Shown one piece after another: positions 1-36,222 of a stretch of 36,222 nt of DNA. Under the pieces are notes generated by a model. That model saw only the letters and a program-made list of their open reading frames with translations. It had not been told where the DNA came from and did not search any database. The first letter of the stretch is position 1. Every line of letters begins with the position of its first letter. This DNA comes from Nostoc sp. GT001 (lineage in GTDB: Bacteria > Cyanobacteriota > Cyanobacteriia > Cyanobacteriales > Nostocaceae). A program made the translations under genes and the position numbers. The stretch covers positions 4,995,476 to 5,031,697 of the forward strand of contig NZ_JAUDRJ010000003.1 of the NCBI RefSeq assembly GCF_030382115.1, given 5' to 3'.

Positions 1-235
1 ATTTTCCGTCTTTTATTTGTCTTAAAAGGTTAAGGCAACCTTAAAAGTAGCTGCTAACAATTTGTTACAAACTTAACCAAGTAGGTAGGAAATCGATATA
101 ACCATAGCAAATTGGTTATTGAACACCATTGTAAATTTACAATTTTTTAAATTTTTGATTTAGAAATGTATAAAAGTTTATTGATGACGTTTTGCAAATT
201 TGTGTAGTAACTTCATATATAACGAACCTCAGTAG

Positions 236-328
236 GGTACATTAATCATCAAAATCTCCCAAGACTAAATCTGGAAAATGGGAAATTGGTGATGAAGCAT
301 TAGTGTACCTCTGCAAACGTGAGGTGCA
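236..328 (+). promoter_or_regulatory. Structured 5' leader with mutually exclusive stems
   Basis: The 364 bases before the first gene are AT-rich and hold no convincing ORF, but the last third is rich in complementary segments. GGTACATTAAT (236-246) plus TCATCA (246-251) can pair with TGATGA (290-295) and ATTAGTGTACC (299-309), enclosing a small TCCCA/TGGGA stem (257-261/279-283). The segment TGTACCTC (304-311) can instead pair with GAGGTGCA (321-328) around a 9-base loop. The two folds share 304-309 and so exclude each other. It lies 37 bases before the cytochrome start. I do not recognise it as a known riboswitch class. Confidence 0.4.
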
Positions 329-364
329 GTGGGAAAGGTTTAGGTGTTATGACCAGAGAGTTTT

Positions 365-2374
365 ATGAAAAAGACAAGTCTAATTTTTAAGGGCTGTCTG
401 CTCCTCCTATTCGCGACTATGTTTATAGTCTGCGGCTTTTATGGAACGTCTACAGCTCTAGCCGATGAGTATAGTGAAATACCTACATCCATAAGTACAG
501 GGTATTCAGGTACGGGTGTATCTGAATACCCAGATAATTGCGAGGGCATCGGTTATCTCCCAGAGTACACCAAGGAGAATTTGACAGATGCCGAGAAACG
601 GGGTCGTTGCACTTGGTACTTATGGACTGGTGGTAATGCTAAGTACTATCGCGATTTAGCGAAGCGAACACATGGCGGTGTTGACTTGCTAAAGCTGATT
701 GACTCACGTATGCATGACGAGCGATTGCAACGTTTTGGCGCAATTAATGATCCTGGATGTGAAAAGGCGACAGCACCAGATGAATACGGATTGCTGCTAG
801 ATAAATGTAAAGATCCGCTCTCAACTGGCGTAATTGGGTTGCGTAAGTTTCCCAACCCCAACTTCGACTCGGCGAAATGGAACCCTGTTGAATATGCCAA
901 AGACTCACAAATTGAGCCTCCATACGTGATCGGGCAGTCCTGCGCCATCTGTCATGTAGCGTTAGATCCTCTCAATCCACCCAAAGACAAGGAACATCCA
1001 AAATGGGAAAACCTGGTAGCAGCATTGGGTAATCAGTACATTAAGGAAAATAAATTATTTGCATCCAGCGTTGGAAAAAATAGTTTTGTTAAGCAAGTAC
1101 TTGATTCTCAAAGACCTGGAACTTCTGATACTTCTCGGATTGCCACCGATCACATCAATAATCCGAATGCGATTAATGCCATTTTTAATTTAGGCGATCG
1201 CCCCACATATCCAGAGGTAATGAATGATGGTTCAACCAAGGATGTTAATCATATTCTCAAGGATGGTGCAGACTCTACAGGAGTGGCAAATGCCTCACTA
1301 CGCGTCTACGTCAACATTGGGATGTGCGGCGATTACTGGACAACTCTCCATGAGCCTTTATTAGGCAGAACTCCCCAAAAACCTTTTGATATCGAAAAGG
1401 CGCGGAAGGAGTGCGAAGGCTGGAGACAGACAGAAGCACGTATGGCTGATGCCGAAGCATTCTTAAAAACCATCAAGCCGATGCACCTGAAAGATGCACC
1501 AGGTGGTGAAGAGTTCTTGACTAAAGATGAGGAAGTTCTCAAACGTGGCAAGCTGGTTTTTGCTAGCACTTGCGCTAGTTGTCATTCCAGCAAAAAGCCA
1601 CCGGCTGAAATTGCAGCTGACGCCGAACAGGCTCAAAAATGGTACGAAGAGTCTGTACTCAGTAGTAATTTCCTCGACCACAACTTCTTGTCTGATGACC
1701 AGCGTTACCCAGTTACACTAATTGGGACTAATGCGGCGCGATCGCTAGGGACAAATGCCAGTAAAGGGCATATTTGGGATCAGTTCTCGTCGAAGACGTT
1801 CAAAGAACTGCCTTCACCAGGTACTTTGACGCTGTACAACCCCTTCGATGAGAAAAAACCCATCGAATTTAAGATACCTGACGGCGGTTTGGGATATTAC
1901 CGTACACCTTCACTAGTGAGCATTTGGGCAACAGCACCACTTCTGCATAACAACACACTAGGACTTTATAACGAAGATCCTTCAGTGAAAGGACGTGTAG
2001 AAGCCTATACGGATGCGATGGAAAAGCTGCTATGGCCTGAAAAACGCGAGGGAATTATCAGCAGGACATCTCAAGATACTAAATTAGAGCTTCCCCCAGG
2101 AGATCCGAATCCGAGATTTAGGCTTCCTGTTCCTAAAGGTACACCTGTGAATTTGCTAGCAAGCATCAATATTAGAGAGGCGATTACATCTCTCAATCTC
2201 AGCAGCCTTTTCCAAGATTTGAAACCAGGCGGTGGCATTAAGGGTAAGTTGGCACGTGTACTTTTAAGAGCCAACAAATCTCCTGACTTTGTAGAAGATG
2301 AGGGTCATTATTTTGGCTCAAATCTCCCAGATGAAGATAAGAAAGCCTTAATTGAGTTCGTGAAAACTTTTTAA
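365..2374 (+). CDS. RoxA-like di-heme c-type cytochrome (secreted)
   Basis: This 669-residue protein has a Sec signal peptide (hydrophobic residues 10-32, AxA site at 31-33) and so should act in the periplasm or outside the cell. Two c-type heme motifs are visible: CAICH at 193-197 and CASCH at 403-407. A segment near residue 520 (YYRTPSL followed by APLLHNN) is typical of the di-heme cytochrome c peroxidase/rubber oxygenase superfamily. From memory, RoxA rubber oxygenase is about 678 residues with heme motifs near 191 and 390, so length and layout fit RoxA better than short CcpA/MauG peroxidases. The substrate is unknown; peroxidase or dioxygenase chemistry is inference. The ATG follows a purine-rich AGAGAG. 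Two same-strand genes follow (hydrolase, SDR). Confidence 0.75.
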   Translation: MKKTSLIFKGCLLLLFATMFIVCGFYGTSTALADEYSEIPTSISTGYSGTGVSEYPDNCEGIGYLPEYTKENLTDAEKRGRCTWYLWTGGNAKYYRDLAKRTHGGVDLLKLIDSRMHDERLQRFGAINDPGCEKATAPDEYGLLLDKCKDPLSTGVIGLRKFPNPNFDSAKWNPVEYAKDSQIEPPYVIGQSCAICHVALDPLNPPKDKEHPKWENLVAALGNQYIKENKLFASSVGKNSFVKQVLDSQRPGTSDTSRIATDHINNPNAINAIFNLGDRPTYPEVMNDGSTKDVNHILKDGADSTGVANASLRVYVNIGMCGDYWTTLHEPLLGRTPQKPFDIEKARKECEGWRQTEARMADAEAFLKTIKPMHLKDAPGGEEFLTKDEEVLKRGKLVFASTCASCHSSKKPPAEIAADAEQAQKWYEESVLSSNFLDHNFLSDDQRYPVTLIGTNAARSLGTNASKGHIWDQFSSKTFKELPSPGTLTLYNPFDEKKPIEFKIPDGGLGYYRTPSLVSIWATAPLLHNNTLGLYNEDPSVKGRVEAYTDAMEKLLWPEKREGIISRTSQDTKLELPPGDPNPRFRLPVPKGTPVNLLASINIREAITSLNLSSLFQDLKPGGGIKGKLARVLLRANKSPDFVEDEGHYFGSNLPDEDKKALIEFVKTF

Positions 2375-2468
2375 GTACAGCTTGTAAAATCGTAGTGTTT
2401 TAAATACAGAGAATTCGCTACGAATTAATACAATGTTGTACTAAGACAACTTGTCTTGATATTCTGCA

Positions 2469-2497
2469 CTCGTTCCCAGGTTAAATCTGGGAACGAG
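2469..2497. repeat. Perfect 11-bp inverted repeat hairpin
   Basis: CTCGTTCCCAG (2469-2479) is perfectly complementary to CTGGGAACGAG (2487-2497) around a 7-base loop. It sits between the cytochrome and hydrolase genes. An A run, not a T run, follows on the + strand, so it is not a classic intrinsic terminator for the cytochrome gene. It may be a dispersed cyanobacterial palindrome that stabilises or punctuates the transcript. Confidence 0.6.
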
Positions 2498-2531
2498 AAA
2501 AAATATTGATTAAATAGCAAGGATATATATT

Positions 2532-4004
2532 ATGCAGTATTTACCAATCGTCTTTGTTCGTGGATATGCAGGTACACAAAAAGACGTTGAGCAAACAGTC
2601 AACGATCCCTTTTATGGATTTAATAGTGGTTCAACTCATATTCGAGTAGATGAGGAAGAAAATCCTCAGAAGTTTTTTTTCGAGAGTCCATTGCTGCGGC
2701 TAATGACCGATCATGGTTATCAACCGATTGTTGACAATCAGAATGTGAGCAATCAGATTAAAAGATTGTCTGGTCAACTGGATCAAACTATTTGGATCTA
2801 TCGATTTTATGATATATCTACACCTAGTTTTGGCTCCTCAAGTGTAGTTCGACAAGAGATGGAGGAGATTGCCAAGGGTTTAAGAGACTTGATCCAGAAT
2901 GTCAAGAAAACGACTGGTGCTGACAAAATTTATCTGGTTGGCCACTCAATGGGAGGTCTTGTTTGTCGCAGCTTGATTCAAAAGATTTATCCAGAACAAG
3001 GCGAACAAGCTGCGGATCACATTGACAAATTCTTTACCTACGGTACACCTCATGGCGGTATTTATTTTGAGGTTGGGAGTGGCTTGCTGGAAAACTTGAG
3101 AGACAAGTTTCAATTGAATAATTCTGATGATTTTGGCCCTCAGCGAATGTATCAGTATTTAACACCTGGTATCAAGCCAACAACTGAATTACCCGATGAC
3201 TTTCAACTAGAAAAACTACAAAGCATAGAGGATGCATTTCCACCAGACCGCGTTTTTTCTTTGATTGGTACTAATGCACATGATTATGAAGAAGGTTTTG
3301 GTTTTTCACGCAAGGTTGTGGGAGTCAAAAGTGATGGCCTAGTTCAGATCGATAAAGCTTATATTGCGGGATCTCATCGTGCTTATGTTCATCGCTCTCA
3401 TGGGGGACGTTATGGCATATTGAACTCTGAAGAAGGTTATCAAAACCTGCAACGATTTTTGTTTGGTGATATCCAGGTGAAACTCTCTTTGAGCAATGTT
3501 GAGTTAAAAGACCTGGACAAGAATTTTTATCAATTGGAAACTAGGGTGGCTTTGCGTGGTCTTCCTATTCCAATATATGAGCAAGCGATCGCTCATTATT
3601 GCCCAATTACACAAGAGTTAACTCGAACAGATAAACCTGTTCCGCTATTTACAGCTTTCTTAATCCCAAGAAACTCAGCCAGTGACGATAATACTTGTAG
3701 ATATGCCCTGCGTTTAGCACTGCATTCGTTCACAAAACAAGAGAAGAATTGGTTACGTGACAGTCATCTCGACCAAGTGCCTTTGTGGTCTGACTATCTA
3801 ATTACTGATGTTGCCGAATCAAATAGCAGTTATGAAGCTCAATACAGTTGGAATTCTGAAGAAAAAGAGCCAGTAACAAAGTTAAATCCGACTTCCGAAT
3901 CCATTCCAGGTGTATATGTTGCGTATGTTTCCTTACCTGAACGTGGGCAAAAAGTCTTAGGAACAAATGCGGCAGTTCGCTTGGAAATTTCCCAATGGAA
4001 ATAA
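2532..4004 (+). CDS. Alpha/beta hydrolase (PGAP1/LCAT-like lipase or esterase)
   Basis: This 490-residue protein opens with LPIVFVRGYAG, the usual first strand and oxyanion region of lipase-type hydrolases. It has the nucleophile elbow GHSMGG at 137-142, with S139 as the expected catalytic serine. A candidate acid lies in VGVKSDGLV (about residues 270-278), and H282, H287 and H290 are candidates for the catalytic histidine. There is no signal peptide, so it is probably cytoplasmic. The last 170 residues look like a separate beta-rich domain that I do not recognise. It follows the cytochrome by 157 bases and precedes an SDR by 102 bases, all on +, which suggests a lipid- or ester-related cluster. 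The substrate cannot be told from sequence. Confidence 0.7.
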   Translation: MQYLPIVFVRGYAGTQKDVEQTVNDPFYGFNSGSTHIRVDEEENPQKFFFESPLLRLMTDHGYQPIVDNQNVSNQIKRLSGQLDQTIWIYRFYDISTPSFGSSSVVRQEMEEIAKGLRDLIQNVKKTTGADKIYLVGHSMGGLVCRSLIQKIYPEQGEQAADHIDKFFTYGTPHGGIYFEVGSGLLENLRDKFQLNNSDDFGPQRMYQYLTPGIKPTTELPDDFQLEKLQSIEDAFPPDRVFSLIGTNAHDYEEGFGFSRKVVGVKSDGLVQIDKAYIAGSHRAYVHRSHGGRYGILNSEEGYQNLQRFLFGDIQVKLSLSNVELKDLDKNFYQLETRVALRGLPIPIYEQAIAHYCPITQELTRTDKPVPLFTAFLIPRNSASDDNTCRYALRLALHSFTKQEKNWLRDSHLDQVPLWSDYLITDVAESNSSYEAQYSWNSEEKEPVTKLNPTSESIPGVYVAYVSLPERGQKVLGTNAAVRLEISQWK

Positions 4005-4008
4005 AGGA

Positions 4009-4071
4009 AGCAGGGGGGCAGGGGAGCAGGGGAGGCAAGGGGAGAAGAATTAATGACTAATGACTAATGAC
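4009..4071. repeat. G-rich tract plus TAATGAC heptad repeats
   Basis: The spacer between hydrolase and SDR holds a run of AGCAGGGG-type G-rich units (about 4009-4044) followed by three perfect tandem TAATGAC heptads (4051-4071). Such 7-bp tandem repeats are well known from heterocystous cyanobacteria (STRR sequences). Function unknown. Confidence 0.7.
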
Positions 4072-4106
4072 TCATTTGTTTTCAAGCTGTTAAGAGAGGA
4101 AGAATT

Positions 4107-4898
4107 ATGCAGACTAATCGCAAACAAACGGCTCTTATTACTGGTGCATCTGGCGGCATCGGTTATGAATTCGTGAAATTATTTGCTCAAGATGGTTACA
4201 ATCTTGTGTTGGTAGCTAGAAGCGTGGACAAGCTGAATAAAATCGCCGAGGAATTTAAAAAGAAATTTGGCATTGATGTCAAAGTTATTTCCAAAGATTT
4301 ATCTAACCCATCAGCCCCAGAAGAAATTTTCAGGGAGCTAGAACAAGCATCAATCAATGTTGATGTGTTGGTGAACAATGCTGGGTTTGCTACTTATGGA
4401 TTATTTAACGAAATTGACCTGAATGCTGAAATGCAATTGCTACAGGTTAATGTTTTATGTCTGACACATTTAACCAAGTTATTTCTCAAAGGTATGGTTA
4501 AACGGGGATCTGGAAAAATATTAAACTTAGCTTCCACTGCTGCTTTTCAACCAGGGCCGCTGATGGCAGTATACTACGCTAGTAAAGCTTATGTCTTATC
4601 ATTCTCAGAAGCGATCGCTAATGAGTTAGAAGGTACAGGTGTCTCGGTAACGGCGCTTTGTCCAGGCCCTACCGAATCTGGTTTTCAACAAAGAGCCGCA
4701 ATGGAAGACTCAAAGTTGGTAAGCGGTCAAAAAATTATGACTGCGGAAACAGTAGCCCAAATCGGTTATCGCGGTCTATTTGAAAACAAAACTGTTGTCG
4801 TTCCTGGAATTAAAAATAAGCTCCTCGCTGAATCTGTAAGATTTACTCCCAGAAAGCTAGTAACAAAACTAGTCAGAAGTATGCAGGAAAGCAAATAA
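4107..4898 (+). CDS. Short-chain dehydrogenase/reductase (SDR family)
   Basis: This is a 263-residue classical SDR with a Rossmann fold. TGASGGIG at 12-19 binds NAD(P), NNAG follows strand beta4, and the catalytic set is S143, Y156 and K160 (YYASK). The spacing S-13-Y-4-K is standard, so the enzyme should be active. R38 after beta2 (LVARSVDKL) favours NADPH. Length and the C-terminal KLVRSMQ tail resemble the DltE/YqjQ-like group of ketone or acyl reductases; the substrate is not predictable. The start has a good AGAGAGGAAG ribosome site. It is the last gene of the + strand cluster with the cytochrome and hydrolase. Confidence 0.85.
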   Translation: MQTNRKQTALITGASGGIGYEFVKLFAQDGYNLVLVARSVDKLNKIAEEFKKKFGIDVKVISKDLSNPSAPEEIFRELEQASINVDVLVNNAGFATYGLFNEIDLNAEMQLLQVNVLCLTHLTKLFLKGMVKRGSGKILNLASTAAFQPGPLMAVYYASKAYVLSFSEAIANELEGTGVSVTALCPGPTESGFQQRAAMEDSKLVSGQKIMTAETVAQIGYRGLFENKTVVVPGIKNKLLAESVRFTPRKLVTKLVRSMQESK

Positions 4899-4938
4899 GT
4901 TGTAGCATAGCAATCCTAAATCAAACATCAGAAACAAT

Positions 4939-4967
4939 ATCCCCGACTTCTTAAAGAAGTCGGGGAT
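4939..4967. repeat. 14-bp palindromic hairpin between convergent genes
   Basis: ATCCCCGACTTCTT pairs with AAGAAGTCGGGGAT around a single central A at 4953. It lies between the convergent ends of the SDR gene (+) and radC (-). A T run is lacking on both sides, so it is either a factor-assisted bidirectional terminator or a dispersed palindrome. Confidence 0.6.
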
Positions 4968-5010
4968 CTGCGGCTTGCCATTCTCACAAGTCTTTAATTA
5001 CGAATTACGA

Positions 5011-5152
5011 ACTTGTACTGAGCGTCTTGCCCTGAGCGTATCGCTAAAGCGAAAGCTCCGCTAACGCGTAGCGTCTCGTAGAGAAGCCGTTGGCGTGGTA
5101 ACAGAGCGTAGTCGTTCGCGCAGCGTCTCGTAGAGAAGGGAGTCGAAGTATT
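5011..5152 (-). repeat. Dispersed long repeat, copy A
   Basis: Read on the minus strand this segment starts 17 bases beyond the radC stop and ends in CAGTACAAGT. It is nearly identical to copies B (6741-6964, +) and C (11786-11947, +), and is built of smaller modules such as CTTCTCTACGAGACGCT and AGCTTTCGCTTTAGCG. It is flanked by TACGAATTACGAATTA-type short repeats. It is non-coding in any sensible frame. Confidence 0.85.
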
Positions 5153-5169
5153 ACGAATTACGAATTATT

Positions 5170-5901
5170 TTAATCCCCCTGTGGATGCTCATCCCACAAG
5201 GTTGTCAGTTCCCGTAAACTTTGATGATTGCCATTGCCCAAAATCAGATGATCTAGTACCGGAATGCCCAAAAGCTGCGCCCCTGATAATAACTGACGCG
5301 TCAATTCTATATCTTCTTGGCTAGGTTCAAGGTTCCCAGAAGGATGGTTGTGGGCAACTATTACCCGCGTTGCACCTTGACGAATAACTTCCCGAAAAAT
5401 ATCACGGGGAGAGGCTAGGGTTTCGGTTGCAGTGCCAATAGTAATTACTTGCGTACCCAGCAAACGATTCTTGACATCTAATAGCACCACTGCAAAACGT
5501 TCTTGTACCTGCCACATCAAATCTTGGCTGAGGGTAGCAGCAGCAGCAAGTGGGCTATCAATTAATGTGCCATCGTTAGGGCGAGATTGAAAGGCACGTT
5601 TACCCAGTTCAATTGCTGCTAAGATACTTGTCGCCTTCGCTGGGCCAACACCAGAAATTTGCATCAATTCAGCAGGGCTAACTTCTCGCAGAACTACTAA
5701 AGGATCGCGTTGATGTTTGCCTAATTCGCTCAAGATATATTGTCCCAAACCCACAGCAGATAGTTTTCCTGGCCCTTGACCAGTGCCTAGAAGAATTGCG
5801 ATTAATTCGGCTGTGGCTAAAATTTTTGCACCATGCGTCATTAATCGCTCACGCGGACGCTCATTTGTAGGTAGGTCGGCAATTCTGAGGCAATAGGTCA
5901 T
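5170..5901 (-). CDS. radC: RadC family protein (JAB/MPN domain)
   Basis: This 243-residue protein has the standard RadC layout: an N-terminal helix-hairpin-helix region (ISGVGPAKA, 82-90) and a C-terminal JAMM metalloprotease-like domain with H184, H186 and D197 in [14 protein letters not shown]. The acidic partner of the zinc site should lie upstream of these histidines. The family was named for DNA repair, but its true role is unresolved; a nuclease or repair-linked function is often assumed. Length is normal and the gene looks intact. It is convergent with the SDR gene and its 3' end abuts repeat copy A. Confidence 0.93.
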
Positions 5902-6071
5902 ATTAAACTAAGAAAATAGCACCACACATAGAACTATCCTTAGTTATCCCTCGTTTGCTCTCAAAATCATCTTTATTTGAGAAAATCTTTAATTTTGGTA
6001 AGTTTGTATAGGTAATTTCATTTGCAACTTTTAAAGGGAAGACTAAAAAAAGATGATTTAGGGCAATCGCT

Positions 6072-6140
6072 ATGTTCGATGATTTATTCAACAATCTCAA
6101 AGGTTTTATTGACTCTAAAATTCAAGAAGATGGAGCGTGA
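6072..6140 (+). pseudogene. 22-residue ORF in frame with the downstream toxin-like gene
   Basis: ATG at 6072 opens MFDDLFNNLKGFIDSK and ends at a TGA (6138-6140). The next ten codons are open and run straight into the ATG at 6171 in the same frame. An AGGG lies just upstream of 6072, whereas 6171 has no clear ribosome site. This suggests the 6171 gene once began at 6072 and was interrupted by one nonsense codon. Alternatively it is a short leader peptide. Confidence 0.35.
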
Positions 6141-6170
6141 TATTCTCATAGGGCACAAATATCTAGCTTT

Positions 6171-6509
6171 ATGAGTGGCATTGAGCGTGAAATTATTTTC
6201 GATCCTCGACACATTTATAAACATTTACCAGATACCCCTCAAATGCAAACATTGTTGAGACGAGGAAGATCCGCTCATGTTTTCAACGATGAAGCCACAA
6301 TGAATAGAGTTACTCAAGCTCTGATAGAAAGAGGAGAGTACACTGGAACTGTTCGGGGATACGAGCGTTATGGTCTGTTTTTTGCTGAAGCCATTGGTTA
6401 CAGAATCAGTCCAGAAGGGTCAAGCATCCCGCTATTTTATGCAGAGGTGAAAATTGATGCAGAAAATCGATATCACGTCATTCCCCGCACCCGGCCCGGT
6501 GCAGAATAA
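6171..6509 (+). CDS. Hypothetical protein, toxin-domain-like
   Basis: This is a 112-residue protein, basic in its first half (LLRRGRSAHVF). I cannot assign it to a named family with certainty. The pattern HIYKHLP near the start, a conserved-looking GYRISPEGS core and an ending NRYHVIPRTRPG resembles the small RNase-type toxin domains found at the C-terminus of polymorphic toxins; that is inference from pattern only. The last 53 bases overlap the next gene, as is common for translationally coupled pairs. No signal peptide and no delivery domain are visible, so it would be an orphan toxin module or an unrelated small protein. Confidence 0.5.
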   Translation: MSGIEREIIFDPRHIYKHLPDTPQMQTLLRRGRSAHVFNDEATMNRVTQALIERGEYTGTVRGYERYGLFFAEAIGYRISPEGSSIPLFYAEVKIDAENRYHVIPRTRPGAE

Positions 6510-6723
6510 CTGGGAGTTTGCCGAAGTCTGGATTGATGCAATGCTGTCGCCTCCCTATGTGTTGTTACTTCTTGTCGATCGTGAAGGAAAGTGTTGCGTA
6601 TACGATCCCGCCGAGGGTTATAAAGTCATATTTACTTGTTTAAGTTACGAAGAGGCTCAACTCTGGTTGCTAGAAGATGAGTATGAGCCGATTGAAGGGC
6701 GCGTTTGTGCACCTGAAATTTGA
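6457..6723 (+). CDS. Small acidic protein, possible immunity partner
   Basis: This is an 88-residue acidic protein (EDEYEPIEG near the end). The ATG at 6457 is preferred over the upstream TTG at 6454 because a GAGG lies 9 bases before it (6444-6447). It starts inside the previous gene and shares 53 bases with it, so the two are almost certainly co-translated. Size, charge and position fit an immunity protein for the 6171 product, but no family is recognised. Repeat copy B begins 17 bases after its stop. Confidence 0.55.
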   Translation: MQKIDITSFPAPGPVQNNWEFAEVWIDAMLSPPYVLLLLVDREGKCCVYDPAEGYKVIFTCLSYEEAQLWLLEDEYEPIEGRVCAPEI

Positions 6724-6740
6724 GTAAGCAAATTGGTAGT

Positions 6741-6964
6741 TTACCGCACTTCTCTACGAGAGGCTGCACTTCGACTACGCTCTGTTACCACGCCAACGGC
6801 AAGCTACTTCGACTCCCTTCTCTACGAGAGGCTGCACTTCTCTACGAGACGCTGCGCGAACGACTACGCTCTGTTACCACGCCAACGGCTTCTTTACGAG
6901 ACGCTACGCGTTAGCGGAGCTTTCGCTTTAGCGATACGCTCAGGGCAAGACGCTCAGTACAAGT
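6741..6964 (+). repeat. Dispersed long repeat, copy B (expanded)
   Basis: This copy has the same modules as copies A and C and ends in CAGTACAAGT, but is longer because an internal unit containing GACTACGCTCTGTTACCACG occurs twice. ORFs that cross it are translations of the repeat, not genes. It starts 17 bases after the stop of the upstream gene and has the same orientation relative to that gene as the other copies. Confidence 0.85.
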
Positions 6965-7049
6965 CAGTGACCACCATAGGCATCGCATAATTCAGCAGCC
7001 CAATACTACAGGCGATCGCAAACCCTTTAAACCCCTTCATTTTCGTTGA

Positions 7050-7988
7050 TTACTGATAAATTTGCGTTGCTTTGAGCATGTGGTAGGTAATGATCAACTG
7101 AGTCAAAGCCAGAGGATAACTTTGCAGTGTTTCTCCAGTTGTACCAGCAATTTTACCCAGTTCTGGATTACTTTCGCGATCGCAAATATTTCGTAGATGA
7201 GGCATATCAGAACAAATAATATGCTCTAGCTTATTCACCTGTTCTAAAGTGGCATGACCATCAACTTCTAAGACATCTACTGGCTTACACATATCCCTAT
7301 CTAGTCCCAGGCGGATGGCTGAGTCAGAATTGCTGGAACTAGAGTTGGTAATTGCGGTAAAATCTGGATGTGGAATTGTCGGACGCAGTACCAGCCGGAC
7401 ATTCAGGTGTCCATTGGTTTCATCATCTTCATCAGTGGGTGGATAGAAACTAATTACTATATCAGACCATTGCCGTTGGGGACGGATAAACTGGGCTGAG
7501 TCTGGTTCGCGCTTTTCTAGTTCCGCTAGTACTTGTTCCGGTGTGTAGCCACGCTTTTGCGTATCTCGCTTGACTTTCCACTTAGCACGTAAATCTTCAG
7601 GAGGCGCAAGATAGACTTTAACATCATAAGAATCACGGGCGGCACGAGTAGAATAACCGAGTAATCCTTCGATAATCACGAATTTACTGGGCTTAATATA
7701 ATCCGGCGCCTCGAATGTGCCTGTTTTGTGGCTATAAACTGGCTTGAGAATTGGTTGTCCTGTGCGTAGCAGCGACAGATGTTGCTGCATAATATCTAAG
7801 TGATTGCAATCGGGGTGGAGGGCAGTGATGCCAATTTCTGCACGTTGTTGGCGATCATAACGATGGTAATCATCTGTACAGATGATTGTGACATCTTCCG
7901 GGCCGAGTGCCTGAGCGATTCCCCGCGTTAGCGTTGTTTTACCAGCCGCGCTGTCACCGACAATACCAAGAATTATTGGACGGCTCAT
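7050..7988 (-). CDS. Phosphoribulokinase/uridine kinase-family kinase
   Basis: This 312-residue P-loop kinase has Walker A GDSAAGKTT at 11-19, followed by CTDDYHRYDR, and FVIIEGLLGY as the Walker B-like strand. These are hallmarks of the phosphoribulokinase/uridine kinase family. The Calvin-cycle PRK of cyanobacteria carries a regulatory cysteine in the P-loop (GDSGCGKST); this one has alanines there, so it is probably a second, thioredoxin-independent PRK-like enzyme whose substrate is unproven. I chose the ATG at 7988 because GGAGG lies 5 bases upstream; in-frame starts further upstream would place that site inside the gene. A 560-base spacer with a pseudogene and repeats lies upstream. Confidence 0.8.
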   Translation of the reverse strand: MSRPIILGIVGDSAAGKTTLTRGIAQALGPEDVTIICTDDYHRYDRQQRAEIGITALHPDCNHLDIMQQHLSLLRTGQPILKPVYSHKTGTFEAPDYIKPSKFVIIEGLLGYSTRAARDSYDVKVYLAPPEDLRAKWKVKRDTQKRGYTPEQVLAELEKREPDSAQFIRPQRQWSDIVISFYPPTDEDDETNGHLNVRLVLRPTIPHPDFTAITNSSSSNSDSAIRLGLDRDMCKPVDVLEVDGHATLEQVNKLEHIICSDMPHLRNICDRESNPELGKIAGTTGETLQSYPLALTQLIITYHMLKATQIYQ

Positions 7989-8199
7989 CATAACCTCCGA
8001 TAATAAAAACAAGTTTAGTAATAAAATACCCACAATAGTTTTTATTCTAGAAGGGTTTAAGCAAGTAACTCAAACAAAGACTTGGTATGCAATATCTCTA
8101 CACATAAAATGTGTGTGAGATACCTACGGTGGTAAACTACGCGGCGTTGCATAACAATAACAATTTACATAATTGTTAGAATATCTGTACGCATAAAAA

Positions 8200-8355
8200 C
8201 TAAACATCCCGTGTTAATCCTACTTTCAGACGCACATATTCAATTTTGATACAAGCATTCATAACCACATTAAGTCCTGCATCTATAGCTTTTTGTGCTG
8301 ATGGTTGATGCCAGATATCCAGTTGTGTCCATACAGTTTTCGCATTGGGGGAGAA
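8200..8355 (-). pseudogene. Remnant of a CoA-binding (YccU-like) protein, C-terminal part
   Basis: On the minus strand the frame ending at TAG 8202-8200 reads AKTVWTQLDIWHQPSAQKAI and continues VVMNACIKIEYVRL. This matches the C-terminal part of the small CoA_binding-domain proteins (YccU family), which conserve a VWxQLG-type motif and an MDRCxKIE-type motif. The Rossmann N-terminal part, about 90 residues, is missing. Upstream the frame runs into G-rich sequence and AAGTAAT heptads. The gene appears to have been cut at the repeat. Confidence 0.7.
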
Positions 8356-8388
8356 GTAATAAGTAATAAGTAATAAGTAATAAGTAAT
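8354..8388. repeat. Five tandem AAGTAAT heptads
   Basis: Five perfect 7-bp units run from 8354 to 8388, followed by degenerate complementary units (TTACTCATTACTCC) to about 8422, so the stretch can form a hairpin. It borders the broken edge of the CoA-binding remnant. It is a short tandem repeat of the STRR type. Confidence 0.85.
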
Positions 8389-8556
8389 GAGTAAAAACTT
8401 ATTACTCCTTACTCATTACTCCTCCTCGCTCCATCAAATGCCTTAAGCTTGTGAGAAATGCGGGTAGTCTCCTATTTTCCATGCCCAATACTTCGACTAC
8501 GCGGTAGTTGAATCTCGACTTCGCTCGATTTCCGCGCAGTCGAAACTCAGTACAAG

Positions 8557-8577
8557 TGCCCAATGCCCAATGCCCAA
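8557..8577. repeat. TGCCCAA heptads abutting a start codon
   Basis: Three perfect TGCCCAA units are followed by a degenerate fourth (TGCCCAT) whose last bases lead into the ATG at 8583. About 50 bases upstream is another repeat-like stretch with CGACTTCGCTCGATTT and GCGCAGTCGAAAC modules. The normal ribosome-site region of the methyltransferase gene is therefore made entirely of repeat. Confidence 0.8.
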
Positions 8578-8582
8578 TGCCC

Positions 8583-9245
8583 ATGACAACTAAAACATTA
8601 GGACTCGAACAAAACCTCTATGACTATTTACTGTCAGTCTCTCTGCGAGAACCAGAAATTTTAACCCAACTGAGGCAAGAAACAGCCCAATATCCAATCG
8701 GGAGAATGCAAATTGCTCCCGAACAAGGCCAGTTTTTGGCGTTACTGGTGCAGTTGCTAGGAGCGAAGAAAACTTTGGAAATTGGGGTATTTACAGGTTA
8801 TAGTTCCCTGGTGGTGGCATTGGCGTTACCGAAGGACGGTAAGGTGGTAGCCTGTGATATCAGTGAAGAATTTACAATGATCGCTAGACGTTATTGGCAA
8901 CAAGCAGGTGTGGCGGATAAAATTCAATTGCATATTGCCCCAGCTTTGCAGACTTTGGATTGGCTACTGGCAACACAAGAAGCAGAAACTTTTGATTTTG
9001 CCTTCATCGATGCAGATAAGAGCAACTATGATGCTTATTATGAGCGATCGCTGCAATTAGTGCGTCCGGGGGGATTGATTGCGATCGATAATGTTCTCTG
9101 GTCAGGTAGGGTTGCCGACCCGCAAGTGCAAGATAATAGAACTAAAAGAATTCGTGCTTTTAATCAAAAACTGCATCAAGACCAGCGAGTTAATCTTAGT
9201 TTACTAGCGATCGCAGATGGCTTAACTCTGGCACTGAAAAAGTAA
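8583..9245 (+). CDS. SAM-dependent O-methyltransferase (CCoAOMT-like, family 3)
   Basis: This 220-residue enzyme has the family-3 O-methyltransferase pattern. LEIGVFTGYSSL (about 65-76) is motif I for S-adenosylmethionine, VVACDIS is motif II, FDFAFIDADKSNY (about 138-150) carries metal-binding aspartates, and GGLIAIDNVLWSGRV (about 165-179) is the conserved metal/substrate segment. It should methylate a catechol-like hydroxyl with a divalent metal; the substrate is unknown. The ATG at 8583 is chosen because homology-like sequence begins there; upstream codons are translated repeat. No Shine-Dalgarno is visible. It is convergent with aroA. Confidence 0.85.
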   Translation: MTTKTLGLEQNLYDYLLSVSLREPEILTQLRQETAQYPIGRMQIAPEQGQFLALLVQLLGAKKTLEIGVFTGYSSLVVALALPKDGKVVACDISEEFTMIARRYWQQAGVADKIQLHIAPALQTLDWLLATQEAETFDFAFIDADKSNYDAYYERSLQLVRPGGLIAIDNVLWSGRVADPQVQDNRTKRIRAFNQKLHQDQRVNLSLLAIADGLTLALKK

Positions 9246-9263
9246 GTTGAGCGAAAATAGCTC

Positions 9264-10544
9264 TTATCGCTCTAACATTTGGAAGAATCGGGTAAAGTAA
9301 TCAGGAAAAGTCTTCGCTGTACAACCAGGATCTTTAATTACAATGCCTGGAACCTTCAAGCCAGTGACAGCAAAAGCCATTGCCATTCGATGATCGTGAT
9401 AGGTTTCAATCGCCGCTGGGGTAATAGGGCCAGGTTGAATTTTCAGTCTATCTGCAAATTCTTCAACTTCAACTCCTAGCCGCCGCAATTCTGTGACAAC
9501 AGCTTTAATTCGGTCAGTTTCTTTATATCGAATATGTTCCACGTTCCGAATGGTAATCGGTGAACTAGCAAAGGGTGCGATCGCTCCTAATGTTTGCACT
9601 AGATCCGATATATCATTCATATCAATATCGATACCTTGCAATTGCTTCGGCCCCGTCACTTCGGTGTAATCATCCCCATCCTTAATTTGACAACCCATTT
9701 GTTCTAAAACATTCAGCCAGAGAATATCACCCTGACAGGATTGTTTGGTCAAATGTTTGACGCGCACCCGTCCACCCGTGACAGCGGCGGCGGCAAAAAA
9801 GTAAGAGGCATTTGACGCATCGGGTTCGACTGTGTAGTGTCGAGCTTGGTAACGTTGACCTGCTTTAATCTGAAATTGATTATCGCCGATTTGAATCACC
9901 TCCACGCCAAAATCTGCCATTAAACGACAGGTCATTTTGACGTAAGACTGAGAAACCAACGTACCTTCAACCTCAATAATTGTGTCTTGTTGAGCATAAG
10001 GCGCAATCATCAGCAATGCCGAAAGTTGCTGACTTGTTTGGTTCGCTTTCACCCGAAAATTGCCGCCAGCGAATTGCCGACTATAGACGGTGTACGGCAT
10101 AAACCCGGAGTTTCCCTCAAAGTTAATGGTTGCTCCACCCGTTTGCAGCACCGTCAACAAATCGCCCATCGGTCGTTCTCGCATCCGGGGAACGCCATCT
10201 AGGCGATATTCACCATTCCCCAGTGCCACCAGCGCCGAAATAAACCGTGCTGCTGTACCTGCCAAACCCACAAATAAATCTGCCTGTTTAGCTGGAATCT
10301 CGCCTCCCCTTCCCGCCACTTGAATTTGTGCCAGTTGCGGATTCAAAGTAATGGGAATGCCCAATTGCTCTACGCATTTAGCAAAATACTCGCTGTCTTC
10401 ACTAAATAAGGCATTTTCTAAAATGGAGTCACCTTGCGCCAAAGCAGCGACAAGCAACGCCCGATTGGTCAGACTTTTAGAACCAGGAATTTCTACCGTG
10501 GCATCCACTGGCCGATTTAGAGCAGGAATTGCAATGGTATCCAC
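9264..10544 (-). CDS. aroA: 3-phosphoshikimate 1-carboxyvinyltransferase (EPSP synthase)
   Basis: This 426-residue protein is the sixth enzyme of the shikimate pathway. It joins phosphoenolpyruvate to shikimate 3-phosphate for aromatic amino acid synthesis. GSKSLTNRALL at 21-31 contains the phosphate-binding lysine K23, RMRERPMGDLL is the conserved arginine-rich loop, and RYKETDRI and DHRMAMAF are C-terminal signatures. Length is normal. It begins with GTG at 10544, preceded by GAGG six bases upstream. The 3' end is 18 bases from the O-methyltransferase stop. No other shikimate genes lie next to it, although trpB is present 15 kb away. Confidence 0.95.
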   Translation of the reverse strand: MDTIAIPALNRPVDATVEIPGSKSLTNRALLVAALAQGDSILENALFSEDSEYFAKCVEQLGIPITLNPQLAQIQVAGRGGEIPAKQADLFVGLAGTAARFISALVALGNGEYRLDGVPRMRERPMGDLLTVLQTGGATINFEGNSGFMPYTVYSRQFAGGNFRVKANQTSQQLSALLMIAPYAQQDTIIEVEGTLVSQSYVKMTCRLMADFGVEVIQIGDNQFQIKAGQRYQARHYTVEPDASNASYFFAAAAVTGGRVRVKHLTKQSCQGDILWLNVLEQMGCQIKDGDDYTEVTGPKQLQGIDIDMNDISDLVQTLGAIAPFASSPITIRNVEHIRYKETDRIKAVVTELRRLGVEVEEFADRLKIQPGPITPAAIETYHDHRMAMAFAVTGLKVPGIVIKDPGCTAKTFPDYFTRFFQMLER

Positions 10545-10751
10545 TTTAAACCTCTACGTAGGCGGTTAGCTACAACTTTATAATATTCCCATATCTTGAC
10601 CAAAAGGGGCAGGGGAGGAGGGAGTGTGAGTTACAAGTAAATAGTGAGGAATAAGATTTTAAAACTTATAATTTATAACTCCCCTATAACTCGCAACTCA
10701 TAATTCAGCACGGGTTAAACCCTAGCTATCCGCTAACAGGACTCTAGAAAG

Positions 10752-11780
10752 ATGCAATTTATCGATCAAGCAAAAATTGAAGTTGAAGCTGGTAAAGGCG
10801 GCGATGGTATTGTCGCCTTCCGGCGAGAGAAATACGTGCCGACTGGTGGCCCTTCTGGTGGTAATGGAGGACGAGGTGGTTCGGTATTTTTCGTTGCCGA
10901 TGAAAACCTACAAACTTTGTTGGACTTCAGATATAACCATCGCTTTCAGGCAGAAAAAGGGACTCGTGGCGGGCCAAGTAACTGCACCGGAGCAGGAGGA
11001 AAGGATTTAATTATTGAAGTTCCCTGCGGTACAACTATTTATGATGCTGAAACTGGCGAACTGCTGGGAGATTTAATTGAGCCTAAGCAGACTTTGCTGA
11101 TTGCCCAAGGTGGTAAAGGCGGACTGGGAAATCAGCATTTCTTGAGCAACCGTAACCGCGCCCCAGAATATGCCCTCCCAGGATTACCAGGGGAAATAAA
11201 GCAGCTGCGCCTAGAGTTAAAACTTTTGGCAGAAGTGGGGATTATTGGCTTACCAAATGCTGGTAAATCCACTTTAATTTCATCTTTATCCGCTGCACGT
11301 CCGAAAATCGCAGATTACCCTTTTACTACCCTGATTCCAAATTTGGGTGTAGTGCGAAAACCCACTGGCGATGGTACTGTTTTCGCCGACATTCCCGGAC
11401 TCATTGAGGGAGCAGCGCACGGGGCAGGGCTGGGACATGATTTCTTGCGCCATATCGAGCGCACGCGGGTGCTACTTCACTTGATTGATGCCACTAGTGA
11501 TGATGTGGTTAGAGACTACAACACAATTAAGGAAGAATTACAAGCTTATGGAAGGGGTTTAGCAGAACGTCCGCAAATTTTGGCGCTGAATAAAATTGAT
11601 GCAGTCGATCGGGAAACCGTCGATTTAGAGGCGTTAGCCACCCAACTTAATCATCTCTCCTACGCCCCGGTTTTTGTGATTTCAGCAGTTACTCGCACCG
11701 GGTTAGAGCCGATGTTACAGGAAATTTGGGGAATTCTCGACCAAATGAAGGTTCCTAAAGAAGTGGAAGTATTTAGCTAA
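10752..11780 (+). CDS. obgE: GTPase Obg/CgtA
   Basis: This 342-residue conserved GTPase is linked to 50S ribosome assembly and stress control. The N-terminal glycine-rich Obg fold spans about 1-158 ([21 protein letters not shown]). The G domain has G1 GLPNAGKST at 166-174, G3 DIPGLIEGA and G4 NKID. There is no extra C-terminal OCT domain, which is usual for shorter Obg proteins. The ATG follows an AGAAAG ribosome site. Repeat copy C starts 5 bases after the stop codon. Confidence 0.96.
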
Positions 11781-11785
11781 TTCGT

Positions 11786-11947
11786 AATACTTCGGCTCCC
11801 TTCTCTACGAGAGGCTGCACTTCTCTACGAGACGCTGCGCGAACGACTACGCTCTGTTACCACGCCAACGGCTTCTCTACGAGACGCTACGCGTTAGCGG
11901 AGCTTTCGCTTTAGCGATACGCTCAGGGCAAGACGCTCAGTACAAGT
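11786..11947 (+). repeat. Dispersed long repeat, copy C
   Basis: This copy reads like the reverse complement of copy A with one inserted unit (GAGGCTGCACTTCTCTAC) near its start, and ends in CAGTACAAGT. It is followed by TTCGTAATTCGTAATTA-type repeats, as copy A is at its other end. It begins 5 bases beyond the obgE stop. Confidence 0.85.
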
Positions 11948-11981
11948 TCGTAATTCGTAATTACTACTTATCAATTACGAA

Positions 11982-12326
11982 TTATGCTGGCTTATCCTGG
12001 ATCGGGGGAATCTTAATCACAAACTCAGTGCCTTGTCGTACCCTGAGCATCAGTAAAAAGATGCTGGTTCTCATTAGTAATATTTGTCGTGAAAACCAGT
12101 TCATCTATTTCCCAGAACGCATCAGCTTCTACTTGCAAAAAAAATCATAGTCTGACTTGCCAATTAATTCTTCTTGGCTATGACCAACAAAATCACAGTA
12201 GCGATCGTTGCCAACGCATTCATCAACTGTGATGCGGCTTTTTTGAGTAGCACAATTGATACGAAACCTTAAAGTACTTACGGTATCGTTAAATTCGTGG
12301 ATTAGACTAGAACCACAGGGTAACAA
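11982..12326 (-). pseudogene. Remnant of a PAS-domain sensor histidine kinase
   Basis: Reading the minus strand from 12326, a PAS-like piece is seen: GNDRYCDFVGHSQEELIGKS, then DYDFF. After a frame change it continues as EADAFWEIDELVFTTN, the usual end of such PAS domains. Then, in another frame, GTEFVIKIPPIQDKPA and a stop (11984-11982) match the very end of a histidine kinase ATPase domain. The whole kinase core is missing. This is a kinase gene reduced to its PAS and last residues by a large deletion and at least one indel. Confidence 0.65.
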
Positions 12327-12339
12327 TCAAAGGAAGATT

Positions 12340-12947
12340 ATGATGAGCGATCGCGACTATACCTTAATCATTGACAAAAGCGGCAGTATGTCCACACCCG
12401 ACCAAGTGGGTGGTAGAAGTAGATGGGAAATCGCTCAAGAGTCTACTCTGGCATTGGCTAGAAAGGCCGAACAGTTTGACCCCGATGGCATCACCGTTTA
12501 TGTGTTTTCTGGGAGATTTAAACGCTACGATGATGTGACTTCAGCCAAAGTCGGCACAGATATTTCTCGAAAATGACCCTGCTGGCACAACAAACTTAGC
12601 AGGTGTACTTCAGGATGCCCTCAATAACTACTTTCAACGCAAAGCAGCTAGGTAAAACCAAGCCAAACGGAGAGACAATTTTAGTCATCACCGATGGTGA
12701 ACCAGACGATCGCAAGGCTGTGTTTGAAGTCATCATTCATGCGACTCGTCAGATGGAACGTGATGAAGAATTAGCAATTTCGATCATTCAAGTAGGTTCA
12801 GATGCCCAAGCAACTAAATTCCTCAAGGCTTTGGATGACCAGTTGCAAAGTGTCGGCGCTAAATTTGATATTTGCGATACCGTCACTTTAGACGACTTAG
12901 AAGAAATGAGTCTTGTAGATGTATTGACGAACGCAATAACTGACTAA
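12340..12947 (+). pseudogene. vWA domain protein, frameshifted tandem copy
   Basis: This is a copy of the intact gene at 13105 (DYTLIIDKSGSM, QFDPDGIT, ITDGEPDDRKAV are shared). The first frame fails after SAKVGTDISRK because of an extra base near 12553. The middle part continues in the next frame (AQIFLENDPAGTTNLAGVLQ). A second extra base near 12652 (GCTAGGTAAA against GCTGGTCAA) moves the rest to the third frame. Two +1 changes do not restore the frame. The start ATG at 12340 has AGGAAG upstream and aligns with the paralogue. It encodes no full vWA protein unless the sequence has errors. Confidence 0.8.
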
Positions 12948-13104
12948 ATATAGCAGGATTCAGGATTCAGAATTCAGGAGTCAAACACGCTTTATACTTG
13001 GGTAGCAGACTTCCCTTGTATACCTGACTAACTAGAAATCTGCTCTATGTTTAGCGATCGCCCATCGTTCAATAACTGTTAATTCTAGATTGGAGAATTG
13101 AATA

Positions 13105-13710
13105 ATGCTAGAAAATCGTGATTATACCTTGATTATTGACAAAAGCGGTAGCATGGCAACCCAAGATCAAAAGGGTGGTAGAACTAGATGGGTTGCAGCC
13201 CAAGAATCTACTTTAGCTTTAGCTAGTAAATGTGAGCAATTTGACCCAGATGGTATCACTATCTATGTATTTTCTGGTAAATTTAAACGATACGAAAATG
13301 TCACATCCAACAAGGTATCACAAATTTTTCGAGAGAACGATCCCTCTGGTACAACTGACTTGGCAAGTGTGTTAAAACATGCAACTGATGATTACCTTCA
13401 ACGCAAAGCAGCTGGTCAAACCAAGCCAAATGGTGAAACAATTTTAGTGGTTACTGATGGTGAACCGGACGATCGCAAAGCAGTCATGAGGGTAATTATT
13501 GAAGCTTCTCGTCGCATCGAACGAGATGAAGAATTAGCTATTTCTTTTATTCAAGTTGGCACAGATCAACAAGCTACCCGCTTTCTCAAAGTCTTAGATG
13601 ATGAACTCCAAAGTGCTGGTGCTAAGTTTGATATCTGTGACACCATTACTATGGAAGATATGGAAGATTTGAGTCTATCGGAAGTGCTACTCAATGCTAT
13701 TAATGACTAG
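13105..13710 (+). CDS. von Willebrand factor A (vWA) domain protein
   Basis: This 201-residue protein is essentially one vWA domain. The MIDAS metal-binding motif DKSGS is at 11-15, the second element is in PSGTTDLAS and the third is TDGEPDD. No signal peptide or membrane segment is present, so it is cytoplasmic. Stand-alone vWA proteins of this kind act as metal-dependent protein-binding modules, often with AAA ATPases or tellurite-type stress proteins, but none of these is nearby. The gene is preceded by a broken tandem copy and followed after 27 bases by a coiled-coil gene, probably in one transcript. A good AGATTGGAGAATTGA ribosome region precedes the ATG. Confidence 0.88.
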   Translation: MLENRDYTLIIDKSGSMATQDQKGGRTRWVAAQESTLALASKCEQFDPDGITIYVFSGKFKRYENVTSNKVSQIFRENDPSGTTDLASVLKHATDDYLQRKAAGQTKPNGETILVVTDGEPDDRKAVMRVIIEASRRIERDEELAISFIQVGTDQQATRFLKVLDDELQSAGAKFDICDTITMEDMEDLSLSEVLLNAIND

Positions 13711-13737
13711 CTATATTATTTATTAGGAATTGCAAAA

Positions 13738-14133
13738 ATGGATTCCATTGATAAGCTATTAGCTGAACTCCAAACTGAATGTCAAGAAGTACAACCACAA
13801 CAGCAGCAGTCAAAATCAGCCACAGCCAAATCGTTTATTCCATCATCGCCAAAGTCGGCATCTTTTATGGATAAGCTTTTGGCAGATGTTAAGGCTGATT
13901 TTGCCGAAGAGGATGCTGCTATTGAATTAAAAAGACAGCAAGAACTAGAACAGGAACGAATTCGACAAGAACAACTTAAAGCCAAACAACTAGAAGGTTT
14001 AAAAGTGCAGGCGAAAGAATGGTTAACCAAAGTAGATCCGCTTTCGTCTGAAGGACTTTGGTTTGAAAGGTTTGCTGAAAGTTACCCTTCAAAATTAGAG
14101 GCAGCAATTGAATATTTAAAAAGCAATGAATGA
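13738..14133 (+). CDS. Coiled-coil protein downstream of vWA gene
   Basis: This is a 131-residue protein of no recognised family. A short motif occurs twice: IDKLLAEL at 4-11 and MDKLLADV at about 44-51, separated by a low-complexity Q/S/K linker. A charged, probably coiled-coil segment follows (ELKRQQELEQERIRQEQLKA, about 62-81), and then a compact C-terminal part with WFERFAESYPSKLEAAIEYL. It lies 27 bases behind the vWA gene, which suggests co-expression and perhaps direct binding of the vWA protein. No enzyme motif is visible. Confidence 0.65.
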   Translation: MDSIDKLLAELQTECQEVQPQQQQSKSATAKSFIPSSPKSASFMDKLLADVKADFAEEDAAIELKRQQELEQERIRQEQLKAKQLEGLKVQAKEWLTKVDPLSSEGLWFERFAESYPSKLEAAIEYLKSNE

Positions 14134-14259
14134 ATTAAAAATTCAATATCCTGCTCATCAATGTGCTTGCTGGAATTGAAAATTAGCAATTATTGTTTAA
14201 GTTAAGTAAGTGCAAATAATTAGTACATTTATGTATCAAATTTTCTCCTAATTCTTTAA

Positions 14260-14619
14260 CTATTCTGAATTCTGAATTCTGATTCCTGAATTCTTACCTA
14301 AATGTTGCACAGCCCAGTCGTGCATAGCATAGAGAATTGGTTGCAAAGTTTCTCCTAAAGGTGTCAGTGAATATTCTACCTTGGGTGGGATTTGGGGATA
14401 AACTTCTCGATGAATAATTCCATCTTCCTCCATTTCTCTGAGTTGCTGAGTTAGCATCTTTTGCGTAACTCCAGGTAAAGCTCGTTGCAGCTCACCAAAC
14501 CGTTTTACACCAGTCATTAATTCTCTAATAATCAAAACTTTCCAGCGTCCACCAATCACTTTTAGGGTAGTTTCTACTTCACAAGTCAGCCTGAAATGGT
14601 TTTCTGCTTCAGCTTTCAT
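14260..14619 (-). CDS. HxlR-type winged-helix transcriptional regulator
   Basis: This 119-residue protein shows the whole HxlR/DUF24 pattern: C15 with the [19 protein letters not shown] helix, then [20 protein letters not shown] as recognition helix and the wing [16 protein letters not shown]. Such regulators often sense electrophiles or oxidants through the N-terminal cysteine. The ATG at 14619 is preferred over a GTG at 14640, though both have weak ribosome sites. The last residues ([11 protein letters not shown]) are translated from a GAATTCAGAATTCAG-type dispersed repeat, so the native C-terminus has been altered. No divergent target gene survives; the 296 bases upstream show no gene. Confidence 0.85.
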
Positions 14620-14915
14620 AGTTTCTTTTGTAGGAATCACCTGACTCAGGTTTGCTGGGTGTACCGCTAGTTATTTGATTATTACTTGTTTTAGGTCTTT
14701 CATAACTAGTGTAGCAGGTGCGGGAATATGACAATACAGTAGATACTTGCTGTCTTCCACAGTCAACTGGAGGCAGATGTTTGATGATTACTGTAACAGA
14801 AGCAATCAAAGTGCGATCGCTTTTTGAATTGCCTGTGGAACTATGTCAATAATTAACAAATATATCTTTGTATTTTGCTAGTATCATTCCACAGAGGTCA
14901 TGCAGGTAAGTTTGG

Positions 14916-15104
14916 ATGGAGAAATTAACTAAACCAGTGCGATTTTGGCTTTGTGTAACTATCATAATTTGGGGTTTGATGGGCTGCGATCGCTTTATCA
15001 GTACTTCTGGAGAACCAGTTGAGCGAGTCAGTGATGGCGATACTTTAGTAGTCAAAGATACCAATGGCAAAAACTTTACCGTGCGCTTTGCTTGTGTAGA
15101 TGCG
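14916..15104 (+). CDS. Thermonuclease (SNase-like) lipoprotein, exon 1
   Basis: The first 63 codons of a staphylococcal-nuclease-like gene interrupted by a group II intron. Residues 10-24 form a lipoprotein signal peptide with lipobox LMGC (C24), so the product should be membrane-anchored outside the cytoplasmic membrane. VSDGDTLVVKD and VRFACVDA start the nuclease fold, with catalytic-type R57 and D62. Reading through the intron would stop at TAG 15120-15122. Joined to exon 2 the protein is 188 residues, a normal length for this family. Confidence 0.85.
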
Positions 15105-15711
15105 GTGCGATTCGTTGGCTAGAAACTAGAACCTGTAAGGGTTCGGAGGATTAGCCGCAAGGTTCCAGTCCCTCGTATCGACTGGAAAAGAACCTTGACA
15201 ACTGAATGACCATGAGGGTGAAAATCTCTCCCCTGTAGATGCCAGGTGAAAGCACTTCCCCTACGGTAGCGACTAGCCATCAATCCGTAAAGCGGGGATG
15301 AAAGCCCTTCCACACTCCTAGTCCAAGGTAGTGCGGGGCAAGCAAAGAGCCTATGAGTAAAGTTAAAAACTTGAACCCACGTTAAATTACCGTGACGCAA
15401 AACCAGCAAAATGGACTGACTAGCTGGGAGACCCAAAAGGGCAAGGATTAAGGGTTGGCGAAAGCATCTCGACCAACAGCATCTCCAAATAAACCCGGTA
15501 AAGAGTGGGACTCTAAAGGTTTGTAGTATGGTCATTCGGAACGAAGTAACCCCTCGTTAGCTCTCGGAGAGGTCGAATACTCCGAGTAGGTAGCTAGCCG
15601 GATGCTACGAGTGGGTGGGATTGGGAAAGAAGCGAATGCCTTGGGTAATGCCAAGGATATGCTGACATTCCCACGGTAATAAGGATGAAATAGTTTCTAG
15701 TAACAGTACAA

Positions 15712-17595
15712 ATGTCTAAAACGAGTGTAAAAACTACGGTGGAATGGAACCAGGTGGACTGGCGAAAGCTGGAACGTCGGGTTTACAAGCTGCAAAAGAG
15801 AATATTTCGAGCCTCTAGTCGTGGTGATATTAGAACAGTTCGCAGACTCCAGAAGACCTTGATGAGGTCATGGTCGGCAAAGATGCTGGCAGTACGTCGT
15901 GTAACTCAGGACAACCAAGGCAAAAAGACAGCCGGAGTAGACGGAATTAAATCCCTTACGCCCGTCCAAAGGCTGGTAATGGTGAACAAACTTGGGCTAA
16001 AAGGGAAAGCCAGACCTACACGAAGGGTTTGGATAGACAAACCAGGAACGGATGAAAAACGCCCTCTTGGTATTCCTACGATGTATGATAGAGCGCTCCA
16101 AGCGCTGGTCAAGCTAGCATTAGATCCAGAATGGGAAGCTCGATTTGAGCCAAACAGTTACGGATTCCGACCAGGACGCTCATGCCACGATGCTATCGAA
16201 GCAATATTCAAGGCAATTAGGCAAAAACCAAAATACGTGCTAGATGCCGATATTGCGAAATGTTTCGACCGCATCAACCACGAGGAACTACTCAGAAAAT
16301 TAAATACATTCCCTACCATCCGCCGACAAGTTCGTGCCTGGTTAAAAGCGGGAGTGATGAACGGTAAAGAGTTGTTCCCTACATCTGAGGGTACGCCGCA
16401 AGGTGGGGTCATTTCTCCACTATTGGCAAACATCGCCCTCCACGGGATGGAAGAGAGGATTAAGCAGGTCTTTCCAGAATTAAAAAAACACCAAAGAGAG
16501 ACCTGGTTTCATAAAAAAGGAGAATATTTCTCACCCCCAAACTTAATCCGATATGCCGATGACCTAGTGATTACACACGAGGACATAACCGTAGTCCAAA
16601 GATGTCAGCAAATAACTGCTGAATGGCTAAAAGGCATGGGCTTAGAACTGAAACCAAGTAAAACACGTACTGTCCATACACTAAAAAGGTATGAAGGGCA
16701 AGAACCGGGATTCAATTTTTTAGGATTCAACGTGAGGCAATACCAGGTAGGGAAATACAACACAGGTTGTACCAGCATGGGAGAACCACTTGGCTTCAAG
16801 ACAATCATCAAACCCAGCAAACAAAAGATAAAAGTACACTACAACCAAATAACCGAGGTAGTTAACCAGTACAAAACAGCAACACAGGCTGCACTGATAG
16901 CCCGATTGAATCCAATCATTAGCGGATGGGCTAATTATTACCGCACAGTCGCCAGTCAGGATGAATATTCCAAAACTGACAACAAAGTGTACTGGAAACT
17001 AAAAAGCTGGGCACAACGCCGCCACCCAAATAAATCGGGACATTGGATAACCAATAAATACTGGCAAACCATAGGCGGAGATAACTGGGTATTCGCAACC
17101 AGCCAAGAGGAAAAAAATCCCCTACGGTTACTAAAACATGCAGAAATTAAATCCAAAAAGCATGTCAAAGTTAAAGGCGAAGCTAGTCCATTTGACGGCA
17201 ACCTAGTTTACTGGAGTACAAGAATGGGAAACCACCCAGAGATGCCTAAACGGGAAGCAACCCTGCTGAAGCGTCAAAAGGGCAAATGTACCCACTGCGG
17301 ACTATATTTTACTGAATCATCGGTTATGGAAGTTGACCACGTTATTCCTAAGTCGAACGGCGGAAAGAATAATTACGACAATCTTCAACTCCTACACCGT
17401 CATTGCCACGATGAAAAAACTGCCACCGATGGTAGTTACGGTACCAAATCTAGCTGTAATAGCGCTAAACCTAAGCCCGTAAAAACGAGCGACAGAGGTA
17501 CTCATGACAAGAGCCTTATTATTGAGGAGCCGTGTGAGGTGAAAGTCTCAAGCACGGTTTTGGAGACGAGCGGTTCTCGTGAGGGAATCGCTTAG
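15712..17595 (+). CDS. ltrA: Group II intron reverse transcriptase/maturase with HNH endonuclease
   Basis: This 627-residue multifunctional protein helps the intron splice and copies it into new sites. Reverse transcriptase blocks are clear: GIPTMYDRALQALVKLAL, SYGFRPGRSCHDAI, EGTPQGGVISPLLANI, and the active site YADD at 281-284. A maturase (X) region follows around 395-415 (NPIISGWANYYR). The C-terminal HNH domain has C526 and C529, V541-D-H543 and HRHCHD at 562-567. All key residues are present, so it should be active. The frame does not stop after HNH but runs through RNA domains V and VI to a TAG at 17593. Confidence 0.93.
   Translation: MSKTSVKTTVEWNQVDWRKLERRVYKLQKRIFRASSRGDIRTVRRLQKTLMRSWSAKMLAVRRVTQDNQGKKTAGVDGIKSLTPVQRLVMVNKLGLKGKARPTRRVWIDKPGTDEKRPLGIPTMYDRALQALVKLALDPEWEARFEPNSYGFRPGRSCHDAIEAIFKAIRQKPKYVLDADIAKCFDRINHEELLRKLNTFPTIRRQVRAWLKAGVMNGKELFPTSEGTPQGGVISPLLANIALHGMEERIKQVFPELKKHQRETWFHKKGEYFSPPNLIRYADDLVITHEDITVVQRCQQITAEWLKGMGLELKPSKTRTVHTLKRYEGQEPGFNFLGFNVRQYQVGKYNTGCTSMGEPLGFKTIIKPSKQKIKVHYNQITEVVNQYKTATQAALIARLNPIISGWANYYRTVASQDEYSKTDNKVYWKLKSWAQRRHPNKSGHWITNKYWQTIGGDNWVFATSQEEKNPLRLLKHAEIKSKKHVKVKGEASPFDGNLVYWSTRMGNHPEMPKREATLLKRQKGKCTHCGLYFTESSVMEVDHVIPKSNGGKNNYDNLQLLHRHCHDEKTATDGSYGTKSSCNSAKPKPVKTSDRGTHDKSLIIEEPCEVKVSSTVLETSGSREGIA
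17527..17562 (+). ncRNA. Group II intron domain V
   Basis: GAGCCGTGTGAG pairs with CTCAAGCACGGTTT around a GTGAAAGT-type loop. This is the standard catalytic domain V hairpin, with the AGC catalytic triad at the start of its 5' strand. Domain VI follows to 17601. The maturase reading frame overlaps both. Confidence 0.88.
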
Positions 17596-17601
17596 TTTAA
17601 C

Positions 17602-17979
17602 CCAGAAATAGCTCATACCAACAAAGAAAAGCAAAGTAAACGCACTAGCGATCGCAATCAATTTACTTGGGGTGTAAAAGCCCAAGAACGGGTGCAACAA
17701 CTGGTACAACAAGGAGGCGATCGCGTGACTTTGAATATTACCGATAGCGATCGCTATGGGCGTAAAATTGCTGAAGTCCGTTTAAAAAATGGCACTTTTG
17801 TACAACAGGTATTGTTGCAAGAAGGTCTAGCAAAAGTGTATCGTCCCTATTTAAATAAGTGTCCTAGTAAAGACTTAGTTCAACAAGCCGAAGCCAAAGC
17901 GAAGGAACAACGGCTCGGCGTTTGGAGCGATACTAAATTTATAAATCCTTGGGAATATCGCAGCCTATATAAAAAGTAA
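17602..17979 (+). CDS. Thermonuclease (SNase-like) lipoprotein, exon 2
   Basis: The 3' exon supplies residues 64-188 of the spliced protein: PEIAHTNKEKQ at the start (E65 is the catalytic-type glutamate), then DRYGRK (R117), followed by FVQQVLLQEGLAKVY and the LGVW element that ends the nuclease fold. Together with R57 and D62 in exon 1, all expected SNase active-site residues exist only after splicing. On its own this exon has no proper start codon. The product would cut DNA or RNA with calcium outside the cytoplasm. Confidence 0.85.
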   Translation, partial: PEIAHTNKEKQSKRTSDRNQFTWGVKAQERVQQLVQQGGDRVTLNITDSDRYGRKIAEVRLKNGTFVQQVLLQEGLAKVYRPYLNKCPSKDLVQQAEAKAKEQRLGVWSDTKFINPWEYRSLYKK

Positions 17980-18008
17980 AAACTCGGCATTGCATATTTG
18001 CGCGATAA

Positions 18009-18082
18009 CTTAGCAACTTCCAAAATTCCCCTCTGCTCCTCTGCTCCCCTGCCCCCCTGCCTCCCCTACTCCTCTCCCCAAG
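18009..18082. repeat. C-rich low-complexity repeat covering a stop codon
   Basis: Units such as CTGCTCCCCTGCC repeat across this spacer. On the minus strand they read as AGCAGGGG-like G-rich sequence as seen at 4009. The last codons and the TAG stop of the permease gene lie inside it. Confidence 0.7.
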
Positions 18083-18947
18083 TTTGCAGTTGCAAATAAA
18101 CTAGTACCAACGTTACTGCTAATAATACAGTCGCTCCTGCTGCTGCATAACCAAAATCAAACTGTCCAAAAGCCTCTTGGTAAATGTAGTAAACTAGCAG
18201 ATTAGTCGAATTCAGTGGGCCACCACCAGTCATCACAAAAACTTGCTCAAAACTCCGCAATGTAAAAATTGCGGTAGTAATGACTGCAAATATCACAGTT
18301 GGGCGCAATCCGGGCAAAGTAATATACCAAAATTGTTGCCAAGCATTTGCTCCATCTAAGTCTGCTGCTTCATAACGACTGGGAGGAATTGCTTGCAACC
18401 CTGCTAAAAAAACTACCATATTGAAACCGAGTTGTTTCCAAATACTCATTAAAATAATTACTAGCATTGCCCAAAAGGTGTCTCCTAGCCAGGGGATTTC
18501 TGAAATCCCAAAAAAATCTAAAAGTCCGTTAACTGGCCCTGATGTTTGAAACAGCCAGCGAAATCCCAAACCAGCTGCCACAAGTGAAATAATTGAAGGA
18601 AGAAAATAAGCACTCCGCAGAATGCCCCGCAAGGGAATGGAACGGTTTAATAGTACTGCCAATCCCAAGGAAATAACTAAACTAGGAATGATAGTGGCAA
18701 TAGTAAAATAAAAGGTGTTACCCAGAACTTGCCAGAAATCGGGGTCGAGTAGCAAGCGCCAATAGTTTTTTAAGCCTATCCAATAAATACCTTTTAAGCT
18801 GAAACTACCAGCAGTAAAACTGAGATAGAACAAATAGACGATTGGCCAAATGATAAACACACCCAGCAAAAGTAGTGCTGGTGCGAGAAAAATCCACGCG
18901 GCTACTGTATCATTATCCAACCACGACTTAGTATATATTTTTGGCAT
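18066..18947 (-). CDS. Sugar-type ABC transporter permease (MalF/UgpA-like)
   Basis: This 293-residue inner-membrane protein has six predicted helices, starting with AAWIFLAPALLLLGVFIIWP. The EAA loop typical of binding-protein-dependent importers is visible as EAADLDGANAWQQFWYITLP. It belongs to the MalF/UgpA subgroup that carries sugars or glycerol phosphates. No binding protein, second permease or ATPase lies beside it, so it must work with products encoded elsewhere. The stop codon falls in a C-rich repeat, so the last few residues (TWGEE) may not be original. Its start is 25 bases from the divergent purN start. Confidence 0.88.
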   Translation of the reverse strand: MPKIYTKSWLDNDTVAAWIFLAPALLLLGVFIIWPIVYLFYLSFTAGSFSLKGIYWIGLKNYWRLLLDPDFWQVLGNTFYFTIATIIPSLVISLGLAVLLNRSIPLRGILRSAYFLPSIISLVAAGLGFRWLFQTSGPVNGLLDFFGISEIPWLGDTFWAMLVIILMSIWKQLGFNMVVFLAGLQAIPPSRYEAADLDGANAWQQFWYITLPGLRPTVIFAVITTAIFTLRSFEQVFVMTGGGPLNSTNLLVYYIYQEAFGQFDFGYAAAGATVLLAVTLVLVYLQLQTWGEE

Positions 18948-18972
18948 CTATAAATTAACCCTCCTAGCTGTT

Positions 18973-19635
18973 ATGACTCTCCGCCTTGATTCTACCCTGA
19001 GCTTAATTTCTCCCAACATTAGCGATAATTACCAACAATTCGCCCCTTTAAAACTGGGAATTATGGCTTCTGGGAATGGCAGCAATTTTGATGTAGTTGC
19101 CCAAGCTATCCAAGATGGGCGGCTAAATGCCCAAATTAAAGTTTTAATTTACAATAATCCCTCGGCGAAAGCAGCCCTCAGAGCAGCGAATAGAGGTGTA
19201 GAAACTGTCTTATTAAATCACCGCAACTATCAAAACCGAGAAGAGTTTGATCATAAAATTGTGCAGACATTGCAGCACTACGATGTAGAATGGGTGATTT
19301 TGGCAGGGTGGATGCGACTATTAACATCAGTTTTCATTGATGCCTTTCCTGAGAAGATTATTAATATCCATCCTAGTTTGTTACCTAGTTTCAAGGGAAT
19401 CCATGCTGTAGAACAAGCCTTGGCATCTGGGGTAAAAATCACTGGTTGTACAGTGCATATAGCTTGCTTAGAAATGGATAGCGGCCCAATATTAATGCAA
19501 GCCGCAGTCCCAGTATTGCCGGATGATACAGCAGAAACACTCCACGCCAGGATTCAAATTCAGGAACATCGAATTTTACCATTAGCGATCGCTCTGGCAG
19601 CTTCTTCGTCAAAAGTTACACTAAGGGTAACGTAA
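18973..19635 (+). CDS. purN: Phosphoribosylglycinamide formyltransferase
   Basis: This 220-residue enzyme is the third step of purine synthesis: transfer of a formyl group from 10-formyltetrahydrofolate to GAR. KLGIMASGNGSNFD (about 27-40) binds the phosphate, LAGWMRLL and INIHPSLLPSFKG hold the catalytic N and H, and TGCTVHIACLEMDSGPIL holds the catalytic D. About 25 residues precede the core, somewhat longer than in E. coli. The ATG at 18973 is chosen because an earlier in-frame start at 18850 would lie inside the divergent permease gene. No Shine-Dalgarno is evident. Confidence 0.95.
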   Translation: MTLRLDSTLSLISPNISDNYQQFAPLKLGIMASGNGSNFDVVAQAIQDGRLNAQIKVLIYNNPSAKAALRAANRGVETVLLNHRNYQNREEFDHKIVQTLQHYDVEWVILAGWMRLLTSVFIDAFPEKIINIHPSLLPSFKGIHAVEQALASGVKITGCTVHIACLEMDSGPILMQAAVPVLPDDTAETLHARIQIQEHRILPLAIALAASSSKVTLRVT

Positions 19636-19682
19636 AAATACATAGATTAGACGCTCCTCTCTTTCACCACATATTTGGGTCT

Positions 19683-19804
19683 GTTCGCGAAGCGTCTCGT
19701 AGAGAAGCCCCGTGCTTCACACAATGCTTTAAAGTAAGGAGTAATGAGTTTCATAGTGGATGAAAAATGGGTATTTACTCATTACTTATTACTCATTACT
19801 CCTT
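19683..19804. repeat. Repeat-module fragment and 14-bp inverted repeat
   Basis: GCGAAGCGTCTCGTAGAGAAGCC (19687-19709) is a fragment of the long repeat family. Beyond it AAGGAGTAATGAGT (19736-19749) is perfectly complementary to ACTCATTACTCCTT (19791-19804). The pair lies between the convergent ends of purN and the diguanylate cyclase gene and could act as a bidirectional punctuation hairpin. Confidence 0.65.
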
Positions 19805-19834
19805 CTTAAGAGCGCCTTTACGTCGGTGAGGATG

Positions 19835-20860
19835 TCAAGAAGAAACAGCTTTCAAATGTGAGCCATGATGAGATATGTAGTTCGAGTTAATCACCCGATT
19901 ACGCCCAGAATTTTTAGCCTGTAACAGACATTGATCGGCACGATACAGCAGACTCTCTCCTTTCTCATCATCCTCAGCTTGCAGAGAAGCTGTACCCAAA
20001 CTAATGGTGACATTAATTGTCAGTTTATTGTTGAGTGCAAATGGTTCGTCGCTGACTACGCGATTGAGACGACGGGCTACTAATAGTGCTTCCTCATCGG
20101 TAGTGTTAGCTAGAAGAATTACAAATTCTTCGCCACCATAGCGGAATGCTGTATCTTGACAGCGCAGATTGTGGCGCAAACGTTGGCATAATACTTGCAA
20201 GATGCGATCGCCTACTAAATGCCCATGAGTATCGTTCACTTTCTTAAAATGATCTACATCCAGAATAATCAAACTCAAGGAAGTTTTTTGAGTCCTGGCT
20301 CTTTGAATTTGTCTGGGTAAGTCCCATTCTAAAGCACGACGATTATTTAATTCTGTCAACGAATCGGCTAAGGCGATCGCAGATAACATATCATTTGTCC
20401 GAATCAAATCTCGGTATTTTTGTGCTTTCCGCAAACCAACTGTCAATTGAGCAAGTATTAGTCCATGATTGGCAGTCAACTCCGCCAAGCTATAGTCTGT
20501 TTTTTCTTCAATAAGATGCCAAATATATGCATCGGCTCCTTGCTTTAAGGCCGCAGCACTCATTTCTAATTCCCTGTGCCAACCCTTATTTCTATCATTC
20601 AGTTGCTGGGAACGATCCTCGAAGAGAATACAATATATCCACGATAATTTTGTTTGATCTTTCAACCAATTGCACAATTCCATGCTGCCATCTAGGCTAG
20701 CTTGCACCAGGATTATATCAGGAGGTGTTGTTTTAATCTGCGACACGGCTCGATCCAAATTGTCTATAACTTCTACACTAAAAGCAGTCGCATAACGGAT
20801 CTGATCTGGAAGTGTGGCGATAAAATTATTTTTTCCAAAGACCAGAATAGAAATATTCAT
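19835..20860 (-). CDS. Diguanylate cyclase (GGDEF) with pseudo-receiver
   Basis: This 341-residue protein should make cyclic di-GMP from two GTP. Residues 1-140 look like a CheY-type receiver (PDIILVQASLDG, LKQGADAYI), but position 53, where the phosphate-accepting aspartate belongs, is Q. Phosphorylation there is therefore unlikely. The GGDEF domain covers about 165-335: LTELNNRRAL, LDVDHFKKVNDTHGH and the active site GGEEF at 242-246. An inhibitory site RCQD at 233-236 is present, so product inhibition is expected. No membrane segment is seen. It is convergent with purN. The upstream 886 bases hold no gene. Confidence 0.9.
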   Translation of the reverse strand: MNISILVFGKNNFIATLPDQIRYATAFSVEVIDNLDRAVSQIKTTPPDIILVQASLDGSMELCNWLKDQTKLSWIYCILFEDRSQQLNDRNKGWHRELEMSAAALKQGADAYIWHLIEEKTDYSLAELTANHGLILAQLTVGLRKAQKYRDLIRTNDMLSAIALADSLTELNNRRALEWDLPRQIQRARTQKTSLSLIILDVDHFKKVNDTHGHLVGDRILQVLCQRLRHNLRCQDTAFRYGGEEFVILLANTTDEEALLVARRLNRVVSDEPFALNNKLTINVTISLGTASLQAEDDEKGESLLYRADQCLLQAKNSGRNRVINSNYISHHGSHLKAVSS

Positions 20861-21746
20861 TGCTTTATTTTTAATCCTATTTAAATTTTAAATAAATTCA
20901 CTTGGGTCACTACTGCTCTTGTGTCTAATACTAAATATGATGTTCTAGGCTAAATTATATTTTTTTACATCTTGTTTTTTCAGCATCTATTAGATAGTGA
21001 ACTTCCAAATTTAATCTCATTTCAAGACTTTAGATTTACTACTGCCGTTTTGGAAATATTCATTTATAACAACTAATGTCTTCTTTACAGTTTATTTTTA
21101 AAACAGTGAAAATACTGAATATTATTTAAATGCATAAAAACTATTGTTGTGGATTCTTAAGTACTATTTCCATGATAGAATTACCGAAATAAATAGTTTG
21201 CAATAACTATGGCATTATGTAAATAAATTTATTCTCAAGTAGAAAAATGAAGAAAAAATAAAGTTTTTTAATTGAATTATTCAATCTGAAATTTTATTAC
21301 GCAATTCAAAATATTATTTATCATGAAACCTTTTAGCCTTTTTATTTATAAACTAGGCTTAGATCGCATATTAAGAAAGTGTTTAAAATATATATAATAT
21401 ACACAGCAAAACTACCTCCTGCTATGTACAGTGGCGTTTTGGGGCTTACCTACCATCTAAATAAAGACAGAAGTTGTCGGGTAAAATTTTATAATTTAAG
21501 TAAAATTTTACCTCCAAAAAACAATGCGCTAGCAGGAGAAATAAAATATTTGCGCCTATCTTTTCTCTAGATTTTCCTATTTACTTAATTCACATTTTTT
21601 TTATTTGCTGTAATATCATAAATTTATAAAACAAAGCTAAATAAAAAAATTATGTCAAAACCTGTTACTAATTTGGGGAAGTTATTTCTATTCCGCCTTT
21701 CTACAGGCGTAAAATATAAAAAATTTTGTTAGCGTCGCTTGAGATA
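20861..21746. other. Long AT-rich spacer, no gene recognised
   Basis: About 890 bases separate the diguanylate cyclase start from the HMA gene end. The sequence is strongly AT-rich. The only ORF of note (63 codons from 21379) has no ribosome site and unconvincing composition. A 5-bp CGCCT/AGGCG hairpin lies at about 21693-21710. I see no tRNA or known RNA here; the leader and promoter of the diguanylate cyclase gene probably occupy its left end. Confidence 0.5.
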
Positions 21747-21986
21747 TTAAAGTCTAAACTTCTTCTGTGAAAAGCTGGAATCCGAACGATAACCTTCTCC
21801 AGCGTAACCAGCAGCAACAATTACCTGTTTGATTGACTCCTCAGAAGTTTCGGACTCCACCGTGACAGTTTTAGCGTTAATCTCAACATTCACTTTGATC
21901 TCAGGTTCCATAACGTAGATAGACTCAGTAATTATTTCGGCACATTCTTCAAAAGTAATATCTGATACTTTCAGTTTTAGTGCCAT
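21747..21986 (-). CDS. HMA (CopZ-like) domain protein lacking one metal cysteine
   Basis: This 79-residue protein has the whole heavy-metal-associated ferredoxin-like fold pattern: LKVSDI, ECAEIITESI, VNVEINAKTVTVES, and KQVIVAAGY. In true CopZ-type chaperones the first loop is CxxC. Here it reads F12-E-E-C15, so the first cysteine is phenylalanine and tight copper binding is unlikely. A 13-residue tail (SDSSFSQKKFRL) follows the domain. The ATG has GAGG upstream, so it is probably expressed. No copper ATPase or regulator is adjacent. It may be a decayed chaperone or a fold re-used for another ligand. Confidence 0.8.
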   Translation of the reverse strand: MALKLKVSDITFEECAEIITESIYVMEPEIKVNVEINAKTVTVESETSEESIKQVIVAAGYAGEGYRSDSSFSQKKFRL

Positions 21987-22212
21987 TTGCTACCTCAGTA
22001 TGGGAATTTTAAACTATTTCTTAATGATTAATTTTAAGCATCGAAATCCGATGTTTACAACGGGCTACGCCTATGCACATCCTGCCAAAGTTCGATAGTA
22101 GTGTAAAAACATCATAGTAACTGTATATATCTCACCCAATGGCAGAATTCGCTGGCAGTAATATGAAACAAAATGCAAGAATATATAAAGCTATTTATGA
22201 AAATACACCTAC

Positions 22213-22338
22213 CTAGTAGTCTGCCAACCCAAAAATGCCAGGTGGAGGTTGGGGAAAGGTTAAAGGGAAAAGGGGAAGGGATTAAAAACCTTTCCCCTTT
22301 TCCCCTTACCCCGCCAAGTTGCCTTGGCGTACTACTAG
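22213..22338. repeat. MITE-like hairpin element upstream of alaS
   Basis: The ends CTAGTAGTCTGCCAA (22213-22227) and TTGGCGTACTACTAG (22324-22338) are inverted repeats matching at 13 of 15 positions. The inside is also self-complementary: purine runs of AAGGGGAAAAGGG type face CCTTTTCCCCTT. The whole 126 bases can fold into one long hairpin. There is no ORF of substance. The rest of the 400-base spacer (21987-22387) holds only short repeats. Confidence 0.6.
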
Positions 22339-22387
22339 TGCCGCTACGCCTAAGTCGAAAGTCTAAAGTCTAAAGTTAAAAACACCT

Positions 22388-25030
22388 ATGTCTTCAAATC
22401 CCCAGTACCTAAGCGGTAACGAAATTCGCAACATATTTCTCGACTTCTTTGCTCAACGGGAACACCAAATTCTCCCAAGTGCCTCCCTCGTGCCAGAAGA
22501 TCCAACCGTGCTGCTGACGATCGCGGGGATGCTACCATTTAAGCCAATATTCTTAGGGCAGCGCACACCAGAATTTAAGCGGGCTACGACTTCGCAAAAG
22601 TGTATCCGTACCAACGACATTGAGAATGTCGGACGCACCAAACGGCATCACACCTTTTTTGAGATGCTGGGTAATTTTAGCTTTGGTGATTATTTTAAAG
22701 AACAAGCGATCGCTTGGGGTTGGGAAATCTCCACGCAAGTCTTTGGCTTTTCCCCCCAAAATCTCGTCGTCAGCGTTTTTGAAGATGATGATGAAGCTTT
22801 TGCAATTTGGCGCGATCAAATCGGTGTGCCAGTAGCGAGAATTAAACGCTTGGGTGAAGATGATAACTTTTGGGTATCTGGCCCGACTGGCCCTTGTAGC
22901 CCTTGTTCCGAAATTTATTATGATTTCCACCCAGAACGCGGTGACGAAAATATCGATTTAGAAGATGATTCTCGATTCATCGAGTTTTACAACCTCGTCT
23001 TCATGCAATATAACCGGGATGCTTCCGGGAATTTAACGCCGCTGCAAAACAAAAACATCGACACCGGCATGGGTTTGGATAGAATGGCGCAAATTCTCCA
23101 AAAAGTACCCAATAACTACGAAACTGACCTGATTTTTCCAATTATCCAAACAGCAGGGCAAATTGCTGGTGTTGATTACCACAGCAGTGATGAAAAAACC
23201 AAAACTTCCCTAAAAGTCATTGGCGATCATATTCGGGCTGTCATCCACATGATTGCTGATGAAATTCGCGCTTCCAATGTGGGACGGGGTTATGTACTGC
23301 GGCGGTTAATTCGGCGGGTGGTGCGTCATGGGCGATTAATTGGAATTTCTGGCGAATTTACTACCCAAGTTGCCGAAACTGCGATCGCTCTTTCAGAATC
23401 AGCTTACCCCAATGTCCGCCAACGAGAAGCAGCAATTAAAGCTGAGTTGCAACGGGAAGAATCTAATTTCCTCAGAACTCTGGATAGAGGCGAAAAACTC
23501 CTCGAAGAAATCATCCAAGAGGTGAAACAGCGAGGGGAAACTCAAATTAGCGGTGAAAGCGCATTTACCCTCTACGACACCTACGGATTTCCCTTAGAAC
23601 TGACTCAAGAAGTTGCAGAGGAAAATAATCTGACAGTCGATGAAACGGGATTCAATATCGAAATGCAAAAACAGGTGGAACGTGCCAAAGCAGCACATGA
23701 AACCATCGATTTAACTGTACAAGGTTCTCTCGACAAATTAGCAGAACACATTAAAGTCACCGAATTTATCGGCTATACCCAACCTGCTGCAACTGCGAAA
23801 GTTGAAGCGATATTAGTAGAAGGTGTTTGCCAAGAGGAAGCAGAAGCGGGGACAGAAGTGCAAATTGTCCTTGACAAAACGCCATTTTATGCTGAATCTG
23901 GGGGACAAATCGGCGATCGCGGTTATATCTCTGGTGATGGTATCGTTGTTCGCGTAGAAGACGTGAAGAAAGAATCTGATTTCTTTGTTCACTTCGGACG
24001 CATTGAACGCGGTACACTGCGCGTAGGCGATCGCGTCACCGCCCAAATCGATCCAGCTTGTCGCCGTCGCGCCCAAGCAAACCATACCGCAACGCACCTA
24101 TTGCAAGCGGCATTGAAGAAAATTGTTGATGATGGCATATCTCAAGCAGGTTCCCTGGTTTCCTTTGATCGGTTGCGCTTCGACTTCAACTGTCCCCGCG
24201 CGTTGACAGCAGAGGAAGTGCAACAAATTGAAGAACAGGTGAACAGTTGGATTGCTGAGGCTCATGCTGCCAAAGTGGAAGTATTACCAATAGCCGAGGC
24301 GAAAGCTAGGGGTGCTGTTGCCATGTTCGGGGAAAAATACGGTGAGGAAGTGCGCGTGATTGACTTTCCTAGCGTATCAATGGAACTATGCGGTGGAACT
24401 CATGTCAGTAATACTGCTGAAATTGGCGTCTTCAAGATTATCTCGGAAGCTGGTGTCGCTTCTGGAGTACGGCGCATTGAAGCCGTTTCGGGGCCAGCAA
24501 TCCTAGATTATCTCAACCTGCGGGATAAAGTAGTTAAAGATTTGAGCGATCGCTTTAAAGTTAAACCTGAAGAATTGCCAGACAGAATCACAAGTCTGCA
24601 AAGCGAACTGAGAAATAGCCAGAAGGAATTAGAAACCTTGAAGGTACAGTTAGCGATCGCTAAATCAGACAGCTTGCTACAAACAGCCCAAACCGTAGGC
24701 GATTCTAAAATTATTGTCGCCCAATTAGAAGATGTCGATCCAGAATCATTGAAGACCGCAGCCGAACGCTTGTTGCAAAAAATCGGTAACGGTGCGGTGG
24801 TACTGGGTTCTGTTCCAGAAGTTGGGAAAGTGAGTATAGTTGCAGCTTTTAGTCCAGAAGTGAACAAAAAAGGTTTGCAAGCTGGTAAATTTGTGGGTGC
24901 GATCGCTAAAATCTGCGGCGGCGGCGGCGGCGGAAGACCAAACCTAGCCCAAGCCGACGGACGCGATGCAAGTAAATTACCAGATGCGTTGGCACAAGCG
25001 GAAAGTGATTTAAAGTCCGCGTTAGCTTAA
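22388..25030 (+). CDS. alaS: Alanine--tRNA ligase
   Basis: This 880-residue enzyme charges tRNA-Ala. The class II catalytic domain comprises the first 240 residues ([47 protein letters not shown] motif as [13 protein letters not shown]). The tRNA-recognition domain follows, then the editing domain with HTATHLL and CGGTHV that bind zinc for hydrolysis of mischarged Ser/Gly. A coiled-coil and the C-Ala domain with a glycine run ([10 protein letters not shown]) close it. Length and motifs are complete. The leader contains a MITE-like hairpin that ends 49 bases before the ATG. Confidence 0.98.
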
Positions 25031-25094
25031 TAAGCTACTAAGGCGAAACCTAATCTCCAGCCCCATTTTCTATAGAACTTAGGCACACGCGCTC

Positions 25095-25118
25095 AGGGGC
25101 AATTCATGAATTGCCCCT
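25095..25118. repeat. 24-bp perfect palindrome
   Basis: AGGGGCAATTCA is followed directly by TGAATTGCCCCT, a perfect 24-base palindrome 64 bases after the alaS stop. There is no T run, so it is more a dispersed palindrome than a terminator. The whole 508-base spacer to trpB holds such repeats plus GGCAGGA and C-rich units and no gene; an ORF at 25298-25618 is low-complexity. Confidence 0.6.
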
Positions 25119-25166
25119 ACTTAAAAATCAGGGTTTCAACTATTACTTTGCATAAGTCATGTTTGA

Positions 25167-25210
25167 TTTTCAAGGCAGATATATTAGACCTGCCTTGAAA
25201 ATAAGGCAGG
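25167..25210. repeat. Overlapping alternative inverted repeats
   Basis: TTTTCAAGGCAG (25167-25178) is complementary to CTGCCTTGAAAA (25190-25201). The same right arm can instead pair with AAGGCAGG (25203-25210) via CCTGCCTT (25189-25196). Only one stem can form at a time. It lies between alaS and trpB. It may be chance within GGCAGGA repeats. Confidence 0.45.
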
Positions 25211-25538
25211 AGGCAGATCGCTTTTAGCGTCTCCCCTTGGGAGAAGGCAGGAGGCAGGAGGAAAAGACATTTTCATTATTCCTTGTGAGCGCAGCTCATG
25301 GAGTCTCTTGCAAAAGTAATTTTTGCTCATAGGCGGGAAAAGGGGTTCATGTTAAAGGGACTCATGTTTTTATTGTTCCTTTCCCCTTTCCCCCTTACCC
25401 TTTTACCGACTTATGCAAGAAGTCTATTGTTATTTATTATTCTCCTCTGCCCCCCTGCCCCCTACTTCCTCCCCATCCCCCAGATACGCCCCAGACTTTC
25501 TATAATAATTAAGTCATTCCCGTCATCAAAAACAGCCT

Positions 25539-26773
25539 GTGACTACCACTCCTCTATCTCCAAGTTCAACTGCTCAGGTTCCAGATACGCTAGGCCGCTT
25601 TGGACGCTTTGGCGGTAAGTATGTACCTGAAACCCTCATGCCTGCCTTGGCTGAATTAGAAACAGCTTATCAGCAATACCGCAATGACCCTGGTTTTCAA
25701 GCAGAACTACAGCAGTTGTTACGAGACTATGTAGGACGTGCCACACCATTGTATTTTGCTGAACGCCTGACTGCTCATTATGCTAGTCCCGATCGCACCG
25801 AGCCACAAATTTATTTAAAACGTGAAGATTTAAATCATACTGGCGCTCACAAAATCAATAATGCCCTTGGTCAGGTATTGTTGGCGAAACGCATGGGTAA
25901 GCAGCGAATTATTGCTGAAACGGGTGCCGGACAACATGGAGTTGCTACAGCCACAGTGTGCGCTCGTTTTGGGCTGGAATGCGTAATTTATATGGGTGTT
26001 CAGGATATGGAACGCCAAGCTTTGAACGTTTTTAGAATGCGGTTGATGGGGGCAGAAGTTCGTCCGGTGGAGGCGGGAACCGGAACTTTGAAGGATGCTA
26101 CTTCCGAAGCAATCCGAGATTGGGTGACAAATGTGGAAACTACTCACTACATCCTGGGTTCGGTAGCAGGCCCCATCCTTACCCAATGATGGTACGTGAT
26201 TTCCATGCAGTAATCGGTGAAGAAACCCGCGCCCAAGCAATGGAAAAGTGGGGTGGATTACCTGATATTCTCTTGGCTTGTGTCGGTGGTGGTTCCAATG
26301 CGATGGGACTCTTCTATGAGTTTATGAATGAGTCTTCTATACGCTTCATTGGGATTGAGGCAGCCGGGGAAGGTGTCAATACCGAAAAACACGCAGCTAC
26401 CTTGACAAAAGGACGAATTGGTGTGTTGCACGGAGCTATGAGCTACCTACTGCAAGATGAAGATGGGCAAATCATTGAGGCACACTCAATTAGTGCGGGG
26501 TTAGATTATCCCGGTGTGGGGCCAGAACATAGCTATTTAAAGGATACTGGTCGCGCTGAATACTATAGTGTGACGGATGCAGAGGCTTTGGAGGCATTCC
26601 AGCGATTATCGAAATTAGAAGGGATTATCCCGGCATTGGAAACAGCCCATGCGATCGCTTACCTCGAAACCCTCTGTCCTCAACTAACCGACAGTCCTCG
26701 GATTGTAATTAACTGCTCTGGACGTGGTGACAAAGATGTACAAACGGTAGCCAAGTTATTGTATCCAGCGTAA
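25539..26773 (+). pseudogene. trpB: Tryptophan synthase beta chain, single-base frameshift
   Basis: The product joins indole and serine to make tryptophan with PLP. The first 212 codons are canonical: [16 protein letters not shown], then [13 protein letters not shown] with the PLP lysine, and [13 protein letters not shown]. At about 26172 one base is missing: GGCCCCATCC where GGC-CCN-CAT-CCT is expected. The first frame then ends at 26189. The other frame continues [24 protein letters not shown] and the C-terminus to 26773. With one base restored the protein is 411 residues, the usual length. The start is a GTG. Either a genuine null (many Nostoc-type genomes carry a second trpB) or a sequencing error in a C run. 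Confidence 0.92.
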
Positions 26774-26804
26774 ATCTACATAAAATATTTGGGAAAAAAC
26801 AATA

Positions 26805-27962
26805 ATGGATCAACAATTCCAACACCCAATGTTACCGCAACCCACTCACGACGAGTTGGCACGCCAAAACTTTGTGCAAACTATGAAAATGCACATTTTC
26901 AGGAATATATCTCCTGGTAATAAAGAAATTTATGAAAAACTAGCCAAGCCGAAGTTTGAACAAGAACATCAGCGCCCTCCCCAGAATCGTTATGAAATTC
27001 GGGAAGTAATGCAGCACCAACCCTACTATCGCTGGACTGGTGCCCTAAAACGCATTAACCAGGAAATGTTATGGGATGCAGTAAATGCCAACGTTGACAG
27101 ACAACTACCAGAGTTGATTGAGCGTGCCAAAGATAAGGGTGGTGAACTGGGTACTTTAACCCTAGATCCAAATTTTCAAATACCTAATTATCAAAAGGCT
27201 GTAGACATTCACTGTATGCCCGGAGGATATCACAGTGAATTCACTGCCGATGATGTCGCAGCCGGTGCAACCTACGATCGCGGCGCTTACGTTTATGGAC
27301 TCGGTTGGTTGGGGCCGCTCAACGATGATATGGGGCTATCTATAGTCCAAAACTACCTTTTAGCAGAGTTTCCCAACTTTCGACCGAGAAAAATCCTCGA
27401 TATGGGATGTTCTATTGGCAATAGCACATTACCTTATGTCGATGGTTTCCCAGATGCAGAAGTCCATGCTGTAGATATAGGCGCATCTATACTGCGTTAT
27501 GCTCATGCAAGAGCCGAAGCCTTGGGAAAACGGGTACACTTCTCTCAGCAAAATGCCGAACATACTAACTTCCCCGATGCATCATTTGACTTAGTGGTTT
27601 CTCACATTTTGCTGCATGAAATCCCCCCGTCATCTGTGCGTAAAGTTATGCAAGAGTCTTATCGTCTACTGGCTCCTGGTGGCATGATGATTCATCTAGA
27701 AGCACCCCTATATCATCACATGGATGTTTATACACAGTTTATTTATGATTGGGAAACCGCTAACAACAACGAACCTTTCTGGAGTGCTGTACGCGATTTA
27801 GATTTGCTACCCTTAGTTACTGAGGCTGGTTTTGCAGCAGATAAGACATTCGAGAAATTTGTCCCGAATGGGGCATGGAAAGCAAAAGAAACTAATGGCC
27901 TGTTTAAAAATGGTAACTCAGCCACCCAAGGCACTTGGTTTGTGGTTGCCGCAACTAAGTAA
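26805..27962 (+). CDS. Class I SAM-dependent methyltransferase
   Basis: This 385-residue protein has an N-terminal part of about 170 residues without a recognised family, then a Rossmann-type methyltransferase domain. Motif I ILDMGCSIGNSTLP is at about 197-210, the acidic end of motif II is EVHAVDIG, motif IV is FDLVVSHILLHEI and motif post-IV ESYRLLAPGGMM. The substrate is unknown. The N-terminal segment is rich in aromatic and histidine residues (HQPYYRWTGAL, DIHCMPGGYHSEF) and may form the substrate site. It follows trpB by 31 bases, so the two may be co-transcribed. It has an ATG with weak upstream purines. Confidence 0.82.
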   Translation: MDQQFQHPMLPQPTHDELARQNFVQTMKMHIFRNISPGNKEIYEKLAKPKFEQEHQRPPQNRYEIREVMQHQPYYRWTGALKRINQEMLWDAVNANVDRQLPELIERAKDKGGELGTLTLDPNFQIPNYQKAVDIHCMPGGYHSEFTADDVAAGATYDRGAYVYGLGWLGPLNDDMGLSIVQNYLLAEFPNFRPRKILDMGCSIGNSTLPYVDGFPDAEVHAVDIGASILRYAHARAEALGKRVHFSQQNAEHTNFPDASFDLVVSHILLHEIPPSSVRKVMQESYRLLAPGGMMIHLEAPLYHHMDVYTQFIYDWETANNNEPFWSAVRDLDLLPLVTEAGFAADKTFEKFVPNGAWKAKETNGLFKNGNSATQGTWFVVAATK

Positions 27963-28037
27963 GAATTCGTAATTCGTAATGGGCTATGGCCTGCTACGCT
28001 AAGGGACTTGCGTGAAAATAAAGTACCAATAAACCGA

Positions 28038-28088
28038 GTTTCGACTGCGCTCAACCCTCAGATGTCGAGAGTTGAGCGCAGTCGAAAC
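28038..28088. repeat. 18-bp inverted repeat
   Basis: GTTTCGACTGCGCTCAAC (28038-28055) is a perfect inverted copy of GTTGAGCGCAGTCGAAAC (28071-28088) around a 15-base loop. A related module (GCGCAGTCGAAAC) occurs near 8535. It is a dispersed hairpin in the spacer after the methyltransferase gene. Confidence 0.7.
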
Positions 28089-28139
28089 CCGCCTGGTTGG
28101 GACACTATTAATCCGCAGATCCCTAACGTAATTCGTAAT

Positions 28140-28177
28140 TGAGAAAGTCAGATTTTATCTGGCTTTTCTCGTTTTGT
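28140..28177 (+). terminator. Possible intrinsic terminator
   Basis: GAGAAAGTCAGA can pair, with one bulge, with TCTGGCTTTTCTC, and GTTTTG follows. It lies 178 bases after the methyltransferase stop and 36 bases before the next gene. Confidence 0.5.
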
Positions 28178-28212
28178 ATGTCTAGTCTTATTTTTGGAGA
28201 ATTGGTATCAGG

Positions 28213-28494
28213 ATGACAAAAATAGCCAAGGGTAAACGACCTGTTTACTTAGAAAATCCGCAAACTGATAAATTGTTAGCGATCATCATGGCTTTGACTG
28301 GTGAGGTGTCCGTGCTGCATGAGCGGCTAGACACTATTGAACGGTTGCTAGAGGTGAAAGGTATTTTATCGGCTAGTGAGATTGAAGCTTACGAGCCGGA
28401 TGTCAAAGTAACCAAGGAACGGGAACAGTGGCGTGCAGAATATATTGCACGGGTGTTGCGTGTGATACAGGAAGAGTTAGAACCCCTTAAATAA
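28213..28494 (+). CDS. Small hypothetical protein
   Basis: This 93-residue soluble protein matches no family I can name. A helical segment TDKLLAIIMALTGEVSVLHERLDTIERLLE (about residues 18-47) has a heptad-like pattern and could form a coiled coil. The second half is charged (VTKEREQWRAEYIARVL). It has TTTTTGGAGAATTG upstream with a good GGAG site, and a clear terminator just after, so it looks like an expressed single-gene unit. No catalytic motif is seen. Confidence 0.7.
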   Translation: MTKIAKGKRPVYLENPQTDKLLAIIMALTGEVSVLHERLDTIERLLEVKGILSASEIEAYEPDVKVTKEREQWRAEYIARVLRVIQEELEPLK

Positions 28495-28514
28495 ACCTAG
28501 TTAAAATCACGTAG

Positions 28515-28545
28515 AAAAATGGCTGAATAAATCCAGCCATTTTTT
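28515..28545 (+). terminator. Intrinsic terminator of the 28213 gene
   Basis: AAAAATGGCTG pairs with CAGCCATTTTT around an 8-base loop and ends in six Ts. It starts 20 bases after the stop codon. The A and T runs make it functional in both directions. The following 380 bases up to 28928 are AT-rich with no gene; the promoter of the first CAP gene must lie there. Confidence 0.8.
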
Positions 28546-28928
28546 ATCCGACATTCCGCATCTTCAACTATCACAATCGGTTTTTACTGCTTTTTTGTCA
28601 TAAAAAAGCTATTTCATATACTTAAGTACAGTAAAATAACTGAATTTATGAAGATTAACAAGCATAATATGGAACTTGTAAATTCAAAGAAATCTAGTAA
28701 TTACACTATATGACAGTCTAAATGCGGAATCTTGGATAAAAAGAATCATACTAATGGTAGAAGACAACTATTGATTAAATAGTACCAATTTTGCGTTAAA
28801 TCATGAATTTAAACGTTCGCTAGTAGTTTTTGAGCAAAAAAGCCCACAAATAGAGCAATTTAAACCTATAAGCAATTTGTCACATTGATATTCGTTGGTT
28901 ACATTGTCTAAAACTTTACTACCAACAA

Positions 28929-29459
28929 ATGATCAAACAAATAGTTTACAGCGTTGTTTTAGGCACTATTGCTCTCAGTGGTGGAACGATCGCTACTTCT
29001 GCAACAAATCCAGCTTGTACGCCAGTACCTTCTAATGTATCGAATAACACTAATCAAGTTGCAGCAAATAGCATGGACACTGCTGCTATAGAACAGTCGA
29101 TTTTTAACCAAATCAATAACTACAGGGCTTCCCAAGGGCTACCAGCGCTAACTCGTAATTCTGCCATCGATAATCAAGTTAGGCTTCACAGTAAGAACAT
29201 GGCTAATGGTACAGTTTCCTTTGGGCATAGTGGATTTTCAGAACGTCTGAATGCAATCGATGTTTCTTACAGAGGAGCTGCTGAAAATGTCGCTTATAAC
29301 CAGGGATATGGCGATCCTGCCACAAAAGCTGTTCAAGGCTGGCTCAAAAGTCCAGGGCATCTTGCCAATATCAGAGGTAATTATAATTTGACGGGGATTG
29401 GTGTCGCCAAAAACAGTCAAGGCGCAATCTACTTCACACAAATATTCATTCGCTCATAG
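28929..29459 (+). CDS. Secreted CAP-domain protein (SCP/PR-1-like), copy 1
   Basis: This 176-residue protein has an N-terminal signal peptide (hydrophobic 5-24). One CAP domain covers about 55-174. Signature elements are INNYRASQGLPALT, FGHSGFSERL (H is a putative metal ligand), AAENVAYN, WLKSPGHLANI and LTGIGVAKN. CAP proteins are extracellular and of varied function; bacterial versions are linked to cell-wall or lipid binding, without proven enzyme activity. A closely related second copy begins 424 bases downstream, so this is a tandem duplication. A long AT-rich leader precedes it. Confidence 0.88.
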   Translation: MIKQIVYSVVLGTIALSGGTIATSATNPACTPVPSNVSNNTNQVAANSMDTAAIEQSIFNQINNYRASQGLPALTRNSAIDNQVRLHSKNMANGTVSFGHSGFSERLNAIDVSYRGAAENVAYNQGYGDPATKAVQGWLKSPGHLANIRGNYNLTGIGVAKNSQGAIYFTQIFIRS

Positions 29460-29464
29460 GTTTG

Positions 29465-29593
29465 ACGCTATGTGCAACTTAATATTCTGACCTCACTTCC
29501 ATTCTTCTCTGCTGCAAATAGAGAAAGGCTTTGAATTCTACCCGTTATTATTAGGCAAGGAGATTAGGTTTGAGTAAAAATTGCACATAGCGT
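29465..29593. repeat. 13-bp inverted repeats framing a 103-bp segment
   Basis: ACGCTATGTGCAA (29465-29477) and TTGCACATAGCGT (29581-29593) are perfect inverted copies. An inner pair TTCTCT/AGAGAA lies inside. The element begins 5 bases after the stop of the first CAP gene. It could be the structured 3' end of that transcript or a small MITE-like insertion. The rest of the spacer to 29883 holds nothing recognised. Confidence 0.5.
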
Positions 29594-29883
29594 TAGATTT
29601 GGTAAAGTTGAGGTTTTTTCTCAAATTCCCCAGACTTTAACCTGTTAGTAAAGCTTTTGCTTGATAATTCATGAGAATCTGAAATTATTAGCAAAATTAA
29701 CCGTGATTTTCATCAAGCCGATCGATTGAAGTACTGACAATTGGAAATGATTGTTTGTGTTACTTGTAAAGGATGTAGCCAAATTGCCGAAATTCATCAT
29801 TACTTAATAGTATTGTGGTATATATCTTCGGAACAATAAGGTAAAGTAGAAGTCTTATATCTCTACACATTACGCAATTCTCC

Positions 29884-30432
29884 ATGTTCCGACAAACTGC
29901 TTTTGGCATCGCTTTAAGTGCGCTTGTCCTTGCTAGTGGATTAACGACTGCTCCGATACCAAATCATACTTCTACGAATACATCCACCCGTAATAAGCTG
30001 TTGTCGCTTTTTTCTAGTCAGGTTGCAATATCGACTCCTACTTTTAAAACTACTGAGCTAGAAAAATCAGTATTTGACCAAATTAATCGATATCGGGTTT
30101 CTAAAGGACTGCCAAAGTTGACTTTAAATACAAATTTGACTCGACAAGCCAGAATTCATAGTCAAAATATGGCTAAAGGCAAAACCCCATTTAGCCATCA
30201 GGGATTTGAAGGGCGAGTCAAAGCTATCCCGATTCGCTACAACAGTGCAGCGGAAAATGTAGCTTTTAACCGGGGATATAGCAACCCTGTGGAGGAAGCT
30301 GTTACTGGCTGGATCAAAAGTCCTGGACACCTAAAGAACCTTAAAGGAAATTACAACCTGACTGGAATTGGCGTTGCTACTAATAATCAAGGCGAAGTCT
30401 ACCTAACACAACTGTTTTTTCGGGCTAGGTAG
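29884..30432 (+). CDS. Secreted CAP-domain protein (SCP/PR-1-like), copy 2
   Basis: This 182-residue paralogue of the gene at 28929 has its own signal peptide (hydrophobic 5-24). The CAP motifs are shared almost position by position: INRYRVSKGLPKLT, FSHQGFEGRV, AAENVAFNRGYSNP, WIKSPGHLKNL, LTGIGVATNNQG. It is more basic than copy 1 (many K and R in the CAP domain), which suggests a different binding partner. The metal-site histidines and the glutamate are kept. Likely a separate transcript because of the spacer in front. Confidence 0.88.
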   Translation: MFRQTAFGIALSALVLASGLTTAPIPNHTSTNTSTRNKLLSLFSSQVAISTPTFKTTELEKSVFDQINRYRVSKGLPKLTLNTNLTRQARIHSQNMAKGKTPFSHQGFEGRVKAIPIRYNSAAENVAFNRGYSNPVEEAVTGWIKSPGHLKNLKGNYNLTGIGVATNNQGEVYLTQLFFRAR

Positions 30433-30520
30433 ATTTAATTTTTGATTTTTTTGCACAATAATAATGTAGTGTCTGACAAGACTTTTTTTGCTGGACACTG
30501 CTATTATTTTTGAACAATTG

Positions 30521-31150
30521 ATGACATTACCAGATTTTCAGGTGAGCGATCGCGACCTCAGTGACGCAACCCTTAGCCAGTATTTAGAATCTCCAGCGAT
30601 CGCAGTTGATACAGAAACGATGGGATTATTGCCCCTGCGCGATCGCTTGTGTCTCGTCCAACTGTGCAATCTTGAAGGGAAAGTGACTGCAATCCGCATA
30701 GGCAAAGGACAAACTGACGCCCCCAACTTAAAAAAACTCTTGGAAGCAGTCAATGTTGTGAAAGTGTTTCACTTTGCTCGATTTGACTTGGCCACTTTGC
30801 GAGCCAATCTGGGGATTCAGGTAAGGCCAATTTTTTGTACCAAAATTGCCAGTAAATTAGCCCGTACTTACACAAATCGTCACGGACTAAAAGACGTTGT
30901 ACAAGAGTTAGAACAAGTGGAACTAGATAAAAGCTCTCAAAGTTCTGATTGGGGTAATGCCGTTAGCTTATCTGAAGCTCAACTAAGTTATGCTGCCAAT
31001 GATGTGCGCTACTTACTTAGCGTGCAGCAGAAGTTAATACAAATGCTCAAACGAGAAGAACGTTGGCAAATTGCTCAAGAATGTTTTGAGTTTCTACCAA
31101 CTATAGTTTCTTTAGATTTGTTGCAATTCAAGGATCTATTTGAACACTAA
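30521..31150 (+). CDS. Ribonuclease D-like 3'-5' exonuclease
   Basis: This 209-residue protein consists of one DEDDy exonuclease domain. Exo I is VDTETMGL, Exo II is FHFARFDLATL and Exo III is YAANDVRYL with the tyrosine of the DEDDy subclass. The HRDC domains of full-length RNase D are absent, so it is the short form. Role: trimming of RNA (or DNA) 3' ends with two metal ions. The ATG at 30521 is used; a TTG 33 bases earlier (30488) is possible but less likely. No ribosome site is evident for either. It follows CAP copy 2 by 88 bases. Confidence 0.88.
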   Translation: MTLPDFQVSDRDLSDATLSQYLESPAIAVDTETMGLLPLRDRLCLVQLCNLEGKVTAIRIGKGQTDAPNLKKLLEAVNVVKVFHFARFDLATLRANLGIQVRPIFCTKIASKLARTYTNRHGLKDVVQELEQVELDKSSQSSDWGNAVSLSEAQLSYAANDVRYLLSVQQKLIQMLKREERWQIAQECFEFLPTIVSLDLLQFKDLFEH

Positions 31151-31234
31151 TCGAATAGGGAATAGTGACAAGAAATTTTTATCGCTCGTCAATCCCGACT
31201 AGTTATATGTCAAGTTGAAATTGATAGATAAGCA

Positions 31235-31425
31235 GGTTCGTAGTAAGGACTAAAGTCGTTATTTACCAAGCACTCACTAAAGTGCTTACTACAAACCCTC
31301 ATTCTAAGTTACAGCAGATTTCAAATTAGTGAAGTAAACAACGATTTGTCTCAAAGCCAGGTATGTATAAAGCCTGTTTTACTTCTATATTCTGACCGGA
31401 GGCGGAGCGTCTCCGGCTCCGCTCC
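31235..31425. repeat. Nested inverted repeats in spacer
   Basis: GGTTCGTAGTAAGGACT (31235-31251) pairs with AGTGCTTACTACAAACC (31281-31297) with two mismatches. AAGCACT (31268-31274) is an alternative partner for AGTGCTT (31281-31287). A GC-rich hairpin GGAGGCGGAGC/GCTCCGCTCC lies at 31398-31425 just beyond the end of the rhodanese gene. The 300-base spacer contains no gene. Confidence 0.6.
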
Positions 31426-31454
31426 TGAATTTTGAATTCTGCTGTATTTTTTGC

Positions 31455-32111
31455 CTAAGAGCCAACATTGGAATCATTGGTGTCTCTAGGAGTTTTAGAT
31501 TCACTAGCAGCTTCCTTGAGGTTACTTGCTCCCTCTTGAATGCCTTCTTTGAGGTTACTTGCTTGCTCTTGAATGCCTTCTTTAAGGTTACTGGCTCCTT
31601 CTTGAATGCCTTCTTTAAGGTTACTTGCTCCCTGTTTAATGGATTCTGTGGCGCTAGTACCGCCCTTTTGCAGATTTTCTTGGTGGTTTTTTAAGCGATC
31701 TACAACATTGTAGTCATCTGCACCTGCGGGAGTTTTTGATTCAACAATCCCTTCTGTTGGACCACCGATCGCTTTCCATGCGCCAAGACCACCTTTGAGT
31801 TGGGAGACATGCTCAAATCCATTAGAACGCAGTTGTTGTGCGGCTTGGGCAGTGTCTTGTTCGTTGGCACCGTAAACGTAAATATCACGGCTTTTATCTA
31901 AAGAAGGTACTGCGCGTTGTACCAATTCATCTGCTGGCATTGGCATTGCTCCCATAATGTGACCTTCATTGTAGGTCGAGCGATCGCGCACATCCAGAAT
32001 TGTAAAAGCTGGTTCACCCCATTCCAAACGACTCTTCAGGACATGAGCATCAGTTTGTGCTTCTATTGGTGGTTGTGGGGGAATGATGCCGCCTACTAAA
32101 TTATTAACCAT
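31455..32111 (-). CDS. Inactive-looking rhodanese fused to LEA-like 11-mer repeats
   Basis: This 218-residue protein has a rhodanese fold at about 17-120 (FTILDVRDRSTYNEGHI, LKGGLGAWKAIGG). The active-site loop normally starts with cysteine after a VVYC-type strand; here it reads VYG81ANEQD, so sulfur transfer is not expected. After a linker, four 11-residue repeats follow exactly: GASNLKEGIQE at 161-171 and 172-182, QASNLKEGIQE at 183-193, GASNLKEAASE at 194-204. Such amphipathic 11-mers resemble group 3 LEA proteins of desiccation tolerance. No signal peptide. An AAGGA site precedes the ATG. Confidence 0.85.
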   Translation of the reverse strand: MVNNLVGGIIPPQPPIEAQTDAHVLKSRLEWGEPAFTILDVRDRSTYNEGHIMGAMPMPADELVQRAVPSLDKSRDIYVYGANEQDTAQAAQQLRSNGFEHVSQLKGGLGAWKAIGGPTEGIVESKTPAGADDYNVVDRLKNHQENLQKGGTSATESIKQGASNLKEGIQEGASNLKEGIQEQASNLKEGIQEGASNLKEAASESKTPRDTNDSNVGS

Positions 32112-33175
32112 AATTTTTCCTTGCTGACGATATTAATAGCAATTTAGCGAACTGAAGATATTTAATTGCTCTTTCTCTGGTATGAGTATTCTTAAACTCT
32201 CTCCTCAGATAGACTGAGTATTTTCCAGAAAATCAACCAATTAATCAATTGTAAATAATGCCATTTGATAGTATTGACAGACAATATTTTAGGTTTTACG
32301 TAATTCTTCATGAATCGAGAAAACATTAGTTTGAAATGAAAAATGTTTAGTGATAAATATAGTAATTGATACCTTTTTAATATCAGCGATCGCCAATAAT
32401 AATGTCTCCTCAATTTTCTGCCATACTTATAGCGTTATATACAGGACATCAGAAGTTTGTGAGGTACATACGCTAAATCTGTTACCCAAATATAAAGGGT
32501 GTTTTACTTCTGAATTCTGCTGTCAGCAGTACTATTGAAACAAGCTCCCAGCAATTTATTGACATCATAATATTGCTAGAGTAATTCTGCTTTTGTCTGT
32601 TAAAGCTGGTTTTGACGCCCTATATACCTTCTGGCGATGCTTTCATTCCTTGGCTTGTCATAGTTCAGGCTCAGACTTGTAGTATAGTATATGCTTAAGA
32701 GGGCAGCTACATGTAAATGCACCAGGGTAGATTTTCGTAGACCTTCTTCAAGAGAACATATTTATTGTTTATAGTACAGTCGAGTAAGTAGGAGTTGAGA
32801 ATCTAGATTGGCTGATAAGTTAGTTTGTGAGCCTTTATAGAGACCTAATTAATCAGGGAGTGCGTTACCCTTTTAAAGTTGTATCAATTGCCGTCGCTTC
32901 TGGATGTGTCTTTTGACTATTTGCGATTACGGAGATGGTTTTTAATTACACTTACCCCAAATGTAAAAATTTAACATTATACAATACAAATTCAAAATTA
33001 TGCAAAAATCATGCCATAATTATAAATTTTATCGGCATGATGATTGCTGAGGTTGCGATCGGCTTCATGGAAAATTAAATGTATACAAGTACTACAGTAG
33101 CGATGGTACTTAACAGAAACACGTAAAGTAAAGCTGGCACAACAGCAAATCGCCCAATCTACAATAGACAGCATT
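32112..33175. other. Long spacer before response regulator gene
   Basis: The 1,064 bases between the divergent rhodanese-LEA and response regulator genes contain no convincing gene on either strand; short ORFs there lack ribosome sites. Seen: one HIP1 site near 32388, an ACTTCTGAATTCTGCTG dispersed repeat near 32505, and a hairpin near the right end. The length could house a small RNA, but I recognise none. Confidence 0.5.
33008..33041 (+). promoter_or_regulatory. Inverted repeat upstream of response regulator
   Basis: ATCATGCC (33008-33015) and GGCATGAT (33034-33041) are perfect inverted copies 18 bases apart, about 135 bases before the response regulator start. This is a plausible operator for a dimeric regulator, possibly autoregulation, or a leader hairpin. 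Confidence 0.35.
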
Positions 33176-33895
33176 ATGGTTATGGTTACTGCTACTACTC
33201 CCAAAATTCTGATTGTTGATGACGACTTCGGCGTGCGAAATCTCGTCTATCGTTTTTTAAGTCGGAAATATCAAATAGAGTCCGCAGCAGATGGTAAGAC
33301 TGCCTTATCGTTGTTTGAGCAATTCAACCCAGCTTTAGTAATTCTGGATTGGAATTTGCCGGATGTTACTGGTTATAGCCTTTGCCAAGAAATGCAGAGT
33401 CGTACTAATGTTTTAGTGCTGATATTGACTAGTAGGACTGATGAGGCTGATAAAATTAAAATCTTAAGCGCAGGTGCTGATGATTTCATGACTAAACCAT
33501 TTAGTCTTGCAGAAGTTGAAGTTAGAGTAGAGGCTCTTTTGAGGCGGATACGCTACATCAATCCCTCCCCAACACAACGTATCGTTTTCAAGCAGCTAGT
33601 AATTAATCCAGAGGGACGCGAGGTAACACTTAACGATAAAACTCTTGCCTTAACAGCGCTGGAATTTAATATCTTACATTTTTTGGCAAGTCATCCTAAT
33701 CAGGCTTGGAGTCGTCCACAGCTAATCCAAAAAATCTGGGGTTGCGATTACGTAGGAGATGGCCGGGTGGTTGATGTGCATATTGGTCAGCTTCGCAAAA
33801 AGATGGAAGTCGATCCCAGCATACCGGAGTTTATTAAAACTGTGCGGGGCTATGGTTATAAGTTTGAAGCGCCCGACGAAAATACTACTTCCTGA
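33176..33895 (+). CDS. OmpR/PhoB-family response regulator
   Basis: This 239-residue protein has a receiver domain (about 10-122) with acidic pair D15/D16, phospho-acceptor D58 (VILDWNLPD), switch T85 and K107 (MTKPF). A winged-helix DNA-binding domain of OmpR type follows (about 140-232; LTALEFNILHFL, VVDVHIGQLRKKM, IKTVRGYGYKF). All phosphorylation residues are present, so it should respond to a histidine kinase, but none is adjacent. M1 (33176) or M3 could be the start. Its close relatives in filamentous cyanobacteria are conserved, but I cannot name it safely. Confidence 0.92.
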   Translation: MVMVTATTPKILIVDDDFGVRNLVYRFLSRKYQIESAADGKTALSLFEQFNPALVILDWNLPDVTGYSLCQEMQSRTNVLVLILTSRTDEADKIKILSAGADDFMTKPFSLAEVEVRVEALLRRIRYINPSPTQRIVFKQLVINPEGREVTLNDKTLALTALEFNILHFLASHPNQAWSRPQLIQKIWGCDYVGDGRVVDVHIGQLRKKMEVDPSIPEFIKTVRGYGYKFEAPDENTTS

Positions 33896-34033
33896 GCTTT
33901 TCGATTTCAGAAAGAGTTTATAACAAAGAATTAGTCAGCATTGTTTTATTGCTTACTTAAATACTTTTACTGAGGCTTGACCGTATAACTTGCGTTAATT
34001 TTGGACGTTGATACAAACTGAGTTGGTAATTTC

Positions 34034-34663
34034 GTGTCTGCTCAAGCCTCAGATAGTAACTTTATTGCTTTTAATATATCGTCTCAAGACAAGTTTCAGA
34101 AAAATCAAAATGTCCAAAGCTTAACCGAAGTTTCGCCTATAGGTAAAATTTGGGACAAGCACAGAGCTAATACTGATAAAGTCTTGCGCTATTACGCCAA
34201 AGCAGACGAACATTATTTTCAGCAGTATGCTTGGCGGATGAGAATCTGTTCCGAGTTGCTGAAATTTCAATTAGTACTTGACGAATCGGAAGGTATTCTC
34301 AACTTAAAACTATCAGATGCCCGATTCTGTAGGGTTCGTCATTGTCCAGTCTGTCAGTGGCGGCGATCGCTAATGTGGAAAGCAAGAGCTTACAAAATTC
34401 TCCCACAGGTTGTCACTGATTACCCCAAACACCGTTGGCTGTTTATTACCTTGACTGTAAAGAATTGCCAGATTGAAGAACTCAAGGAAAACTTGGATTC
34501 TATAAATAAGGCTGTTAAGCGACTCACTGAATTGAAAGCATGACCTGCGAAAGGTTGGGTAAAGTCCATAGAAGTTACCAAAGGTAAAGATGGAGTCTCG
34601 GCACACCCGCATTTACATATTTTGGCAATAGTGCCGCCTTCGTATTTCAGTAGGGTGTACTAG
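34034..34663 (+). pseudogene. Rolling-circle plasmid replication protein (Rep_1-like), broken
   Basis: From GTG 34034 the frame gives 169 residues with a zinc-type CRVRHCPVCQWRRSLMWKA segment, typical of rolling-circle Rep proteins of the pUB110/pC194 group. TGA at 34541-34543 stands where tryptophan would be expected. Past it the same frame continues PAKGWVKSIEVTKG and the HUH metal motif in HPHLHILAIVPPSYF (H193, H195), then meets TAG at 34661-34663. The segment with the nicking tyrosine is missing. It is a decayed remnant of an integrated plasmid gene; the 90 bases up to pdxA show no gene. Confidence 0.8.
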
Positions 34664-34753
34664 TATTACCTCGTTTCCAAACCATTTGTGAGTTCGACCA
34701 AAAGCAATCTTACTAGAAGGCATTGACTTCGAGAATTGGTATCATGAAATAAT

Positions 34754-35845
34754 TCATAGTTTTGTCGCCGCCAATCTTTGACCAACCAACTCAGCCGCTA
34801 AATGTATCGCTGCTTTCATACTCGTAGCATCAGCAATTCCTTTACCTGCAATATCAAACGCTGTGCCGTGGTCGGGTGAAGTGCGAACGAAAGGAAGACC
34901 AATAGAAGTATTAACTGCCCGATCAAACGCCATCAGCTTCACAGGAATTAAGCCTTGGTCGTGGTAAAGTGCCAAGTAGCCATCAGCGGGATTTTGTACT
35001 AAAGAATTTCCATACCAAGCTTGACCAGGTTTAACCCACATCGTATCTGGCGGTATCGGCCCATCTAACTGTAATTGTGGCCTATTTTGTCGCTCTTGCT
35101 CCAACCAGGGAATTAACCAATCTTGTTCTTCATGTCCAAGTTGTCCCTGTTCGCCACTGTGGGGATTCAAACCTGCGATCGCAATTCTCCCTCTATATAT
35201 ACCAAAATCTTTCTCTAAACACTCCACCAGCAAATCCAATTTCTGTGTCAGCAACTGCGGTGTCAATGTATCAGCTACTTGACGCAGGGGAATATGTGTG
35301 GTAGCAAGTAAGGCGCGGAGTGCCCAATTAGTATGGGGCGATCGCGCCACAAATAACATCCCAAAACGGTCAACACCTGATTTTTGTGCCAAAAGTTCTG
35401 TTTGCCCTGGATAATTATATCCTGCGGCTTTCCAAGCAGATTTAGCGATCGGCCCTGTGACAATACCATCAAATTTACCAGCGAGTGTTTGAGCGATCGC
35501 ATATTCCATATACGCAAAACTAGCCGCACCACTGGCTGCATTACCTATTCCTGAAATAATTTGATCTTTAATTTTTTCATCCAACTGCACATCGCTGACT
35601 GACAACTCATCTGGATTTGCCAAAGCTACTAAATTCTCAGTTAAATTCAGTTTGTGATAAATCTGTGCCAGCAAATCTCCGTTACCCACTACTGTAACGT
35701 CATATTTTTTACGAATTTCTGGATCGGCTAAAGCTTTCAAAATCACCTCCAGCCCAATCCCCGCCGGATCTCCGAGCGTCAGCGCCAAACGCGGACGATT
35801 CTCTTTCACAAAATTTATTAAACCACCTTGATTATTTTGATACAT
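34754..35845 (-). CDS. pdxA: 4-hydroxythreonine-4-phosphate dehydrogenase
   Basis: This 363-residue enzyme belongs to the DXP-dependent vitamin B6 pathway; it oxidises 4-phosphohydroxy-threonine with NAD. Conserved parts are [13 protein letters not shown] (about 21-33), [39 protein letters not shown] and [15 protein letters not shown], which hold the zinc-binding histidines, and [16 protein letters not shown]. All are complete. About 15 residues precede the core and may be dispensable. The gene starts 205 bases from the divergent petM start. Confidence 0.96.
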
Positions 35846-35907
35846 AAAATCTCTTCATAATTATTATCATTAAATCTTTTCGATTTACCCATCTCTGCTT
35901 TTGCCAA

Positions 35908-35940
35908 CAGTAGGGATTGCCCCCCAAGCCAGTAGGGATT
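35908..35940. promoter_or_regulatory. Direct repeats in pdxA-petM intergenic region
   Basis: CAGTAGGGATT occurs at 35908-35918 and 35930-35940, 22 bases apart (two helical turns). The region also has AGTTTAAAATTGTTTACACAG and AGTTTACACAC. These are candidates for a regulator site or for promoter elements of petM. Confidence 0.3.
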
Positions 35941-36050
35941 ACCTGCTAAACTAGTTTAAAATTGTTTACACAGGTCTAATCCTAGCAACTGTTGAAAAGC
36001 TTCTGGTAGACCTAGTTTACACACCAATTTGCATAAGGAGAATCACACTA

Positions 36051-36155
36051 ATGGGCGGCGAAATTTTGAATGCAGCTCTATTGTCTTTCGGTTTAATCTT
36101 CGTAGGCTGGGGCTTAGGCGCGTTGTTACTGAAAATTCAAGGCGGAGAAGAATAA
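36051..36155 (+). CDS. petM: Cytochrome b6f complex subunit 7 (PetM)
   Basis: This 34-residue protein has a single transmembrane helix ([18 protein letters not shown]) followed by a short KIQGGEE tail, which is the usual cyanobacterial PetM. It is a small structural subunit of the cytochrome b6f complex in the thylakoid membrane, at the edge of the dimer. AAGGAG at 36035-36040 lies 10 bases before the ATG. It is too short for normal ORF cut-offs. A dispersed GAATTCTGAGTTCTGAG repeat starts right after the stop codon. Confidence 0.93.
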
Positions 36156-36191
36156 TTGAATTCTGAGTTCTGAGTTAGGAGTTATTACTCT

Positions 36192-36222
36192 CCCACTCCC
36201 CACTCCCCACTCCCCACTCCCT
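36192..36222. repeat. CCCACTC heptad repeats, cut by window end
   Basis: Four perfect tandem CCCACTC units run from 36192 to 36219 and continue to the window end. This is another heptameric tandem repeat like those at 4051, 8354 and 8557. Confidence 0.85.

Follow-up and report, generated by a model that had tools for sequence, protein, structure and literature searches.

Interruption of genes by cyanobacterial group II introns has already been described in a review; that review and a second paper (PMC6003770) state that housekeeping genes are seldom interrupted in bacteria at large. For Trichodesmium, splicing in vivo has been documented for 17 group II introns (PMC4649490). As in the case presented here, these cyanobacterial introns interrupt protein genes and restore the reading frame, but their splicing was shown experimentally and one of them is a twintron, whereas the Nostoc case is a simple intron whose splicing is predicted. 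Further counterparts are TeI4h and its kin, IIB1 introns of Thermosynechococcus elongatus (PMC2882425), the likeness lying in the alignment of the intron-encoded protein (IEP) to PDB entry 6me0 chain C. In the excerpted text TeI4h lies within a tRNA gene, has good EBS/IBS pairings and is thought to splice, and only a small number of T. elongatus introns are located inside genes (PMC2882425). In contrast, the host of the Nostoc intron is a protein gene whose active-site codons are parted, its IEP has an intact YADD motif where the excerpt gives YAGD for TeI4h, and its IEP frame runs through domain V. We found no account of this nuclease-gene insertion in openly licensed PMC text. The case is a well-formed example of a pattern already known for cyanobacterial introns, and opens no new principle.

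The window, a stretch of 36,222 nucleotides from Nostoc sp. GT001, is part of a contig of 7.3 Mb; the whole genome amounts to 7.9 Mb in 6 contigs. Within the window, a gene of the staphylococcal nuclease (SNase) family is interrupted by a group II intron, with the following features.

14916-15104, + strand: 5′ exon of the SNase-family gene, codons 1-63, with LMGC, R57 and D62
15092-15097, + strand: IBS2 (TTGTGT), pairing with EBS2 at 6 of 6 positions, one of them G-U
15099-15104, + strand: IBS1 (GATGCG), pairing with EBS1 at 5 of 6 positions; base -1 forms a G.A mismatch
15105-17601, + strand: group II intron, 2,497 nt, GTGCG...TTTAAC
15120-15122, + strand: in-frame stop reached by the unspliced 5′ exon
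15395-15400, + strand: EBS2 (ACGCAA) in domain I, from the IBS/EBS scan
15463-15468, + strand: EBS1 (AGCATC) in domain I, from the IBS/EBS scan
15503, + strand: EBS3 (G), partner of the first 3′-exon base, from the scan
15712-17595, + strand: IEP, 627 aa, with RT (YADD), maturase/X and HNH, from Pfam and TIGR04416
17287-17424, + strand: HNH endonuclease domain of the IEP, aa 526-571 (PF01844, 52 bits)
17526-17561, + strand: domain V hairpin, from RF00029, RF04357 and the fold
17564-17598, + strand: domain VI hairpin with bulged branch-point A17594, from the fold
17602, + strand: IBS3 (C), from the scan
17602-17979, + strand: 3′ exon, codons 64-188 and stop, with E65, R117 and the SNase domain PF00565

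The exons (63 codons, and 125 codons plus the stop) are in phase and join to a protein of 188 residues across VDA|PEIAHT. The intron cuts between A63 and P64, which puts D62 on the first exon and E65 on the second. In the Pfam scan, the 3′ exon scores 56.8 bits against PF00565, and the 5′ exon by itself gives no match. When the intact orthologue P0003 is aligned by HMMER with staphylococcal nuclease over residues 37-174, R57, D62, E65 and R117 fall opposite the R of TFRL, the D and E of VDTPE and the R of YGR, which we take to be the catalytic residues R35, D40, E43 and R87. The gene thus shares with the PF00565 family the domain, the four catalytic residues and the order of the motifs, and differs from staphylococcal nuclease in its N-terminal lipobox-like signal and in being interrupted. 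A first-pass annotation of the letters had placed the boundaries at GTGCG and TTTAAC with an in-frame VDA-PEIAHT join, which is correct to the base, and the P0003 alignment bears out its view that the SNase motif is split. Its further claim that an intact nuclease requires splicing also holds, as D62 and E65 are separated and the unspliced 5′ exon reads five intron codons before its stop. The annotation had also called the product a lipoprotein. This tentative term is based on a lipobox-like LMGC (Cys24, codon 14985-14987) that was read by eye; the 29 aligned relatives have a GC at the same place. Extra residues directly follow the lipobox cysteine in the intron-free orthologues L022, L029 and L033. 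Elsewhere in the window, two tandem similar coding stretches (12256-12947 and 13105-13710) contain DYTLIIDKSGSM, and the former is broken into two frames.

The 3′ exon was searched against 148 genomes, 126 of which gave some match at E 0.001 among the matches listed. Among these matches, an uninterrupted full-length nuclease gene is present in 50 of 52 genus-mates (86-98% identity, open frame of 188-199 codons); for the other two, no close copy was found in G002 with this search, and the copy in G019 is apparently broken. Intron-free homologues had been expected to join at VDA-PEIAHT, and all 29 intron-free genus-mates that were fetched are gapless at the junction when aligned with the spliced protein, with gaps or inserts in some of them near the N terminus. 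No insert at the junction was seen in 23 aligned sequences, 20 of them from other genera, and no interrupted copy appeared in the other genomes searched, among the matches listed. Across the 12 codons that span the insertion site, the locus L016 matches the window exactly. Compared with the 29 genus-mates, the window exons carry two private bases, both silent, and their dN/dS to the six nearest relatives is 0.08-0.19. Such exons would be expected both in a functional gene and after a recent insertion, and their state does not separate the two; with so few private changes, there may not yet have been time for decay to become visible.

The intron ends GTGCG...AAC conform to the 5′ GUGYG and 3′ AY of group II introns. 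A GTGCG start is found in 73 of 73 relatives, a count that is not independent evidence because the boundary script sought and snapped to such ends. Domains V and VI match RF00029 with 56.3 bits (cut-off 40) and fold with a z-score of -4.9. The bulged A17594 lies 8 nt from the intron 3′ end, and an A is at the equivalent place in 69 of 74 introns. The 5′ part, 15105-15705, folds with a z-score of -4.4, based on 20 shuffles only. The genome holds 11 RF00029 matches, one of them below the cut-off, and domain I of the nuclease-gene intron has a single match in its own genome.

The IEP contains the Pfam domains RVT_N, RVT_1, GIIM and HNH and scores 321 bits with TIGR04416 (cut-off 300), the reverse transcriptase, maturase and HNH complement of a mobile group II intron. 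The earlier impression that the RT, HNH and domain V are intact is thus upheld by the Pfam domains, TIGR04416, RF00029 and the fold. The closest solved structure is PDB 6me0 chain C (residues 7-576 aligned, 390 bits), which we take to be the TeI4h RNP. Based on this match and on the mostly cyanobacterial relatives, we suspect that the IEP belongs to the chloroplast-like (CL) class. Over 17524-17595 its frame crosses domain V and ends within domain VI at the stop codon TAG (17593-17595), in which the branch-point A17594 is the second base.

Among possible tertiary contacts we examined those between EBS and IBS, using a covariation scan of 47 related introns and the window that sought the column pairing best with an intron's own exon relative to the exons of other introns. 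The scan was run at n = 29 and n = 48, with the window counted in both and IBS2 taken at four shifts. EBS1 was located at 15463 (6 nt, z 9.9-10.1, runner-up column at most 3.5), EBS2 at 15395-15396 (z 9.4-16.7 at shifts 7 and 8) and EBS3 at 15503 (z 5.5 at n = 29 and 6.7 at n = 48, runners-up 3.1 and 3.4). The EBS3-IBS3 pairing is a mark of subclass IIB; it is formed with the 3′ exon here, and the assignment to that subclass rests on it. It is also present in 46 of 54 relatives, the introns out of the 73 that entered the pair table (IEP identity at least 57%). The window forms 12 of 13 exon pairs, and of 72,416 window sites the only one to reach this number is the actual insertion site. Mismatched combinations of intron and exon form 5.0 pairs on average, and one in 2,970 reaches 12. 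In the 54 relatives the mean is 9.6, with 13 introns at 12 or more and 41 below the window. The pair that the window lacks, at IBS1 position -1, is present in 47 of the 54, and the mismatch may lower the efficiency of splicing. It was probably there at the time of insertion, since the intron-free genus-mates mostly carry the same G (GCG in 25 of 29).

We consider it very likely that an apparently intact, mobile group IIB intron has retrohomed into the VDAPE motif and excises itself with the help of its maturase, which would restore the nuclease. In this proposed sequence of events, an apparently intact element would have entered the VDAPE of a chromosomal SNase-family gene, and its RNA would hold the 5′ exon by EBS1-IBS1 and EBS2-IBS2 and the 3′ exon by EBS3-IBS3. 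Maturase-aided self-excision as a lariat, branched at A17594, would then rejoin codon 63 to codon 64 and give a normal nuclease. Splicing in the cell and its efficiency, the mobility of the intron and the part of the maturase are inferred from these sequence features. Because the active site itself is split, splicing would be all-or-nothing for enzyme activity. The locus is thereby a clean natural system in which activity would depend absolutely on splicing and close relatives provide the exact empty site, and the efficiency of splicing in the cell could be read out as nuclease activity.

It is unlikely, by comparison, that a recent insertion splices poorly or not at all and has knocked the nuclease out, leaving a 68-residue lipopeptide that ends at the 15120-15122 stop and lacks E65 and R117. 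The mismatch at IBS1 -1 would agree with such a loss, as would the solitary occurrence of the interrupted copy among the matches listed. The gene also looks dispensable in the genus, since of 52 genus-mates one (G002) yielded no close copy and another (G019) has an apparently broken one, among the matches listed, and a cell could therefore survive without splicing. However, the 12 of 13 exon pairs exceed those of 41 of 54 relatives, the tested parts of both ribozyme and protein are intact, and neither exon is damaged.

That splicing is regulated, with the intron as a switch for a surface nuclease that is operated, for example, by the maturase or by ribosomes reading the IEP frame across domains V and VI, is very improbable. 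The idea draws on the all-or-nothing dependence of activity on splicing and on the IEP frame, which covers domain V and stops on the branch-point A. We give equally little credence to its specific form, in which ribosome passage and splicing would be mutually exclusive and translation of the maturase would gate nuclease production. Against a switch, the insertion is confined to one genome among the matches listed, and an IEP frame that crosses domain V is shared by 18 of the family's 74 introns; among the 25 whose IEP identity is at least 66% there are 5, the window included. The overlap may be a matter of chance in the frame. The suggestion in the first-pass annotation that the nuclease is conditionally made thus has as its only support the logic that activity needs splicing. 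An artefact of assembly or joining is scarcely credible, given the position inside a 7.3-Mb contig, the exact empty site in relatives and the coherent EBS/IBS pairing.

To place the case among insertions of related introns, the IEP was used as a query, and the best 80 of 469 places were kept together with stretches from further genomes. From 111 IEP places (at least 45% identity and 250 bits) we obtained 76 introns with both ends, 73 of them unique; a MAG locus labelled Tatlockia (L122) was excluded. An open frame (at least 40 codons on each side) is crossed in sense by 27 of the 73 and in antisense by 7, with 4 counted in both, leaving 23 sense-only against 3 antisense-only insertions. Control cuts 300-700 bases away (2,640 cuts, for introns with long enough flanks) crossed frames in sense in 42% and in antisense in 21%. 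The excess of sense insertions speaks for the splicing reading, although the control cuts lean towards sense as well. Avoidance of genes is therefore not clear in sense, and antisense insertions are about halved. A Pfam scan covered one half of each of the 27 sense-split genes, and both halves for L074. Five have no family, three are TnpB-like, one has RRXRR and HNH, one is a MmeI-like methylase and 17 belong to other families, which are atypical of mobile or restriction genes (L188 lies below the cut-off, and L091 and L127 are domains of unknown function). These 17 include PdxJ, an MgsA-type AAA protein, Lrp/AsnC, a zinc-binding dehydrogenase, HD, acetyl-CoA synthetase, DnaN, RpiA, carotenoid synthesis, CYTH and peptidase M3. 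Interruption of host genes had been called uncommon; this is in line with the review and with PMC6003770 for bacteria at large, but is unsupported for the related introns, since 27 of 73 cross open frames in sense and 17 of these lie in genes not of the mobile type. Related introns thus often sit in sense inside protein genes, like organellar introns. In the split peptidase M3 gene (L174), the database copies P0155 and P0156 (692 aa) are 99-100% identical to the 5′ exon, which suggests that this insertion is very recent.

Other introns from the family of the nuclease-gene intron, with IEP identities of 59-70%, interrupt tmk, Richelia dnaN and pdxJ. The tmk introns (L116, L118 and L150; two in Nostoc, one in Calothrix) and that in Richelia dnaN (L177) have IEPs 59-68% identical and the same anatomy as the nuclease-gene intron, but differ in target gene and EBS sequences, and the tmk site is occupied in three genomes where the nuclease site was seen occupied once. 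The three thymidylate kinase insertions are additional to the 27, their first exons having only 18-28 open codons, and PF02223 starts at profile position 10 directly after the junction. A search at E 1e-20 gave one tmk match each in 36 of 39 genomes other than the three with tmk introns. As tmk is an essential gene, the hosts of these introns probably must splice them, the copy search having covered genomes other than these three.

By eye, several sites in relatives are striking, namely GCGK|T in the P-loop of Tmk, DGH|R in DnaN, TRE|K in RpiA and DVDG|T in HAD. Sites were scored by the conservation percentile of six or seven junction residues. The window and eight genes gave a mean percentile of 0.69 (P 0.024), and 0.67 without the window (P 0.051). 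With three genes added the mean was 0.64 (P 0.05, n = 12), and without the window and Tmk 0.59 (P 0.17, n = 10). Tmk was picked for its looks, outside the selection rule, and the HAD and RpiA sites stand outside the measured set. Low percentiles were found for Lrp (0.17), Acs (0.11) and CYTH (0.00). The scores cover 10 of the 27 gene insertions, excluding TnpB-like, repetitive and Pfam-less genes and also the Pfam-named L091, L127, L180, L182, L153 and L186. A preference for catalytic motifs or conserved residues was rejected as a claim on these values (P 0.05 at n = 12, 0.17 at n = 10), and the active-site position of the nuclease insertion is most likely incidental.

Two further observations concern nesting. 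The mapped 5′ ends of L075 and L094 fall within an RT-like frame (RRVTQDNQ), which suggests either that these introns are nested within IEP genes or that their 5′ ends are misplaced. The genome with the nuclease-gene intron also holds a 4.6-kb element (L097:3867-8485, L098, L099 and L101), of which contig C3 carries three copies (99.5% identical) and C1 a further one at 94%. It resembles a twintron, with about 2.4 kb inserted into the IEP of a 2.2-kb intron that occurs uninterrupted in L096 and L100.
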